Assembly (NCBI RefSeq): GCF_014211915.1
Contig: NZ_CP060040.1
Location: forward strand, 1,054,001 to 1,118,000
Source of the DNA: Burkholderia cenocepacia
GTDB taxonomy: Bacteria; Pseudomonadota; Gammaproteobacteria; Burkholderiales; Burkholderiaceae
DNA: 64,000 bases
Direction of reading: 5' to 3'
In this document: in pieces, positions 1 to 64,000 of the stretch
Layout: the number at the start of each line of letters is the position of its first letter
Numbering within the stretch: position 1 is the stretch's first letter
Translations under genes and position numbers: made by a program
Notes under the pieces: model-generated
What the model was told of the DNA's origin: nothing
Seen by the model: only the letters and a program-made list of their open reading frames with translations
Databases searched by the model: none

Positions 1-1
1 A

Positions 2-889
2 TCGGCGGACAACCTCCGGTTGTTCTGCACGCCAATCGTGAACCTGTTTGCGCAAGCGGGCGTCAAGTCGTCGCGCGGCGAAATCGTCGCGGACTACCCC
101 CTTGTACCGAAGCCGAACCGGCCGGCCATGCGTGGCATCTATTCGATTGATGCGGTTCGCGACCCGTCAGACGGGACCGACATTCCGCCGCTGAACGCGT
201 GGAAAGCGGGAACCGGCGAACGGTTCTGGCTCGCGCGTCACGATCCCTACGCGGCAACCCATCGTCCCGGATGTGAAACGTTGCTCGTACTGTTACGTGC
301 GGACGGGACGGCGGCGGCGAAGATGCCGCTGCAATTGAGCGCTGACCTCACGTGCACAAACCGCGACTGGCCCTCGCGGATGCGGATCGGCTCGCCCAAT
401 GGCGACCTCAAAAACGAAAACGATCAAGTGCCTTGCAGGATTACGCTGTTGAAACAGCCGACACCGACCTATAGCGCGTCCCGTGAGGCGGAAGCGCAGT
501 GGCGCGTGATTGCGCTGACGACGGCCAACCTGACGCAGTTGACGCGTGAGGGGTGGCCGGACTTCGTGAAGCTCATGCGCCAGCTTGCGCCGAAAGACCG
601 ACGCGCCGAACACGTCGGTGCGATTTCGTTCGTCAAGCGGAGCGTTGTCGAACGATTGCTGGCGATCAAGCCTCATTCAGCCCTTGTGAGAGGCTTCGAA
701 ATCGTGATGGCAGCGGACGAGAACGCGTTCATTGAAAACAGCATGGGCGCACTGATCCTTCAGCTCGACCTCTACCTGTCGCGCTACGCGCCCGCCAACA
801 GCTTTACGCAACTCGTCGTGCTGTCGAAGAACGACGGTTCCCTGATCGTGCGGTGCCCGATGCGGCCGGGCATCGCGCCGCTGTTGTAG
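2..889 (+). CDS. tssF: T6SS baseplate protein TssF, C-terminal part (5' end outside window)
   Basis: The frame is open from the first bases of the window and ends at a TAG at 887-889, so only the last ~295 residues are visible. TssF (ImpG/VasA) forms the type VI secretion baseplate wedge with TssG, TssE and TssK in the cytoplasm. The motif FCTPIVNLF near the visible start, followed by YPLVPKPNRP and the IYSIDAV segment, is the family's central signature. The C-terminal SFTQLVVLS...PGIAPLL tail is also typical, so the 3' end looks natural and not truncated. In most T6SS loci tssG follows directly. Here a convergent PAAR gene begins 3 bases later, so tssG is not the next gene. The missing 5' half prevents judging whether the gene is intact. 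Confidence 0.85.
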   Translation, partial: SADNLRLFCTPIVNLFAQAGVKSSRGEIVADYPLVPKPNRPAMRGIYSIDAVRDPSDGTDIPPLNAWKAGTGERFWLARHDPYAATHRPGCETLLVLLRADGTAAAKMPLQLSADLTCTNRDWPSRMRIGSPNGDLKNENDQVPCRITLLKQPTPTYSASREAEAQWRVIALTTANLTQLTREGWPDFVKLMRQLAPKDRRAEHVGAISFVKRSVVERLLAIKPHSALVRGFEIVMAADENAFIENSMGALILQLDLYLSRYAPANSFTQLVVLSKNDGSLIVRCPMRPGIAPLL

Positions 890-891
890 CG

Positions 892-1143
892 TTACACGAG
901 GCTCGAAATTAGGTGACAACCGCATGTAGCACGATGGCCGTGCCGCGCAATCGGAATGCCGTTGTCCTTCATCGATTCGTCGCCTTCCTCGATGATGTTC
1001 GGCGACACGTCGGGATGCTGCGGACACGATACGCGGTCGCCTTTGCGTGCGACGTAGCGGCCATCGAATTTCATCGACGACGAGCCCGTTTCGACGTTGC
1101 CGCCGTGATCAGTGGCGTCGCCAATTCTAATCACATTAATCAC
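892..1143 (-). CDS. PAAR-domain tip protein
   Basis: Small protein (83 aa from the GTG at 1143) with the PAAR pattern: IRIGDATDHGG at the N-terminus, DGRYVARKGD and CPQHPDVSP in the middle, and ARHGHRATCGC at the end. His and Cys residues are placed as expected for the metal site at the apex of the VgrG spike. PAAR proteins sharpen the T6SS needle and can help load effectors. I chose GTG 1143 because GGGGAG lies 6 bases upstream; a longer frame from ATG 1188 would add a 15-residue leader without homology. It is last in the minus-strand run vgrG-effector-immunity-PAAR, 46 bases after the immunity gene, and converges on tssF. No toxin extension is fused to it. Confidence 0.85.
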   Translation of the reverse strand: MINVIRIGDATDHGGNVETGSSSMKFDGRYVARKGDRVSCPQHPDVSPNIIEEGDESMKDNGIPIARHGHRATCGCHLISSLV

Positions 1144-1189
1144 GTGAATTCTCCCCGCCCACATCACCCATCCAATTAAATTTCCCAAG

Positions 1190-1975
1190 TCATTTGCATA
1201 TAGTCAAATCCTCGCACTTGACCCACTTAAGTATGACACCACGCCGCCGCGAAAGATATTTGACAAGATACCAAAGACCGTTTTCGCTATTAAACTCAAC
1301 AAGCTGAACTTTATCTCCTTTCAGCAAATACATTTTCGTCGCCGAAGAATCGGAATGATCGTCGTACAACCTTGCCTTACTCACGGCTACCGCCGTAGTT
1401 ACCGGCGCACGTTGCGCATAATTCCGTTGATTGGTAACGATTAATTTTTCGGAAACCCTCCCGTCCACGTACACAGAACGAGAAATCTCATCGCACCCAA
1501 CACACGCATCACTTATTGCAATTTGATATTTTCCATTTTTTATCTTATAAATATCTTCATATTGTTTCGCATCAAGCCGATACGAACTAATCAAACTATC
1601 TCCGTCGATTCTAAAATTACATATATCTCGATCCGAGAATTTCAAGGCAGAAAATCTGCGCGACGCATGGTCATATGAAAAAAATTTCGAGCAGCTATCG
1701 CCCCCACCACTCGTGGCAGCAATTTCCCTATTTCCATCCTTATAAATATCAACAACAGCCAAATTCTCGTAACCGTCGTCAATGGCCTTCTTAAGATCGT
1801 CGGTCGGCTCTATGTCTTTGCAAACTGAAGAACCGCTACAATCACGGATTTTTCCCGCCTTATCTATTGAGAGCTCATTTGCATAAATTTCAGTAGAAGC
1901 AACTGACACGACGCCCACTGCAATCATAAAAGTCAACCCAAATTTAAACGATAAATCTCTTTTAAAAATTCTCAC
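1190..1975 (-). CDS. putative periplasmic immunity protein of the upstream T6SS effector
   Basis: 261 aa from a GTG overlapping the effector stop by four bases (GTGA); an ATG 12 bases upstream is the alternative. The N-terminus has basic residues, then a hydrophobic stretch ending near VASTEIYANE, consistent with a signal peptide and periplasmic action. The middle is Cys- and Asp-rich (SGGGDSCSKFF, CVGCDE). The last ~60 residues, with YLLKGDKVQLVEF and GLWYLVKYL, look like a bacterial SH3 fold. Base composition is far more AT-rich than the flanks, matching the effector's C-terminal domain. Translational coupling to a peptidoglycan hydrolase effector and the predicted periplasmic location make immunity the best guess. 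No named immunity family was recognised. Confidence 0.6.
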   Translation of the reverse strand: MRIFKRDLSFKFGLTFMIAVGVVSVASTEIYANELSIDKAGKIRDCSGSSVCKDIEPTDDLKKAIDDGYENLAVVDIYKDGNREIAATSGGGDSCSKFFSYDHASRRFSALKFSDRDICNFRIDGDSLISSYRLDAKQYEDIYKIKNGKYQIAISDACVGCDEISRSVYVDGRVSEKLIVTNQRNYAQRAPVTTAVAVSKARLYDDHSDSSATKMYLLKGDKVQLVEFNSENGLWYLVKYLSRRRGVILKWVKCEDLTICK

Positions 1976-4911
1976 ACCAACCCCCACTCTTTCTTAATTC
2001 GATCAAAAAGCTCCTGACGCTCAGGCAATCCATTATGCCCGCCATTGACAGCCAGCGTAATTAATCTAACATTATTTTTCTCATGATCTATGAGAATATT
2101 TATATCGCCCTTGGCTTCATATTTTTCCGAAAGCGCCCCTTTATGGCGCCAATACCAGCAAGATGCATCGATAGCATTTTCCATATCAGCAGCAATAAGC
2201 TCAGGATTTGTCACAAAATCGATCTTCCTGTGATCGGAATATGCGGCATAGTTATTTTTCCACGTTAACTGAATTAGCCCCTTTCCTTTGTACTTAGGTC
2301 CATCTCCGACGACAGTATTTCCATTCTTAATAGCGTCTGGATGCACCCCAGGATTATATCCCTCACCGGAGGCAAACTCTATTGTTGTCTCGAACCTAGC
2401 CGATTCATGGAAACATTGCGCTAAAAAGTGGGCTTTGTGATAACACCCGACAATGCCATACTCCTTCAATTTAGCATTGAGTAGCGAGACGAATTTATAT
2501 TTATCATATTTATATATATTCGGGTATTTTTCCGGAAACTCCTGTACAAATGTCCTTGATCCTCCCTTCCCTGTAAACCAGTCTCCCGATTTTTTATACA
2601 CCTTTTCCAATAGCTCAACCGTAATTGCACAGCATCCTGTGCCCGCAAAATTCCCAATCAACCCAATCGGATGAAGATGCCAAGGCGAAAGGTCTGTGGG
2701 GAACCCATCAACACCCTTGATTGACTCCCACCACTGAAGCTTCGCGAGCCGGTCAAGTTCCGTCTTCCACATCTCGGTCTGCTTCTGCATGAGCGGGCTG
2801 AGTTCTTCCCACTTGCCTAGACCACCGCCCCATTCGGTTTCATTACGCACCACAAGATGCGAAATCGCTTCGGCCATCCACTGCGTTTCCAGTGCGTGCT
2901 TCAGTTCTTGCGCCGTCACCTTCCCGTCGTGGTCCGTATCGATCGCCTGTTCGATCTTCGTGATGAATTCGCCAGCGTTGACCTTCACCGCGTCCACAGC
3001 AAATTCGGTGCCTTCCTCGTCCGGCAAATATTGCCCGGTCGTATGGATATGGCGTTTGAACATGTCGGCCGGGCTGACGCTGCCGTTGTCCACCAATGCG
3101 AACCCCGGCCATTCCCACGGACTACGAAGTTGTACGTGAGGGTGATCGGTATCGCACACCCAGCCAGTCAGGCCGGAGCCGTCCTTCGAGCCAACCGTGA
3201 TGTTCCACCAATGATGACCCTTGTCGTCGACCGCGACATTGCCCTCACCGAGCTTGTCGAGTTCAGTACGGCGTAACACGTTCCTGAAGTCCGCGCCCGG
3301 TCCGCTTGCCTTGGAAACGTCCAGCGGAAAATTCTGCCATCCCGCTACGTTCGCCGTGCTGATCGTGTTCGCCAGACTGCTTTCGACCCACAGCGGATTG
3401 CCAACGTCCGCTAATTTTTGTTGGGCCTTCTGTTTGCCTTTCGCGGGTACATTGGTCACGCTCTTGGGTTGCACCTTGATCCAGCGCGAACCCTTTGCGT
3501 CGCCGATCGGCACGAGCTTCAACCCGGATTGGGTCAATTTCTGGTCCGGCGCGGGAATTTCGCTGACCAGTTTGGCCCCCGGCTCGATTTCCAGAAGCGG
3601 TTTGTTTTTGTCGTTCAGTTCTTTCACGCGCGCGCGGCTTCGATCGATGAAGTCCTTCAGGTCCGGCCCCGCGAACACTTCGAGATGCAGCATCGGATAG
3701 TTCGGCTTCGGCGGTATCGTACTGGCCTTCATAGGCCATTGATACTGGCCGACGTGGGCGATGACTTCGCCCGCCTTGACACGCTGCGGCTCCTTCAGGA
3801 TCACGACCGTATCCAACGGCTGCGGATCGACAACGGCGTCCAGTTCCCCCTTGAACACATAGCTCCACTGCGCTTGGGGAGAAACCGGCTTGCCCACTTC
3901 GGCAGACAGAACCGTGCCCGATTTGATGGACTTGATCTTGATCCAGTCCGGATGGGCGGGATCGCCTTCGCCCGCAATGATTTCGGCTCCTGTCGGCAAC
4001 ACGCCGATAATCTTGCTCTTGCCGTCTGGCAGTTCTCTAATGCGCAACCCCGTCTGGGGAGCCGGTAGATCGACATCTTGATCGCTACTCGCGGGCGGCG
4101 GATCATTCTGGAGGGTGTTGTTAATCGGCAGATCGTCGGCCCCATCGGTACGCCTCGCGGGCGGCTGCGCAGGCGCTTTCGGCTTCGGGATAGCTTGCTT
4201 GTCCTTCGCCTTGTTGCCCACTCGATAGTAGCGCTCGCCTTCCCAATACGACATCGGCACGGGAAGCGTCGGGTCCGGCTTCGCTTTAGATTGAGCCTGT
4301 TCGATCGCCTTCTGATAGGTCTTCCAATCCATCGTGTGCATGTACAGGCTGAAGAACACGAGGGGCTTGTCGGTCGCCGGTTTGCTACTCGGCGCGGGGT
4401 TGTCGGCCGGGGCGGGTGTTGGCGTGGCGGTAGTCGATGCTGGCGCGGGAGCCGATGCAGGGGCCGCAGGTTTCGCGGGTTCTTTCGGTGCCGGTTTCGG
4501 CGGCACAGGCGGCAATTTCAGTTCATGCCGGACCAGTACAAAGCCGGTCGAGTAGTGCGCCGAAGTGTTGTTTGGATACTTCGTTTCCTCATATTGCGTG
4601 TTCAGCCGGTACGCGACGATCTTGCCGTCCGCAATCGCGCGCACGCCGCTGTCCTGCTTCAGCATTTGTGCACTGCCTTTGTCGAAGTGCACGCCCCCAT
4701 GCCACATGCCACTGATGCCCAACGGGTAAAAGCCGGTCCCGCACTTCGCCAGCGCCTTGAAATACGTCATCGGGTCGGCCGCGTCGCTCCTGTCTGCGGG
4801 CGTGAACGGGTAGGCCCAGCTCAGCGGTGTATCGGCCGGCTCGGCCGGTTTGGGGGCCGATTGCGGCGCGGTCGCTGGATGGTGTTTCTTTTTGTGCGTT
4901 GTCTTGCTCAT
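1972..4911 (-). CDS. VgrG-linked T6SS effector: degenerate M23, SH3, EF-hand and GH19/lysozyme-like domains
   Basis: 979 aa, a candidate cell-wall-degrading T6SS cargo. In order: a Pro/Lys-rich N-terminus; an M23 (LytM-like) fold split around a Pro/Ala-rich insert and an SH3-like segment, with H71 in WHGGVHFD and H409 in MLHLEVF; further SH3-like stretches; a canonical EF-hand loop at 658-669 (DTDHDGKVTAQE); and a C-terminal GH19 chitinase/lysozyme-type domain from about 745 to the end. That domain has AHFLAQCFHESARF (probable general acid E836) and KGKGLIQLTWKNNY. The M23 Asp ligand position holds His, and the first His of the HxH motif is Met, so that domain is probably inactive or structural. 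GC content drops sharply from about residue 740 on, suggesting a swapped toxin tip. It starts 61 bases after vgrG; no type VI sorting signal was identified. Confidence 0.8.
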   Translation of the reverse strand: MSKTTHKKKHHPATAPQSAPKPAEPADTPLSWAYPFTPADRSDAADPMTYFKALAKCGTGFYPLGISGMWHGGVHFDKGSAQMLKQDSGVRAIADGKIVAYRLNTQYEETKYPNNTSAHYSTGFVLVRHELKLPPVPPKPAPKEPAKPAAPASAPAPASTTATPTPAPADNPAPSSKPATDKPLVFFSLYMHTMDWKTYQKAIEQAQSKAKPDPTLPVPMSYWEGERYYRVGNKAKDKQAIPKPKAPAQPPARRTDGADDLPINNTLQNDPPPASSDQDVDLPAPQTGLRIRELPDGKSKIIGVLPTGAEIIAGEGDPAHPDWIKIKSIKSGTVLSAEVGKPVSPQAQWSYVFKGELDAVVDPQPLDTVVILKEPQRVKAGEVIAHVGQYQWPMKASTIPPKPNYPMLHLEVFAGPDLKDFIDRSRARVKELNDKNKPLLEIEPGAKLVSEIPAPDQKLTQSGLKLVPIGDAKGSRWIKVQPKSVTNVPAKGKQKAQQKLADVGNPLWVESSLANTISTANVAGWQNFPLDVSKASGPGADFRNVLRRTELDKLGEGNVAVDDKGHHWWNITVGSKDGSGLTGWVCDTDHPHVQLRSPWEWPGFALVDNGSVSPADMFKRHIHTTGQYLPDEEGTEFAVDAVKVNAGEFITKIEQAIDTDHDGKVTAQELKHALETQWMAEAISHLVVRNETEWGGGLGKWEELSPLMQKQTEMWKTELDRLAKLQWWESIKGVDGFPTDLSPWHLHPIGLIGNFAGTGCCAITVELLEKVYKKSGDWFTGKGGSRTFVQEFPEKYPNIYKYDKYKFVSLLNAKLKEYGIVGCYHKAHFLAQCFHESARFETTIEFASGEGYNPGVHPDAIKNGNTVVGDGPKYKGKGLIQLTWKNNYAAYSDHRKIDFVTNPELIAADMENAIDASCWYWRHKGALSEKYEAKGDINILIDHEKNNVRLITLAVNGGHNGLPERQELFDRIKKEWGLV

Positions 4912-4972
4912 GATTCCCGACTCGGATTCGGCTTTCAGAATTTCTTATGTTTGACACTATACTGGCCGCGAT

Positions 4973-7477
4973 TCAACCGGAGAACAGAGTGAAACGCCCG
5001 CCGTCGATCGATACCGGCGACGAATGCAACGGGTTTTGCAGCGTACCGCTTGCCGCACCGGCTTTCTCCCAATCCGTGCACTTTTCCACAATCTGGCCCG
5101 ACGTAGCGTTCTCGATCGTGTTCGCTGTTAGTTTGATATACGAACCGTTCGCGCCGATCCAAATTTCGTCGGCCGACAGGTACATCTTCTTGCCCGCCGT
5201 TATCTTCACATCTTGCGAGGCGGCCAAGCTCATCGAATCGTTCTGCGCCTGAAGGTCGATCGGGCCGCTCGCCGCGTAGATCTTGACGCCGAGTTTTTCC
5301 GCAAACAGGCTGATTTGTTCCAGCACACTCGCGAGCAATGCTCGTCCGGCGGCAAGGTTGATGTTCTCCCCGGCGACCACATTGGTTTGCTTGTTTGCCG
5401 TGATGTGCGCCGATCCTTGCGTCGATGCGGCAATGCCTTCCGGACTGGACAGCAGCATGATCGGTTTGGCGAAACCGTTCGCATTACCCGTGCCGCCACC
5501 CGCCGTGCGACCGCCCTTGGTCGTGCCTGCAACCGGGTGCTGCGTGGCGTCGGTGAAGGCTTTCAGCGCGTTGTGGCCGTCTTGCTGGCTTTGCGCCCGA
5601 TTCGTCTGGCTCGCCTTCGATGTTGTTTCCAGCGTCGCCTCGGCGCGGGTCAGTTGCTCGGATGCCGCCGTCGCGCTCATCGGTTGCGCGGCGACAGGTT
5701 GCGTCGACACATAGAGCCCTTGTTCGGCCCGCACCGCACCGTACCCCAACGACTTGAGATCGAAACCCTGCCCGATGAACGCGCCGCGCGTATTGCCCGA
5801 ATGCTGGATCAGGTAGCCCAGGTGCAAATGAGAGCTATAACTCGTCGAGTACAAATGCACCCGGTTCTGCCCACTGGCGTCGTCCATCATGAGTTGGTTA
5901 TAGCCTTCGCCGCCGTATTCGCGCGAAAGCAAACCCGAGGTCAGCCCGTGCGTGTGCCATTCCGGCATGCTTTCGCCGCCGTGCATTCTCGACAGAATCA
6001 CGGGGCGATCGCAATCACCGTTGATGAAGCCGATCAAAACTTCGTCGTTCTTGCGCAGCGGAAACATGCCGCCGCGCTTGTGGCCCGCGTCGGGCATCGC
6101 CGCGCGTATCCATGCCGATACGTTTTGGTCGCCGTCATTGAGTCGATTGGACGTCAGCCGGACCTTCGCTCGCAGCATCGCATCCGTATAAATTTCTTCG
6201 TCCTCCGGCCCGCCGATGATGCCCGTCTGAAGCTGCATGATCGGTTTCTTGTGTTCGAATGGGCTACGAAACGCGACGCGGCGCCGTTGCGCTTCGATTT
6301 CGACGTGGAAAAATCCTACGCCGCCGTCGTCATGGCGCACGGACGAACCCGCACCGCTCGCGCGCGCTTGCTCGACGTCAGCACGTAGGCTCCTGCGAAA
6401 ACGCATCAGGTTCTCGAGTCCCGGCACGTTATTCTGGATGAGCCAGCTTACCGAGAGGATCGCCATTTCACGATCCTGGTCCGACTGCGCATCATGCACC
6501 GGGTGCCCGGTCAGCACCCCATAGCGACCAGGCCATGCGCAACGCAATGCGCCCACACCGTAGAAGCGTTGCGCCCGTGAGCGCCATTCTTCTGTGACAA
6601 CGTTTGCCTGAGCCTCGCCCATGTCGCGATCCGACCACGTATGCGACCCCGTGTATTCATACTGCTCGCCCAGCCCCGGCACATCGTCAAGATCGAACGC
6701 GGGCATCGTGACGTGCTTCGAAAGGTCCGGACGCTTGTAGTCGAATGTGCCCGTATCGAGTTCGGCCGACTGAATTTCTTGCGAGTCGATCCACTCACTC
6801 AGGCCGTCGAATTCCTCGTCTTGTACCGAGCGGCTAAACAAAATGGTCTTTTGCTTCAACTCGGGAACCGAGAAAAGATCGTCCATAATGACGACCTTGT
6901 GAGACTTGCCGTCCTGCGCGATATCGAAACGCGGAAAAAGATCGAGTTCTTCAAAGGTACGGTGGACGTAATTCCAGTCGGATTCCCATTGCATCCGCTG
7001 AGAATACGAGCGCAACGATTGACGCAGTTGCCAAGTAAAGTTACCGGTCGCCTGCGGATACTTTCCCAGCACATCGGACACGGTTTGTTGCGCGGGTGTC
7101 TCGATCCAGTCGCGTCGGTCACTGCCGAGGCGCAGCAGCGCGAGGAATGAATTGAAGCGGAGTTGATAGTACGTATTGGCTCCGTCCCCGCCCAAGCGGC
7201 TGAACGCCGTCACATAACCGTGAATCGGCATTTCGCTGCCATCCGTTTGCCGGATCCACAGCGTCACGGATTGCCGGATCAGCGCCTTCGCCGGAATCGT
7301 TTCGAGCCGCGTCGACGTTGCGTCGATCGTGAATTCGAAGTCTCGTCCAAGACATGCGCGCCCCCGGACATAAAGCGGGACCAACCAGTCTTCGCCAAGC
7401 GGCGTATCGAGGCGGACAATTCGTCCGTGTTGCACGTATTGCGTGCGCAGTGCCTTGTTCAGGAAATCGGAAACCAT
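4973..7477 (-). CDS. vgrG: type VI secretion spike protein VgrG
   Basis: 834 aa from ATG 7477. The sequence opens with the family's N-terminal hub (HGRIVRLDTPLGED, then RDFEFTIDATS). It continues through the gp27-like base, the gp5-like OB fold (SAWIRAAMPDAGHKRGGMFP with NDEVLIGFINGDCDRPVI), and a C-terminal DUF2345-type beta-helix containing LSADEIWIGANGS. VgrG trimers form the membrane-puncturing tip. The frame extends 41 residues upstream to 7600, but that extension lacks homology and the chosen ATG gives the usual family start. The gene leads the minus-strand run vgrG-effector-immunity-PAAR, so it very likely carries the downstream effector. A Gln/Thr/Ala-rich linker around residues 630-680 precedes the beta-helix. 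Confidence 0.93.
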   Translation of the reverse strand: MVSDFLNKALRTQYVQHGRIVRLDTPLGEDWLVPLYVRGRACLGRDFEFTIDATSTRLETIPAKALIRQSVTLWIRQTDGSEMPIHGYVTAFSRLGGDGANTYYQLRFNSFLALLRLGSDRRDWIETPAQQTVSDVLGKYPQATGNFTWQLRQSLRSYSQRMQWESDWNYVHRTFEELDLFPRFDIAQDGKSHKVVIMDDLFSVPELKQKTILFSRSVQDEEFDGLSEWIDSQEIQSAELDTGTFDYKRPDLSKHVTMPAFDLDDVPGLGEQYEYTGSHTWSDRDMGEAQANVVTEEWRSRAQRFYGVGALRCAWPGRYGVLTGHPVHDAQSDQDREMAILSVSWLIQNNVPGLENLMRFRRSLRADVEQARASGAGSSVRHDDGGVGFFHVEIEAQRRRVAFRSPFEHKKPIMQLQTGIIGGPEDEEIYTDAMLRAKVRLTSNRLNDGDQNVSAWIRAAMPDAGHKRGGMFPLRKNDEVLIGFINGDCDRPVILSRMHGGESMPEWHTHGLTSGLLSREYGGEGYNQLMMDDASGQNRVHLYSTSYSSHLHLGYLIQHSGNTRGAFIGQGFDLKSLGYGAVRAEQGLYVSTQPVAAQPMSATAASEQLTRAEATLETTSKASQTNRAQSQQDGHNALKAFTDATQHPVAGTTKGGRTAGGGTGNANGFAKPIMLLSSPEGIAASTQGSAHITANKQTNVVAGENINLAAGRALLASVLEQISLFAEKLGVKIYAASGPIDLQAQNDSMSLAASQDVKITAGKKMYLSADEIWIGANGSYIKLTANTIENATSGQIVEKCTDWEKAGAASGTLQNPLHSSPVSIDGGRFTLFSG

Positions 7478-7922
7478 CAGGCTACCCCGTACCGTGTAGT
7501 AACAGAAACGGCCGCCGGGCAGCGCCGAGCGACCGATTGGTATCTCATTGAAATAGGGAAAGGCCCAAAATTTTCCGGCCACTGTTGGGGCTTTCGGCAT
7601 GGAAAGGATTCAAGCCGCACACCGGATCGAGCCGGAATTCATCATATTAAATCCAACTCGGATGCAACTTACGCCATGCTTTCGAGCACAACGATATCGG
7701 CAGGCAGCACAGGCACGCCGCCCGTGGGGTCACTGCATTCGGCAACGGTAACGACAGCGCCCGCCGTAGCTGGAGCCAGCTAGATAGCGATAAATCGAAT
7801 AACCGTCGTTTACCTTGGAGCTTTCAGTCTATAAACGTCAAAAAATGTGAAGCCATCGAGCGCGGACTCCCCGCAATGCAATGCTCGTGCAAGCCATGCG
7901 GCTGCTAAGCGCTGTAAACGCA
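7478..7922. other. intergenic region upstream of vgrG, with a possible coding remnant
   Basis: About 445 bases with no convincing full gene. On the minus strand, 7669-7782 is a 37-codon open stretch with coding-like composition that ends in TAA but has no plausible start (TAG lies directly before it). It may be the tail of a decayed gene and I do not recognise it. A 7-bp inverted repeat (TAGCTGG-AG-CCAGCTA) lies at 7767-7782. The sequence just upstream of vgrG is more AT-rich and probably holds its promoter, but no clear -35/-10 pair was found. Confidence 0.4.
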
Positions 7923-7954
7923 AAAGGCTCGGGTTCGATCACCCGAGCCTTTTT
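7923..7954. terminator. bidirectional Rho-independent terminator
   Basis: A perfect 12-bp stem (AAAGGCTCGGGT with its complement), a 6-base loop and a T run, with A residues on the other side so it works in both directions. It lies 22 bases past the porin stop and most likely ends the glucose dehydrogenase-porin transcript. Confidence 0.9.
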
Positions 7955-7976
7955 CACCTACGCAAACCGCCCACGC

Positions 7977-9083
7977 TCAGAACGTATGCATCATCCCCAC
8001 ATACGCGCCCGTCTGCGACTCGCCGGTCATCGGGCTCGTCCCCGACGTCGCGTCGCGCGGCGTCGCGAGCAGCGAGAAGTTCGAATTCCCGCCGTTGCGC
8101 ACATACGCAACCGTCCCATACAGGAACGTCCGTTTCGACAGGTTGTACGTGGTACCGAGCACGTACATCATCGCGTGCCCCGACGGATCGTGCGACGCAT
8201 CGCCGCCGCCATCGCCCACCTTCACGTAATACCCGCCCCCCGTCACCGCCCACTGCGGCGTCGCCGAGTAGGTCGCGCCGAGCCAGTAGTGATCGGCACG
8301 ATCGGCAACACCAGCCGGACTATCCGGCGCCTGGTAGTGCGTATACGCCCCCTGGATCTTGAACTTCGACACCTTCACGTTCGCGCCGACGAAGTACTCG
8401 CGCGACGCCGTGAAGACGTTGCTGAACTTGCCGTTGTTGTCGCGCAGCTCGTCGTAGATGCCACGCACATCAAGCACCGGCGAGTGATACGAGATCATGA
8501 TCCCGTCCGAGCGGCCGAAATCGTCGGGCGCGCCGTAGTTGAAGCCGCGCGACTGGTTGCCGAACGCGTATTGCGCCTGCACGTCGAAGCCGCCGATCAC
8601 CGGGCTGTGATATTCGATGTTGTTGCTGGTCTGCTGCCAGTTGCGGCCACGCACGAGCGACGCCGACGAAAACGCCTGCTGGACGAACGGATCGAATTCC
8701 CACACGCCGTCGCTGTCGATGAACAGGTTGCGGCCGGCCTGCAGCTGGCCCCACGTGTTGCTCTTCAACCCGACGTATGCGCGCCGTGACCACATGCGCC
8801 CGCCGCCCGTCTGGCCGTTCATCACCTGGAACGCGGTTTCCAGGTTGAACACCGTCGACAGCCCGCCGCCGAGATCCTCGACGCCCTTCAGCCCGAACAT
8901 GCTGGTGCCCCAGTCGCCGCTTTCCGCGCTCCAGCGCGTCCCGCTGCCACCGTTCGGCTTCGCGATGTGGTTCAGGTATTCGACGCCGCCGTCGATCCGG
9001 CCGTACAGCGTGACGCTCGTCTGTGCAAACGCCGCCGCCGGCGTGGCGGCCGCAATCAGCCATGCGAAGTATTTGAGTCGCAA
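7977..9083 (-). CDS. Gram-negative general porin (OmpC-like, Burkholderia type)
   Basis: 368 aa outer-membrane beta-barrel porin. The signal peptide (MRLKYFAWLIAAATPAAAFA) is followed by QTSVTLYGRIDGGVEY, the standard mature N-terminus. Internal hallmarks include SRRAYVGLKSNTWGQLQAGR and the terminal Phe of MMHTF needed for barrel assembly. Translation appears to begin at TTG 9083: no ATG lies in range, GAGGGG sits just upstream, and only this start yields a complete signal peptide. The gene follows doxX by 62 bases and precedes a strong terminator, so it may be co-transcribed with the glucose dehydrogenase genes and admit sugars to the periplasm. Substrate specificity cannot be read from the sequence. 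Confidence 0.92.
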   Translation of the reverse strand: MRLKYFAWLIAAATPAAAFAQTSVTLYGRIDGGVEYLNHIAKPNGGSGTRWSAESGDWGTSMFGLKGVEDLGGGLSTVFNLETAFQVMNGQTGGGRMWSRRAYVGLKSNTWGQLQAGRNLFIDSDGVWEFDPFVQQAFSSASLVRGRNWQQTSNNIEYHSPVIGGFDVQAQYAFGNQSRGFNYGAPDDFGRSDGIMISYHSPVLDVRGIYDELRDNNGKFSNVFTASREYFVGANVKVSKFKIQGAYTHYQAPDSPAGVADRADHYWLGATYSATPQWAVTGGGYYVKVGDGGGDASHDPSGHAMMYVLGTTYNLSKRTFLYGTVAYVRNGGNSNFSLLATPRDATSGTSPMTGESQTGAYVGMMHTF

Positions 9084-9145
9084 AATGATGCCCCTCGAAG
9101 TCTCGACCGTCCGACGCGCGCCCCATGCACGCGCCTCGGGTCCGC

Positions 9146-9565
9146 TTATCCGCGATCGATCGAAAAACGTCCGGGGCCAGCCGCGCAGAGCGCGAGCAAG
9201 CCGCCCGAGATCGCGATGTTCTTGTAGAAATGAATCATGTTGTTGATCTGCTCGCCGCCCGTCATCGTCCAGTAGTGGTGGCCGATGATGCCGGTGCCGA
9301 TCGTATACAGCGCAAGCAGCAGCGCGAGCGCGCGCGTCTGGAAACCGACGAGGATCGCGATCCCGACGAACAGCTCCATCACGACGGAAATCGCCGCCGA
9401 GATGATCGGCGCCGGCGCGCCCTCGCTCCCCATGAACGCGATCGTACCGGAGAAGTCGATAATCTTCTTCCAGCCGAACATCACGAACAGGATCACGAGC
9501 AGAATGCGGGACAGCAGCAGCAGCACATCGCGCTGGGACGCGAGAAACGGTTGATTCGGTGTCAT
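9146..9565 (-). CDS. DoxX family membrane protein
   Basis: 139 aa with four predicted membrane segments: LLLLSRILLVILFVMFG, a second around SAAISVVMELFVGIAIL, a third at ALALLLALYTIGTGIIG, and the C-terminal NIAISGGLLALCAAGPG. The pattern GWKKIIDFSGT and the helix spacing fit the DoxX family of small membrane proteins, which are linked to redox and respiratory functions but often lack a defined reaction. It begins 173 bases after the cytochrome c gene and ends 62 bases before the porin on the same strand. Association with the glucose dehydrogenase electron-transfer genes is inferred from position only. Confidence 0.85.
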   Translation of the reverse strand: MTPNQPFLASQRDVLLLLSRILLVILFVMFGWKKIIDFSGTIAFMGSEGAPAPIISAAISVVMELFVGIAILVGFQTRALALLLALYTIGTGIIGHHYWTMTGGEQINNMIHFYKNIAISGGLLALCAAGPGRFSIDRG

Positions 9566-9738
9566 GGTGTGATCAACGAAAACGATGCGCGCAACTGCAC
9601 GCACCGGATTGCCTGTGAACCGGGGCGAGCGGCCAACCGCGCCGCCCGCCCCGCTCTGCAACAACCGGCATCGGGGCCCGCCCGATGTGCTGTGCTCCTC
9701 CTCTTTTCTGTTGTCGCCCTGCTTCGTCGCGTGCCGCG

Positions 9739-11016
9739 TCAGCGCAGCTTCGCGACGTCCTGCTCGGTCACCTTCGCGGCCGGATTGCCGAACTGCCCGG
9801 TCAGGTAGTTCGTGAGCGCGGCGATCTGCGCATCCGACAGCTCGTGACGGAACGCGGGCATCCCGACGTCCTCGCTGCCGGCCTTGCGCTGCACGCCGTT
9901 CAGGATCACCTGCACGAGGTTGGTCGGATTCGGCGCGCCGACCGTCGAGTTGTGGAACAGCGGCGGGTAGTAACCGTCCGGCGTACCCTTGCCCTGCATC
10001 TGGTGGCAGGTCGCGCAGTTGCCGAGATACAGGCGCGCCGGATCGATACCCGACGACGCGAGCGCGACGCCGCGCAGCTTCAGGCCATCCTCGGCCGGCT
10101 TGCCCCACGACGAGCGCGACTGCTTCGCGTCGCCGCTGGCCACGGCCGGCACCGTACGGATGTACGTCGAGATCGCGCCGATGTCGGCTTCGGTCATCTT
10201 CGAGAAGCTGTGCTCGATCGCCTCGGCCATCGGGCCGGCCGCCTGCGCGAGACCCGGCACGCTGCCGGTGCGCAGGTACTGGACGAGCTGCTGCTGCGTC
10301 CAGCCGCCGATCCCCGCGTTCGGGTCGGACGTGATGTTGTAGCCGTCCCAGCCCGCGAGCACCGAGCCCGACAGGAAGCTGCCGCCCGTTTCGTCGAGCG
10401 ACTTCTCCTGCATCGCGATGCCGCGCGGCGTGTGGCACGTGCTGCAGTGCGCGAGGCCCTGCACGAGATACGCGCCGCGGTTCCACTCGGCGCTCTGCGC
10501 CGGCTTCGGCTGATAGACGCCGTCCTTCAGGAACAGCCAGTTCCAGATCTTCAGCGGCCAGCGCATGCTGAGCAGCGCGGGGATCTCGTTCTTCGGCGGC
10601 GCCTGCTTGACCGGTTCGACGCCGTGCATGAAGTACGCGTACAGCGCCTGCACGTCGTCGTCGTTGATCTTCGCGTACGACACGTACGGCATCGCCGGAT
10701 ACAGGTTGTCGCCGTTCTTCGACACGCCGTGCCGCACCGCACGCTCGAAGTCGTCGAACGTCCAGTTGCCGATGCCCGTATCCGGGTCGGGCGTGATGTT
10801 GCTCGTATAGATCTTGCCGAGCATCGGCACCGGCATGCCGAGGCCGCCCGCGAACGGCTTGCCGCCCTTTGCGGTGTGGCAGGCCATGCAGTCGCCCGCG
10901 ACCGCGAGGTATTCGCCGCGCTTGACCTGCGCGGGATCGGCCGAATCGGCCGCGCGTGCGAGGCCGGGCAGCGCGAGGCAGCCGGCCAGGAGGAAGGTGA
11001 GAGTAGATTTCCGCAC
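9739..11016 (-). CDS. FAD-glucose dehydrogenase beta subunit, tri-haem cytochrome c
   Basis: 425 aa from GTG 11016, with an AGGAAG ribosome site overlapping the alpha-subunit stop. After a signal peptide (LTFLLAGCLALPGLARA) come three c-type haem motifs, CMACH, CSTCH and CATCH, each in its own cytochrome domain. This subunit takes electrons from the FAD/3Fe-4S alpha subunit and passes them to the respiratory chain at the periplasmic face of the inner membrane. Only 2 bases separate it from the alpha-subunit stop, so the two are translationally coupled. Size and order match the B. cepacia glucose dehydrogenase complex; gluconate and sorbitol dehydrogenases have similar cytochromes, but the partner subunit favours glucose. 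Confidence 0.93.
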   Translation of the reverse strand: MRKSTLTFLLAGCLALPGLARAADSADPAQVKRGEYLAVAGDCMACHTAKGGKPFAGGLGMPVPMLGKIYTSNITPDPDTGIGNWTFDDFERAVRHGVSKNGDNLYPAMPYVSYAKINDDDVQALYAYFMHGVEPVKQAPPKNEIPALLSMRWPLKIWNWLFLKDGVYQPKPAQSAEWNRGAYLVQGLAHCSTCHTPRGIAMQEKSLDETGGSFLSGSVLAGWDGYNITSDPNAGIGGWTQQQLVQYLRTGSVPGLAQAAGPMAEAIEHSFSKMTEADIGAISTYIRTVPAVASGDAKQSRSSWGKPAEDGLKLRGVALASSGIDPARLYLGNCATCHQMQGKGTPDGYYPPLFHNSTVGAPNPTNLVQVILNGVQRKAGSEDVGMPAFRHELSDAQIAALTNYLTGQFGNPAAKVTEQDVAKLR

Positions 11017-11018
11017 GG

Positions 11019-12638
11019 TCAGACTTCCTTCTTCAGCGTGTCCGACATCCGCAGCGCGAGCGCCGCGATCGTCAGCGTCACGTTCACCGTACCGACGGTC
11101 GGCATCGTCGAGCTGCTCGAGATGAACAGGTTCGGATGGTCGAACGTGCGGCAGTCCTTGTCGACGACCGAGTCGCGTGCGTCCGCGCCCATGATCGTCG
11201 CGCCCGTGATGTGGTTGTTCGGCGCGAACTCGTCGTTGAAGACGACGTCGGTGCCGCCGAGCACCTTCGCGGCGGTCGCGTAGACCTCGCGCGTATGCAC
11301 GGCGCCGCGCTTCACGTAATCGTCGATCGCATACGTGATCTCGGGGCGCGGGATGCCGATCGCGTCGGTGGCCGTCTTGCTCGGCACGATGCGGTTCTCG
11401 GGTTGCGGCAGGATCTCGTGGAAGCAGTCGAACTGCACGTAGCGTGCGGAACGGTCGCGGATCTGCGCGTCGAGCTCGTCGTGCTTCATCAGCTTGCCGG
11501 CCTTGAAGATCTTCTGCGTCTCCTGGTTGATGCGCGACATGTTCGACAGGTGGATCTTCTTCGCGGCTTCGGTCGCGCGGAACGGGCCGTCGCGGAAACC
11601 GATCAGCGACGTCATCTCCTGCGGGCCGCGGCCCGGCCACAGCTTCTCGCTCGCATAGAACGACACGCCGGTGCCCGGATGGTCCATCAGGTTGCGGCCG
11701 ACCATGTCGGAGCTGTTCGCAACGCCGTTCGGGAAATCGCGGTTCGCGGACATCAGCAGGATCTTCGGCGTCTCGATGCCGTTCGCGGCGAGCACGAAGT
11801 ACTTGCCCTCGACACGATGGTCGGCGCCCGTCTTGTCCTTGTAGATCGCAGCGACGATGCGCTTGTCCGGGCCCGTCTCGAGCTTGTAGACGACCGCGCT
11901 GTCGATCAGCTTCGCGCCGGCCTGCTCGGCCTTCTCGACGTGGACGATACCGTTGTACATCGCGCCGATCGGACAGATCGGCATGCAGTTGTTGTTTCCG
12001 CAACAGGTCGGCCGGCCGTCGTACGGGCGGCTGTTACGCGCGACGGGCTCGGTCACCACGTGGAACTTCGGGTCATAGCCGTTCAGCGCGCTCTTGATGG
12101 TCTGCTCGTTGAACGACAACGGCAGCGGCGGCATCGGGTACGCCTGCTTGCGCGGCGAGTACAGGTCTTCCTCGGGGCCCGGGCCCCACACGCCGAGCTC
12201 TTCCTCGGCGCGCTGATAGTAATGTTCGAGATCGTCGTACTGGATCGGCCAGTCGCGGCCGACGCCGTACACGGTCTTCATCTTGAAGTCGTTCGGGATG
12301 AAGCGCCACGCGGACGCGGCCCAGTGCCACGTCGTGCCGCCCACCGCGCGGATGTACTGCGAGTTGAACTTGTGCTCGCCCTTCAGGACCAGGTAGTCGT
12401 TCGGCGGGCCGTATTCCGGATGCGGGGCCCACGGGCTCGACGGGTACGGTGCCATGAAATCGGTCTTGTCGGCCTGGTTGCGAAAGCGCTCGACGATTTC
12501 CCAGCGCGGCATGCGCGGGCCGGCTTCCAGCAGGATCACGGACTTGCCCGCCATCGCGAGCTGGTGTGCAACGATCGCGCCGGCGACACCCGATCCGACG
12601 ACGACGATGTCGGCTTTTTGCGTATCGGTATCGGCCAT
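11019..12638 (-). CDS. FAD-dependent glucose dehydrogenase alpha (catalytic) subunit, GMC family
   Basis: 539 aa oxidoreductase of the glucose-methanol-choline family that oxidises the anomeric carbon of glucose in the periplasm. The N-terminal dinucleotide fold VVVGSGVAGAIVAHQ spans residues 13-27. The cysteine cluster CCGNNNCMPIC at 212-222 supplies C212, C213, C218 and C222 for the 3Fe-4S centre known in the B. cepacia enzyme. The conserved catalytic His lies in PNNHITGATIMG near the C-terminus. It has no signal peptide of its own and is exported with the Tat-bearing gamma subunit. The ATG overlaps the gamma stop (TGATG). I recognise the whole protein as the B. cepacia-type FAD-GDH. Confidence 0.95.
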   Translation of the reverse strand: MADTDTQKADIVVVGSGVAGAIVAHQLAMAGKSVILLEAGPRMPRWEIVERFRNQADKTDFMAPYPSSPWAPHPEYGPPNDYLVLKGEHKFNSQYIRAVGGTTWHWAASAWRFIPNDFKMKTVYGVGRDWPIQYDDLEHYYQRAEEELGVWGPGPEEDLYSPRKQAYPMPPLPLSFNEQTIKSALNGYDPKFHVVTEPVARNSRPYDGRPTCCGNNNCMPICPIGAMYNGIVHVEKAEQAGAKLIDSAVVYKLETGPDKRIVAAIYKDKTGADHRVEGKYFVLAANGIETPKILLMSANRDFPNGVANSSDMVGRNLMDHPGTGVSFYASEKLWPGRGPQEMTSLIGFRDGPFRATEAAKKIHLSNMSRINQETQKIFKAGKLMKHDELDAQIRDRSARYVQFDCFHEILPQPENRIVPSKTATDAIGIPRPEITYAIDDYVKRGAVHTREVYATAAKVLGGTDVVFNDEFAPNNHITGATIMGADARDSVVDKDCRTFDHPNLFISSSSTMPTVGTVNVTLTIAALALRMSDTLKKEV

Positions 12639-13144
12639 CAGGCTTGCCTCTCGATCGGTTTTTCGGCCCAGAAGCCGGGTTTGTTGGGGCAATACGAAGG
12701 GATCACGAGCGTATCGGACACCACGCTGAACATTAATGCTTCTTCGTAGGTAATCACGACGTTGTCGACGATGCCGAGATACCACGCGCCGAGAATCGTC
12801 AGTGCGAGCGATTCCTGGTCGGGATTCAGCGAACCGGATGCGAGCGCACCGGCGAGTTGCGGCAGGCTGTCGGCCGTCTTGAACGAGCCCTTCTGCAAGG
12901 CCTGCAGATAGCGCTGGCCGGTGATGCGGCTCAGCCCTTTCTTGCCGGTCAATGCTTCGGAAAGCGTCATGAACGTATCGAGCGGCGCGGTGCCGGGATC
13001 GTCGGCCAGGGCCCGCAACGCCAGCGAGCCGGTGAGGCCCGCCGCCGTCAGCGCCAGTGCGCCCTGCAGCCATTGACGCCGCGTGATGCCGGTTGCGGCT
13101 GCGTCGTTGTCACGACGCGATTGGGGGGTGTTGTCGTTGTGCAT
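12638..13144 (-). CDS. FAD-glucose dehydrogenase gamma (hitch-hiker) subunit
   Basis: 168 aa with a Tat signal at the N-terminus (GITRRQWLQGALALTAAG, twin Arg). In the B. cepacia enzyme this small subunit is needed to fold the alpha subunit and carry it through the Tat pathway. The mature part contains the conserved segment ITGQRYLQALQ and the C-terminal PSYCPNKPGFWAEKP. The start at 13144 is supported by AAGGAA just upstream. It is the first gene of the gamma-alpha-beta set. The remaining 309 bases up to the divergent alpha-2-macroglobulin gene should hold the operon promoter. Confidence 0.92.
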   Translation of the reverse strand: MHNDNTPQSRRDNDAAATGITRRQWLQGALALTAAGLTGSLALRALADDPGTAPLDTFMTLSEALTGKKGLSRITGQRYLQALQKGSFKTADSLPQLAGALASGSLNPDQESLALTILGAWYLGIVDNVVITYEEALMFSVVSDTLVIPSYCPNKPGFWAEKPIERQA

Positions 13145-13453
13145 GTTTCCTTCTCTCGAACACCGGATTCGGGAAAACCACGCTTGATATTTCTCAAACA
13201 TTGGCGCGGACCTGCAATGTACGCGCACCAGCCGGATCAAACAATCTTTTTATAGTTCATTTAATGTTCCGCAATCCGGGACAATCGAAATTTCGCTGCA
13301 TTTTTGTGTCGTCGACGCGACAAATCCGCGGCAGGCCCCCCGTGTCGCGTGCCGACCACACACCGCACCCGCACGCCGCGCTGCGCGCGCGCGGCGGTCG
13401 GTTAGAATCCCGTGCAATCAAACAGAAAGCTTCCCTCCGAGGGCAATCGAGCG
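13145..13453. promoter_or_regulatory. divergent intergenic region between the GDH operon and the alpha-2-macroglobulin gene
   Basis: 309 bases with no gene. The centre (13240-13320) is the most AT-rich part and is the likely promoter zone for both directions, but I found no confident -35/-10 pair and no clear operator. A GTG at 13412 in frame with the downstream gene is a less likely start than ATG 13454. Confidence 0.4.
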
Positions 13454-16400
13454 ATGAAGCAGCGCGACAAGCACAACAAAGAAACGCATCGAACCAACCA
13501 CACGACCCGGCTGCTCTGGCGCATCGGCGCCGTCGCGGCGCTCGGCGCCGCCGCGGCCCTGTCGCTGCATGCGGGCGCGGCGCGCACGGTGAGCGTGTCG
13601 CCGCAAGGCACCGTCACCGAAGTCCGGCAGAGCGTCGTCAAGTTCGACGAACCGATGGTCGCGTTCGGCTCGGCGTCTGCGCCGAATCCGGCGCGCGTAA
13701 CCTGCAACGATTCGACCGCCGCGCGCGGCCAGGGCCACTGGCTCGACGACAAGACCTGGGTTTACGATTTCGAAAGCGACCTGCCGCCCGGCGTCCGCTG
13801 CTCGGTCGCGCTCAACGATACGCTGCGCTCGGTCGCCGGCAATGCGGCCAGCGGCCCGCGCCGCTTCACGTTCCAGACGGGCGGCCCGTTCCCGGTGTCG
13901 GTGCGCCCCGGCTCGCGCGAGATCGAGGAGCGGCAGGTCTTCGTGATGAAGCTGAACGGCCCGGCCGAGCCGCGCTCGGCGCTCGCCAACATCTGGTGCG
14001 AAGCGGCCGGCATCGGCAACCGCATTCCGGTCACGGCGGCCGACGACGACACGCGCAACGCCCTGCTCGATCATTTCGGGCTGAAGAAAGAAGCGGCGCG
14101 CGTGCTGACGCTGTCGTGCTCGCAGGCGCTGCCGGCAAGTGCGAAGATGCAGCTCGTCTACGGCAAGGGCGTGGCGAGCCCGAGCGGCATCGCGAACGAC
14201 ACCGAGCGGCGCTTCGATTTCACCGTGCGCGCACCGTTCGCCGCAAGCTTCTCGTGCGAACGCGAGAACGCGAAGGCGCCCTGCACGCCGCTGCGCCCGC
14301 TCACGCTGTCGTTCAACGCTCCGATCTCGCGCAAGCAGGCCGAAGCGATCAGGCTGCGCGGCCCCGACGGTTCGCTGTCGCCCACCTTCGCCGCCGACGA
14401 CCACAGCGAGGAAGTGACGACCGTCACGTTCAACCCGCCGCTGCCCGCGCAGGCCGCCCTGACCGTCGAGCTGCCGTCGGGCCTGCACGACGTGACCGAC
14501 CGGCCGCTGTCCAACGCCGACCTGTTCCCGCTCGCGACGCGCACCGCACCGATGCCGCCGCTCGCGAAATTCGCGTCGGGCACCTTCGGGATCGTCGAGC
14601 GCTTCGCCGAACCCGGTACGCCCGCGCTGGTGCCCGTCACGCTGCGCAACGTCGAGGCCGACCTGCATATCGCCGGCCTCAATGCGGGCGGTGCGCAATT
14701 CGCGAACCTGAAGGTCGAGAACGACACCGCGATCCGTCAATGGATGCGCACCGTCGACCGCTTCGACAACTGGTCGATGACGGCCGGCTCGATCGACGAC
14801 CAGATTCCCGGGCTGCTGGAACGCAAGGGGCAACACCCCGTCTACGTGCCGCTCGAGGCCGGCGAAAAACAGCCGGCGCCGAAGAACCGCCGCATCGACG
14901 TGCGCTCGCTGTCGCTGCTCGCGGGCGAGCCCGGCGCGCAGGTGCTGACGCTGCCGAAGGCCGATCCGAAGGCGCTGCGTCCGTTCGAAGTGGTCGGCGT
15001 GCCGATCGACAAGCCCGGCTTCTACGTGCTCGAACTCGCGTCGCCCGCGCTCGGCCGCTCGCTGCTCGCGAAGCCGTCGAGCATGTACGTGCGCACCGCC
15101 GTGCTGGTCACGAACCTCGGCGTGCACCTGAAACAGGGGCGCGAGAACAACCTCGTGTGGGTCACGACGCTCGACAAGGGCAAGCCGGTGCCGAATGCGC
15201 AGATCCGCGTGTCGGACTGCAACGGCGACGAAATCGCGGCCGGCAAGACCGACGCGCAGGGCCTGCTGAAGATCGACGGGCCGTTCGAGCCGAAGCGCGA
15301 ATGCAGCTCGTCGGGACAGCGCTTTAACGACTACTTCGTGTCGGCCCGCGTCGACGATCCGAAGACGGGCCCCGACATGGCGTTCGTCAGCTCGGGCTGG
15401 AACCGCGGGATCGAATCGTGGCGCTTCAACGTGCCGACCGACACCGACAGCGCGCCGACCGTGCGCGCACATACGGTGTTCGACCGCACGCTGCTGCGCG
15501 CCGGCGAAACCGTGTCGATGAAGCATTTCATCCGCACCGAGACGCTGCAGAGCCTCGCGTTCCCGTCGCAATACCCGACGCGCGTCGCGATCCGCCATCT
15601 CGGCACGGGCCAGACCTACAAGCTGCCGCTCACGTGGGCGGCCGACCACAGCGCGGATTCGCAGTTCACGCTGCCGGCCGCCGCGAAGCTCGGCGAATAC
15701 AGCGTCGAGCTCGAAGGCGGCCCGGACGATGCGCCGACCGCCACGTACTACAGCGGCAGCTTCCGCGTCGAGGCGTTCCGCCTGCCGGTGCTGAAAGGCT
15801 CGATCGGCGCGCGCGACGCGCAGAAGAGCCCGCTCGTCGCCGCGAAGGAAGCGCCGCTCGCGGTGCAGATCGACTACGTGTCGGGCGGCGGCGCATCGAA
15901 CCTGCCGGTGCAGGTATCGGCGCTGATGAAATGGGCGTCGCCGCCGTTCGCGGACCGTTTCGAGGATTTCAGCTTCACGCCGTATCGCCCCGACACGAGC
16001 GACGGCAACGCCGACGACGATGCGCAGGACGGCGACAACGCGTCGTCGTCGGCGTCGAGCAACGATCCCGACGCGACCAAGCTGATCGCCGACAAGCTGC
16101 CGCTGACGCTCGACCGCAACGGCGCGGGCTCGGTCACGCTCAAGGGCCTGCCGGACGTCGACGCGCCGAAGCGCATTGCGCTGGAGGCGACGTTCGCCGA
16201 CCCGAACGGCGAAGTGCAGACGATTCGCGGCGACACGATCCTGTGGCCGGCCGCGGTGGTGGCCGGCATCAAGGCCGGCCGCTGGGTGTCGGTCGGCCAG
16301 CGCGTGCCGGTGCAGGCGCTGGCGGTCGACCTGCAGGGCAAGCCGCGCGCGTCGGTGCCGATCGAGATCAAGGGCGTCGCGCGCATCACGACGTCGTCGC

Positions 16401-19400
16401 GCAAGCGGATGGTCGGCGGCTTCTATGCGTACGACAACAAGAGCGACACGCGCGACCTCGGCGTGCTGTGCTCGCGCAAGACCGACGACAAGGGCCGCAT
16501 GGCCTGCGACGCGACGCTCGAGCAGGCCGGCAACGTGCAGCTGATCGCGGTCGCGAAGGACGGCGACGGCCGCACGTCGAATGCGTCGACGTCGGTATGG
16601 GTCACGCGCGAGGACGAACTCTGGTTCGGCGGCGACAACACCGACCGGATCGACGTGATCCCCGAGAAAACGTCGTACGAACCGGGCGAAACGGCCCGCT
16701 TCCAGGTGCGCATGCCGTTCCGCTACGCGACCGCGCTGGTGGCGGTCGAGCGCGGCGGCGTGATGGAAACGCACATCGTCGAACTGAACGGCAAGAACCC
16801 GACCGTCGACCTGAAGGTCGGCGAATCGTGGGGGCCGAACGTCTACGTATCGGTGCTCGCGCTGCGCGGCCGGATTCGCGAGGTGCCGTGGTACTCGTTC
16901 TTCACGTGGGGCTGGAAGGCGCCGGTCGAATGGGCGCGCGCGTTCTGGCGCGAAGGCCGCCACTATGAAGCGCCGACCGCGTTCGTCGACCTGTCGAAGC
17001 CCGCGTTCCGCTATGGCCTCGGCGAGATCAAGGTCGGCACGGGCGTTCACCGCCTCGGCGTGACCGTGACGACCGACGCGACCCGCTACACGGTACGCGG
17101 CAAGGCGCAGGCGCACGTGAAGGTCACGCTGCCGAACGGCCAGCCGGCGCCGGCCGGCACGCAGATCGCCCTCGCGGCCGTCGACGAGGCGCTGCTCGAA
17201 CTGATGCCGAACAACAGCTGGGACCTGCTCGACGCGATGCTGCGCCGGCGCGCGTACGGCGTCGAAACGGCCACCGCGCAGATGGAAATCATCGGCCGCC
17301 GCCACTTCGGCCGCAAGGCCGTGCCGGCGGGCGGCGGAGGCGGCAGCGCGCCGACCCGGGAGCTGTTCGACACGCTGCTGCTGTGGAACCCGCGCGTGAC
17401 GCTCGATGCGAACGGCAGCGCAACCGTCGAGGTGCCGCTGAACGATGCGCTCACGCGCTTCCGGATCGTCGCGATCGCGGCGGTCGGCCCCGACCGCTTC
17501 GGCACGGGCAGCACGTCGATCCGCAGCACGCAGGATCTGCAACTGATCTCCGGCCTGCCGCCGCTCGTGCGCGAAGGCGACGCGTTCCGTGCGCAGGTCA
17601 CGCTGCGCAACACGACCGACCGCGCGATGCAGGTCGTCGTGACGCCGCGCGTGACGGGCCTCGACGTCGCACCGCAAACCGTGTCGCTGGCGGCGAACGC
17701 GGCGACCGAGGTCGCGTGGACGATCACGGTGCCCGAGCAGGCGCTCGATGCGGCCGGTGCGCTGAACTGGCGCATCGAGGCGGCCGAGCAAGGCGGCAAG
17801 CGGGCATCCGACGCGCTGGCCGTCGCGCAGAAGGTCGTGCCCGCGCTGCCGGTCACGGTGCAGCAGGCGACGCTCGCGCAGGTCGACGGCACGCTGACGG
17901 TGCCCGTGGCGGCCCCGACCGGCGCCGCGAACAATGCGCAAGGTCTGCCGCGCGGCGGCATCGCGGTATCGCTGCAGTCGAAGCTTGCCGACGGGCTGCC
18001 CGGCGTGAAGCGCTGGTTCGAGCGCTATCCGTACCGCTGCCTCGAACAGCAGACCTCGCGTGCGATCGGCCTGCGCGACCCCGCGCAATGGCAGGCGCTG
18101 ATCGCACGGATGCCCGTCTATCTCGACAGCGACGGCCTGGCGAGCTACTTCCCGCCGTCGTCCGACGATTCGCACCACGGCAGCCCGACGCTGTCGTCGT
18201 ATCTCCTCGTGGTGTCCGACGAAGCCAGCCGTCTCGATCCGCGCTTCGCGCTGCCGGAAGACCTGCGCACGCAGCTCGAAGCCGGGCTCGCGCGCTTCGT
18301 CGACGGCCGCCTCGAGCGCAACGCGTGGGCGCCGCGCCAGGATCGCGACCTGCGCAAGCTCGCGGCGATCGAGGCGCTGTCGCGCTACGGCGCCGCGCAG
18401 GGCCGCATGCTCGGTTCGATCGAGATCGCGCCGAACCAGTGGCCGACGTCGGCGGTGATCGACTATCACGCGATCCTGACGCGCGTGAAGGACATCCCGC
18501 AACGCGACGAAAAACGCGCGCAGGTCGAACAGATCCTGCGGGCACGCCTGACGTACCAGGGCACGCAGCTCGTGTTCTCGACCGCGCGCGACGACGACCT
18601 GTGGTGGCTGATGACCAGCAACGAGACCAACGCCGCACGCCTCGCGCTGGAATTCGCGGGCGACCCCGCATGGAAGGATGAAATGCCGCGCGTGACGGCC
18701 GGCCTGCTCGCGCTGCAACGCCAGGGCGCCTGGCAGACGACGACGTCGAACGCGCTCGGCCTGCTCGCGGTCGAGCGCTTCTCGCGGACCTACGAGAGCA
18801 CGCCGGTCGCCGGCGCGACGAAGGTTGCGCTCGGCGGCAACGAGCGCTCGATCTCGTGGTCGCAGACGGCATCGGCCGCGCCCGCCGAGTCGCCCGCATC
18901 GGCAGCGCCGTCGGCGTCGGCCACGCCCGCGACCCGCGCGGCCACCGCGCGCAGCGTGCTGATGCCGTGGCCGCGTGCGTCGCAGGGGCCGGCCACGCTG
19001 TCGGTCACGCAGGACGGCACCGGCCGCCCGTGGGCGACCGTCGAAAGCCTCGCGGCCGTGCCGCTGCGTGCGCCGTTTGCTGCCGGCTACCGGATCACGA
19101 AGACCGTCACGCCCGTGTCGCCGGCCGTCAACGGCGTGCTGACGCGCGGCGACGTCGTGCGCGTGCATCTCGACATCGATGCGCAGAGCGACATGACGTG
19201 GGTCGCCGTCAACGATCCGATCCCGGCCGGTGCGACGATCCTCGGGTCGGGCCTCGGCCGCGATTCCGAAGCCGCGACGCAGGGCGAGAAAACGCCGGAC
19301 GGCGCGTGGCCGGCGTTCATCGAGCGCGACTTCGACGGCTATCGCGCGTACTACGACTATTTGCCGAAGGGCAAATTCTCGGTGGAGTACACGGTACGGC

Positions 19401-19522
19401 TGAACAACGTCGGCACGTTCGGCCTGCCGCCGACGCGCGTCGAGGCACTGTATGCGCCGTCCGTGTACGGCCTGTGGCCGAACCCGCCGATGACCGTGAA
19501 GCCGGCCGACGCGGGCAAGTAA
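13454..19522 (+). CDS. bacterial alpha-2-macroglobulin (protease-trapping, thioester type)
   Basis: 2022 aa from ATG 13454 (GAGGG 10 bases upstream). A basic cytoplasmic tail is followed by one hydrophobic segment (WRIGAVAALGAAAALSLHAG), then the MG domains, the alpha-2-macroglobulin core (LFDTLLLWNPRVTLD) and the thioester motif CLEQ at Cys1529 in YPYRCLEQQTSRAIG, followed by the alpha/alpha toroid. A Gly-rich stretch before the LFDTLLLW segment may belong to the exposed bait region. Bacterial homologues trap attacking proteases in the periplasm. Unlike the E. coli YfhM type there is no lipobox, so anchoring would be by the N-terminal helix or absent. It is followed 7 bases later by pbpC, the classic partner. 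Confidence 0.93.
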   Translation: MKQRDKHNKETHRTNHTTRLLWRIGAVAALGAAAALSLHAGAARTVSVSPQGTVTEVRQSVVKFDEPMVAFGSASAPNPARVTCNDSTAARGQGHWLDDKTWVYDFESDLPPGVRCSVALNDTLRSVAGNAASGPRRFTFQTGGPFPVSVRPGSREIEERQVFVMKLNGPAEPRSALANIWCEAAGIGNRIPVTAADDDTRNALLDHFGLKKEAARVLTLSCSQALPASAKMQLVYGKGVASPSGIANDTERRFDFTVRAPFAASFSCERENAKAPCTPLRPLTLSFNAPISRKQAEAIRLRGPDGSLSPTFAADDHSEEVTTVTFNPPLPAQAALTVELPSGLHDVTDRPLSNADLFPLATRTAPMPPLAKFASGTFGIVERFAEPGTPALVPVTLRNVEADLHIAGLNAGGAQFANLKVENDTAIRQWMRTVDRFDNWSMTAGSIDDQIPGLLERKGQHPVYVPLEAGEKQPAPKNRRIDVRSLSLLAGEPGAQVLTLPKADPKALRPFEVVGVPIDKPGFYVLELASPALGRSLLAKPSSMYVRTAVLVTNLGVHLKQGRENNLVWVTTLDKGKPVPNAQIRVSDCNGDEIAAGKTDAQGLLKIDGPFEPKRECSSSGQRFNDYFVSARVDDPKTGPDMAFVSSGWNRGIESWRFNVPTDTDSAPTVRAHTVFDRTLLRAGETVSMKHFIRTETLQSLAFPSQYPTRVAIRHLGTGQTYKLPLTWAADHSADSQFTLPAAAKLGEYSVELEGGPDDAPTATYYSGSFRVEAFRLPVLKGSIGARDAQKSPLVAAKEAPLAVQIDYVSGGGASNLPVQVSALMKWASPPFADRFEDFSFTPYRPDTSDGNADDDAQDGDNASSSASSNDPDATKLIADKLPLTLDRNGAGSVTLKGLPDVDAPKRIALEATFADPNGEVQTIRGDTILWPAAVVAGIKAGRWVSVGQRVPVQALAVDLQGKPRASVPIEIKGVARITTSSRKRMVGGFYAYDNKSDTRDLGVLCSRKTDDKGRMACDATLEQAGNVQLIAVAKDGDGRTSNASTSVWVTREDELWFGGDNTDRIDVIPEKTSYEPGETARFQVRMPFRYATALVAVERGGVMETHIVELNGKNPTVDLKVGESWGPNVYVSVLALRGRIREVPWYSFFTWGWKAPVEWARAFWREGRHYEAPTAFVDLSKPAFRYGLGEIKVGTGVHRLGVTVTTDATRYTVRGKAQAHVKVTLPNGQPAPAGTQIALAAVDEALLELMPNNSWDLLDAMLRRRAYGVETATAQMEIIGRRHFGRKAVPAGGGGGSAPTRELFDTLLLWNPRVTLDANGSATVEVPLNDALTRFRIVAIAAVGPDRFGTGSTSIRSTQDLQLISGLPPLVREGDAFRAQVTLRNTTDRAMQVVVTPRVTGLDVAPQTVSLAANAATEVAWTITVPEQALDAAGALNWRIEAAEQGGKRASDALAVAQKVVPALPVTVQQATLAQVDGTLTVPVAAPTGAANNAQGLPRGGIAVSLQSKLADGLPGVKRWFERYPYRCLEQQTSRAIGLRDPAQWQALIARMPVYLDSDGLASYFPPSSDDSHHGSPTLSSYLLVVSDEASRLDPRFALPEDLRTQLEAGLARFVDGRLERNAWAPRQDRDLRKLAAIEALSRYGAAQGRMLGSIEIAPNQWPTSAVIDYHAILTRVKDIPQRDEKRAQVEQILRARLTYQGTQLVFSTARDDDLWWLMTSNETNAARLALEFAGDPAWKDEMPRVTAGLLALQRQGAWQTTTSNALGLLAVERFSRTYESTPVAGATKVALGGNERSISWSQTASAAPAESPASAAPSASATPATRAATARSVLMPWPRASQGPATLSVTQDGTGRPWATVESLAAVPLRAPFAAGYRITKTVTPVSPAVNGVLTRGDVVRVHLDIDAQSDMTWVAVNDPIPAGATILGSGLGRDSEAATQGEKTPDGAWPAFIERDFDGYRAYYDYLPKGKFSVEYTVRLNNVGTFGLPPTRVEALYAPSVYGLWPNPPMTVKPADAGK

Positions 19523-19529
19523 CGAGCAC

Positions 19530-21776
19530 GTGATGATCGATCTGGCTTTGCCGCGGCCGGCGCGTTTCGCCGGTCGCGTATTCGCCGCCGTCGTGCTGGC
19601 CGCGCCGCTCGTCGCGCATGCGCTGCCCGGCTACGACGACGTGCGCCGCAACTGGCGCAGCTCCGACTGGGTGCTGCTCGCGCGCGACGGCACGCCGCTG
19701 CAGCGCACGCGTGTCGACCTCGCCGAACGGCGCGGCGCCTGGGTGTCGCTCGCGGACGTATCGCCCGCGTTCCGCGAAGCGATCGTCGTGTCCGAGGACA
19801 AGCGCTTCTACGAACACAGCGGCGTCGACTGGCGCGGCATCGCCGGCGCCGCGTGGGGCAACCTGTGGAACGAGCGCACGCGCGGCGCGTCGACCGTCAC
19901 GATGCAGCTCGCGGGCCTGCTCGGCGATTCGCCGCGCCGCTCGGGCCAGCGCTCGCTGCCGCAGAAGGCCACGCAGGCCGTGAACGCGCTGTGGCTCGAA
20001 CGCAGCTGGCGCAAGGATCAGATCCTCGAGGCCTATCTGAACCTGGTGCCGTTTCGCGGCGAGACGATCGGGCTCGGCGCGCTGTCGCAGGTGCTGTTCG
20101 GCAAGGCGCCGTCGGGCCTCGACGCGCGCGAGGCCGCGATCGCCGCCGCCCTCGTGCGGGCACCCAACGCGGCCCCGGCGAAGATCGCCGAGCGCGCATG
20201 CCGAATCCTGCGCGACATGCAGGCCGGGCAGGCGTGCGCGTCGCTCGACGGCTACGTGCAGCTCGTCGTCGCGCGCCCAGCCAATACCGTACGCGACGAC
20301 GGCGCCGCACTCGCCCCGCACTTCGCGCGGCGCATCGCGGCCGAGGTCAAGCCGGCGGCCGGCGCGCAGGTCCGCACGACGCTCGATGCGCCGCTGCAGC
20401 GCTTCGCACGCGACACGCTGATGCGCGCGCTGACCGAACTGAACGCGCCCGCGCACCGGCGCAACGTGCAGGACGGCGCGGTCGTCGTGATCGACAACGC
20501 GACCGGCGAGATCCGCGCATGGGTCGGCTCGTCGGGGGCGCTGTCGAGCGCGCGCGACGTCGATGCCGTGCTCGCGCCGCGCCAGGCCGGCTCGACGCTC
20601 AAGCCGTTCCTCTATGCGCAGGCGCTCGACGAGAAGCGGCTGACCGCCGCGTCGCTGCTCGACGATGCGCCGATCAACCTCGCCGCCGGCGGCGGCCTGT
20701 ACATTCCGCAGAACTACGACAAGGATTTCAAGGGCTGGGTGAGCGTGCGCAGCGCGCTCGGCGGCTCGCTGAACGTGCCGGCCGTGCGCACGCTGGTGCT
20801 CGTCACGCCGCACCGTTTTGCGCGCACGCTGACCGCGCTCGGCCTGCCGCTCGCGCAGGAAGGCGATTACTACGGTTTCAGCCTTGCGCTCGGCAGTGCG
20901 GACGTCACACTGCTGTCGCTGACCAACGCCTACCGCGCGCTCGCGAACGGCGGCGTCGCACGCAAGGTCGTCGACCTGCCGGCCGCGGCACCGGCGCCCG
21001 CATCCGGCGCAGCGGCGCCCGCGCGGCCGGACGCGGGCACGCGCGTGTTCAGCGAAGCGGCCAGCTTCGTCGTCACCGACATCCTGTCCGACAACAATGC
21101 GCGTGTCCGTACGTTCGGCTTCGACAACCCGCTCGCGACGCGCTTCTTCTCCGCGGTCAAGACCGGCACGAGCAAGGACATGCGCGACAACTGGACGGTG
21201 GGCTTCACGTCGCGCTATACGGTCGGCGTGTGGGTCGGCAATGCGGACGGCTCGCCGATGTGGGACGTGTCGGGCGTCACGGGCGCGTCGCCCGTGTGGT
21301 CGGCCGTCGTCGGCTACCTGCATCGCGACCTGCCGAGCCGTGCGCCGCGCGCGCCGGCCGGCGTCGAGACGCGCCGGATCGCGTTCGAGCGCGATATCGA
21401 GCCGGCTCGCAACGAGTGGTTCATCGCGGGCACGGCGGTCGACACGATCCGGCTCGCGGCGCCCGTCACGCCGGGCAAGGACGGCGCGCGCGCGCCGCTG
21501 ACGATCGGCGCGCCGACCGACGGCACGATCTTTGCGATCGACCCGGACATTCCGCCGAAGAACCAGCGGATCTGGTTCGAGCGCTCGGCCGGACGCGCGA
21601 CGAAGTTCGCGTGGCGGCTCGACGACAAGGTGATCGGCCATGCCGATCGCGTCGCGTGGCTGCCGTGGCCGGGCCGGCACCGGCTCGAACTCGTCGACGC
21701 GCGCGGCAACGTCGCGGATGCGATCGGCTTCGAGGTGCGCGGCGCGTTCGCGAAGCCGGCCGCGCGCAAGCGCTGA
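19530..21776 (+). CDS. pbpC: penicillin-binding protein 1C (bifunctional transglycosylase/transpeptidase)
   Basis: 748 aa. The N-terminal hydrophobic segment is followed by a GT51 transglycosylase domain with SEDKRFYEHSGVDWRG and TRGASTVTMQLAGLL. The transpeptidase domain has the active Ser355 in AGSTLKPF and the KTGTS motif around residue 545. The last ~90 residues (NQRIWFERSAG onwards) form the BiPBP_C domain typical of PBP1C. It polymerises and crosslinks peptidoglycan at the inner membrane. It lies 7 bases downstream of the alpha-2-macroglobulin gene; the pair is widely conserved and thought to couple wall repair with protection from foreign proteases. The start could be either of two adjacent ATGs. 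Confidence 0.94.
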   Translation: MMIDLALPRPARFAGRVFAAVVLAAPLVAHALPGYDDVRRNWRSSDWVLLARDGTPLQRTRVDLAERRGAWVSLADVSPAFREAIVVSEDKRFYEHSGVDWRGIAGAAWGNLWNERTRGASTVTMQLAGLLGDSPRRSGQRSLPQKATQAVNALWLERSWRKDQILEAYLNLVPFRGETIGLGALSQVLFGKAPSGLDAREAAIAAALVRAPNAAPAKIAERACRILRDMQAGQACASLDGYVQLVVARPANTVRDDGAALAPHFARRIAAEVKPAAGAQVRTTLDAPLQRFARDTLMRALTELNAPAHRRNVQDGAVVVIDNATGEIRAWVGSSGALSSARDVDAVLAPRQAGSTLKPFLYAQALDEKRLTAASLLDDAPINLAAGGGLYIPQNYDKDFKGWVSVRSALGGSLNVPAVRTLVLVTPHRFARTLTALGLPLAQEGDYYGFSLALGSADVTLLSLTNAYRALANGGVARKVVDLPAAAPAPASGAAAPARPDAGTRVFSEAASFVVTDILSDNNARVRTFGFDNPLATRFFSAVKTGTSKDMRDNWTVGFTSRYTVGVWVGNADGSPMWDVSGVTGASPVWSAVVGYLHRDLPSRAPRAPAGVETRRIAFERDIEPARNEWFIAGTAVDTIRLAAPVTPGKDGARAPLTIGAPTDGTIFAIDPDIPPKNQRIWFERSAGRATKFAWRLDDKVIGHADRVAWLPWPGRHRLELVDARGNVADAIGFEVRGAFAKPAARKR

Positions 21777-21979
21777 GCGGGCGAGCCGGCCCGACTGGCC
21801 GGGCATATTTGCTTTCGGCGGCTGGGCGGAAAAGTCGAGTGCAGTCGCCCGATCCTTCAACCGGACCGGCCAAGCCGCAAATCGTTGTGGACGGGGTGAA
21901 TTAGTTCGACAATACCGGGCACGCGCTGCATCCGGGCGCCGACGACGAACCGACGCAGGCCGATTCCCGACCGACAGCG

Positions 21980-22267
21980 ATGACACCCGAAACCGAGCGG
22001 AAACTACTTCGGCATGGCGTACAGATCATTCCGCTCTTCTTGGGTCTGTATGCCGCCGCCAGCCTGTGGGACGCGTATCGAAACGGCGGCATCCTGGAAT
22101 GCCATCAGGCTCGCATGCACCCCATGACCTGCCGATGGATCACGCCGGACATGGGCGAGCACTTCCAGCGGCTGCTCGCCAGCCATTGGCACGTGCTCGG
22201 GCTCAGCATCCTGCTGAGCCTGTTGCTCGCTTACGTCATGGCGCCGGCCCGGCCCCCGCACCCATAA
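21980..22267 (+). CDS. small membrane protein of unknown function
   Basis: 95 aa with two hydrophobic segments, IIPLFLGLYAAASLW near residue 15-30 and VLGLSILLSLLLAYVMA near residue 72-88. A short Cys/His/Met-containing loop between them (ILECHQARMHPMTC) would face the periplasm. The strong hydrophobic patterning supports a real gene, but the ribosome site is weak. It stands alone 203 bases after pbpC, and no family was recognised. The His/Met/Cys loop could bind metal, which is speculation. Confidence 0.55.
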   Translation: MTPETERKLLRHGVQIIPLFLGLYAAASLWDAYRNGGILECHQARMHPMTCRWITPDMGEHFQRLLASHWHVLGLSILLSLLLAYVMAPARPPHP

Positions 22268-22402
22268 CGCGTCTGCCCGGCGGTACCCCGCCTACGGCAC
22301 ACCGAACGGGCGAGCAGCACCGCGGTTCAGGACATAGAATGAAAGCAGCGCTGCATCCCCGACGCGCCCCGGTTGCCTCATTCTCTCGGATTGCCCGCGA
22401 CC

Positions 22403-23092
22403 ATGAACATTCGCCTTACGCGCTTCACCCGCCCCGCGCTGAGCGCGTTGTGCGTCGCAACGCTCGCCGCCCTCCAAGCCTGCAACGGCGATGCGTGCTT
22501 CGGCGTCGACGCATGCTTCAACGACAACACGCAAACCGTCTCGCTATCGGGCACGGCCGCGACGGGCGACGCGCTCGCGAGCGCGCAGGTGGCGGTCAAT
22601 TGCGCGGTTGGCTCGGCAACGACGCTGACGGACGGCGGCGGCAACTACCGTGTGACGCTCAACGCGGCGCTGCCGTGCGTCATCACCGTGGCGTCGGGCA
22701 GCGCGAGCCTGCATTCGCTCGCCTATGCGGGCGGCACCTTCAACACGACGCCCGAGACCGAACTGATGCTCGTCTATCTCGCGGCGCAACTCGGGACGAA
22801 CACGGCCGGGCTGATCGGCAATTTCCAGGACAGCCTGCGCTATCAGCGGGCCATGAACAGCCCGGACACCGTGCAGGCCGCGCAATCGGCCGTGGTCACC
22901 AACCTGCAGCAGCGCTATGCGGTCACGCTCGCCGCGCCGGCATTCCTGACCACCTCGTTCGTGGTCGGGCAACCGGGCGTCGATGCCGATCTCGTCGCGC
23001 TGGCCAAGGCTGGGGCGGTCGATTCGAACGGACTGCCGGACCCGGTTGCCGTGTCGCTGTTGCAGCAGGCAGGCGCCGCGCATCCGCTGTAA
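22403..23092 (+). CDS. predicted lipoprotein of unknown function
   Basis: 229 aa from ATG 22403. The lipobox LAALQAC gives a lipidated Cys after a typical signal peptide. The first ~70 residues of the mature part (SLSGTAATGDALASAQV, TLTDGGGNYRVTL) look like a carboxypeptidase-regulatory-type beta sandwich, the domain often found in surface proteins. The remainder is Ala- and Thr-rich with predicted helices. In-frame codons continue upstream to 22373, but the signal peptide fits only the chosen start. The downstream gene converges on it. No enzymatic motif was seen. Confidence 0.8.
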   Translation: MNIRLTRFTRPALSALCVATLAALQACNGDACFGVDACFNDNTQTVSLSGTAATGDALASAQVAVNCAVGSATTLTDGGGNYRVTLNAALPCVITVASGSASLHSLAYAGGTFNTTPETELMLVYLAAQLGTNTAGLIGNFQDSLRYQRAMNSPDTVQAAQSAVVTNLQQRYAVTLAAPAFLTTSFVVGQPGVDADLVALAKAGAVDSNGLPDPVAVSLLQQAGAAHPL

Positions 23093-23121
23093 GCGCCGCG
23101 AGGCGGGACGGGAAACGACCG

Positions 23122-23642
23122 TCAGGCGCCGCCTTCGCGCGCGTCGTCGGCCAGCAGCGCCCAGCGCTCGTGGTCGCGCCATTCGCCGCCGATGCGCAGA
23201 TAGCTCGGCGAGAATCCCTCTTGCCTGAAACCGAGCCGCCGAACCAGCGCGATCGACGCATGATTGCCGGGTTGGATATTCGCTTCGAGCCGATGCAGCC
23301 CGAGTTCGCCGAACGCGACGTCGATCGCCGCCCGCAACGCATCCGTCATCAGCCCCTTGCGGCTGAACTCCGCCATTCCGTAGTACGCAAGATAAGCGCT
23401 CTGAAACACCCCCCGACGATCTCGTTGAGATTCACGACGCCGACCACCGCGCCCGATGTCCGCTCGCGCGCGATGAATCCCACGTTCGGGCCCGTCAGGC
23501 AGCGGGCGAACCATTGATCGAAGCCGGCCTGGTCGATGAACGAATCGACCCACGGCAGATGATGGCTCCGGCTCGCGCGGTTGGCAGCGATCAGGTCGGC
23601 GGCGTCGGACCGGGCGACGCGCTTCAGCAGAATCCGGTTCAT
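23122..23642 (-). pseudogene. GNAT (RimJ/RimL-like) N-acetyltransferase, frameshifted
   Basis: Two overlapping minus-strand frames together make one normal ~173-residue acetyltransferase. The first part (from ATG 23642) runs from MNRILLKRVARSDAADL to VVGVVNLNEIVGG. The second continues with VFQSAYLAYYGMAEF and IQPGNHASIALVRRLGF, the acetyl-CoA-binding end of the fold. The shift is at a run of six C (23409-23414 plus strand); seven would restore one frame. It could be a true pseudogene, slipped-strand variation or a sequencing error. The gene sits 19 bases upstream of the minus-strand MFS gene and may share its transcript. Confidence 0.8.
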
Positions 23643-23661
23643 GAGTCGGTCGACCGGCGGC

Positions 23662-24909
23662 TTACGCCGCCTCCCCGCTCCCGCATACCACCGGCGCCGC
23701 CTGCTGCCGCGACAGATACCGCAGCAGCTTCGTCACCATCCACACGACGATGAACGACAACGCGACGAAGAACACCGCCAGCGGCGTCAGCACGTGAATC
23801 GACACGAAGCCGGCGAGGCCCATCATCGCGGACGACACGAGCAGCAGCGCACAGCCGAGGATCGCGCTCGTCAGGCCGGCGATATGCGGAAACAGCGAAT
23901 TGCCCTTGGCCATCAGCGTCGGATACATCGCGCCCGCGCAGAAACCCATCACGAGCACCGGCGTCGCGAGCGTCCACACGCGCAGGCCGACGGTCAGCGC
24001 CAGCACCAGCATCGCGACCGACGCGCCCGCCATCACGCGCGCGCCGATCCGCAGCCGTTGCTCGGCGCTCGGCAGCCCGCGGCCGTGAATCCGGTTCGAC
24101 AGGCCGCCGAGAAAATACATGAGGCCGATGCCGAGCGCGAGATAACCGAAGAAGGTCGGCGGCTTGTGCAGCGTGGTCTGCACCATGAACGGCCCGACGA
24201 TGTTGAACACCAGCAGAATGCTGTAGCACAGCCCCTGTGCGAGGAAGCAGCTCTGGAACACCGGGCTGGCCAGCACCTTGCCCGCGTTCGCCATCAGCGT
24301 ACGCGGCTCGAGATGCACCGGCTTCGGCAAGGTTTCGCGGTAGCGCCACAGCAGCGCCCACATCGCCAGCGAGTAGACCAGCAGGAACACCAGGCAAGCG
24401 CGCCAGCCGAACCATTCCTGCAGGTGCGCCCCGATCACCGGCGCGATGATCGGCGCCAGCCCCCACGCGATCGACATGTACGTGAACGCGTGCATCAACG
24501 CCTGGCCGGAGAACGAATCGGTGATGATCGCCTTCGCCAGCAGGTTGGTGGTCGCGATCCCGAAGCCCTGCAGGCAGCGCGCCAGCACGAACGTCTCGAG
24601 GTTCGGCGCGCCGAGCGACAGCAGGCAGCCGATCGTGTAGATCACGAGCCCGAACGCGAGCACGCGCTTGCGGCCGTATGCGTCGGCGATCGGCCCGAAG
24701 ATCAGCTGGCCCAGCGCGTAGGCCGCCATGTAGCCGGACACGCTCGACTGGATCGCCTGCGGCGTGGTCGCGAACGAACGGGCCATGTCGGGCAGCGCGG
24801 GCACGTAGATGTCGATCGCGAGCTGGCCGGCGGATGCGAACAGGCAGATCAGGAACAGCAGGAAGCGCGGCGAATTCGACTCGCGCGCGGGAGTGAGCGT
24901 GGCGTTCAT
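23662..24909 (-). CDS. MFS drug efflux transporter, Bcr/CflA family
   Basis: 415 aa with 12 predicted membrane helices. Motif AIDIYVPALPDMARSF in helix 1 and GQLIFGPIADAYGRKRVL between helices 2 and 3 are diagnostic of the Bcr/CflA drug:H+ antiporters. LEPRTL marks the central loop. The family exports compounds such as bicyclomycin, chloramphenicol or sulfonamides; the substrate here is unknown. It is the downstream partner of the frameshifted acetyltransferase, a pairing that would suit resistance or detoxification. The 297 bases upstream, shared with a divergent gene, show nothing specific. Confidence 0.93.
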   Translation of the reverse strand: MNATLTPARESNSPRFLLFLICLFASAGQLAIDIYVPALPDMARSFATTPQAIQSSVSGYMAAYALGQLIFGPIADAYGRKRVLAFGLVIYTIGCLLSLGAPNLETFVLARCLQGFGIATTNLLAKAIITDSFSGQALMHAFTYMSIAWGLAPIIAPVIGAHLQEWFGWRACLVFLLVYSLAMWALLWRYRETLPKPVHLEPRTLMANAGKVLASPVFQSCFLAQGLCYSILLVFNIVGPFMVQTTLHKPPTFFGYLALGIGLMYFLGGLSNRIHGRGLPSAEQRLRIGARVMAGASVAMLVLALTVGLRVWTLATPVLVMGFCAGAMYPTLMAKGNSLFPHIAGLTSAILGCALLLVSSAMMGLAGFVSIHVLTPLAVFFVALSFIVVWMVTKLLRYLSRQQAAPVVCGSGEAA

Positions 24910-25206
24910 GACGACTGGGGAAGGAGATCGGGCAGCAGTGCCGCATCGTCAATGTTCGGATGTCGAACATGCGTGCGGGGGTGGCGAATTCCGTATTGTG
25001 CCTGTTGTTGCACCGGGCGACAGGATGCCCCTGGCACGGGCGAGGTTGAATGCCGATGGCGGCCCGTTCCGACATGCGCCGACGGGGCCCGCCGGCGGCG
25101 GTTTTAATGTTGATTTAAGCCAACGGCCGCATCGTCTCGGATGGCTCACTCCGTGAGCCGCACGTCATTGTTGATTCGATCAGTCCCGTTTGATGGAGAT
25201 ACGAAG

Positions 25207-25749
25207 ATGCGATTCCGTTCGTATATGGCGGCGGGCGCGCTGACGCTGGCGCCCGTGTTCGCCCTGGCCGGGCAGGCCGGCGCGCCGGCCGTCGCCCAAC
25301 CGATGTTCGTCAATGTCGACGGGCAGGCCGTGCCCGTGAAAGCCGAAACGCGCGTCGTCCAGACGGCCGTCGGCCCGATGAAGGTCAGCACGTGGCGCTG
25401 GCACAGCCCGCAAGGCGGCGCGAGCTTCGAGATGCAGACGTCGTCGGGCGGCCTGCCGCCCGCGGCAGCGTTGCGGCAAATGCAGGTTGCGCAGTACCGG
25501 ATGCAGGCGGCGCAGGCCCAGATGGTCGCGATGCAGCAACAGATGATGGCGCTCCAGCACATCGCGCTCGCCAACGCATTCGCGATGCCGATGCCGCAGC
25601 CCGTCGGGTTCGCGATGGCGCCGTGGGCCATGCCGGAACCGGTCGTCGTGATCGTGCCGGTGCAACCTTCCGCGCGTTCGATGGCACCCGCTCCCGCCCC
25701 GGCGGCGCCGGCACGGCCGGCCGCGCGCGGGCCCGAAATCAAGGCCTGA
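25207..25749 (+). CDS. exported Met/Gln/Ala-rich protein of unknown function
   Basis: 180 aa from ATG 25207, preceded by TGGAGAT; the frame extends upstream to 25141 without homology. The signal peptide MRFRSYMAAGALTLAPVFALA is followed by a small domain (VGPMKVSTWRWHSPQGG). Then comes a low-complexity helix rich in Met and Gln (about residues 95-130), a Pro/Met stretch, and a Pro/Ala tail. Met-rich exported proteins can bind copper, but no defined motif is present. A bidirectional terminator follows at 25790. Confidence 0.7.
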   Translation: MRFRSYMAAGALTLAPVFALAGQAGAPAVAQPMFVNVDGQAVPVKAETRVVQTAVGPMKVSTWRWHSPQGGASFEMQTSSGGLPPAAALRQMQVAQYRMQAAQAQMVAMQQQMMALQHIALANAFAMPMPQPVGFAMAPWAMPEPVVVIVPVQPSARSMAPAPAPAAPARPAARGPEIKA

Positions 25750-25789
25750 CGCGCACGCTCGACGCACGAGCGGGCGGGGCCGCAAAGCG

Positions 25790-25818
25790 AAACCGCCGGC
25801 ATGTGCCGGCGGTTTTTC
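25790..25818. terminator. bidirectional Rho-independent terminator
   Basis: An 11-bp GC-rich stem (AAACCGCCGGC with its complement), a 4-base loop (ATGT) and a T run on one side with A residues on the other. It separates two convergent genes, ending both the exported-protein and the binding-protein transcripts. Confidence 0.85.
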
Positions 25819-25850
25819 ATGGGTGGCGCGATATCGCCACGACGCGGTGC

Positions 25851-26747
25851 TCAGTACTGCGCCTGATCCGTCGGATTCTTGAACAGCTGCTTCATCTCCG
25901 CCGACAGCGGATAGTTGAGGCTGACACCCTTCGGCGGAATCGGCTGCATGAACCACTGGTCGTACAGCTTCTCGGCCGCACCCGAGGTCTGCATCTTCGC
26001 GATCACGCCGTCGACGACGCGCTTGAACGCCGGATCGTCCCTGCGCATCATGCACGCATAGTTTTCGTGAACGAGCGGCGTGCCCGCGACCGTGTACGCC
26101 CCCGGGTTGCGGTCCTTCGCGATCTCGCCGTACAGCAGCGGCTCGTCCATCACGAACGCCACCGCGCGCCCGGTCGTGACGTTCATGAACGCTTCGGCGT
26201 GATCCTTCGCGCTGATGATCGTCATGTTCATCGCCTTCTCTTCGTTGAGCTTGCGCAGCAGGCGCTCGTCCGACGTACCGGCCGTCGTCGCGACCGTCTT
26301 GCCGGCCAGGTCCGCGAAGTCCTTCACGCCCGAATCCTTGCGCGTGCTGAAACGAATGCCGTACAGAAAGATACTGTTCGAGAACGCGGCCTGCCTTTGC
26401 CGTTCGAGCGTATTCGTCGTCGAGCCGCATTCGAAGTCGATCGTCCCGTTCTGCAATAGCGGAATGCGGTTCTGCGACGTGATCGGGATTTCCTTCACCG
26501 CGAGGTTCGGCAGGTTCAGCTCCGTCTTCAACTGGTCGATGACGCGCGACGCGATGTCCCGCGAGTAGCCGATGTTCTTCTGCTGGTTGTCCGAATACGA
26601 GAACGGCACCGACGACTCGCGAATGCCCAGCGACACGACGCCCGTGTCCTTGATCTTCTTCAGCGTACCGGTAAGGGCCTGCGCGTGCGCGGCGCCGGCC
26701 AGCGCACAGGCCAGCGCGACGGCGAGACAACGGAAACGGCGATCCAT
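25851..26747 (-). CDS. amino-acid ABC transporter periplasmic binding protein (glutamate/aspartate type)
   Basis: 298 aa. The signal peptide (CLAVALACALAGAAHA) is followed by a family 3 solute-binding protein resembling GltI: TGVVSLGIRESSVPFSY, IPLLQNGTIDFECGSTTNT, and the C-terminal QWFMQPIPPKGVSLNYP. Residues typical of acidic amino-acid binders (R in IRESS, the GSTTNT loop) are present. It would deliver glutamate or aspartate to an inner-membrane permease, but no permease or ATPase gene lies nearby, so it is an orphan or serves a transporter elsewhere. It converges with the gene at 25207. Confidence 0.9.
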   Translation of the reverse strand: MDRRFRCLAVALACALAGAAHAQALTGTLKKIKDTGVVSLGIRESSVPFSYSDNQQKNIGYSRDIASRVIDQLKTELNLPNLAVKEIPITSQNRIPLLQNGTIDFECGSTTNTLERQRQAAFSNSIFLYGIRFSTRKDSGVKDFADLAGKTVATTAGTSDERLLRKLNEEKAMNMTIISAKDHAEAFMNVTTGRAVAFVMDEPLLYGEIAKDRNPGAYTVAGTPLVHENYACMMRRDDPAFKRVVDGVIAKMQTSGAAEKLYDQWFMQPIPPKGVSLNYPLSAEMKQLFKNPTDQAQY

Positions 26748-27168
26748 GCATGTCTCCTGATGAAACGTTGATCGAATCGCGATCCTACGCCCGACAATAT
26801 TCGCGTCACATCAGGGCAAGCGTAAGCAACCTTCCGCCCGAGCTCGATCCTGAAAGATGTTTTCCGTGCCGCGCAAACCGGCCCGCGCCATTCGGCTCGC
26901 CCGGCGACGCCACGTGCGGGCTCGTGCGCGCCGTCTGTGCCGATCGTTCCAAACGCGCGTTCATGCTGCGACGCACCAACGGAATCGTTTGCGGCACCCC
27001 CTGTTTTTCTCGCGAAACGCACTCAAGAAGCCGCCGCGCACGCCGTTACCCAGTGCATGGCGCGTCGCAGCAACCTGCTGCAACCGTCAGACAAAAACAC
27101 AAGGTCCGGCTCAGCCGGACCGGCGCCACCGCCGGCACGACGGTTATCTACGAGGATCAAGTTTCAAC
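26748..27168. promoter_or_regulatory. divergent intergenic region (binding protein / subtilisin)
   Basis: 421 bases with no supported gene. It must carry promoters for the minus-strand binding protein and the plus-strand protease. The segment 26765-26825 is the least GC-rich part. Open frames here lack ribosome sites and homology. No convincing operator, terminator or small RNA was seen. Confidence 0.35.
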
Positions 27169-28833
27169 ATGAGAGCCAAACGTTTCAATTTCGCGCTGGC
27201 GCGCCCCGCACATGCGCGCATGCTCGCCGGCATGCTGTCCGCAGCCGCCCTCCTGCCCCTCGCCGGTTGCGGCGGAGGCGGCGGCGACGGCAGCAACCCG
27301 TCTTCGTCCAACGCATCGCCCGCACCGACACCCGCCCCGACGCCGGCTCCCACGCCCGCGCCCGCCCCGACCACCCCGCCCGCGTCGTCCGGCGGCAATG
27401 CATGCACGTCGCAGCAGGCCGCCGTGCAGATGGCCGCGCAGACCGCGCCGGCCGAGCCGCCGGTCGATCACCTCATCGTCAAGCTGAAAACGCTGACGGC
27501 CACGCGCGCGATGGCGGCCATCGACAACGGCTCGCGATTCGACGCGGTGATCCAGCGCGCGATGACGCGCTGGACAGCGCCGGTGACCGGCAGCGCACGC
27601 GCGTACGCGAGCACGGTCGCGCAAACGCCGGTGAACGTGCAGGTCGAGCGCACGATCTCGAACGGCGCGGCCGTGCTGTCGCTCGGCCAGCGCATGGACG
27701 CCGCCGATGCCGCCGCGCTCGCGCAGGCGTTCGCGGCGGACAGCGACGTGGACTACGCGGAACCGGATCACCCGATGCAGATCCGCGACACGCCGAGCGA
27801 CCCGCTCTACAGCCAGCAGTGGTACCTGTCCGACCCGGCCGCCGGCATCGACCTGCCGCCCGCCTGGAACGTGACCAAAGGTTCGCCGACCGTCGTCACG
27901 GCCGTGCTCGACACCGGCTACCGGCCGCACGGCGACCTCGTCGGCAATCTGATCCAGCAAGGCTACAGCTTCATCAGCAACGTCAACACCAGCAACAACG
28001 GCCTGACGCGCGGCCCGGACGCCACCGATCCGGGCGACTGGGTCACGCAGCAGGAACTCGACAACGCCAACGGCCCGTACTATCACTGCGCCAGCCAGCC
28101 GAGCAACAGCAGCTGGCACGGCACGCGCGTGATGGGCGTGATCGGCGCGACCGCCAACAACGGCACCGGCGTCGCCGGCGTCTCGTGGCTCAGCCGGATC
28201 CTGCCGGTGCGCGTGCTCGGCAAGTGCGGCGGCGTGACGAGCGACATCGCCGACGGCATGCGCTGGGCAGCCGGCATTCCCGTCAATGGCGTGCCGAACA
28301 ATCCGAACCCCGCGAAGATCATCAACCTGAGCCTCGGCGGGGTCGGCGCATGCAGCACGACGTTCCAGCAGGCGATCGACGACGTGACCGCGAAAGGCGT
28401 GACCGTGGTCGTCGCGGCCGGCAACGACGGCCTGTCGACCGGGCTCGACCAACCCGCGAACTGCCGCGGCGTGATCACCGTCGGCGCGACCGACGCGACG
28501 GGCCGACGCGCATCGTTCAGCAACTTCGGCGCCGATGTCGCGCTGAGCGCACCGGGCGTCAACGTCCTGTCGACGTCGAACACCGGCACGACGACGCCGG
28601 GCTCGGACACCTATGGCCCCGCGAACGGCACCAGCCTCGCGGCGCCCCAGGTGACGGGCGTCGCCGCGCTGATGTTGTCGGTGAACGGCAACCTCACGCC
28701 CGCGCAGATCCTGCAGAAGCTGCAAGGCGGCACGCGCGCGGCGAAGCTGGCCGCCGGCACGTCGTGCACCGCGCTGCCGGCAGGCTCGGGCATCCTCGAT
28801 GCGGGGGCCGCCGTCGCGACCGCGAACCAGTAA
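27169..28833 (+). CDS. lipoprotein-type subtilisin-like serine protease (S8)
   Basis: 554 aa from ATG 27169 (GAGGA upstream). A lipobox (LLPLAGC) follows the signal peptide, then a Gly run and a Pro/Ala/Thr linker built from TPAP repeats (residues ~50-70). A propeptide-like region follows, then the peptidase S8 domain with Asp248 (VLDTGYRPHGD), His317 (SSWHGTRVMGV) and Ser489 (NGTSLAAPQ). This matches the secreted or surface serine proteases of Burkholderia. The C-terminal region is short, with no autotransporter or prepilin domain. It stands alone, and the mgtA leader begins about 135 bases later. Confidence 0.93.
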   Translation: MRAKRFNFALARPAHARMLAGMLSAAALLPLAGCGGGGGDGSNPSSSNASPAPTPAPTPAPTPAPAPTTPPASSGGNACTSQQAAVQMAAQTAPAEPPVDHLIVKLKTLTATRAMAAIDNGSRFDAVIQRAMTRWTAPVTGSARAYASTVAQTPVNVQVERTISNGAAVLSLGQRMDAADAAALAQAFAADSDVDYAEPDHPMQIRDTPSDPLYSQQWYLSDPAAGIDLPPAWNVTKGSPTVVTAVLDTGYRPHGDLVGNLIQQGYSFISNVNTSNNGLTRGPDATDPGDWVTQQELDNANGPYYHCASQPSNSSWHGTRVMGVIGATANNGTGVAGVSWLSRILPVRVLGKCGGVTSDIADGMRWAAGIPVNGVPNNPNPAKIINLSLGGVGACSTTFQQAIDDVTAKGVTVVVAAGNDGLSTGLDQPANCRGVITVGATDATGRRASFSNFGADVALSAPGVNVLSTSNTGTTTPGSDTYGPANGTSLAAPQVTGVAALMLSVNGNLTPAQILQKLQGGTRAAKLAAGTSCTALPAGSGILDAGAAVATANQ

Positions 28834-28968
28834 CCGGAACCTCGTTCGACGCGGCCGCGCCTCTGCCGACATCGCAGGCGCGCGGCCGTTTCATGACGGG
28901 CTATCGAACGCGACTGCACACGCGCGCCGCCTCGATCACGCATCTCGAAATAACGCCTGACAAAAGGG

Positions 28969-28999
28969 TTGACGCTTCGCACAGCGAGCCATTACCATC
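28969..28999 (+). promoter_or_regulatory. candidate sigma70-type promoter for the mgtA leader
   Basis: TTGACG (28969-28974) followed after 19 bases by TACCAT (28994-28999), or after 17 by TTACCA. The -35 matches 5 of 6 consensus positions; the -10 is weak. It lies just upstream of a short reading frame and a structured leader that run into mgtA, giving a 5' region of about 540 bases. Confidence 0.45.
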
Positions 29000-29015
29000 G
29001 CCCCCGTCTAGTTAC

Positions 29016-29081
29016 ATGGAGTGTTCTGTGAACACCGATGCGAGTTGTAGTTGGTCCCTGGCCAACTTGACTGCTGCCTGA
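29016..29081 (+). CDS. putative leader peptide upstream of mgtA
   Basis: 21 codons from ATG 29016, or 17 from GTG 29028, which has TGGAGTG in front of it and is the better start. The peptide ends ASCSWSLANLTAA. Codons AGT, TGT, TCC, TTG and ACT are rare in this genome, so the bases rather than the peptide may be constrained. Within the frame, AGTTGG (29049-29054) pairs perfectly with CCAACT (29062-29067). This resembles a translated attenuator like mgtL of Salmonella in principle, but the sequence is unrelated, and I do not recognise the peptide. Confidence 0.4.
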   Translation: MECSVNTDASCSWSLANLTAA

Positions 29082-29342
29082 GGAAAACGCGCAGAGCCTC
29101 GTCTTCTGCCGCATCCCGGGAAGCAGGATGCGGCGCCCTTCCGGCCTGACCACGGGCCAGATCTCCCGCCGAATTTTCGATGTTGTCGAATGCACGCGAC
29201 GCGCCGTCGCGCGTGTGCGTTCGTGTTGCGCGCGGCGCCAGCCGCGTGCACTCTCCGTTCGCGTGCCGTCCGGCCGCGCGCCTCGTTGCGCGCGCCGCCG
29301 CCGATCGCCCGCGCCGATTCTCCGCAACCGACAGGAGTGCAG
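29082..29342 (+). promoter_or_regulatory. structured 5' leader of mgtA
   Basis: Non-coding stretch between the leader frame and the next small gene. A perfect 9-bp hairpin, GCCGCATCC paired with GGATGCGGC around a 9-base loop, spans 29108-29134, with no T run after it. No match to the ykoK M-box or yybP-ykoY classes was recognised. Downstream bases are GC- and C-rich, which would suit Rho-dependent control, but this is inference. Confidence 0.4.
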
Positions 29343-29501
29343 ATGAACTCAGACGACAGTAGTCGATTACCGCTCGCCGGTGCGACGCTGCGCATCGACA
29401 CGCCGTGCGCATTCTGCGCGCCGGCGAGCGTTCCCGCCTTTACCGATCCACAGCCGATCGCGCCTGACGCGACGCGGCGGGGAGCGTTCGTGCGTCGATG
29501 A
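29343..29501 (+). CDS. small protein upstream of mgtA, unknown function
   Basis: 52 aa from ATG 29343, preceded by ACAGGAGTGCAG, a strong ribosome site. The sequence begins MNSDDSSRLPLAGATLRID and contains a CAFC motif. There is no membrane segment or signal. The stop lies 47 bases before the mgtA start, so it is either a small protein co-expressed with mgtA or a second regulatory frame. The strong ribosome site is the main support; no family was recognised. Confidence 0.45.
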   Translation: MNSDDSSRLPLAGATLRIDTPCAFCAPASVPAFTDPQPIAPDATRRGAFVRR

Positions 29502-29548
29502 CGTCACGGCCGCTCCCCGCCCGCCGCCTCGTGCGCAAGGAGCGACTC

Positions 29549-32314
29549 ATGACGACACGACACAACACCTCGCACAAGAAACAGCGCGGCTTCATCAAGG
29601 CCGGCGCCGGCCAGCAGAACGACCCGCGCATCATGCGCGCCGCCCAGGAAGCGGCCCGCCCGCTCGAAGACACGCTGAAGTCGCTGCACACCAGCACGCG
29701 CGGCCTCACCTACGACCAGGCAGCCGGCCGCCTGCAGCACGACGGCCCGAACGAAATCGCGCACGACAAGCCGCCGCACTGGACCCGCCAGTTGCTGCTG
29801 TCGTTCCACAACCCGTTCGTCTACGTGCTGCTGGTGCTGGCCGCCATCAGCTTCTTCACCGACGTCTACTTCGCGGCGCCCGACGATCGCGACTACGTCG
29901 GCATGACGATCCTGCTGACGATGGTCACGATCAGCGCGCTGCTGCGCTTCGTGCAGGAATTCCGGTCGCTGCGCGCGGCCGAGAAGCTCAAGGCGATGGT
30001 CCGCACGACCGCGACCGTGCAGCGCGCCATGACCGACACGTCGGAACCGACGCGCCGCGAGGTGCCGATGCGCGAAGTCGTGACCGGCGACATCGTGCAT
30101 CTTTCCGCCGGCGACATGATCCCCGCCGACGTGCGGCTGCTCGCGTCGCGCGACCTGTTCATCAGCCAGGCCGTGCTGACCGGCGAGGCGCTGCCCGTCG
30201 AGAAGTACGACACGCTCGGCGCGGTGGCCGGCAAATCCGCGGGCACGCACGCGGCCGGCGCGGCCAACGGCGCACCGGCATCGCTGCTCGATCTCGAGAA
30301 CGTCTGCTTCATGGGCACCAACGTCGTCAGCGGCACGGCGACGGCCGTCGTCGTCGCGACCGGCGAAGACACGTACTTCGGCTCGCTCGCGCGCAACGTC
30401 GTGAGCCACAAGCGCATCGAGACGAGCTTCGACCGCGGTGTCGCGAGCGTCAGCTGGCTGCTGATCAAGTTCATGTTCGTGATGGTGCCGATCGTGTTCA
30501 TGATCAACGGCCTCACCAAGGGCGACTGGCTGAGCGCACTCACGTTCGCGCTCGCGGTGGCCGTGGGCCTCACGCCCGAGATGCTGCCGATGATCGTCAG
30601 CGCGAACCTTGCGCGCGGCGCGGTCGCGATGGCGCGCCGCAAGGTGGTCGTCAAGCGGCTGAACTCGGTGCAGAACTTCGGCGCGATGGATGTGCTGTGT
30701 ACCGACAAGACCGGCACGCTCACGCAGGACAAGATCATCCTCGAACACCACCTCGACCTGTCCGGTCACAAGAACGAGGACATCCTGCGGCTCGGCTGGC
30801 TGAACAGCTTCCACCAGAGCGGCCAGAAGAACCTGATCGACATCGCGGTCGTCGCGCGCGCCGACGAGATCGGCGAACGCGTGAAGCCGCAGGGCTACAA
30901 GAAGATCGACGAACTGCCGTTCGACTTCGTGCGGCGCCGTCTGTCGGTCGTCGTCGAGGATACGCGCGGCACGCACCTGCTGATCTGCAAGGGCGCGGTC
31001 GAGGAAATGCTGGCCGTCTCCAGGCATGTGCAGGATGAGGACGGCGTGCGCCCGCTCGACTTCGTGGCCCGCAAGCGGCTGCTCGAACAGGCCACCGCGT
31101 ACAACGAGGACGGGTTCCGCGTGCTCGTGCTCGCCACGCGCACGATCCCGCGCGGCGAAGAACGCGCGCAATATCGCACCGCCGACGAACACGATCTCGT
31201 CGTGCGCGGCTTCCTGACCTTCCTCGATCCGCCGAAGGAATCGGCCGCGCCGGCGCTCGCCGCGCTGCGCGAGAACGGCGTCGCGGTGAAGGTGCTGACG
31301 GGCGACAACCCGACCGTCACGATGAAGGTGTGCCGCCAGGTCGGCCTCGAACCCGGCAAGCCGATGCTCGGTACGGAAATCGAAGCGCTCGACGATGCGA
31401 CGCTCGCGCAGGTGGTCGAACGCACGACCGTGTTCGCGAAGCTCACGCCGCTGCAGAAGGCGCGCATCGTCAAGGCGCTGCAGGCGAACGGCCACACGGT
31501 CGGCTTCCTCGGCGACGGCATCAACGACGCGCCGGCGCTGCGCGACGCGGACGTCGGCATCTCGGTCGACAGCGGCGCCGACATCGCGAAGGAAACCGCC
31601 GACATCATCCTGCTCGAAAAGAGCCTGATGGTGCTGGAGGAAGGCGTGATCAAGGGCCGCGAGACGTTCGGCAACATCCTGAAGTACCTGAACATGACGG
31701 CCAGCTCGAACTTCGGCAACGTGTTCTCGGTGCTGGTCGCCAGCGCGTTCCTGCCGTGGGAGCCGATGCTCGCGACGCAACTGCTCGTGCTGAATCTGAT
31801 CTACGACACGTCGCAGATGCTGCTGCCGTGGGACAAGATGGACCCCGAGTTCCTGAAGAAGCCGCGCAAGTGGGAAGCCGGCAACATCAGCCGCTTCATG
31901 CTGTGGGTCGGGCCGACGTCGTCGGTGTTCGACATCACGACGTACATCCTGATGTGGACCGTGTTCGGTGCGGGCGCGCTGTATCACCTGAACGGCGGCG
32001 CGAGCGGCCAGATCGTGATGAACTCGGGCTGGTTCATCGAGAGCCTCGTGTCGCAGACGCTCGTCGTGCATCTGCTGCGCACGCAGAAGATCCCGTTCCT
32101 GCAGAGCACGGCGTCGCTGCCGGTGCTGCTGTCGACCTTCACCGCGATCGCGATCGGCTGCTGGCTGCCGTTCTCGCCGTTCGCGGAGGCGATCGGCTTC
32201 ATGCACCTGCCGGGCACCTACTGGCTGTGGCTCGCCGCGACGATGGTCGGCTACATCGTGCTTGCGCAGATCGTCAAGACGATCTACGTGCGCCGCTACA
32301 AGCAATGGTTCTGA
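29549..32314 (+). CDS. mgtA: magnesium-transporting P-type ATPase MgtA
   Basis: 921 aa P-type ATPase of class IIIB that imports Mg2+ across the inner membrane. Features in order: an N-terminal cytoplasmic region; helices 1-2 (LLLSFHNPFVYVLLVLAA); the actuator loop with LTGEALPVEKYD; the phosphorylation site Asp386 in CTDKTGTLTQDK; the hinge GDGINDAPALRDADVGISVD; and six C-terminal helices with WEPMLATQLLVLNLIYD. AAGGAG lies 7 bases before ATG 29549; the frame runs 17 codons further upstream without homology. It is monocistronic, with a terminator 80 bases after the stop. The long leader suggests post-transcriptional control. Confidence 0.95.
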   Translation: MTTRHNTSHKKQRGFIKAGAGQQNDPRIMRAAQEAARPLEDTLKSLHTSTRGLTYDQAAGRLQHDGPNEIAHDKPPHWTRQLLLSFHNPFVYVLLVLAAISFFTDVYFAAPDDRDYVGMTILLTMVTISALLRFVQEFRSLRAAEKLKAMVRTTATVQRAMTDTSEPTRREVPMREVVTGDIVHLSAGDMIPADVRLLASRDLFISQAVLTGEALPVEKYDTLGAVAGKSAGTHAAGAANGAPASLLDLENVCFMGTNVVSGTATAVVVATGEDTYFGSLARNVVSHKRIETSFDRGVASVSWLLIKFMFVMVPIVFMINGLTKGDWLSALTFALAVAVGLTPEMLPMIVSANLARGAVAMARRKVVVKRLNSVQNFGAMDVLCTDKTGTLTQDKIILEHHLDLSGHKNEDILRLGWLNSFHQSGQKNLIDIAVVARADEIGERVKPQGYKKIDELPFDFVRRRLSVVVEDTRGTHLLICKGAVEEMLAVSRHVQDEDGVRPLDFVARKRLLEQATAYNEDGFRVLVLATRTIPRGEERAQYRTADEHDLVVRGFLTFLDPPKESAAPALAALRENGVAVKVLTGDNPTVTMKVCRQVGLEPGKPMLGTEIEALDDATLAQVVERTTVFAKLTPLQKARIVKALQANGHTVGFLGDGINDAPALRDADVGISVDSGADIAKETADIILLEKSLMVLEEGVIKGRETFGNILKYLNMTASSNFGNVFSVLVASAFLPWEPMLATQLLVLNLIYDTSQMLLPWDKMDPEFLKKPRKWEAGNISRFMLWVGPTSSVFDITTYILMWTVFGAGALYHLNGGASGQIVMNSGWFIESLVSQTLVVHLLRTQKIPFLQSTASLPVLLSTFTAIAIGCWLPFSPFAEAIGFMHLPGTYWLWLAATMVGYIVLAQIVKTIYVRRYKQWF

Positions 32315-32393
32315 TGGCGCGAGGATGACGATGCGCCGGCCCGTGCGCGACCCGCACGGGCCGAACGATCCGATCTGCCATCGTTCGGTGATG

Positions 32394-32420
32394 AACAGGC
32401 CGCATCCGCGGCCTGTTTTT
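32394..32420. terminator. Rho-independent terminator after mgtA
   Basis: A 10-bp stem (AACAGGCCGC with GCGGCCTGTT), a 4-base loop (ATCC) and a TTTTT tail. Two further inverted repeats without T runs lie just upstream (32339-32361 and 32362-32387). It may also serve the convergent regulator at 32424. Confidence 0.85.
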
Positions 32421-32423
32421 CAT

Positions 32424-32708
32424 TCATTGGGCATCGTTCGCACCGAACAGCTGCGCGCACACCGCGCGCCCTTCGTCGGTCAGCGCGGCGCTGCCGGTAC
32501 CGTCCTCGTTCAGCGTCGTCGCGCTCAGGCCGGCGGCGTCGAGTTGCGTCAGCACGCGGCGCAGCGTGCTCATCGGCAGTTGCGCGCGCTTCGCGATCTT
32601 CGGCAGCGACCACGTCTTGCCGGCCGGATCGCTGGCGGCTTCGTTCAGCGTCGCGAGCGTGGCGACGAGTGCGGGATCGAGCGGGGATTCGTCGGTGTCG
32701 GAAGTCAT
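32424..32708 (-). CDS. small winged-helix DNA-binding protein
   Basis: 94 aa from ATG 32708. The region WSLPKIAKRAQLPMSTLRRVLTQLDAAGL is split into a recognition helix and wing typical of MarR/IclR-like winged helices, and a short C-terminal wing follows (GSAALTDEGRAV). It has no effector domain. The upstream frame could be longer, but homology-like sequence begins here and no strong ribosome site is visible. It lies 71 bases downstream of a LysR gene on the same strand. Likely a transcription factor with unknown targets. Confidence 0.75.
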   Translation of the reverse strand: MTSDTDESPLDPALVATLATLNEAASDPAGKTWSLPKIAKRAQLPMSTLRRVLTQLDAAGLSATTLNEDGTGSAALTDEGRAVCAQLFGANDAQ

Positions 32709-32779
32709 CGGTTCGGGTTCGTCGGCCGGCGTCGCACCGGCATGCAGGGAGAAAACGCTCGCGGACACTATACGCCGCG

Positions 32780-33655
32780 TCACGCACCCTTGAGCGCGCT
32801 GCGCATGAACGACACGAAACGCGCGGTGACGGGATCGTCGCGATCGGACAGCCATGCGAGCCCCACGCGCCACTTCGCGTCACGGCCGTCGAGCGGCAGC
32901 ACCGTCGCGTCGCGCAGCAGGTACCGCGCGCTCGACGGGATGAACGCGACGCCGACGCCGGCCGCGACCGAGGTCAGCACCGACTGCACGTCTTCCGCCT
33001 GCTGCATCACGTGCGGCACGAAACGGCGCTCGACGCACCATCGGTCGATCTGCGCGGCCAGCCCCGGGCCGCGCGCACGCTGCAGTGCGATGAAGCCGAT
33101 CTCGTTGAGCGCGTCGAGGTTGGCCGGCACGCGCTTGAAGCCGAGATGCGGCGGCACGGCGAGCGCGAGCGCTTCGTCGGTCACCTTGAACGACGACAAG
33201 CCGTCGTCGGCGGGCAGGCGCAGGAAACCGGCGTCGAGCTTGCCGGCACGCAGCCGACGCGTCTGTTCGGACGACGACAGGTCGCTCAGCGTCACCGCGA
33301 TACCCGGATTGCAACGGCGGAATTCGGCGATCAGCTTCGGCACGAGCGTCAGCACGGACAGGCAGATGCCGAGCCGCAAATGCCCGCGCTGGCCACTGGT
33401 CGCTTCCCGTGCACGCGCCAGGATTTCGTCGGCATCGCGCACGAGCGCCTGCGCGTCCGGCAGGAAGCGTTCGCCGAACGGCGTCAGCTCCGCGCCATGC
33501 CGGCCGCGCTCGAACAGCTTGCCGCCGAGGCTTGCTTCCAGCGCGCCGATCTGCTTGCTGAGCGCAGGCTGGCTCATGTGCAGCGCATCGGCCGCGCGGC
33601 TGAAATGGCACAGCTCGGTGACCGTCAGGAACGTGCGCAGCAGTTTCAGTTCCAT
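32780..33655 (-). CDS. LysR-family transcriptional regulator
   Basis: 291 aa. The N-terminal winged helix begins MELKLLRTFLTVTEL and contains FSRAADALHMSQPALSKQIGALE (recognition helix), followed by the standard LysR substrate-binding region (GHLRLGICLSVLTLVPKLI, with GVGVAFIPSSARYLL near the end). It resembles the subgroup controlling aromatic or efflux genes, but the effector is unknown. No divergent target gene with clear homology lies upstream; the next gene is 527 bases away. Confidence 0.93.
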   Translation of the reverse strand: MELKLLRTFLTVTELCHFSRAADALHMSQPALSKQIGALEASLGGKLFERGRHGAELTPFGERFLPDAQALVRDADEILARAREATSGQRGHLRLGICLSVLTLVPKLIAEFRRCNPGIAVTLSDLSSSEQTRRLRAGKLDAGFLRLPADDGLSSFKVTDEALALAVPPHLGFKRVPANLDALNEIGFIALQRARGPGLAAQIDRWCVERRFVPHVMQQAEDVQSVLTSVAAGVGVAFIPSSARYLLRDATVLPLDGRDAKWRVGLAWLSDRDDPVTARFVSFMRSALKGA

Positions 33656-34182
33656 TCTTTAACGGAATCGTAACGATTGAAATATTCATTTTACCGATCG
33701 AACGCAATGGCGTTCAATACGGACATGCCCTTCCCGGAATTCACCTTCATGTCCCTCGATCCAGCGGCCGACTGCGTGGCCGAATCACCATGCGATGTCG
33801 CGGGTGCAAACGCATGCGCCGGTGCCGCCGATACCCGCGCGCCGAAACGTCGTGTCGAACGCACGGACGGGCGCAGCCGCCGCTTTCGCTTCGGCGATGC
33901 GCTGGAAGACGCGCCGCCACGCGCGATGACGGGTTCGATCGCGATCAGTTTCGCGGTCGTGTCGCGGCGGAACTGGCCGCGCTGAACCACGCACCCGCCC
34001 GCCTTTCTCCCCACCCGCACCGCTGCCCGGCAGCGCGAAAACGACCGGAATCCTCCCGTATCACGCATCATTGCGCGTCATCCCATCGTCATCGCCGCGC
34101 GATCGACCGTATAATTTCCCGCACCCGCCGACCGCCCACGCATTCCGCGCAGCCGCATCGCGCGTGAAAAGGAGACTTTCGC
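33656..34182. other. intergenic region between LysR and pbpG
   Basis: 527 bases. Near the LysR start, TTGAAATATTCAT (33678-33690) has the T-N11-A symmetry of a LysR box. A plus-strand open frame at 33707-33985 lacks a ribosome site and homology, and I do not support it. The region may hold a decayed target of the LysR regulator. AAAGGAG at 34168-34174 is the ribosome site of pbpG. Confidence 0.4.
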
Positions 34183-35265
34183 TTGACCGGCCTCATCGCG
34201 CGCCTGCCTCGCGCCCGGACCACCCTGATCCTCGTCCTGTCGTTCCTGCTGCTCGCATTCGCCACGAACGCGTCCGCGCAGCGCGTGCAGCCGCATCGCA
34301 CCGCCCATGCGCAACCGCATGCCCATACGAAGGCCGTCAAGAAGAAGCCCCATCGCAAGAAAAAGGCCGTCAAGCATCGCCGCTCGCGCGTGACGCATCA
34401 GGCAGCCAAACGCCACGCGGCACCCGCGCCGCAGCCGCGGCGCGCGAAACGCACGACCGCCGTGCGGCCACGCCCGCCCGCGAAACCGAAATTGCTCGCC
34501 AGTTGCGGCTACACCCCGCGCGCGGTCGGTTCGCTGCATTCGCGCGCGGCCTACGTGCTCGACGTCGATTCCGGCACCCCGCTGCTGGCGCGTAACGCAC
34601 GCACCGTGCGGCCGATCGCCTCGATCTCGAAACTGATGACGGCCGTCGTCGCGCGCGATGCCGATCGTCCGCTGAACGGCGTGCTGCGCGTGACCGCGCG
34701 CGATCGCGACACGATCAAGTTCACCGGTTCGCGCCTGCAGGTCGGCTCGGAACTGTCGCGCCGCGAGATGTTCCATATCGCGCTGATGTCGTCGGAGAAC
34801 CGCGCGGCCGCCGCGCTGAGCCGCGACTATCCGGGCGGGCGCGCCGCGTTCGTCAAGGCGATGAACCGCGAAGCGCGCCGGCTCGGTATGCGACATACGC
34901 ACTTCCGTGAGCCAACCGGCCTGTCGCCGCACAACGTGTCGACGGCGGAAGATCTCGCGCGGCTCGTCGGCGCGGCCGCGCAAGATCCGCTGATCCGCTA
35001 TTTCTCGACCGATCTGTCGACCACCGTGCGCCCCGGCGACGGTGAACTCGTGTACGTGAATTCCGACCCGCTCGTACGCGACCGCCGCCTGCCGATCCGG
35101 CTGCAGAAAACCGGCTTCATCAACGAATCGGGGCACGGCGTCGTGATGCGCATGCGCGTGAAAGGCCGCCGGGAAACGGTCGTGCTGCTCGGCGCGGCGA
35201 CGCGTGCCGGCGTATCGAGCGACGCAATCAAAATCCATCGCTGGCTGTCCTGTTCGATCCAGTAG
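34183..35265 (+). CDS. pbpG: D-alanyl-D-alanine endopeptidase (PBP7 type)
   Basis: 360 aa periplasmic S11 peptidase that cuts D-Ala-mDAP crosslinks in peptidoglycan. Translation appears to start at TTG 34183, with AAAAGGAG 8 bases before it; no ATG gives a signal peptide. After the signal (LILVLSFLLLAFATNASA) lies a ~70-residue Lys/Arg/His/Pro-rich stretch, then the catalytic domain with Ser147 and Lys150 in SISKLMTAVV, the SSEN motif, and KTG in LQKTGFINES. The basic linker may bind the wall or anionic lipids. It is followed 44 bases later by a small gene on the same strand. Confidence 0.93.
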   Translation: MTGLIARLPRARTTLILVLSFLLLAFATNASAQRVQPHRTAHAQPHAHTKAVKKKPHRKKKAVKHRRSRVTHQAAKRHAAPAPQPRRAKRTTAVRPRPPAKPKLLASCGYTPRAVGSLHSRAAYVLDVDSGTPLLARNARTVRPIASISKLMTAVVARDADRPLNGVLRVTARDRDTIKFTGSRLQVGSELSRREMFHIALMSSENRAAAALSRDYPGGRAAFVKAMNREARRLGMRHTHFREPTGLSPHNVSTAEDLARLVGAAAQDPLIRYFSTDLSTTVRPGDGELVYVNSDPLVRDRRLPIRLQKTGFINESGHGVVMRMRVKGRRETVVLLGAATRAGVSSDAIKIHRWLSCSIQ

Positions 35266-35309
35266 ACGGACACGGGCAGCCAGCGAGCTCACGCGACGGG
35301 AGCGACGCC

Positions 35310-35543
35310 ATGCAGGACGAATACCGCTTCAACGCGTTCGGTCGGCTGCTCGCCGTGGTGCGCACGGACGGTCGTTGGGCCGTGTTCGATCTCGGCGCCG
35401 AAGGCAAGCGGCGCCCGGCCAATCTGCAGATTCCGTCCTCGCTCAGCGCAGACGAACTTGGCCAGTACCTCGGCGATCTGCTGCACGAAAACGCGACTCC
35501 GCGATACAGCGAAGTCGTACCGGTCGCGCATCGACGCACGTAA
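35310..35543 (+). CDS. conserved small protein of unknown function (DUF7661-like)
   Basis: 77 aa soluble protein: YRFNAFGRLLAVVRTDGRWAVF near the start and LSADELGQYLGDLLHENA in the middle match a small family common in Burkholderia with no known role. GGGAGCG precedes ATG 35310. It may be co-transcribed with pbpG 44 bases upstream. No catalytic or binding motif was seen, and the family assignment is from memory of its pattern. Confidence 0.7.
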   Translation: MQDEYRFNAFGRLLAVVRTDGRWAVFDLGAEGKRRPANLQIPSSLSADELGQYLGDLLHENATPRYSEVVPVAHRRT

Positions 35544-35579
35544 TCGCACCGGGCAGCGCCACCAGCCGGCGATCAATTC

Positions 35580-35619
35580 GACAGTTAAACTTGCAAGTTT
35601 AACTGTCTTGTTCTATGAT
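35580..35619 (+). promoter_or_regulatory. perfect 28-bp palindromic operator overlapping the marR promoter
   Basis: 35580-35607 is an exact inverted repeat of GACAGTTAAACTTG. It contains the -35 hexamer TTGCAA (35591-35596); exactly 17 bases on is TATGAT (35614-35619), a near-perfect -10. MarR proteins bind such palindromes, and occupancy here would block RNA polymerase, so the following gene is probably autoregulated. The predicted transcript start at 35626-35627 coincides with the ATG at 35627. Confidence 0.8.
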
Positions 35620-35626
35620 TCGGCGC

Positions 35627-36070
35627 ATGAACCCGCCACGCAAACCCGGCGTTTCCGCCGAAACCGTCGCCGCCGACCTGACCCTCGCGGTCGGCCAGCT
35701 CATCCGCCGGCTGCGCTCCGAGGTCGATTCCGAAGGGCTCGGCATGTCGCAGACGAGCGCGCTCGCGCGGCTCGAACGGCACGGGCCGATGACGACCGCC
35801 GATCTCGCGCGCGCCGAAGCGATGAAGCCGCAATCGATGAAGACGATCCTCGCGAGCCTCGAGGAAGACGCACTCGTCGAGCGCGAGCCCCATCCGACCG
35901 ATGGCCGCCAGATCCTGTTCAAACTCACCGCCGCCGGCCTCGCCGCGCGGCGCAAGCGCAACGCCGCGAAACACCAGTGGCTTGGCGCCGCGATCGAGAA
36001 ACTCGATCCGCAAGACATCGACACGCTCGCCGCGGCCATCCCGCTGATCCGCCGCATCGGCGAGCAATGA
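35627..36070 (+). CDS. MarR-family transcriptional regulator
   Basis: 147 aa from ATG 35627. An earlier ATG at 35615 falls inside the -10 hexamer, so it cannot be the start if this promoter is used; the mRNA would then be leaderless. The winged helix spans about residues 45-95 with MTTADLARAEAMKPQSMKTI and the wing DGRQILFKLT. MarR repressors usually sense small aromatic or oxidising ligands. It lies just upstream of an isochorismatase-family hydrolase and an MFS exporter on the same strand, a typical detoxification operon that it probably represses. Confidence 0.92.
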   Translation: MNPPRKPGVSAETVAADLTLAVGQLIRRLRSEVDSEGLGMSQTSALARLERHGPMTTADLARAEAMKPQSMKTILASLEEDALVEREPHPTDGRQILFKLTAAGLAARRKRNAAKHQWLGAAIEKLDPQDIDTLAAAIPLIRRIGEQ

Positions 36071-36134
36071 ACCCGGCCGGCGCGCCGCACTGCATACGCG
36101 CCGGCTTTCCTTGCCCTTTTCCCCGGAGCCCATC

Positions 36135-36698
36135 ATGAGCGCAACGCGTCTCGACACGAACACGGCGCTGGTCGTCATTGACCTGCAGAAAGGCATCGTC
36201 GCCCTCCCCACCGCGCACCCGGTCGCGCCGGTGATCGCCCGCACCCGCGAACTGCTCGACGCGTTCCGCAGCCGCGGCCTGCCGGTCGTGCTGGTCAACG
36301 TCGCGGGCGGCGCACCGGGCCGCACCGAGCAAGCGCCGCGCACCGCGCAGCTTCCGGCCGACTGGACCGAACTCGTGCCCCAACTGAACCGCCAGCCGGG
36401 CGACCACGTCGTGACGAAGCGGACCTGGGGCGCCTTCACCGGCACCGGTCTCGACGCACACCTGAAGGCAGCCGGCGTCACGCAGATCGTGCTGACCGGC
36501 GTCGCGACGAGCATCGGCGTCGAATCGACCGCGCGGCAGGCCTACGAGCTCGGCTACAACGTGACGCTCGCCGTCGACGCGATGACCGACCTCAACGCGG
36601 ATGCGCACGTCAACAGCATCGAGCGGCTGTTCCCGCGCCTCGGCGAGACCGGTACGACGCAGGACATCGTCGCGCTGCTCGACCGGCGCGGCGCGTGA
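36135..36698 (+). CDS. isochorismatase-family hydrolase
   Basis: 187 aa alpha/beta hydrolase-like fold (cysteine hydrolase superfamily). VVIDLQKGIVALP supplies the conserved Asp, and TKRTWGAFTGTGLD the Lys. In VATSIGVESTARQAYELGY the nucleophilic Cys position is occupied by Gly, as in isochorismate lyase-type members, so nicotinamidase-like chemistry is unlikely. The start at 36135 has CGGAG upstream. It follows marR by 64 bases and overlaps the MFS gene by four bases (GTGA), so it belongs to one operon. Substrate unknown. Confidence 0.88.
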   Translation: MSATRLDTNTALVVIDLQKGIVALPTAHPVAPVIARTRELLDAFRSRGLPVVLVNVAGGAPGRTEQAPRTAQLPADWTELVPQLNRQPGDHVVTKRTWGAFTGTGLDAHLKAAGVTQIVLTGVATSIGVESTARQAYELGYNVTLAVDAMTDLNADAHVNSIERLFPRLGETGTTQDIVALLDRRGA

Positions 36699-38122
36699 GC
36701 GACCCACGCATCCAGCCGGCGCCGGGCCGCGCGGCCGGCCGGCTCGACCCGTCGATCTGGAAAGTCAGCGCGGTCGCGACGCTCGGTTCGCTGCTGTCGC
36801 AGCTCGACGCGACGATCGTCAACGTGTCGCTGTCGAGCCTCGCGACCGATCTGCATGCCAGCCTGGCGACGATCCAGTGGGTGACGAGCGGCTACCTGCT
36901 CGCGCTGACGCTGGTGCTGCCGCTGAGCGGCTGGCTCGTCGACCGCATCGGCGCGAAGGCGCTGTACCTGTGGTGCTTCTCGGCGTTCACGCTTACGTCG
37001 GCGCTGTGCGGGCTCGCATGGTCCGCGCCGTCGCTGATCGTGTTCCGCGTGTTGCAAGGCGTCAGCGGCGGCTTGCTCGCGCCGATGGCGCAGATGATGA
37101 TCGCGCGCGTCGCCGGTCAGCAGATGGCGCGCGTGATCGGCTATGCGGCGGTGCCGGTGCTGCTCGCGCCGATCCTCGGCCCGGTCGTGGCCGGCGCGAT
37201 CCTGCAGCACGCGTCGTGGCGCTGGCTGTTTCTGGTGAACCTGCCCGTCGGCGCGCTCGCGCTCGCACTGGCCGCGCGCTTCCTGCCCCGCGACCGGGAC
37301 GATGCGCCGCGGCGCGAGCTCGACTGGATCGGCCTCGCGTTGCTGTCGCCGGGCCTCGTGCTGTTCCTGTACGGCGTCGAGCGGATCGGCTCGGTGCCCG
37401 GCATCGCGGCGGTCGCGGGTTCGGCGCTGCTGCTCGTCGCGTTCCTGCGCGTCGAGCGCCGCCAGCGCGAACATGCGCTGATCGATCTCGCGCTGTTTCG
37501 CTCGCGCGTGTTCGGTGCGGCAGCCGGCACGCAGTTCCTGTCGAACGGCGCGCTGTATGCAGGCCAGATGCTGATTCCGGTGTTCCTGATCCAGGCATGC
37601 GGGCGCTCGCCGGGCGAGATGGGCTGGCTGCTCGCGCCGCTCGGGCTCGGCATGCTCGTCACCTATCCGTCGATGGGCGCGCTGACGAGCCGGTTCGGCG
37701 TACGCCGGCTGGCCGCCGCCGGTGCGTTGCTCGCACTCGTCGCCACGCTGCCGCTCGTGTTCCTCGCGCTGACCGGCTACGATCCGCGCGTGCTCGTCCC
37801 GGCGCTGTTTCTGCGCGGCATGGGCCAGAGTGCGATCGGCGCGCCGTCGATCGCCGCCGCGTATGCATCGGTCGAACGCCGCGACCTGCCGATGGCGACC
37901 ACGTCGCTCAATATCGTGCAGCGGCTCGGCGGCCCGACGTTCACCACGCTATGCACGCTGTTCCTCGCGTGGCGGCTGCAGGCCGAAGCAGCGTCGGTCG
38001 GCGGCACGCCGGCCGTCGCGTATGCGTGGGCGTTCGGCCTGCTGTGCGCGCTGCATGCGGCGAGCTTCGCGACGACGCTGCGGCTGCCGTTGCGCTCGGC
38101 CGGTGCAGGCGGCGGCGACTGA
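36695..38122 (+). CDS. MFS transporter, DHA2 (EmrB/QacA) family
   Basis: 475 aa with about 13-14 membrane helices. SQLDATIVNVSLSSLA in helix 1 and LSGWLVDRIGAKALYLWCF after helix 2 are DHA2 marks, and PILGPVVAGAILQHASWRWLFLVNLP is motif C. It exports hydrophobic or aromatic compounds using the proton gradient. It starts at GTG 36695, overlapping the hydrolase stop, and is the last gene of the marR operon. An inverted repeat GAACCGG/CCGGTTC just after the stop (38124-38148) might aid termination but lacks a T run. Confidence 0.92.
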   Translation: MSDPRIQPAPGRAAGRLDPSIWKVSAVATLGSLLSQLDATIVNVSLSSLATDLHASLATIQWVTSGYLLALTLVLPLSGWLVDRIGAKALYLWCFSAFTLTSALCGLAWSAPSLIVFRVLQGVSGGLLAPMAQMMIARVAGQQMARVIGYAAVPVLLAPILGPVVAGAILQHASWRWLFLVNLPVGALALALAARFLPRDRDDAPRRELDWIGLALLSPGLVLFLYGVERIGSVPGIAAVAGSALLLVAFLRVERRQREHALIDLALFRSRVFGAAAGTQFLSNGALYAGQMLIPVFLIQACGRSPGEMGWLLAPLGLGMLVTYPSMGALTSRFGVRRLAAAGALLALVATLPLVFLALTGYDPRVLVPALFLRGMGQSAIGAPSIAAAYASVERRDLPMATTSLNIVQRLGGPTFTTLCTLFLAWRLQAEAASVGGTPAVAYAWAFGLLCALHAASFATTLRLPLRSAGAGGGD

Positions 38123-38186
38123 CGAACCGGCAACGCACCGGCCGGTTCGCGCTGAACCCGGGCCGCGCCGCGTGCGCGGCCTCCCG

Positions 38187-38369
38187 CTACGGCAGCCACA
38201 TCGGCACGATCGACGCCACCAGCAGCACGCCGAGCCCCGCATTCAGGCAGCGCCACTGCCGCTCCGTGCGCAACACGCGTGCGAACAGCAGCCCGGCGAA
38301 ACACCACAGCGACAACGACGCCATCGCCGCCACGCCGAATGCCGCCCTGCCGAATTTCTCGATCAACCT
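38187..38369 (-). pseudogene. C-terminal fragment of a LysE/RhtB-family exporter
   Basis: About 60 residues ending at TAG: ASLSLWCFAGLLFARVL and CLNAGLGVLLVASIVPMW match the last two segments of LysE-type amino-acid exporters. The upstream two thirds are missing; the frame continues only as unrelated sequence. The break falls where a plus-strand regulator-like fragment begins. It is read as a remnant left by deletion. Confidence 0.5.
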
Positions 38370-38460
38370 GCATGTGCCGCGCGGCCAGCACACGCCGGCC
38401 GCGACGGAACTGGCCCGCTACCTGCGCAACGGTTTCGCGCGCCTGCGCGCGCTCGCGTAG
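38362..38460 (+). pseudogene. possible C-terminal fragment of a LysR-family regulator
   Basis: 32 codons ending at TAG: HVPRGQHTPAATELARYLR resembles the last helix of LysR effector domains (the RG-x-TPAA pattern). The N-terminal ~270 residues are absent. It abuts the LysE fragment on the other strand tail to tail, as expected if a divergent lysE/lysR pair lost both 5' ends and the shared promoter. Weak evidence because the match is short. Confidence 0.35.
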
Positions 38461-38472
38461 TGCCGCATCGCG

Positions 38473-40191
38473 CTACACCGTGCCCGGCTCCTGCGGCGCG
38501 GGCGTCGTGCCCGCCGCCTCCAGCGCCTGATGCAGCGTGGCGAAGATGCACGACGCGCCGACCACCTCGGTGATCCCGTGACGATCCATGTCCGCACGCA
38601 GATAGCGGTTCACGCGCCCGAACAGCACGCCGATCCCGCGCGCATGCAGCGCCCTGACGAGATCGGCCAAGGTCCGCGCGGCCGAATAGTCGACATCGGT
38701 GATCGCGCCCGCGTCGACGACGAACCAGCGCGGCGGCAACGGTGCCGCGTCGACGAGTTCGGTCACTTCGGCAGCGAACAGGTGATCGTTCGCGAAGAAC
38801 AGGTCGGCGCCGAACCGGTAGACGATCAGCCCCGGCGCCGTCATCGCGCCGCGCCGGGTCGGCACCGGCTGCCAGCGCCCGTTGCCGGCGACCGGTTCGA
38901 GCACCATCGTGTGCGGCTGGTAGCTGTGGCGCACGTGCCGCATCAGCGACAGCGCGACGGCCAGCAGGATGCCCTGCTCGACGCCGACCGTCACGACGGC
39001 CGCGGCCGTGATCAGCGCAAGCGTGAATTCGCCGGGGCTTTCCTCGCGGATCGCCGCGAGGCTGCGCACGTTGATCAGCCCGAGCGCGATCGTGAACACG
39101 ATGCCGGCCAGCACCGCATGCGGCAGATACTGCAAATACGGGCTGAAGAACAGCAGCACGACGGCGACGACGACAGCGAACGCGAGATGGCCGATCTGGC
39201 TGCGCACGCCCGCGCCGTCGGCCATCGCCGTCTGCGTCGGGCTGCCGTTGACGACGAACGCGCCGCCGAGCGCCGCCGCCGCGTTCGCGGCCGCGAGCCC
39301 GAGGATGTCGGCGTTGGTGTCGACGTCCTCGCCGTACTGCTGCGCGAACACCCGCGCGGCGGCCGCGCTCTGCGCGATGATCATCACGAAGCACGAAGCG
39401 GCGACCGGCACGAGATCGAGGAACTGCTGCCACGTGACCGACGGCCAGCGCAGCGGCGGCAGGCCGCCCGCCACGGGCCCGAGCACCGCGATGCCGTGCG
39501 CGGCGAAGCCGAACGCCGCGCTCGCTGCGATGCTGCCCGCCACCGCGATCATCGGCATCGGCACCCGCGGCAGAAACCGCTTGCACGCGAGAATCGCGCC
39601 GACGACGAGCGCCGCGAGCGCGAGCGTCGGCCGGTGCGCGTGAACCAGGTGCGTGACGACGTAGTCGAGTTGCGCGAGGCTGCGTGACGCCGGGTACGGC
39701 ACGGACAGGCCGAGCATGTCGCCGAGCATCGCGATCGATACCTGCACGCCGACGCCGGCGAGGAAGCCGACCAGCACCGTGCGCGACAGGAAATCGGCGA
39801 GAAAACCGAGCTTGAAGATGCGTGCGAGCAGCAGCATCGCGGCGGTCAGCAACGCGACCATGCCGGCCAGCGCCGCATAGTCGGCGCTGCCGGCCGGCGC
39901 CATCGACGACAGCCGGCTCGCGAAAATCGTCGCGGTCGCGGAATCGGCGGCGACCACGAGATGGCGCGACGCGCCGAAGCACGCGAACGCAACGAGCGGC
40001 AGGAACACCGTGTAGAGCCCCGTGACGGCCGGCATGCCGGCGATGCGCGCGTAGCCGAGCACCTGCGGGATGTCCATCGACGCGAGCGACATGCCCGCGA
40101 AGATGTCGCGCATCGCCGCCGCCCGGCGGACCGGGAGGATGCCTTTCAGCAGCCGCACGCGTGACGGACGGCTTTCGTTGGAATCTTGCAT
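38473..40191 (-). CDS. SulP-family anion transporter with STAS domain
   Basis: 572 aa from ATG 40191. The membrane part has about 10-12 helices and begins with MRDIFAGMSLASMDIPQVLGYARIAGMPAVTGLY, split over the conserved SulP signature. A STAS domain follows (final ~110 residues, from LIVYRFGADLFFAND through VDAGAITDVDYSAA). SulP proteins import sulfate, bicarbonate or dicarboxylates; specificity is not evident. In-frame codons extend upstream without homology. The gene is divergent from an MscS channel gene 462 bases away. Confidence 0.92.
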   Translation of the reverse strand: MQDSNESRPSRVRLLKGILPVRRAAAMRDIFAGMSLASMDIPQVLGYARIAGMPAVTGLYTVFLPLVAFACFGASRHLVVAADSATATIFASRLSSMAPAGSADYAALAGMVALLTAAMLLLARIFKLGFLADFLSRTVLVGFLAGVGVQVSIAMLGDMLGLSVPYPASRSLAQLDYVVTHLVHAHRPTLALAALVVGAILACKRFLPRVPMPMIAVAGSIAASAAFGFAAHGIAVLGPVAGGLPPLRWPSVTWQQFLDLVPVAASCFVMIIAQSAAAARVFAQQYGEDVDTNADILGLAAANAAAALGGAFVVNGSPTQTAMADGAGVRSQIGHLAFAVVVAVVLLFFSPYLQYLPHAVLAGIVFTIALGLINVRSLAAIREESPGEFTLALITAAAVVTVGVEQGILLAVALSLMRHVRHSYQPHTMVLEPVAGNGRWQPVPTRRGAMTAPGLIVYRFGADLFFANDHLFAAEVTELVDAAPLPPRWFVVDAGAITDVDYSAARTLADLVRALHARGIGVLFGRVNRYLRADMDRHGITEVVGASCIFATLHQALEAAGTTPAPQEPGTV

Positions 40192-40653
40192 GGGTGAAAT
40201 GCGTGAGGTCGAGTGACGGGGCCACGAACGGGTGCGCGACGGTGTCGCCTGTCGCTCACCGTCGCCGGACGGGCCGCATGGGCCGCACGCCAACGCGAGC
40301 AGCATACCGACGACGCCTGCGACGTCCGCATGATTGCATGGATCGCGGATCGCGCGTAGCGAAGCGCAAAGGCGTGCCGTCATGGCTTCCGGCCGATTGC
40401 ATGCTGACGGATGGCGCGTCCGGCAACCGGCTCGCACGCCGGCTTGCGGTGATGTCGATTCGCGGCTCGCCTTCACCCTGATGCAGAGGATACCTGCACA
40501 ATGGTGAGCCGATTCGGGAGCCGATCGCCCCGCCGTCACCGCACGCATCCGGAACCCGATGGCACAATCACGGTCCCTTTCATGTGCCCTTCATCGGGCG
40601 CGCGCCGCATCGCGGCGCCGATTCAACGCACGAGAAAGCCCCTGTCCGCCTCT
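40192..40653. promoter_or_regulatory. divergent intergenic region (SulP / MscS)
   Basis: 462 bases with no supported gene. Open frames here lack ribosome sites and homology. It must contain both promoters, but no confident hexamers, operators or terminators were found. Composition stays GC-rich throughout. Confidence 0.35.
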
Positions 40654-41895
40654 ATGACCCTGAACGAATCCTGGTTTGCGCCGCTCGTCGGCATCCTCGT
40701 CCTGCTCGCCGCCGCCGGCGCGATCACCGCCGTCGTCCACTTCCTGCTGTTTCGCGTGGTCGCGCGGCTCGCGCGGCTGTCCGCCACGCGCGTCGACGAC
40801 GCGCTGTTCGAATTCGGCGCCTTCACATGGCTGAATCGCATCGTCCCGTTCGTCGTGATCAAGCTCGGGCTCGGCGCGGTGTCCGGCATTCCCGGCCTGG
40901 TCGCGCAGGTGGTCGACAAGGTGCTGTTCGCGCTGATCGTGTTCCTCGTGACGATGACCATCAGCGCGACGCTGTCCGCGCTCGAACACACGCACCGCAC
41001 CGCGCAACGCGATCAGCCGCGTCTGTCGCTGAAAGGCGCGATGCAGCTGGTCAAGCTCGTGATGTTCATCACGGCCGCGCTCGTCGTGATCGGCGATGCG
41101 ACCGGCAAGCAGATCGGCCTGCTGCTGTCCGGCATCGGTGCGATGTCCGCGGTGCTGATGCTGATCTTCAAGGACACGCTGCTCGGCCTCGTCGCCGGCG
41201 TACAGCTGTCGTCGAACGACATGCTGCGGATCGGCGACTGGATCACGATGCCGTCGGCCGGCGCGGACGGCACGGTCATCGACATCACGCTGAACACCGT
41301 CAAGGTCGCGAACTTCGATCACACGATCATCACGGTGCCGACCTGGAAACTGATCACCGAGAGCTACCAGAACTGGCGCGGCATGACCGAAGCGGGCGGT
41401 CGCCGCATCAAGCGCGCGCTGTTCATCGATGCGACGAGCGTGCGCTTTCTCACGAACGACGAGATCGAACGGCTCGAACGCCTGACGCTGCTGAAGGACT
41501 ATCTCGAGGACAAGGTCGACGCGATCGAGCAATGGAACGGCACGCTCGGCGCGGCCGGCGAGTGCCCGGCGAACCGCCGCCAGCTGACGAATCTCGGCAC
41601 GTTCCGCGCGTACGTCGCGAACTACCTGAAGGGCCATCCGCGCATTCGCCGCGACATGACGAACATGGCGCGGCAATTGCCGCTCACGGCCGAAGGCATT
41701 CCGCTCGAACTGTACTGCTTCACCGACACGACGACGTGGGTCGACTACGAGACCATCCAGGCCGACCTGTTCGACCACCTGATCGCGGTGCTGCCGGAGT
41801 TCGGGCTGCGCGTGTACCAGCATCCGTCGGGCTTCGACATGCGCCAGATGGTCGACGCCGCGCAGCCCGGGTTGCAGGCGCCGCGCGCGGCGTGA
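40654..41895 (+). CDS. mechanosensitive ion channel of the MscS family (YbdG-like)
   Basis: 413 aa from ATG 40654. Several N-terminal helices (PLVGILVLLAAAGAITAVVHF and later ones) are followed by the pore-lining helix and MscS beta domain: LLLSGIGAMSAVLMLIFKDTL, then LRIGDWITMPSAGADGTVIDI and NTVKVANFDHTIITVPT. The long C-terminal cytoplasmic region with ELYCFTDTTTWVDYE resembles YbdG/MscM, which opens on osmotic downshock. It is monocistronic, and the downstream gene converges on it. Confidence 0.93.
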   Translation: MTLNESWFAPLVGILVLLAAAGAITAVVHFLLFRVVARLARLSATRVDDALFEFGAFTWLNRIVPFVVIKLGLGAVSGIPGLVAQVVDKVLFALIVFLVTMTISATLSALEHTHRTAQRDQPRLSLKGAMQLVKLVMFITAALVVIGDATGKQIGLLLSGIGAMSAVLMLIFKDTLLGLVAGVQLSSNDMLRIGDWITMPSAGADGTVIDITLNTVKVANFDHTIITVPTWKLITESYQNWRGMTEAGGRRIKRALFIDATSVRFLTNDEIERLERLTLLKDYLEDKVDAIEQWNGTLGAAGECPANRRQLTNLGTFRAYVANYLKGHPRIRRDMTNMARQLPLTAEGIPLELYCFTDTTTWVDYETIQADLFDHLIAVLPEFGLRVYQHPSGFDMRQMVDAAQPGLQAPRAA

Positions 41896-41953
41896 TACCG
41901 GCCATGGCGGCAGGCCACCGGCCGCCGCCTGCCGTGCCGGCGGGCGGCAACGC

Positions 41954-43375
41954 TCACCGCGCCGCGCACTCCGACGCAAGCCGCCCCAGCACCTTCAGCG
42001 CGTCCTCGATCTGCCGCGACCACGGGTAGCTGTAGTTGAGCCGGATGAAATGCCGGTAATCGGTGCCGGCCGAGAACATGTGCCCGGGCCCGACCGTGAT
42101 CCGCTGCGCGAGCGCCAGCGTATACAGCTTCATCGCATCGACCTGCGGCGGCAGCTCGACCCACAGCACGTACCCGCCCTGCGGCTGCGACAGCCGCGTG
42201 CCTTCCGGGAAGAAGCGCCGCACCATCGCGCTCATCAGGCTCGCCTGCTGCGCATACTGCTTGCGCATGCGCCGCAGGTGAAAATCGTAGCCGTCGTGTT
42301 TCAGGTACTCGGCGATCGCGAGTTGCTCGATCGCGGGCGTCGCGAGCGTATTCAGGAATTTCAGCTTCTCGACCTGGTCGCGGTAACGGCCCGGCATCGC
42401 CCAGCCGATCCGGTAGCGCGGCGACAGGCTCTTCGTGAACGACGCGCAATGCAGCACCAGTCCGTCGCGATCGAACGACTTCAGCGCGCTCGGCGCCGTA
42501 TCGCCGAAGTGCAGCTCGTGATAGACGTCGCTCTCGATCGCCGGCACGCCGTGCTTCGCGAGCAGTTCGATCAGCGCGCGCTTGCGCGCATCGGGCATCT
42601 GGAAGCCGAGCGGATTCTGGAAGTTCGGCATCACCATGCAGGCCGCGATGCGCTCGTTCGCGAGGATTCGCCCGAGCGCGTCGAGATCGATGCCGTCGCC
42701 CGGGTGCGTCGCGACTTCCAGCGCGCGCATGCCCATCCGCTCGATCGCGTGCAGCATCGCATAGAAGGTCGGCGACTCCACCGCGATCGTGTCGCCCGGT
42801 TTCGCCACCGCCTGCAGGCACAGGTTGATCGCCTCGGTCGCGCCGATCGTCATCACGATCTCGCCCGGCTCGACCGCGACCCCGCGCTCCGCATAGCGCC
42901 GCGCGATCTGGCGGATCAGCTCCTGGTTGCCGGGCGGCAGGTCGTCGATCACGCCCCAGCGCGTGCGGCGCCGCCCGATCGCCTGCGCATAGCGCGCGAG
43001 GCGCTGCACCGGAAACTGCGACGCGTCGGGATACGGCGAGCCGAGCGGCACCGCGTCGTCGCGCGCGATCGAGCGCAGCGTCGACAGCACGAGCCGGCTC
43101 ACGTCCACGGCCGACGGCTCGGCGGCCGGCGCGGAGACATGCAGCTCGGCCTCGGCCGGCGCCGCCGCGCGCGCCCGCACGAAGTAGCCCGACTGCGGCC
43201 GGCTTTCGATCAGGCCGCGGCTTTCCAGCACGAGGTACGCGCGCAGCACGGTCGTGACGCTGAGCTGCTGCTGCCGGCTCGCCTGCCGCACCGACGGAAT
43301 CCGCTCGCCGGGTCGGTACACGCCCCGCTCGATCTGCGCCTGGAGATCGTCGGCCAGTTGTTCGTAACGCTTCAC
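41954..43375 (-). CDS. MocR-type regulator (GntR HTH fused to class I aminotransferase)
   Basis: 473 aa from GTG 43375 with GGGAGG directly upstream. The GntR winged helix spans residues 1-75 (YEQLADDLQAQIERGVY, IPSVRQASRQQQLSVTT), followed by a PLP-binding aminotransferase fold with the Lys in CASFTKSLSPRYRIGW and the substrate Arg region FIRLNYSYP. MocR proteins use PLP or its adducts as signals. The gene is divergent from the oxidoreductase at 43528, its likely target, across a 152-base region with repeated ACTGT elements. Confidence 0.92.
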   Translation of the reverse strand: MKRYEQLADDLQAQIERGVYRPGERIPSVRQASRQQQLSVTTVLRAYLVLESRGLIESRPQSGYFVRARAAAPAEAELHVSAPAAEPSAVDVSRLVLSTLRSIARDDAVPLGSPYPDASQFPVQRLARYAQAIGRRRTRWGVIDDLPPGNQELIRQIARRYAERGVAVEPGEIVMTIGATEAINLCLQAVAKPGDTIAVESPTFYAMLHAIERMGMRALEVATHPGDGIDLDALGRILANERIAACMVMPNFQNPLGFQMPDARKRALIELLAKHGVPAIESDVYHELHFGDTAPSALKSFDRDGLVLHCASFTKSLSPRYRIGWAMPGRYRDQVEKLKFLNTLATPAIEQLAIAEYLKHDGYDFHLRRMRKQYAQQASLMSAMVRRFFPEGTRLSQPQGGYVLWVELPPQVDAMKLYTLALAQRITVGPGHMFSAGTDYRHFIRLNYSYPWSRQIEDALKVLGRLASECAAR

Positions 43376-43405
43376 GCGCCTCCCTTTCAGCTTCCCTTCA
43401 GCAAC

Positions 43406-43443
43406 ACAGTTGCGATCCGCACTGTCTGAATGGCCGAAACTGT
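43406..43443. promoter_or_regulatory. candidate MocR operator repeats
   Basis: Direct repeats of ACTGT at 43421-43425 and 43439-43443 (18 bases apart), with the inverted copy ACAGT at 43406-43410. MocR regulators commonly bind two direct repeats placed between divergent genes. Suggestive only; the hexamers of the promoters are not clear. Confidence 0.35.
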
Positions 43444-43527
43444 ACTCTTTTTTGAAGTGAACAGGTGTACACACAGCGGGACGGAGGCCGCGCGTACTCT
43501 GCACGCATCGACCCCGACACCCGCATC

Positions 43528-45852
43528 ATGAAAAAGAAATCCGCCACCGCGCGCATCGAACCGTACACCCACCCGGCCGCCGGCTGGGGCGCGCTGAAAG
43601 CCGTCACGATCAACCTGATCAAGGAAAAGGTCGCCGGCGGCAACTACCGTACGCTGCTGCGCCAGAACCAGCCGGACGGCTTCGACTGCCCGGGTTGCGC
43701 GTGGCCCGACCGCCAGCACGCATCGACGTTCGAATTCTGCGAGAACGGCGTGAAGGCCGTGGCCGCGGAAGCGACGAGCAAGCGTGTGACGCCCGACTTC
43801 TTCGCCGCGCACACGGTGACCGAACTGCTCGAACAGTCGGATTTCGAGCTCGAACAGCACGGCCGGCTCACCGACCCGATGGTGTACGACGCGCAAACCG
43901 ACCGCTACGTGCCGATCGCGTGGGACGACGCGTTCGCGCTGATCGCGCGCCACCTGCGCGCGCTGCCCGACCCGAACCAGGCCGCGTTCTATACGTCCGG
44001 CCGCGCCAGCAACGAAGCCGCGTTCCTCTACCAGTTGTTCGTGCGCCTGTACGGTACCAACAACTTCCCCGACTGCTCGAACATGTGTCACGAGGCGACG
44101 AGCCGCGGGCTGCCGGCGTCGGTCGGCGTCGGCAAGGGCACCGTCACGCTCGACGATTTCGAGCATGCGGATACGCTGCTGATCTTCGGTCAGAACCCCG
44201 CGACCAACCACCCGCGGATGATGGGCGAACTGCGCGAGTGCGCGAAGCGCGGCGCGACGATCGTGTCGATCAACCCGCTGAAGGAGCGCGGCCTCGAGCG
44301 CTTCGCCGATCCGCAAAGCCCGCTCGAGATGCTGACGATGTCGGGCACGAAGATCGCGTCGACGTTCATCCAGCCGACGATCGGCGGCGATTTCGCGCTG
44401 ATCAAGGGGATGGCCAAGCGCGTGCTCGAACTCGACGACGCCGCGCGCGCCGCCGGTGCGCCGCGGGTGCTCGACACCGCGTTCATCGACGCGCACACGG
44501 CCGGCTTCGACGCATTCGCCGACGATCTGCGCAATGAAAGCTGGTCCGCGCTGACCGCGGAAAGCGGCGTGCCGTACGAGCAGATCGACGCGCTCGCGCA
44601 ACTCTATGCACGCAGCGAACGCGTGATCGCGACGTGGGGAATGGGCATCACGCAGCACAAGCATTCGGTCGCGACGGTGCAGATGCTGACCAACCTGATG
44701 CTGATGCGCGGCAACATCGGCCGCCCCGGCGCCGGCCTCTGCCCGGTGCGCGGCCATTCGAACGTGCAGGGCAACCGCACGGTCGGCATCGAGGAAAAGC
44801 CGTCGCAGGCGTTCCTCGACCGGCTCGGCCACGTGTTCGATTTCGAACCGCCGCGTCATCACGGCTACGACGTCGTCGAAACGATCGAAGGGATGCTCGA
44901 CGGCCACGTGAAGGTGCTGATCGGTCTCGGCGGCAACTTCGCGATGGCGACGCCCGACACGCCGCGCACGTGGGAAGGCATGCGTCGCTGCGAACTGTCG
45001 GTGCACATCACGACGAAGCTGAACCGCAGCCATCTGATCCACGGCCGCGACGCGCTGATCCTGCCGACGCTCGGCCGCACCGAGATCGACCTGCAGGACA
45101 ACGTCGCGCAAGGCGTGACGGTCGAGGATTCGATGAGCATGGTGCACGTGTCGTACGGGATGAACAAGCCGGCGTCGCCGAACCTGATGTCGGAGCCCGC
45201 GATCGTCGCGCACATGGCGCATGCGCTGTTCGGCAGCGGCAAGATCGACTGGCTCGCGTACAAGGACGACTACGCGAAGATCCGCGACGCGATCGAAGCG
45301 ACGCTCGACGGCTTCTACGACTACAACACGCGCATCGCGCGGCCCGGCGGCTTCCATCTGCGCGTGGCCTCGCGCGACCGCGAATGGCTCACGCCGACGG
45401 GCAAGGCGAACTTCATCGCGCACGCGCTGCCGACCGACACGCCGATCCAGCGTGCCCGCGCGCTGCACGGCGACCGGCTGATGACGCTGATGACGACGCG
45501 CTCGCACGATCAATACAACACGACCGTCTACGGGCTCGACGACCGCTACCGCGGCGTGTTCGGGCAGCGCCGCGTAGTGTTCGTCAACCGCGACGATCTC
45601 GCGATGCTCGGCCTGAAAGCCGGCGAATGGGTCGACATGGAAACCGTGTGGCACGACGGCATCGAGCGGCGCGCGGCGGGCTTCCTGCTCGTCGAGTACG
45701 ACATCCCGCGCGGCTGCATCGGCGCGTACTACCCGGAAACCAATCCGCTCGTGCCGCTCGACAGCGTCGGCGACGTGTGCAACACGCCGACGTCGAAATC
45801 GGTACCCGTGCTGCTGCATCGCGCGGCCGCGCCGGCCTCGATCGCCGCCTGA
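43528..45852 (+). CDS. FdhF/YdeP-family molybdopterin oxidoreductase
   Basis: 774 aa from ATG 43528; a longer frame from GTG 43465 is possible. The N-terminal CPGCAWPDR (C54, C57) is the YdeP family mark. The molybdopterin core follows (FYTSGRASNEAAFLYQLF, NFPDCSNMCHEATSRG, LIFGQNPATNHPRMMGEL), and the C-terminal cofactor-binding domain has RSHDQYNTTVYG. YdeP is linked to acid resistance in E. coli, and its reaction is unknown; formate oxidation is uncertain. It has no Tat signal, so it is cytoplasmic. The bestrophin gene starts 12 bases later, suggesting an operon. Confidence 0.9.
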   Translation: MKKKSATARIEPYTHPAAGWGALKAVTINLIKEKVAGGNYRTLLRQNQPDGFDCPGCAWPDRQHASTFEFCENGVKAVAAEATSKRVTPDFFAAHTVTELLEQSDFELEQHGRLTDPMVYDAQTDRYVPIAWDDAFALIARHLRALPDPNQAAFYTSGRASNEAAFLYQLFVRLYGTNNFPDCSNMCHEATSRGLPASVGVGKGTVTLDDFEHADTLLIFGQNPATNHPRMMGELRECAKRGATIVSINPLKERGLERFADPQSPLEMLTMSGTKIASTFIQPTIGGDFALIKGMAKRVLELDDAARAAGAPRVLDTAFIDAHTAGFDAFADDLRNESWSALTAESGVPYEQIDALAQLYARSERVIATWGMGITQHKHSVATVQMLTNLMLMRGNIGRPGAGLCPVRGHSNVQGNRTVGIEEKPSQAFLDRLGHVFDFEPPRHHGYDVVETIEGMLDGHVKVLIGLGGNFAMATPDTPRTWEGMRRCELSVHITTKLNRSHLIHGRDALILPTLGRTEIDLQDNVAQGVTVEDSMSMVHVSYGMNKPASPNLMSEPAIVAHMAHALFGSGKIDWLAYKDDYAKIRDAIEATLDGFYDYNTRIARPGGFHLRVASRDREWLTPTGKANFIAHALPTDTPIQRARALHGDRLMTLMTTRSHDQYNTTVYGLDDRYRGVFGQRRVVFVNRDDLAMLGLKAGEWVDMETVWHDGIERRAAGFLLVEYDIPRGCIGAYYPETNPLVPLDSVGDVCNTPTSKSVPVLLHRAAAPASIAA

Positions 45853-45864
45853 CGGAGCACGCCG

Positions 45865-46785
45865 ATGATCGTTCGTCCGCGCGAGCACTGGCTGCGGATG
45901 CTGCTCGTCTGGAACGGCTCGGTGCTGCCGACCATCCTGCCGCAGCTCGTGCTGACGCTCGCGATCAGTCTCGTTGCCGTGTGGGGCGGCGGCCGCGTGC
46001 TCGGCGAGAAGGTGCCGCTGAATCCGACGCCGTTCACGCTGATCGGCCTGACGCTCGCGATCTTCGCCGGGTTTCGCAACAACGCCAGCTACGAACGCTA
46101 TCGCGAGGGCCGGCAGCTGTGGGGCGGCGTGCTGACCGCCACGCGCACGCTGGTGTCGCAGGCGCTCTGCTACGGCGCGGTGGACCGTGACGACGCATCG
46201 CGCCGCGCGTTCGTGCGCACGGTCGTCGCGTTCGTCTACACGCTCAAGCATCAACTGCGCGGCACCGACCCGGCCGCGGACCTGCGTGGGCTGCTCGATG
46301 GCGCCACCTATGCGCGCGTCGCCGCTTCCCGGTTTCGCCCGGTCGTCATCGTGCACGCGCTGCGCGAAGCGTTAGCCGCGCGCGCCGATGCGGGCCAGCT
46401 CGCCGACACGCGGCTGTGGATGCTCGATGCGCGCCTCGACGATCTCGTCGCGATGGTGAGCGGCTGCGAGCGCATCGCGTCGACGCCGATCCCGTTTTCA
46501 TACGACGTGCTGCTGCACCGGACCATCTACGCGTATTGCGTGCTGCTGCCGTTCGGCCTCGTCGATTCGATCGGCGCGGCGACACCTTTCGTAACAGTTT
46601 TCGTCGCCTATACGCTGATCGCGCTCGACGCGATCGCCCACGCGATCGCCGAGCCGTTCGGCGACGGGCCGAACCATCTCGCGCTCGACGCGATGACGCG
46701 GCAGATCGAGCGCACGCTGCTCGAACTGAACCGCGAGCCGCTGCCGGCCGAGGTGACGCCCGGTCCGTCGTACCGCCTCACCTGA
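45865..46785 (+). CDS. bestrophin-family membrane protein
   Basis: 306 aa bacterial bestrophin (YneE type). MIVRPREHWLRMLLVWNGSVLPTILP with the first helix, then LNPTPFTLIGLTLAIFAGFRNNASYERYREG and RTLVSQAL carry the family signatures. These proteins form pentameric cation or anion channels in the inner membrane. CGGAG in the 12-base gap after the oxidoreductase stop supports co-translation with it. A 13-bp tandem repeat lies across and after the stop codon. Confidence 0.92.
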   Translation: MIVRPREHWLRMLLVWNGSVLPTILPQLVLTLAISLVAVWGGGRVLGEKVPLNPTPFTLIGLTLAIFAGFRNNASYERYREGRQLWGGVLTATRTLVSQALCYGAVDRDDASRRAFVRTVVAFVYTLKHQLRGTDPAADLRGLLDGATYARVAASRFRPVVIVHALREALAARADAGQLADTRLWMLDARLDDLVAMVSGCERIASTPIPFSYDVLLHRTIYAYCVLLPFGLVDSIGAATPFVTVFVAYTLIALDAIAHAIAEPFGDGPNHLALDAMTRQIERTLLELNREPLPAEVTPGPSYRLT

Positions 46786-46809
46786 CTCGCTTCACCTGAC
46801 TCGCGCCGC

Positions 46810-48840
46810 TCAATCGCGGCGGCCGCGCAGGAAGCCGCCGTGCTCGGCGGTTGCGTCCGCGATCCGCCGCAGCAGCACGATGCCGTTCAGCAACGCCTGC
46901 GCCGCGTCGCCGTCGCGCGCGGCCATGCGACCGCGCAACAGGCGGGCCGCCGCGTCGCAGGTCTCTTCGAGCCGCGTGAAATCCGCACGGGCGACGCGAG
47001 CGCGCACCACCGCCGCCGCGCGGCCCGCGACCGGTTCGCGCGTGGCCAGTTCGGCAAGTGACAGCAGGCTGTCGCCGATTCCCCAGATCGCGAGCAGGTC
47101 GCGCATGTCGCGCTCGATCAGCGTCTGCGGCAGGCTGCCCGCGAAACCGAGCTCGCGCGCGAGACGGTCGGCCGTGCGGCTCAGCCACGCACTTGCGTGC
47201 CACGCCCCCGGATCGCGCGCGATCTCCGCCAGATCGCGACGCACCGCGCGGTGCAGACGCCGCCGGCTCGTGCCGGGATCGCCGGGAAACACCAGCGCGA
47301 AGATCAGCGCGCCGAACGCGATGCCGAGCATCGTCGCGAGCGCGCTGTTCAGGAACGCGGCGTCGCCGATGCGCGTCGTGTTGTCCGGCGACGTGAAATT
47401 CCAGAAGAAGATCGAGAACGCGCTGCCCATCGCGGCCGTGCGCGGATGGCGCATCGCGATCCCGGTGCCGATCAGGAACACGCCGAGGATATAGGCGAGC
47501 ATCTCGAAGCCCGACACCGCCGGCAGCAGGATGAAGTTGCAGACGACACCGGCGACCGCCGCGCATGCCGAGCCTTTCAGGAAGCCGATGGCCGCGCGCA
47601 CCGAGTTGGGGCGGGTCGAGAACAGCGCGCCGACCACGGCCGTGATCGCGACGAACCCGCCGCCCGCCGGCCACGCGGTGAAGATCCAGATCGCCGACGC
47701 GGCCAGCACCGCGATGAACGCGCGGATGCCGTTGTGCCACGCGAGCACCGGATCGCGGTGGAACGCGTAGCGCACCCGCGAAGGCGGCAGTTCGGGCCGG
47801 TCGAGCAGCGCCTGGCTCGCGAAGGCGCGCTCGAACCCGCCGAGCAGCGCCGCCAGCCGATCGAGCGTGAGCAGGCGCGACGTGTCCGGCGCAGCCGGCG
47901 CGTCGGCCTCGGCACGCAGCGCATCGCCCACGCGTGCGCGCAGTGCGGCCATCCTCGGCTGCGCGTCGCCCGATGCGGCGATACCGTCGAGCACGCGCGC
48001 CACCTCGTCGACCAGCGGGTCCGACGCATCGTGCGCGCGCGACGCGTGCTCGCGGATCGCCTGCGCCGCCGCCTGCGCCGTCAGCACGCCGAGCGCCGCC
48101 GCGCGCAAATGGCCGATCGCGCCGCGCACCGGCGGTGCGCCGGCCGCCGCATATTCCGCCGCGGTGTCGAGTTCGAGCGCGTCCGCGAACAGCCGGTGCA
48201 CGGCCGCGCCGTTCGGCTCGCGGCGCAGCGCGCCCGCGCCGAGCGCCACCGCACGCTCGAGATAGCGCGCGAGCCGCGTGCGGACATCGTGCAGCGGCGC
48301 GCCCGGCACGAACACCGTGTCGAACAGCGCCGCGCACAGGATGCCGACCACCACGTATAGAAACCGCGCGACCGCGATATCGAATGCATGCAGCGGCGCC
48401 GATACCGCATCCATCGCGACGATCGCGGCCGTATAACCGGCGAGCACCGCCGCATACGCGCGAAAATTCCGCTGGAACGTCGCGACGCCCGCACACAGGC
48501 CGATCCACGCGGCAAGCGCCGGCAGGAACAACTCGGGCGTCTGCGCGAACGCGCCGGTCAGCGCGAGCGCGACGGCCGCCCCGATCGCGGTGCCGAGAAT
48601 CCGGTACTGGCTCTTCGACAGCCCCATTCCGCGGCTGCCCTGCGCGACGATCCACACGGTCGACGCGGCCCATTTCGGATCGTCGAGATTCATCCGGAAC
48701 GCAATATAGAGCGCGAGCAGCGAGGCAGCCGTATTGCGGAGCGCGAAGGCAAGCGCGCCGGGCGGCAGCGTCGGGCGCGCGTCGCGCAGCGCGGCCCGGA
48801 CGGCCGCGAGCGTCGGCATGCAGGGGAAGGCGAATTTCAT
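46810..48840 (-). CDS. FUSC/AaeB-like aromatic acid or toxicant exporter
   Basis: 676 aa from ATG 48840. Two membrane halves, each about 5-6 helices (ALRNTAASLLALYIAFRMN near the start, then KGSACAAVAGVVCNFILL), are separated by a long cytoplasmic region, the fusaric acid resistance (FUSC) architecture. Members work with an MFP partner and an outer-membrane factor to expel aromatic acids, but no partner gene is adjacent. It is divergent from a LysR regulator 146 bases away, the usual arrangement for substrate-induced expression. Confidence 0.9.
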   Translation of the reverse strand: MKFAFPCMPTLAAVRAALRDARPTLPPGALAFALRNTAASLLALYIAFRMNLDDPKWAASTVWIVAQGSRGMGLSKSQYRILGTAIGAAVALALTGAFAQTPELFLPALAAWIGLCAGVATFQRNFRAYAAVLAGYTAAIVAMDAVSAPLHAFDIAVARFLYVVVGILCAALFDTVFVPGAPLHDVRTRLARYLERAVALGAGALRREPNGAAVHRLFADALELDTAAEYAAAGAPPVRGAIGHLRAAALGVLTAQAAAQAIREHASRAHDASDPLVDEVARVLDGIAASGDAQPRMAALRARVGDALRAEADAPAAPDTSRLLTLDRLAALLGGFERAFASQALLDRPELPPSRVRYAFHRDPVLAWHNGIRAFIAVLAASAIWIFTAWPAGGGFVAITAVVGALFSTRPNSVRAAIGFLKGSACAAVAGVVCNFILLPAVSGFEMLAYILGVFLIGTGIAMRHPRTAAMGSAFSIFFWNFTSPDNTTRIGDAAFLNSALATMLGIAFGALIFALVFPGDPGTSRRRLHRAVRRDLAEIARDPGAWHASAWLSRTADRLARELGFAGSLPQTLIERDMRDLLAIWGIGDSLLSLAELATREPVAGRAAAVVRARVARADFTRLEETCDAAARLLRGRMAARDGDAAQALLNGIVLLRRIADATAEHGGFLRGRRD

Positions 48841-48986
48841 GCGGCGAGCATACGGTCGCGCTCCGCGCGCCACTACGGGGCAGCGGCGGGATGCGTTATT
48901 GCAGCGGGCGGGATAATCGGCTCGACCTGCAGCGTTCCGGTCCGTGACGGTAAGATGCGCGCAGGCCGAACATTGAAACGAATCGC

Positions 48987-49943
48987 ATGGACCTCGAGAG
49001 CATCCGGATATTCCTGCGCGTGGTGGAGCGCGGCAGTTTCACCGCCGCCGCCACGCAACTCGACATGCCGCTCAGCCGCGTGAGCCGCAAGATCAAGCAG
49101 CTCGAGGACGACCTCGGCGTCCAGCTGCTGTACCGCACGACGCGCCGCGTATCGGTCACCGAAGCCGGGCGCGACTATTACGAACGCTGCCTGCGCGCCG
49201 AGGAGATCCTGCTCGACGCGGACCGTCAGGTGCGCGCGCTGCGCACGGAACCCGAAGGCACGCTGCGCGTGCTGGTGCCCTACGCGATCGGCCTGTTCGA
49301 ACTGGAGCCGGCGCTCGCCGAGTTTCGCCGGCGCTACCCGCTGGTCCAGCTCGTGCTGATCTACGACAACAGCGCGCTCGACCTCGTCGAACACGGCTTC
49401 GACGTCGCGCTGCGCACCGGCGTGCTGAGCGATTCCGGCTATGTCGCGCGCTCGCTCGGCTGGTCGCACGCGAAGTTCGCGGCCAGCCCGCACTATCTCG
49501 ACCGCGCGGGCCGGCCACGCACGCCGCAGGACCTCGCCGATCACGACATCCTGTTCGTCGGCCGCGACACGCCGGGCCTGACGCTGCGCCTCACCAACGC
49601 CGCCGGCGACGTCGCCGACGTGCCGGTGCGGCCCGTGCTGATCTCGAACGAATCGGTCACGGTGCTGCGCCAGGCAGCGAGCGGCGGCGGCATCGCACTG
49701 ATTTCGACCCACTTCACCACCCGGCGGCTCGAGAGCAACGAACTCGAAATCGTGCTGCCCGACTGGCATCGCACCGACGACGTCGAGCTGCACGCGCTCT
49801 ACCCGAAGCGCGCGACGCTCGACAGCAAGGTGCGCGCGTTCGTCGAGTTCCTGACGGAAGTCTTCACCGCGTGGCGGACCGCGTCGCAGAGCCTGCAATC
49901 GATGCATGTCTGCTGCATTATTGCAGTGCAGGAAAGGAATTAA
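48987..49943 (+). CDS. LysR-family transcriptional regulator, divergent from the FUSC exporter
   Basis: 318 aa. The winged helix FLRVVERGSFTAAATQLDMPLSRVSRKIKQLE at the N-terminus is split into helices 2 and 3, and the effector-binding domain starts at GTLRVLVPYAIG. It resembles the subgroup related to DsdC/CrgA-type regulators of efflux. The shared 146-base promoter region with the FUSC gene implies it controls that exporter in response to an aromatic ligand, by analogy with AaeR. No clear T-N11-A box was located. Confidence 0.93.
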   Translation: MDLESIRIFLRVVERGSFTAAATQLDMPLSRVSRKIKQLEDDLGVQLLYRTTRRVSVTEAGRDYYERCLRAEEILLDADRQVRALRTEPEGTLRVLVPYAIGLFELEPALAEFRRRYPLVQLVLIYDNSALDLVEHGFDVALRTGVLSDSGYVARSLGWSHAKFAASPHYLDRAGRPRTPQDLADHDILFVGRDTPGLTLRLTNAAGDVADVPVRPVLISNESVTVLRQAASGGGIALISTHFTTRRLESNELEIVLPDWHRTDDVELHALYPKRATLDSKVRAFVEFLTEVFTAWRTASQSLQSMHVCCIIAVQERN

Positions 49944-50281
49944 TGAGCATGCGAGCGTTGATCGCCGCTCGCCGCATCGTTAGCCTGTGGCGATGAAAAA
50001 TCACCACACACGCTACGGCAGCCACCTGAGCGCTGCCCGCCGACGCATCACGCGCGTCGCGCCTTCCTGACCGGCCGGCCCGCGTCCCGAAGCCCGTCAC
50101 GGCTTCGCCATTCCGATTCACCGCTCGAACCGTACACCGCACGCGACGGCACCGCTCGCCGGGCCGCCGTGCGGCGTGCGTGCATCCGTCCGTTGCGTGC
50201 TTCGCCGCGCGCCTGCACGTCGCGTGCAGGCGCGGCGAACGGCATGCGCCGTACGGCCTTCGTCCATCACGCAGGAACGCC
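49944..50281. other. intergenic region upstream of a DHA2 exporter
   Basis: 338 bases. An AT-richer stretch at 49944-50000 is a possible promoter. No gene, terminator or operator is supported, and the remaining part is uniformly GC-rich. Confidence 0.3.
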
Positions 50282-51841
50282 ATGTCCTCTCCCTCGTCTT
50301 CAGGCCCGCTGTCGGGCGGCCGGCTCGTCATCGGCACGATCGCGGTCTCGCTGGCGATGTTCATGAACGTGCTCGATTCGTCGATCGCGAACGTCGCGAT
50401 CCCGACGATCTCGGGCGACCTCGGCGTGTCGGTCGACGAAGGCACGTGGGTGATCACGATCTTCGCGGCGGCGAACGCGGTGTCGATTCCGCTGACCGGC
50501 TGGCTCACGCAGCGCTTCGGCCAGGTACGCCTGTTCGTCACGTCGATCCTGCTGTTCGTGTTCGCGTCGTGGCTGTGCGGGATCGCACCGAACCTGCCGA
50601 CGCTGCTCGCCGCGCGAATCCTGCAAGGTGCGGTGGCGGGGCCGCTCGCGCCGTTGTCGCAGGCGCTGCTGCTCGGCGCGTGGCCACGGCAGAAGTCGTC
50701 GACGGCGCTCGCGCTGTGGTCGATGACGGCGCTCGTCGGGCCGATCGCGGGGCCGTCGCTCGGCGGCTGGATCACGTACGACTACAACTGGTCGTGGATC
50801 TTCTACATCAACATTCCGGTCGGCTTCTTCGCGGCGGCCGTCACGTGGTTCGTGTTCCGCGATCGCGAATCCGCCACGCGCCGCCTGCCGATCGACACGG
50901 TCGGCCTGCTGCTGCTCGTGCTGTGGGTCGCCTCGCTACAGATCATGCTCGACAAGGGCAAGGATCTCGACTGGTTCAACTCGCCCGTCGTCGTCGCGCT
51001 GGGCATCGTCGCGCTGATCGGCTTCGCGTTCTTCCTCGTGTGGGAACTGAACGAAGCCAATCCGATCGTCGACCTGCGCCTCTTCACGCAGCGCAATTTC
51101 GCGGGCGGCACGATCGCGATCTCCGTCGCGTACGGGATGTTCTTCGGCACGCTCGTGCTGCTGCCGCAATGGATGCAGGGCTATCTCGGCTACCGCGCGG
51201 TCGATTCGGGGCTCGCCACCGCGCCGCTCGGGGTGTTCGCGATCCTGCTCACGCCGGTCATGGGGCGCCTGCTGCCGCGCACCGATCCGCGTTATATCGC
51301 GACGCTCGCATTCGTCGGCTTCGCGGTCGTGTTCATGATGCGCACGACGTTCTACACCGACGTGTCGCACTGGGATCTGGTGCTGCCGACGCTGCTGCAA
51401 GGCATTCCGATGGCGATGTTCTTCGTGCCGCTGACGTCGATCATCCTGTCCGGGCTGCCGCCGGAAAAGATTCCGGCGGCAGCCGGCCTGTCGAATTTCG
51501 GCCGCACGTTCTGCGGTGCGGTGGGCACGTCGCTGATCAGCAATGCGTGGAACGACCGCACGATCCTGCACCACGTGCGGCTCACCGAACAGGCGAGCGT
51601 CACCAATCCGGTCTTCACGCAGCAGCTCGACACGACCCGTTCGCTGCTGCACCTGAGCCCCGATTCGGCGCTTGCGTTCTTCAATGCGTCGGTCGATTCG
51701 CAGGCGGCCGTGATGGGCTTGAACGACATCTTCTACGTGTCGGCGATCATCTTCATCGCGATCATTCCACTCATCTGGATCACGAAACCGGCGCGCTCGG
51801 GTGGCGGCGATGCCGATGCGGCGGCGGCCGGCGCGCATTGA
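50282..51841 (+). CDS. MFS multidrug exporter, DHA2 (EmrB/QacA) family
   Basis: 519 aa from ATG 50282 (CAGGAA upstream) with 14 predicted helices. MFMNVLDSSIANVAIPTI in helix 1 and TGWLTQRFGQVRLFV are DHA2 motifs, and GPIAGPSLGGWITYDYNWSWIF is motif C. The length and the large periplasmic loop between helices 13 and 14 (residues ~440-480) match EmrB, which normally pairs with the membrane-fusion protein EmrA. No emrA gene is adjacent, so it either acts alone or borrows a partner. Confidence 0.93.
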   Translation: MSSPSSSGPLSGGRLVIGTIAVSLAMFMNVLDSSIANVAIPTISGDLGVSVDEGTWVITIFAAANAVSIPLTGWLTQRFGQVRLFVTSILLFVFASWLCGIAPNLPTLLAARILQGAVAGPLAPLSQALLLGAWPRQKSSTALALWSMTALVGPIAGPSLGGWITYDYNWSWIFYINIPVGFFAAAVTWFVFRDRESATRRLPIDTVGLLLLVLWVASLQIMLDKGKDLDWFNSPVVVALGIVALIGFAFFLVWELNEANPIVDLRLFTQRNFAGGTIAISVAYGMFFGTLVLLPQWMQGYLGYRAVDSGLATAPLGVFAILLTPVMGRLLPRTDPRYIATLAFVGFAVVFMMRTTFYTDVSHWDLVLPTLLQGIPMAMFFVPLTSIILSGLPPEKIPAAAGLSNFGRTFCGAVGTSLISNAWNDRTILHHVRLTEQASVTNPVFTQQLDTTRSLLHLSPDSALAFFNASVDSQAAVMGLNDIFYVSAIIFIAIIPLIWITKPARSGGGDADAAAAGAH

Positions 51842-52129
51842 TCCGCAGGCGTTGCGGCGCCGCTCCGTGCGCCGGCATCGCGACGACCGCGAGATTCGCC
51901 GGTAACGGCGACATCCGGGACGAGCGGCCGTCCCGCAGCGGGCGCTCGTTGTGTATCGAATCGTTTCAACGCGCCAACGGCGTCAAATGCTGCGGGTATA
52001 CTCCGTCGTCAGCCGCCTGCCGTCTCGTCGTCCGTCAAAAGCGGCCCGATTCCGGGCGGTTTCGTCGCGAAGCTTCGCGTTTCGCCACCCCGCGCCCCAG
52101 CCTCGATACGAGACACCCGACGACCGACC

Positions 52130-52462
52130 ATGAAACGATTCCTGCTGCTCCTGCCCGCCGCCCTGCTCGCCGCCTGCGGTTCCGCGCCCTCGTCCGATTC
52201 GGCTAGCTCGGGCGCCGCGCCGATGATCTACGTGTCGTCGCAACGTCCGGCCTATGCGGTCGCGAACTGCCTCGACAGCCGCCTGTCGGGCACCGAACAA
52301 TCGCAGCACAACGGCGTGACCGACATCGCCGTCGGCTCGAATTCGTACTTCGTCACGCTCACGCCGTCGGGCAACGGCTCAGTGATCAAGGTCGTGCGCG
52401 GCTCGGGCAACGAGCCGGCCGAGGAAGCGATGCGTTTCGCGATCGCGCGCTGCGCGATCTGA
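52130..52462 (+). CDS. small lipoprotein of unknown function
   Basis: 110 aa. MKRFLLLLPAALLAACGSAP carries a lipobox (LLAAC), so the protein should be lipidated and anchored. The mature part has a Ser-rich linker, then a compact domain with two Cys (ANCLDSRLSG and the terminal ARCAI) that may form a disulfide bond. Similar small lipoproteins are widespread in Burkholderia without known roles. It lies upstream of an IS element and is monocistronic. Confidence 0.85.
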   Translation: MKRFLLLLPAALLAACGSAPSSDSASSGAAPMIYVSSQRPAYAVANCLDSRLSGTEQSQHNGVTDIAVGSNSYFVTLTPSGNGSVIKVVRGSGNEPAEEAMRFAIARCAI

Positions 52463-52602
52463 CGCCCACCAGCGCCGGGCGCCTGCCCGGCCCGCCTGCC
52501 TGCCCGCCGCTGCGCGCCAACCGGCGCGCCCGCCGAATATTTTCATCCGGGCGCCCGTCGATGAGAGAATCGCACCACGATTCCCTTTCGATGGAGCCCG
52601 CT

Positions 52603-53750
52603 TGACGTCCTCGTCCGCCTAAAGGCGGAGGATTCCCACACCTGGCGATGCACGTCCGCATCGGAGAATGTTCAACGCAGCGTTGATATCACGATCATGC
52701 TCGACACCACAGTCACTGCAGGCCCATTCTCTTACTCGCAGTCCCGCGATACCTTTCGGCCGCGTCGTGCTGTCTTTCGATCCGCACGACGAACAGGACT
52801 GGGTCGAACCGCTTTCGTCCACTTCCTCGAACGTGACTCCGTGCGCGATCGCTTTGTAGCGGAGCTTGTTCCGAAAGGAGGACCAGGACGCGTCGTAGAC
52901 GCTTTTCGCCATCCTGGTTCTGGCAAATTTCGCGGCCGACACGTTGCCGACCGCGATGTAATCGAAACGCCGCACCAGATCGAGCGCGAGCTTGTGTTGA
53001 AAATCGGCACGCGCATTCGCGACCTTGGCGTGCAGCTTCGCGATATGCCGCTTGTGCTTTCGCGCCCGTTGCGCTTTCGCCAGCTTTTCCGCCGCTCGTC
53101 GACCGAACTGGTCATTGGGCAGCTTCTCGCCGGTCGAAAGTGTGGCGAAGTCTTTCAGGCCGAGATCGATGCCGACGCCGGAACGGATCGGGCGGGCCTG
53201 AACGTCGGGTACTTCGATCACGATGTTGAGAAACCAATTGCCGCGCGCATCCTGCGCAAAGTTGGTCCCGTCCTTGATCTTGCCTTCAGGAAGCGCCCGG
53301 CTGTTGAACACGCGGAAGGTGTTGCCGGCAAAGCGAAACGCTTCGCCTTCGCGCTTCAGGTCACGCCCCTTCAGCGGCACCCAGCCCAGCGACTTCCTGC
53401 CGCGATAACGCAGATACGGGCGACGGTGCTGGCTGCGCGACTTCGCGTATTGCTCGCACGTGGCGTTGACCGTGCCGGAGTGAATACCGAGTTCCTTGCT
53501 GCTGCCGGTCGTCAGCACGTTCAGATCAAAACCCGTCGGCCATTTCTTATTCCACTTGAGCGCGTGCTTCTGCGTGTCGTTGCAGAAGTTCCAGACGTAG
53601 TTCACCGCACGGCTCTGCTTGTTGAGCAGTCCGTTGAGCGACTTCACCCGGTAGCGGTAGACAAGAATCATGCCGGTGATCCTAACCCGTGGAAGAAGCT
53701 GCCTGTCAACCCCACGCCTTTCCTTCCCGCCATCAATGGCGGGGTTTCTC
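52603..53750 (-). mobile_element. IS200/IS605-group element carrying only tnpB
   Basis: The ends are defined by hairpins. At the 3' end, TCCGCC-TAAA-GGCGGA (52614-52629), flanked by CCTC/GAGG, contains the tnpB stop in its loop. At the 5' end, CCCGCCAT/ATGGCGGG lies at 53726-53743. No tnpA is present, and terminal inverted repeats and target duplications are absent, as expected for this group. Exact cleavage positions cannot be fixed. It separates a dipeptide-binding protein gene from its own upstream region. Confidence 0.75.
52619..53671 (-). CDS. tnpB: RNA-guided nuclease-type protein TnpB (OrfB) of an IS200/IS605 element
   Basis: 350 aa, apparently full length. The RuvC-I segment is GVGIDLGLKDFATL (D169). 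The zinc ribbon has CSSCGS (C293, C296) and CSDC (C318, C321). The RuvC-III segment is EHDRDINAALNIL (D328). Where RuvC-II normally has Glu, the motif reads FDYIAVGNVSAAKFA with Gly242, followed by MAKSVYDASW; a Glu-rich FEEVDES near residue 281 is a possible replacement. TnpB proteins use a guide RNA from the element's 3' end to cut DNA. The gene starts at ATG 53671, and its stop lies in the 3' hairpin. Confidence 0.9.
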   Translation of the reverse strand: MILVYRYRVKSLNGLLNKQSRAVNYVWNFCNDTQKHALKWNKKWPTGFDLNVLTTGSSKELGIHSGTVNATCEQYAKSRSQHRRPYLRYRGRKSLGWVPLKGRDLKREGEAFRFAGNTFRVFNSRALPEGKIKDGTNFAQDARGNWFLNIVIEVPDVQARPIRSGVGIDLGLKDFATLSTGEKLPNDQFGRRAAEKLAKAQRARKHKRHIAKLHAKVANARADFQHKLALDLVRRFDYIAVGNVSAAKFARTRMAKSVYDASWSSFRNKLRYKAIAHGVTFEEVDESGSTQSCSSCGSKDSTTRPKGIAGLRVREWACSDCGVEHDRDINAALNILRCGRASPGVGILRL

Positions 53751-53763
53751 GGAGCAAATTCTG

Positions 53764-55353
53764 ATGAAGCACCTGCTGTCCCGGCTGTTCGTCAGCGCCG
53801 CGCTCGTCGCGCTTGTTCCGGCGCTGCCGGCGCAGGCTGCCACGCCGCCCGGCATCTTCGTCGTCGCCACGCAGCTCGGCGAATTCACGACCCTCGACCC
53901 GAGCGGGATCTACGAGCTGGTGCCGTCCGAATACGTCGCGAACACCTACGAACGGCTGGTGCGCGTCGACCTGAAGGACCCGACGCGCTTCGACGGACAG
54001 ATCGCGCAATCGTGGACGGTCGGCGCCGACGGCGTGACCTACACGTTCAAGCTGCGACCGGGCCTCACGTTCCATTCCGGCAATCCGGTCACCGCCGACG
54101 ACGTCGCGTGGTCGCTGCAGCGCACCATCCTGCTCGACAAGGGGCCGGCCGGCGTGCTCGCCGATCTCGGCCTCACGAAGGCGAACGTCACGCAGAAGGT
54201 GCGCGTGGTCGATCCGCAAACCGTCGTGCTCGAAACCGACCGCAAGTACGCGCCGAGCTTCGTGCTCAACGTGCTGAGCGCGTGCCCGGCCTCGGTCTTC
54301 GACAAGAAGCTGCTGCTGTCGCACCAGCAAGGCAACGATTTCGGCAGCGGCTGGCTGCGCACCAACGACGCGGGCTCGGGCCCGTACCAGCTCGTCAAGT
54401 GGACGCCGAACGAAACCATCGTGCTGCAGCGCTTCGACAAATACCGCACGCCGTATCCGATGAAGCGCGTGGTGCTGCGCCACGTGCCCGAAGCGTCCGC
54501 GCAACGGCTGCTGCTGGAGAACGGCGACGCCGACGCCGCGCGCAACCTGAGCCCCGACAGCCTCGCCGCGCTGTCGAAGGCCGGCAAGATCAAGGTCGCG
54601 TCGTGGCCGGTGTCGGCGCTGCTGTACCTGAGCCTGAACACGAAGAACCCGAATCTCGCGAAGCCCGAGGTGCAGCAGGCGATGAAATGGCTCGTCGACT
54701 ACGACGGCATCCAGCGCAACATCGTCAGCACCACCTACAAGGTGCATCAGACCTTCCTGCCCGAAGGCTTCCTCGGCGCGTCGAACGCGCGGCCGTACAA
54801 GCAGGACGTCGCGAAGGCGAAGGCGCTGCTCGCGAAGGCCGGCCTGCCGAACGGTTTCGACGTGACGATGGACATGCCGAACGACTATCCGTACCTCGAG
54901 ATCGCGCAGGCGCTGCAGGCGAACTTCGCGCAGGGCGGCATCCGCGTAAAGCTGATCCCGGGCGACGCGAAGCAGGCGATCGGCAAGTACCGCGCCCGCC
55001 AGCACGACATCTTCGTCGGCGAATGGTCGCCCGACTACATGGACCCGAACAGCAACGCGCGCGGTTTCGCGTGGAATCCGGACAACTCGGACCAGTCGCC
55101 GACCAAGATGCTCGCGTGGCGCAACAGCTGGGACATTCCGCAACTGACGAAGGACACCGAGGCCGCGCTCGTCGAGCCGTCGCCCGCGAAGCGCGCGCAG
55201 CGTTACGAAGCGCTGCAGAAGGCCGTGCTCGCGAACTCGCCGTTCATCATCATGTTCGATAAGGTCGTGCAGGTCGCCACGCGTCCCGGCGCGACCGGGC
55301 CGGAAATCGGGCCGATCAACGATCTCGTGTCGTACCGGACGCTCGCGAAGTAA
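53764..55353 (+). CDS. dipeptide ABC transporter binding protein, DdpA-like (orphan copy)
   Basis: 529 aa family 5 solute-binding protein. The signal peptide ends near ALPAQA. LGEFTTLDPSGIYELVPSEY, TYTFKLRPGLTFHSGNP and LLSHQQGNDFGSGW match the paralogue at 63161 over most of the length (about 70% by eye). That paralogue sits in a D-Ala-D-Ala operon, so a similar ligand is likely. Permease and ATPase genes are absent. GGAG 9 bases before ATG 53764 survives, but the IS element ends about 15 bases upstream, so the native promoter is probably cut off. Confidence 0.88.
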   Translation: MKHLLSRLFVSAALVALVPALPAQAATPPGIFVVATQLGEFTTLDPSGIYELVPSEYVANTYERLVRVDLKDPTRFDGQIAQSWTVGADGVTYTFKLRPGLTFHSGNPVTADDVAWSLQRTILLDKGPAGVLADLGLTKANVTQKVRVVDPQTVVLETDRKYAPSFVLNVLSACPASVFDKKLLLSHQQGNDFGSGWLRTNDAGSGPYQLVKWTPNETIVLQRFDKYRTPYPMKRVVLRHVPEASAQRLLLENGDADAARNLSPDSLAALSKAGKIKVASWPVSALLYLSLNTKNPNLAKPEVQQAMKWLVDYDGIQRNIVSTTYKVHQTFLPEGFLGASNARPYKQDVAKAKALLAKAGLPNGFDVTMDMPNDYPYLEIAQALQANFAQGGIRVKLIPGDAKQAIGKYRARQHDIFVGEWSPDYMDPNSNARGFAWNPDNSDQSPTKMLAWRNSWDIPQLTKDTEAALVEPSPAKRAQRYEALQKAVLANSPFIIMFDKVVQVATRPGATGPEIGPINDLVSYRTLAK

Positions 55354-55400
55354 TCGCGGCGGCCTGCCCGCGTGGCCACGCCGCCGCGCGGGTCATCGCC

Positions 55401-55428
55401 GCCGCCGTACCGGCGCCGGTACGGCGGC
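55401..55428. repeat. perfect 28-bp GC-rich palindrome
   Basis: An exact inverted repeat with half-site GCCGCCGTACCGGC and no loop, 47 bases after the stop of the binding protein gene and 71 bases before the next start. It lacks a T run, so it is not a standard intrinsic terminator. It may be a regulator site or an extragenic palindrome. Confidence 0.6.
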
Positions 55429-55499
55429 CGTGCAGCGACGATCTACAATGACCGGCACCGCGCGGCTACCGCGCCGGGCACACGTAACGGGACCACAAC

Positions 55500-56753
55500 A
55501 TGCATTCGAGCGAGCACGCAGTATGCGTGGCGATCAACGACAACAACCGCGCGTGGTACGAAATGCTCGTGCCGTTCCTGCTGTCGCTGCGGCACGCCGG
55601 CTACGACGGGCGGATCGCGGTGATCGGCTACGGGCTGTCCGAACGCAAGCGGCAGATTCTCGCGGGCCAGTCGGTCGACGTGATCGACGCGTCGGGCGCC
55701 TACGCGCTGCCGGTCGGCCGCTTCATCGAGGCCGCCGAGTATTGCGCGCGCCATCCGCAGATCCGCAAGCTCGCGCTGTACGACGCGGACATCTGGTTCT
55801 GCGCGCCGCAGTTCGACCTGTTCTCGCAGATCGGCGACGACCGGCTCCACGTGTGCCCCGACCCGCTGTTCTGCACGTTCGTCGTCACGCCGCTGATCGG
55901 CGAGCGGCGCGACCATCACTGGCGCCTCGTCGTCGACGAGGTCAATGCGCGCCACGGCGGTGCGCTGCAAGCCGGGCTCGTCGCCGGGACCGCCGACGCA
56001 TGGGCGCGTTATGCCGACCATCTGCGCGACTGCCTCGCCCGCGTCGGCACCGATTTCCAGGAATGCTTCGGCATCGATACGACGTTCCTGCATCTGTGGA
56101 GCGCGCAAGGCGAAACGGCGCTGCTCGACCCGGTCCAGAACTTCGTCAGCAAGTACGGCATCCACGAATCGTTCGACGCGGGCAGCGGCAAGACGACGCT
56201 CAGGTATCACGGCGAGCCGATCCGCGCGCTGCACATGACCGGCGACATCCGCTTCCTCGACCGGTGGCGCTACTACGCGAACCACATCGACGCCGCACTG
56301 CGCGACGGCACGCCGTTCGCGCTGTCGGACGGCACGCCGGCGCCGTCCGACGCACTCGCCGCACGCATCGCGGCGGCGGATTACGTGCGATCGGCCGGGC
56401 TGACCGTTGCGTCCGCCGCGCTCGAGACAAGCGCGGGCGCCTACCTGCAGGCGCTCGACGAACCGGGCGGCACGATGCTCGTCGGCAGCGGGAACCACGA
56501 AGTCGTGTTCACCGCGACCCGCGACATCGCGCGGCTGAACGTCTACGTCACGCATCCGTCCGGCTCGCCGTCGCCGCTGCTGTGCGAGGTGCGCGTCGAC
56601 GGCCACGCGCAGCGCAAGGGCACCGAACTGATGGCGCATTTCTGGTACCAGATTGCGGCCGGCACCGTCGTCACGCTGCGCGCGACGAGCCTCGGCGGCC
56701 AGCAGTGCAACGCCATCTGGCGGCTGCGCGAAGCACCGGACATGCAGCAGTAA
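55500..56753 (+). CDS. GT-A-like protein of unknown function
   Basis: 417 aa, soluble, with no signal peptide. The N-terminal ~270 residues look like a nucleotide-sugar glycosyltransferase fold: CVAINDNNRAWYEMLVPFLLSL, then LALYDADIWFC with a DxD at D95/D97, and IRALHMTGDIRFLDRWRYY. The C-terminal ~140 residues form a beta-rich domain (VFTATRDIARLNVYVTHPSG) that may bind sugar. No other polysaccharide genes are nearby, so the acceptor is unknown. It converges on mntH with a 19-base gap. Confidence 0.6.
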   Translation: MHSSEHAVCVAINDNNRAWYEMLVPFLLSLRHAGYDGRIAVIGYGLSERKRQILAGQSVDVIDASGAYALPVGRFIEAAEYCARHPQIRKLALYDADIWFCAPQFDLFSQIGDDRLHVCPDPLFCTFVVTPLIGERRDHHWRLVVDEVNARHGGALQAGLVAGTADAWARYADHLRDCLARVGTDFQECFGIDTTFLHLWSAQGETALLDPVQNFVSKYGIHESFDAGSGKTTLRYHGEPIRALHMTGDIRFLDRWRYYANHIDAALRDGTPFALSDGTPAPSDALAARIAAADYVRSAGLTVASAALETSAGAYLQALDEPGGTMLVGSGNHEVVFTATRDIARLNVYVTHPSGSPSPLLCEVRVDGHAQRKGTELMAHFWYQIAAGTVVTLRATSLGGQQCNAIWRLREAPDMQQ

Positions 56754-56772
56754 GCGGCCGGCCCGCACCCGT

Positions 56773-58083
56773 TCAATTGAAGGCCGCCCATACCAGGTAC
56801 GCATTCAGCCCGACGATCACGACCGTCGCCGCGCCGGCGACGATCCGCAGCGGCATCCGCATCGCGTAAGCGCCCATCACGTATTCGCGCGCCGACAGTA
56901 TCAGCAGCGCGATCATCGGCATCGGCAGCACGAAACTCAGCACGACCTGGCTGGCCACCATCGCCCGCGTGACGTCGCAGCCGAGCGCGACCACCCCGAA
57001 CGCGGGCACGATCGTCACCGCGCGCCGCACCCAGATCGACAGGCGGCGACGGATGAAGCCCTGCATCACGACCTGCCCCGCCATCGTGCCGACCACCGAG
57101 CTCGACACGCCGGAGGTCAGCAGCGCGACGAGAAACAGCGCGCCGGCCGCCGGCCCGAGCACCGGGATCAGCGTGTGATAGGCGTCGCCGATGTCGGTCA
57201 TGCCCGGCGCGGCCGCATGAAACGCCGACGACGCCATCATCACCATCGCGAGATTCACGAACCCGGCGAGCCCGAGCGCAATCACGACCTCGCGGTTCGA
57301 GAAACGCACGAGCCGCCGCCGCTCTGCGTCGTCGCGCGGCGCGGTGCGATCCTGCGTGAGGCCCGAATGCAGATACAGCGTGTGCGGCATGATCGTCGCG
57401 CCGATGATGCCGACCGCGATCGTCAGCGCCGCGTGATCCGGAATCTGCGGGACCACCAGATGAAACGCCGCCGCGTGCCAGTCCTGCGGCGCGATCAGCA
57501 GTTCGCCGAGATAGCACGCGCCGATCACGCCGACCAGCGCCGCGATCGCGGCTTCCAGCGGCCGGAAGCCGCGCTTTTCGAGCGCGAGGATCGCGCAGGT
57601 CGCGAACGCGGTCGCGATCATCCCCGCGAACAGCGGCAGGTGGCACAACAACCCGAACGCGAGCGCGCCGCCGAGAAATTCGGCGAGGTCGGTCGCCATC
57701 GCGGCGATCTCCGACGCCATCCACATGCCCCACACGACCGGCGCGGGGAAACGGTCGCGGCACAGCTCGGCGAGATTGCGGCCGGTCACGATGCCGAGCT
57801 TCGCGGACATCGCCTGGAACAGCATCGCGATCGCGTTCGCGGCCAGCACGACCCACAGCAGCCGGTAGCCGTATGCGGCGCCGGCCTGGATGTTGGTCGC
57901 GAAGTTGCCGGGGTCCATGTAGCCGATCGACGCAATCACGGCCGGGCCGATGAATGGCAGCAGCGCGGCGACGCCGGTGCGGCGCCCTTCGAGCGCGGCG
58001 CGCACCGTGCCGTCGGTGTGCTCGGTGGACAGGCCCGGCAGCGCGAGGCCGCCGGCGGGTTTGCTCGGGACGACGGGAATCAT
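56773..58083 (-). CDS. mntH: Nramp-family divalent metal (Mn2+) transporter MntH
   Basis: 436 aa with 11 predicted helices. The metal-binding motif of helix 1 is GYMDPGNFATNIQAGA (D57, N60). The helix 6 motif is IMPHTLYLHS, and GRNLAELCRDRFP is the conserved loop. It imports Mn2+ (and Fe2+) with protons across the inner membrane. It lies 100 bases downstream of an oxalate decarboxylase gene on the same strand; that enzyme needs manganese, so co-expression is likely. No yybP-ykoY riboswitch or clear Mur/MntR box was recognised in the short gap. Confidence 0.93.
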   Translation of the reverse strand: MIPVVPSKPAGGLALPGLSTEHTDGTVRAALEGRRTGVAALLPFIGPAVIASIGYMDPGNFATNIQAGAAYGYRLLWVVLAANAIAMLFQAMSAKLGIVTGRNLAELCRDRFPAPVVWGMWMASEIAAMATDLAEFLGGALAFGLLCHLPLFAGMIATAFATCAILALEKRGFRPLEAAIAALVGVIGACYLGELLIAPQDWHAAAFHLVVPQIPDHAALTIAVGIIGATIMPHTLYLHSGLTQDRTAPRDDAERRRLVRFSNREVVIALGLAGFVNLAMVMMASSAFHAAAPGMTDIGDAYHTLIPVLGPAAGALFLVALLTSGVSSSVVGTMAGQVVMQGFIRRRLSIWVRRAVTIVPAFGVVALGCDVTRAMVASQVVLSFVLPMPMIALLILSAREYVMGAYAMRMPLRIVAGAATVVIVGLNAYLVWAAFN

Positions 58084-58183
58084 GGTGAGTATTTATTCCG
58101 TTCGAATGAGGAAGGCCGATTCGGGGATCGCGGCTCGCCACAGCAGCAAGCCGCATGCCGGCCACGACGAGACGCCGACCGCG

Positions 58184-59440
58184 TTACAGCGGCACCACGT
58201 CCGGACGATTGCGCGGAAATTGCGCGATCACGTCCGGCGCGACGTTCAGGTGCGCTTCGACGAGCTGCGGCGGCGTGTGCGCGAGCCAGTCGGACAACGA
58301 CACCTCCGCATAGCGGTCGGTCTTGAAGATCTCGAGGAACACGAGGTCGGTCTGCCCGGTGTTCTGCACGTAGTGCCCGAGGCTTTTCTTCACATAGCCG
58401 ACGTCGCCCGTGCGGAAATCGGCCGTCTGCGCCTTCGGCCCCGTGTCGAACACGGTCATCCGCGCCTCGCCCTGCAGGTAGTACTGCCATTCGTCGGCGT
58501 TCGGGTGCCAGTGCAGCTCGCGCATGCCGCCTGGATGCACGGTGACGAGCGCCGCCGCGACGGTCGTCGACACGTTGAAGTTGGTGCTGTCCGCGATCCG
58601 CACCTCGCCGCCGCGCGTCTTCCTGACCGGCTTCATGTCGCCGAGCGAAAAGATGAACGGATGCGGCGGCGCACCGGCCGATGCGGCCGCCGCGCGCTGC
58701 GCGTCCGCGAGCGGGCCCGGCTCGTCGCCCTGGAAGATCCACAGGTTGTCGAGCGGCACGTTCCTGAACGCGTCGGCCGGCACGCCGAAGTTGAGCGCGA
58801 GCACGTCGGGCGGCGTATGCGCGATCCAGTCGGTCAGCAACAGCGTGTTGAATTCCGATGCGCGACCGTTATCGAACGCGAGCAGGAATTCCGCGCCGTC
58901 GCTGCCGAGGCCCTGCAGCGAATGCGGCAGGCCGGGCGGGAAATACCAGAGATCGCCGGTCTTGACGTCCTGGACCGACGGCCGCCCGAGTTCGTCGAGT
59001 ACGGTGATCCGACAGCGGCCGTCGAGCATGATGGCCCACTCAGCCTGCTGGTGCCAGTGCATCTCGCGAATGCCGCCGCGCGTGAGCCGCATGTTGACGC
59101 CGGAAATGGTTTCGGAAATCGCGAAATCGTCCTGCGTCACTTCGCGCGCCCACCCGCCATTCTGAATGCGTTTATGGGCATTATTGAAAGACGCCCAGAA
59201 TAACGGCATGCCGTTGATATCGGTGGCCGGCGGGTCCTGAAAAGACGGGAATTGATTGGCGATGGCCGGATTTTTAGGCCCCGGGTCGGTCAGGCTCTGA
59301 CGGTTGCGCGCATTCACCGCGCCTTCCGGCGGGCTGTCCGGATTGCCGAACGAAGCGGCCTTCGCCGTTACCGCAATGCCCGCCGCGGCAATGGCGCCGG
59401 CCGTACTCGTCAACATCTTGCGTCGAGAAAGATTCGTCAT
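58184..59440 (-). CDS. oxdC: oxalate decarboxylase (bicupin), Tat-exported
   Basis: 418 aa from ATG 59440, with AGAGGAAATC upstream. The Tat signal SRRKMLTSTAGAIAAAG indicates periplasmic location. Two cupin domains carry Mn-binding motifs, MHWHQQAEWAIM and LHWHPNADEWQYY, each with the expected later His. The lid segment around SEFNTLLLTDW corresponds to the SENST loop of OxdC (Glu conserved). It converts oxalate to formate and CO2. In plant-associated Burkholderia this would use or detoxify oxalate. It precedes mntH on the same strand. Confidence 0.92.
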   Translation of the reverse strand: MTNLSRRKMLTSTAGAIAAAGIAVTAKAASFGNPDSPPEGAVNARNRQSLTDPGPKNPAIANQFPSFQDPPATDINGMPLFWASFNNAHKRIQNGGWAREVTQDDFAISETISGVNMRLTRGGIREMHWHQQAEWAIMLDGRCRITVLDELGRPSVQDVKTGDLWYFPPGLPHSLQGLGSDGAEFLLAFDNGRASEFNTLLLTDWIAHTPPDVLALNFGVPADAFRNVPLDNLWIFQGDEPGPLADAQRAAAASAGAPPHPFIFSLGDMKPVRKTRGGEVRIADSTNFNVSTTVAAALVTVHPGGMRELHWHPNADEWQYYLQGEARMTVFDTGPKAQTADFRTGDVGYVKKSLGHYVQNTGQTDLVFLEIFKTDRYAEVSLSDWLAHTPPQLVEAHLNVAPDVIAQFPRNRPDVVPL

Positions 59441-59776
59441 GATTTCCTCTTCATTTCTCAATCGAGAGAATTTCCATTACGGAATACTTGCCGTTTTTCG
59501 AATTACCGAAAATCAAACATCCCGTGACGCAAGTTAAATCCAGATTCATCCAAAAATTAAATGAATTATTAACCTGAATTAATGAATTAAAATGATCGAC
59601 TTTAATTTTGTAATTATTGCGATGCAGCAGGGGAAGAATGGCGAGGAAAAGAAATCGATATGCGCACCGCGTGATGGCGGCCCACTGCCATCGATTCGGG
59701 TGGCCTGGCGCGCCACCCGGAACGGAAAAATACGGATGCGCCGGCTTTCACCTGCCCGGCCGGGACCGGGACCGCG
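59441..59776. promoter_or_regulatory. AT-rich intergenic region upstream of oxdC
   Basis: 336 bases between oxdC and the hipA 3' end. The part from 59460 to 59625 is strikingly AT-rich for this genome, with near-repeats AAATTAAATGAATTATTAA and GAATTAATGAATTAAAATG (about 59552-59592). It likely carries the oxdC promoter and may bind H-NS- or IHF-like proteins. No gene is supported. Confidence 0.4.
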
Positions 59777-61111
59777 TCACTTCCGCGGCATGTCGGCGAG
59801 TCGCTGCGCGGCGAAGCGCAATCCGCCGAGAATGCGTTCGGCGATCCTTGCCGGAAACCCGGCGGGCAGCGCCGCGCCGACCGATTCGATCACGTGCGGT
59901 GTCGCGGCGACGAGCCGATCGACGATCGGCGTCGCGATATCGCCCAGCAAGCAGTATTCGGCCATCGCGGTAAAGTGCCGGCGCGTGATGTCGCGCATCG
60001 CGTAGTGCTTGCGCTTGCCGTGCACCGCCATCGCGAGCTTCGCCTTGTGCCACGACCACTGGTTCGCGCCATCTCCCTCGACCGGCCAGATCGACATCAC
60101 GTCGTAGAGCGGCGTCAGACGGAAACGGCCGCCCGGCAGCAGGCGCAGGCTGAAGTTCTTCGCATGGCCGTCCGGTGCAGCGAGCATCCAGAACACCACC
60201 AACGCGGTGAACAGCGTATCGAGATCGGCCTGCGCCGTTTCCGACCGACGCAGGATCCCGGCCAGATCGGGCACCCCCGGGCCGCCCTGCGATTCGTATT
60301 TGAGATGCGGCGGCACGCCGAGCGCCTGGCAAAAATCCTCCTGCGGCAAGCGCAGCAGCCATCCGCCGTCACGATGCAGCGCGCGATCGAAGCGCGCGAC
60401 CGACAGCACCTTGTGTTCGCCGAAACGCAGGATGTCGGCATTCGCCGTCGGCAAACCGAACGCGCGCAGGATCGCGAGGCACAGCCACTCGTTTTCGACG
60501 GATGTCGTGAGATCCGCGCGCTTGTTGCCGACCAGGCCGAGCGGCAACTTGACGATATGCGTGGTCGGCGTCGCGCCATGCGGACGCATCCATCGCCCGT
60601 CGTGAAACAGCAGCGCAGTCTTTTCCTGCGCGCCAGCCAGCGACAGGCGGAAGTCGTCGTCGTCCTGCGCACCGCCCGCCACCCCGCTCGCCTGATCGAG
60701 CACGCGCGCCACCTCGTCGTCGGACAACGGCGTACCGTCGATCCGGTCATGGCCGGTCGGAGTTTCATCCTCGCCGAGCAACTGCACCGCGCCGACGCAG
60801 TCCCGGCCGAGCGCGGCGAGCAAATCGAACGGCTCGGTCGTCGCCGTGCCGAACCGCGACGCAAGCCGCCGACGAATGGCGTCGCTGTCGGGCAGCAGAT
60901 TATCGAAGTAGTGATTGACGCGCTCGCCGCGCAACGGCGCATCACCGACGCCGAACGGCAGCGACAGCGACAGCGGGCGGCCTGCATTCGACTGTTTCCA
61001 GCCGGCGTCGTACAGCAGCTCCATGTCGCCGCGCGCGGGAATCCGCCAGATTCCGACCCGCACGCCATTGGCCCAGATCGATAGCGCGCGGCTGTGCGAT
61101 TTGCGTCCCAT
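59777..61111 (-). CDS. hipA: HipA-type serine/threonine kinase toxin
   Basis: 444 aa. The N-terminal subdomain (ALSIWANGVRVGIWR, PLSLSLPF) is followed by the ATP-binding loop SLAGAQEKTALL (Ser157, the autophosphorylation position), and the catalytic motifs PDGHAKNFSLRLL and YDVMS. HipA kinases phosphorylate aminoacyl-tRNA synthetases and slow growth, giving persister cells. The gene begins 3 bases after hipB and shares its transcript. All catalytic residues I can align are present, so the toxin is probably active and restrained by HipB. Confidence 0.93.
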   Translation of the reverse strand: MGRKSHSRALSIWANGVRVGIWRIPARGDMELLYDAGWKQSNAGRPLSLSLPFGVGDAPLRGERVNHYFDNLLPDSDAIRRRLASRFGTATTEPFDLLAALGRDCVGAVQLLGEDETPTGHDRIDGTPLSDDEVARVLDQASGVAGGAQDDDDFRLSLAGAQEKTALLFHDGRWMRPHGATPTTHIVKLPLGLVGNKRADLTTSVENEWLCLAILRAFGLPTANADILRFGEHKVLSVARFDRALHRDGGWLLRLPQEDFCQALGVPPHLKYESQGGPGVPDLAGILRRSETAQADLDTLFTALVVFWMLAAPDGHAKNFSLRLLPGGRFRLTPLYDVMSIWPVEGDGANQWSWHKAKLAMAVHGKRKHYAMRDITRRHFTAMAEYCLLGDIATPIVDRLVAATPHVIESVGAALPAGFPARIAERILGGLRFAAQRLADMPRK

Positions 61112-61114
61112 CGA

Positions 61115-61363
61115 TTACCACTCGACGTTGGCAGCGTCGCGCCCGTCCTTCGTGCGGATGCTGACCTCGAGACCGTACAGCGCGGTCAGTTCGAGCAACT
61201 GCTTGAGCGACAGGCTTTCGGTGCGGAGCGTTTCCAGCGACGACAGGCGCGATTGGCCGACGCCGATGCGCGCCGCCGCCTCGGCTTGCGTCAGCCCCTT
61301 GGCCTGACGCGCGGACGACAGGATTTCGCCCAGTTGAGCAGGGGTATTGACGATGAGATTCAC
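61115..61363 (-). CDS. hipB: HipB-type antitoxin and autorepressor
   Basis: 82 aa from GTG 61363 (AGGACT upstream); the frame continues upstream without homology. The HTH_3 domain spans most of the protein: LGEILSSARQAKGLTQAEAA and RIGVGQSRLSSLET. A short C-terminal tail ends in ANVEW; in HipB this tail is the degradation tag. It binds HipA and represses the operon through the inverted repeats just upstream. Confidence 0.9.
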   Translation of the reverse strand: MNLIVNTPAQLGEILSSARQAKGLTQAEAAARIGVGQSRLSSLETLRTESLSLKQLLELTALYGLEVSIRTKDGRDAANVEW

Positions 61364-61394
61364 GGCTGGAGTCCTGTATGCGATCCATGCAGTA

Positions 61395-61438
61395 TATCTC
61401 TGCCAGGCATAAACGCAAATTATCTCCGATAGAGATAA
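61395..61438 (-). promoter_or_regulatory. hipBA promoter and HipB operator repeats
   Basis: TTATCTC-cgata-GAGATAA (61420-61438) is a perfect inverted repeat, and another TATCTC half-site lies at 61395-61400. Read on the minus strand, TTGCGT and TATACT (16-base spacer) form a promoter whose -10 overlaps the second half-site, so HipB would block it. The TATC core resembles E. coli HipB sites. Another inverted repeat (AAATATT/AATATTT) is at 61444-61466. Confidence 0.65.
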
Positions 61439-61571
61439 ATGCAAAATATTCCTGTCAGAAATATTTTTTCACGCCAGTGCGTTGCTCCCCAGTCGTTGCA
61501 CGCATGCGCAACACCCTATCGCCCACCGCCACCCCATAGTTTTTATCCGCTGGCGCGAATGATTTTGGCTT

Positions 61572-61605
61572 TGTCAGATAGATGACATCGAATCATCAAA
61601 TGACA
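61572..61605 (+). promoter_or_regulatory. candidate operator upstream of the RpiR regulator
   Basis: TGTCA (61572-61576) and TGACA (61583-61587) form an inverted repeat with a 6-base spacer, and TGACA recurs at 61601-61605. TTGTCA at 61571 could serve as a -35. It lies 17-50 bases before the regulator's start and could be its autoregulatory site. Weak. Confidence 0.35.
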
Positions 61606-61621
61606 ACGATCTAACAGCTCG

Positions 61622-62509
61622 ATGACCTGCGCCTTCGCCCATACCGTCGAATCCCGCTTTGCCGAGCTGACGCCGACCGCGAAGCGCATCGCGAGCTACA
61701 TGCTCGCGAACCTCGATCGGCTCGGCCTCGAAACCGCCGACCAGATCGCGCAGCAGACCGGCACCAGCGGCATTTCGGTCGGGCGTTTCCTGCGCAGCGT
61801 CGGTTACCGGAATCTCGACGACCTGAAACGCGAACTGCGCGGCGGCGGCGACCGCCCGTGGATGATCACCGACCGCCTCGACGAGTACCGCCGCGCCACC
61901 GCCACGCCAACGACCGTCGGCGAGCACGACAGCCATCGCAACGGCGGCACGCTCGCGTCGTCGCTCGAGCGCGAACTCGATGCGATCCGCCACGTGTACC
62001 GGCTCGCCGAAGAACCGGTGTTCGCGCAGGTCGCGGACCGGATCGCGCATGCCGATGCCGTCTTCATCCTCGGCATCCAGTCGACCCGCGGCATCAGCAA
62101 CGCATTCAGCAGCTACCTCGAATACCTGCGCCCGCGCGTGTTCTATTCCGACGGCCAGTCGGGCTCGTACGTCGATTCGCTGAATTCGGAGTTCGAACGG
62201 CCGTACTGCATCGTCACCGACACGCGCGCCTATTCGCGCAGCGCGCGCCGCTATTGCCAGGCGGCCGCCGAACGCGGCCAGCCGTTCGCGCTCGTCACCG
62301 ATCTGTATTGCCCGTGGGCGCGCGAGTGGCCGGCCGACCTGCTGCAGGTGAAGACCGACGTCGGCCAGTTCTGGGATTCGCTCGCGCCGCTCACCTGCCT
62401 GTTCAACCTGCTGATCACCGCCGTGGTCGACCGCCTCGGTCCCGCGATCGACCGGCGCGTCGCGCGCAACCGCGAACTGCAGCGCACGTTCGACCAATTC
62501 GAATCCTGA
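61622..62509 (+). CDS. RpiR-family (HTH + SIS) transcriptional regulator
   Basis: 295 aa. The N-terminal HTH (ELTPTAKRIASYMLANLD, ADQIAQQTGTSGISVGRF) spans ~75 residues. A SIS domain (AVFILGIQSTRGISNAF through IVTDTRAYSRSARRY) binds a phosphosugar- or amino-acid-like ligand. It lies 16 bases upstream of ddpX and the DdpA gene on the same strand, so it likely controls the D-Ala-D-Ala operon, perhaps sensing a wall-recycling metabolite. Confidence 0.9.
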   Translation: MTCAFAHTVESRFAELTPTAKRIASYMLANLDRLGLETADQIAQQTGTSGISVGRFLRSVGYRNLDDLKRELRGGGDRPWMITDRLDEYRRATATPTTVGEHDSHRNGGTLASSLERELDAIRHVYRLAEEPVFAQVADRIAHADAVFILGIQSTRGISNAFSSYLEYLRPRVFYSDGQSGSYVDSLNSEFERPYCIVTDTRAYSRSARRYCQAAAERGQPFALVTDLYCPWAREWPADLLQVKTDVGQFWDSLAPLTCLFNLLITAVVDRLGPAIDRRVARNRELQRTFDQFES

Positions 62510-62525
62510 GCAAACCGGACCGCCG

Positions 62526-63089
62526 ATGAACCCTCACCGCCTCGTCGAAATCACGCCCGCCACGCATCGCGTGGAGATCGATCTCGTCTACGCGACCGAG
62601 CGCAACCTGACCGGCGAGCCGATCTACCGCCACGCGCACTGTCTGCTGCTCGAGCCGGCCGAAACCGCGCTGCGCCGCGCGGTGGACATTGCCGCGCAAG
62701 CCGGCTTCACGCTGCGCATCTACGACGCATACCGGCCGCCGCAGGCGCAGCAGGTGCTGTGGGATTTCCTGCCCGACCCGAACTTCGTCGCCGATCTCGG
62801 CCGCGGGTCGAACCACAGCCGCGGCACCGCGCTCGACCTGACGCTCGTCGGCGCGAACGGCGAGCCGCTCGACATGGGCACCGGCTTCGACGAGATGGTC
62901 GCCGCGTCGGGCCACTTTCACGCGGGATTGCCCGAGCACGTGCAACGCAACCGGCTGCTGCTGCTCGGCGTGATGCACGCAGCCGGCTTCGCGCACATCG
63001 ACAGCGAGTGGTGGCACTACGAGCTGCCTGGCTCGCACGCGCTGTCGCCGATCGACAACGCGGCGAGCGGCCCGTGGCGCCTGATGTAA
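62526..63089 (+). CDS. ddpX: D-alanyl-D-alanine dipeptidase
   Basis: 187 aa of the VanX/DdpX family (M15D). Zinc ligands are in SNHSRGTALDLTL (His and Asp) and SEWWHYELPG (His, with the catalytic Glu). Also typical is LRIYDAYRPPQAQQVLWDF. There is no signal peptide, so it acts in the cytoplasm, splitting D-Ala-D-Ala taken up by the Ddp transporter to free D-alanine. It sits between the RpiR regulator and the binding protein. Resistance to glycopeptides is not implied without vanA/H genes. Confidence 0.93.
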   Translation: MNPHRLVEITPATHRVEIDLVYATERNLTGEPIYRHAHCLLLEPAETALRRAVDIAAQAGFTLRIYDAYRPPQAQQVLWDFLPDPNFVADLGRGSNHSRGTALDLTLVGANGEPLDMGTGFDEMVAASGHFHAGLPEHVQRNRLLLLGVMHAAGFAHIDSEWWHYELPGSHALSPIDNAASGPWRLM

Positions 63090-63160
63090 CGACGCCGCAC
63101 GCCTCCCTTTTTCATGCAGGTTCACGTTCAACGACTCAAACGACAGATGGAGATGCGCCC

Positions 63161-64000
63161 ATGAAATTCCCGACTTCCCGGCTCGTCGCGGCGCTGGCCG
63201 CCGCGTCCCTGTGCGCCGCCGTGCCGCTTTCCGCCGCCCATGCGGAAACGCCGAAGGACATGTTCGTGATGGCCACGCTGCTCGACGAATTCACGACGCT
63301 CGATCCGGGCGAGATCTACGAGCTGGTGCCGGAGGAATACGTCGCGAACACGTACGACCGGCTCGTACGCGTCGACTTGCGCGATCCGTCGAAATTCGAC
63401 GGCGACGTCGCGCAGTCGTGGACCGTGAGCCCCGACGGCCTGACCTATACGTTCAAGCTGCGCCCGGGCCTCAAGTTCCACTCGGGCAACCCGCTGACGG
63501 CCGACGACGTCGCGTGGTCGATCCAGCGAGCGGTGCTGCTCGACAAGGGGCCGGCCGCGGTGCTGACCGGCATCGGGCTCACGAAGGCCAACGTCGCGGC
63601 GAACGTGAAGAAGCTGGACGACCAGACGGTATCGATCACGACCGACCACAAGTACGCGCCGACCTTCGTGCTCAACGTGCTCGGCTCGTGGCCCGCGTCG
63701 GTGCTCGACAAGAAGCTGCTGCTGTCGCACCAGCAGGGCAACGACTTCGGCAACGCGTGGCTGAAGACCAACGAGGCCGGCTCCGGCGCGTACAAGCTCG
63801 TCAAGTGGACGGCCGGCGACAGCGTCGTGCTGCAACGCTTCGACGGCTACCGGCTGCCGCTCGCGATGAAGCGCATCGTGCTGCGCCACGTGCCCGAAGC
63901 GGCAAGCCAGCGGCTGCTGCTGGAAAACGGCGACGTCGACGCGGCGCGCGACCTGAGCCCCGACGATCTCGCGTCGGTCGTGAAAGCGGGCAAGGCGAAA
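63161..64000 (+). CDS. ddpA: D-Ala-D-Ala ABC transporter binding protein, partial at window end
   Basis: 280 codons visible, and the 3' end is outside the window. The signal peptide ends near PLSAAHA. Family 5 binding-protein signatures are LLDEFTTLDPGEIYELVP, YTFKLRPGLKFHSGNP and LLLENGDVDAARDLSPDD. It follows ddpX by 71 bases with TGGAG before ATG 63161. By analogy with E. coli ddpXABCDF, permease and ATPase genes should follow. It is a close paralogue of the gene at 53764. Confidence 0.9.
   Translation, partial: MKFPTSRLVAALAAASLCAAVPLSAAHAETPKDMFVMATLLDEFTTLDPGEIYELVPEEYVANTYDRLVRVDLRDPSKFDGDVAQSWTVSPDGLTYTFKLRPGLKFHSGNPLTADDVAWSIQRAVLLDKGPAAVLTGIGLTKANVAANVKKLDDQTVSITTDHKYAPTFVLNVLGSWPASVLDKKLLLSHQQGNDFGNAWLKTNEAGSGAYKLVKWTAGDSVVLQRFDGYRLPLAMKRIVLRHVPEAASQRLLLENGDVDAARDLSPDDLASVVKAGKAK

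Follow-up and report, generated by a model that had tools for sequence, protein, structure and literature searches.

Leaders of magnesium transport genes

The closest described counterpart of the leader presented here is mgtL, which precedes mgtA in Escherichia coli and Salmonella; according to two reports, ribosomes fail in the leader frame at low Mg2+ and mgtA is transcribed (PMC11282234; PMC11552253). The Salmonella mgtCBR leader in turn carries two short frames in tandem, mgtM and mgtP (PMC3641672). The M-box (ykoK) and yybP-ykoY elements are, like the present leader, cis-acting RNAs that lie ahead of metal transport genes. In attenuators of the trp and leu type, rare control codons stand near the beginning of a short frame, and mutually exclusive hairpins follow it.

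The mgtA gene of Burkholderia cenocepacia follows a long leader which, judging from its sequence and that of its relatives, very probably acts as a translated cis-element controlling the genes behind it. The preferred explanation, held with moderate confidence as a whole, is that it is a translated attenuator which serves a Mg2+ regulon and is OFF once its first short frame, ORF1, has been completed. The leader lies in a stretch of 64,000 nucleotides (the window) and comprises the following features:

28969..28998, + strand: promoter-like site TTGACG-18-TACCAT (-35 box 28969-28974, -10 box 28993-28998), both boxes conserved across the Burkholderia alignment
29018..29021, + strand: ORF1 Shine-Dalgarno sequence GGAG, kept in Burkholderia copies
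29028..29081, + strand: ORF1, encoding the leader peptide VNTDASCSWSLANLTAA (then stop), GTG start, 17 codons, a conserved frame
29043..29051, + strand: AGT TGT AGT, with rare serine codons as candidate control codons, from codon counts
29050..29066, + strand: H1, hairpin within ORF1, GTTGGT/GCCAAC (29050-29055/29061-29066), from covariation
29078..29084, + strand: antiterminator 5' strand CTGAGGA over the ORF1 stop codon, from folding; weak in the window and strong in many relatives
29091..29109, + strand: H2, hairpin GCAGA/TCTGC nested in the antiterminator, from covariation
29107..29135, + strand: H3, hairpin TGCCGCATCC/GGATGCGGCG, exclusive with the antiterminator, whose 3' strand is 29114-29119; from folding and covariation
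29143..29158, + strand: H6, hairpin right after H3, from its stability against shuffles across loci
29333..29337, + strand: ORF2 Shine-Dalgarno sequence AGGAG, from sequence and alignment
29343..29501, + strand: ORF2, 52-aa frame MNSDDSSRLPLAGA...VRR (then stop), a conserved frame
29371..29430, + strand: H4, hairpin within ORF2, CGCTCGCCGG/CCGGCGAGCG, from folding, with covariation seen by eye
29476..29521, + strand: H5, 11-bp hairpin across the ORF2 stop, GGCGGGGAGCG/CGCTCCCCGCC, from folding, by eye; just 5' of the mgtA ribosome site
29537..29542, + strand: mgtA Shine-Dalgarno sequence AAGGAG, read in the sequence
29549..32314, + strand: mgtA, Mg2+-translocating P-type ATPase, 921 aa (TIGR01524)

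From 5' to 3' the order is ORF1 with H1 inside it, H2, H3, H6, ORF2 with H4 and H5, and mgtA, whose product scores 1276 bits against TIGR01524 (cut-off 611). An earlier note on this DNA had described the layout of a translated attenuator or Mg2+ sensor, and its elements are borne out. The promoter-like TTGACG that it reported has a TACCAT partner and forms the single sigma-70-like site in 28850-29650 (shuffles mean 0.0, sd 0.2); transcripts starting just past it would have a leader of about 545 bases. The frame of 17-21 codons with atypical codons is the AGT-rich ORF1, from GTG 29028 to TGA 29081; the hairpin noted inside it (AGTTGG/CCAACT) is H1, which co-varies; the perfect 9-bp hairpin is present in H3 at 29108-29116/29126-29134; and the second frame of 52 aa with a strong ribosome site just before mgtA is ORF2, which is kept in relatives. 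Lack of conservation at related mgtA loci had been named as the outcome that would sink the idea, and both frames as well as the hairpins are kept there. The interpretation is supported by these conserved frames and hairpins and by Mg2+-related downstream genes, with Mg2+ as the putative signal and a putative direction of control. Four features go beyond the earlier note: the antiterminator at the stop codon of ORF1, the spread of the element through the order, a second copy in the window's genome and the likeness of ORF2 to ORF1s of relatives.

Positions 28992-29144 show 91-100% identity in 52 of 59 mgtA-linked loci (the window's own counted) and 79-87% in the remaining seven, while the flanks drift. 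Conservation peaks from ORF1 to H3 and again at the start of ORF2, and is lower in between. By folding energy alone the ORF1 region does not stand out from shuffles (z -1.3), and the ORF2 region does (z -4.7). Upstream of the leader, a long frame at 26857-28833 resembles by eye a secreted subtilisin-like protease.

Like mgtL, the leader combines a short frame with a ribosome site before mgtA and two exclusive folds, and completion of the frame is expected to turn mgtA off. Unlike mgtL, it is found in a different order of bacteria, and the Burkholderiales ORF1 is rich in Ser and Cys, mostly starts with GTG and lacks an EPDP-type motif; there is no homology by Rfam, the sole route of sequence and structure comparison, and the antiterminator strand contains or closely follows the stop codon, a feature stated for the present leader only. 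It shares with mgtM/mgtP the arrangement of a long Mg2+-gene leader holding a pair of short frames but is set apart by description, with AGU codons here as against proline codons there and an ORF2 that adjoins mgtA here and in Pandoraea stands behind an intervening MgtC-like gene. M-box and yybP-ykoY differ in that neither matches a leader at E up to 1 and in that the present leader contains a conserved frame. The rare codons early in ORF1 and the exclusive hairpins that follow recall trp/leu-type attenuators, whereas H3 lacks a U-tract and the genes concerned serve ion uptake.

The earlier note saw no match to M-box, yybP-ykoY or mgtL, and this agrees with Rfam 15, in which no family at E up to 1 matches the window leader (27500-33500 searched) or the leaders of 32 other loci, mgtL being judged through Rfam only; the families compared include M-box, Mg_sensor and yybP-ykoY. 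Because there is no Rfam match and no EPDP-type motif, the leader is not classed with mgtL or mgtM/mgtP, and the best reading is that it belongs among the translated attenuators of Mg2+ transporters, mgtL-like in its working but unrelated. If so, the order of Burkholderia would have its own answer to a problem solved elsewhere by mgtL, mgtM/P and M-box, and this would be another independent invention of ribosome- or RNA-based Mg2+ control. No description of this leader was found in the open full texts searched. A set of 82 short 5'UTRs reported for B. cenocepacia J2315 in PMC5688073 may hold it.

A putative switch at the ORF1 stop codon

It is proposed that the distance ribosomes cover in ORF1 would set the output of mgtA and, at other loci, of further genes of Mg2+ homeostasis. 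In the OFF state a ribosome finishing ORF1 would cover the stop codon and hide the antiterminator strand, so that H3 could form and transcription would stop within the leader. In the ON state, which low Mg2+ is expected to bring about, elongation would stall or fail in the AGU-rich early part of ORF1 and leave the stop region free; the antiterminator would then form and block H3, and RNA polymerase could get to mgtA. ORF2 with its own hairpins may provide a second translated checkpoint. A switch between antiterminator and H3 that is driven by termination on ORF1 is likely, and low Mg2+ is rather probably the signal.

The antiterminator and H3 are mutually exclusive because the RNA at the ORF1 stop pairs with the 5' strand of H3. 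Folding from the stop codon to just past the H3 5' strand revealed by eye an outer helix between the two, enclosing H2, in 26 of 30 loci; it is absent in L056, L187, L190 and L196, and the script picked a wrong start codon or hairpin at some loci. Across 12 group representatives, with segments picked by eye from 23 loci, cognate pairing amounts to -125.5 kcal/mol as against -77.4 (sd 9.6) for permuted partners, and 0 of 20000 permutations were as good. Taken singly, seven of the 23 (the window, L055, L057, L071, L103, L107 and L187) had over 25 equally good shuffles in 500, the window's own antiterminator being weak with 99/500 shuffles equally good. The result recurs in 17 of 18 loci found later (L220 left out), where segments were fixed by the stop codon and model columns: cognate pairing reached -300.2 versus -248.4 (sd 12.0), again with 0/20000, and single loci were at or under 15/300 shuffles in 11 cases and above in six (worst L213, 69/300). 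A first automatic test on the 18 new loci, in which the automatic search frequently settled on the hairpin behind H3, gave 670 of 20000 permutations as good.

A stop-codon base is paired in the antiterminator in 16 of the 17 later loci; the exception is L217, whose helix stops one base short of that codon. In Pandoraea the strand begins 9 bases past the first base of the stop codon, which is still beneath a terminating ribosome. Given this position, a terminating ribosome should mask the antiterminator in most members. The short frame overlaps mutually exclusive hairpins, as is expected of an attenuator. Another antiterminator candidate, the GATGCG in ORF1 (29037-29042), is a copy of the H3 3' strand that could pair with the H3 5' strand; it was rejected because L105 (GACGCA) and L107 (GACGCC) carry synonymous variants with no matching change in the H3 5' strand.

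Rare serine codons in ORF1

ORF1 has 21 codons if counted from an upstream ATG, yet several relatives lack that ATG while keeping the GTG and a GGAG-type ribosome site. The GTG start is present in all 69 Burkholderia copies (59 mgtA-linked loci, nine paralogues and L071, a diverged mgtA copy), and in L057 and L058 one extra base shifts the stop one codon earlier. An ORF1-type frame of 13-22 codons occurs in 41 of 41 loci in a survey that left out L196, L212 and L220, starting with GTG in 37, ATG in two and TTG in two.

The frame is marked by its serine codons, with AGT accounting for 88 of 162 across 39 ORF1s, as against 2.6% of 153 in five window genes, 0/47 in the window's mgtA and 0-8.7% in four mgtA genes or gene parts of relatives. 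Each ORF1 holds 4.2 serines on average, and serine runs recur, often as S-S-R; the SSR motif is found in 17 of the 39, spelled AGT AGT CGA in 10. These rare candidate control codons precede the switch, as they would in a leader attenuator. The early Pro/acidic motif of mgtL (EPDP) is not a feature of ORF1s, which have 47 acidic and 15 Pro among 429 early residues.

The same codons underlie a possible but unlikely alternative, amino-acid attenuation, in which the AGU-rich and often Cys-containing ORF1 would sense charged tRNA-Ser or tRNA-Cys, stalling at AGU would free the antiterminator, and the Mg2+ genes would be induced by generally slowed translation. The bias towards AGT and the serine runs fit this idea, and Salmonella mgtP, described as proline-sensing in PMC3641672, provides a precedent; however, none of the recurrent genes identified downstream belongs to serine or cysteine metabolism, and part of the AGU run sits in H1, where it may be kept for pairing. 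The preferred reading of ORF1 as a Mg2+-responsive frame opens the question whether rare-codon or serine-rich runs, beyond proline/acidic runs, render ribosomes Mg2+-sensitive.

Conserved hairpins

Comparison of related sequences supports the view that H1 and H2 are kept by compensating changes, and H3 less strongly so. In 33 sequences, 94.7% of the cells of H1, H2 and H3 pair, and there are 49 double-change cells compared with 21.6 (sd 4.7) in shuffles and 0-7 in slid controls, which weigh more than the shuffles because kinship among sequences inflates the latter. In the same set the pairs changed on both sides (6 vs 5.0) and further pair types (15 vs 16.3) are at shuffle level, and H3 has zero double changes. 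For H1 and H3 in 20 more divergent sequences there are 26 double-change cells versus 7.8 (sd 2.4), with slid controls at 1-6, and all five covariation measures lie above every one of 500 shuffles; three pairs of H3 have one double change each, every one in just one sequence. A helix GAGGA/TCTTC proposed by RNAalifold was replaced by H2, as L102 and L106 break it while H2 co-varies.

Sequence is also constrained beyond the needs of pairing, at GATGC, CTGCCGC and GCGG. This would suit a riboswitch, an improbable alternative in which Mg2+ or a different ligand would bind straight to the RNA, with ORF1 incidental or modulating, and Mg2+ is able to fold RNA. Against it, the ORF1 frame survives changes in length between 13 and 22 codons with its start and ribosome site kept, H1 lies within the frame, and the leaders are without an Rfam match.

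Candidate sites of transcription termination

H3 is not followed by a U-tract and the terminator scan makes no call there, so that the intrinsic terminator of a classical attenuator is not seen. H6, the hairpin right behind it, occupies a position that is over-stable across 39 loci, with a mean z of -1.37 versus -0.62 and -0.08 in controls and values below -1 in 25/39 loci versus 10/39 and 7/39; the z of the window's own H6 is just -0.6. Downstream, C exceeds G in 33 of 39 stretches as compared with 18 of 39 upstream, and this excess would suit Rho. The candidate termination sites are thus H3, H6 or a Rho-dependent site further down, and the terminator itself is something we infer.

The C-rich stretch and the conserved sequence in H3 might also be taken to favour control of the leader by a protein or small RNA (an RNA-binding repressor, Rho/NusG loading or an RNase site) with the hairpins as its target. 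This is quite improbable, as it leaves the stop-codon base pairing in 16/17 loci unexplained.

ORF2

ORF2 is found by rule in 64 of 69 Burkholderia copies, and is visible by eye in the DNA of the other five; a pattern search finds it in 16 of 21 Pandoraea mgtA loci. The codon-level selection check that had been suggested for the small frames was run on ORF2: over 53 distinct sequences, pN/pS is 0.41 in the first 14 columns and 0.90-0.94 beyond. The latter values would fit the view that ORF1 and ORF2 are merely small genes or chance frames with nothing regulatory about them, which is largely contradicted by the antiterminator tests and by the covariation seen within the frame, and which is extremely improbable.

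The N-terminus of ORF2 is akin to ORF1 in its D-D-S-S-R, and many copies have an acidic start. The window's ORF2 has 14-base in-phase blocks in common with ORF1 of L183, L185 and L205, and may therefore be derived from an ORF1 of this kind. A strand of H5 was considered for sequestering the mgtA ribosome site, and this is not conserved.

Distribution

In the genus, 63 of 65 genomes have a match to the leader DNA (E <= 1e-3), 59 of which (the window's own counted) have one match over nearly the whole query. The covariance search across Burkholderiaceae proposed earlier was carried out with a first model built from 20 Burkholderia sequences, and found the element in 91 of the family's 398 genomes and 4 of its 25 genera; one match, in genus g3 (L131), is false by inspection. 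A pattern scan of named genomes gave 50 stretches, from Burkholderia, Pandoraea, Paraburkholderia and one MAG labelled "Burkholderiales bacterium".

In the order, which we take to be Burkholderiales, a second model matched 16 of 399 genomes and a third 29 of 399 (23 of 158 genera, E <= 1e-3), one of the latter (L212) being judged false. In the class, the second model matched 5 of 274 genomes, namely the window's own and four at E > 5e-4, three of which were inspected and judged false; in the phylum, the third matched 2 of 200, both inside the order. Convincing matches outside the order are thus absent from fast-filter scans of the class (274 genomes) and phylum (200 genomes), in which misses are possible because of the filters. 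Besides L131 and L212, matches L192, L194, L195, L197, L198 and L200 were rejected by eye; this vetting left out L199, and L196 and L220 are doubtful.

The window's genome contains a second copy (G000:C2:1426520-1426659, E 2e-4) with the ORF1 VDTCSSCSSMPVQAGHAIAR (then stop) and an OprB porin downstream. Its antiterminator is matched by only 4 of 300 shuffles.

Genes behind the leader

Within about 1.5 kb downstream, 27 of 30 loci of the order have a recurrent gene: mgtA in 16, an MgtC-like gene in five, OprB in six and an ABC permease in three. Three loci carry two of these, with an MgtC-like gene before mgtA in two and OprB before mgtA in one, and L196, L208 and L212 have no recurrent gene in this range. 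The queries were taken from member loci, and L184 and L203 thus match themselves. MgtC-like genes are present in 24 of the 29 loci L102-L130, and the Pandoraea-type loci L109-L115 and L117-L130 all have mgtA (21/21) with an MgtC-like gene between it and the leader (21/21). The MgtC_SapB_C domain was scored in the L103 protein; no Pfam family matches the L184 protein, which is labelled MgtC-like from its resemblance and its position.

At the paralogue locus L062 (3476-6279), the only one with its genes scored, the leader with both frames is followed by a 2OG-Fe(II) oxygenase, a DUF47/PhoU-like gene and a Pit (PHO4) phosphate transporter. The oxygenase has no obvious Mg2+ connection. L067 also shows oxygenase-like and Pit-like frames by eye.

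The recurrent downstream genes point to Mg2+. By extension it may tentatively be suggested that the whole order senses Mg2+ starvation via a nascent-chain or codon signal (AGU-AGU-CGA / S-S-R), used twice, in tandem, in the mgtA leader, with a regulon including mgtA, MgtC-like proteins, OprB porins, a double-permease ABC importer and Pit. If this is true, the porins, the importer and Pit would be unrecognised parts of Mg2+ uptake, and the leader could serve as a tag that marks them as likely members of the Mg2+ regulon.

Some individual loci show further arrangements. In L103 (1230-3828) the leader is followed by a small MgtC-domain protein and then, by eye, by a PhoP/PhoQ-like response regulator and sensor kinase. 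In three loci from one distant family, L183 (91-261), L184 (2835-2992) and L186 (2829-2934), the leader has a yybP-ykoY Mn2+ riboswitch some 1.2 kb upstream of it in the same orientation. In L214 (1718-1966, reverse complement) a fragment of OprB separates the leader from mgtA, much as would be left if a former OprB-mgtA operon had shed the bulk of its porin.
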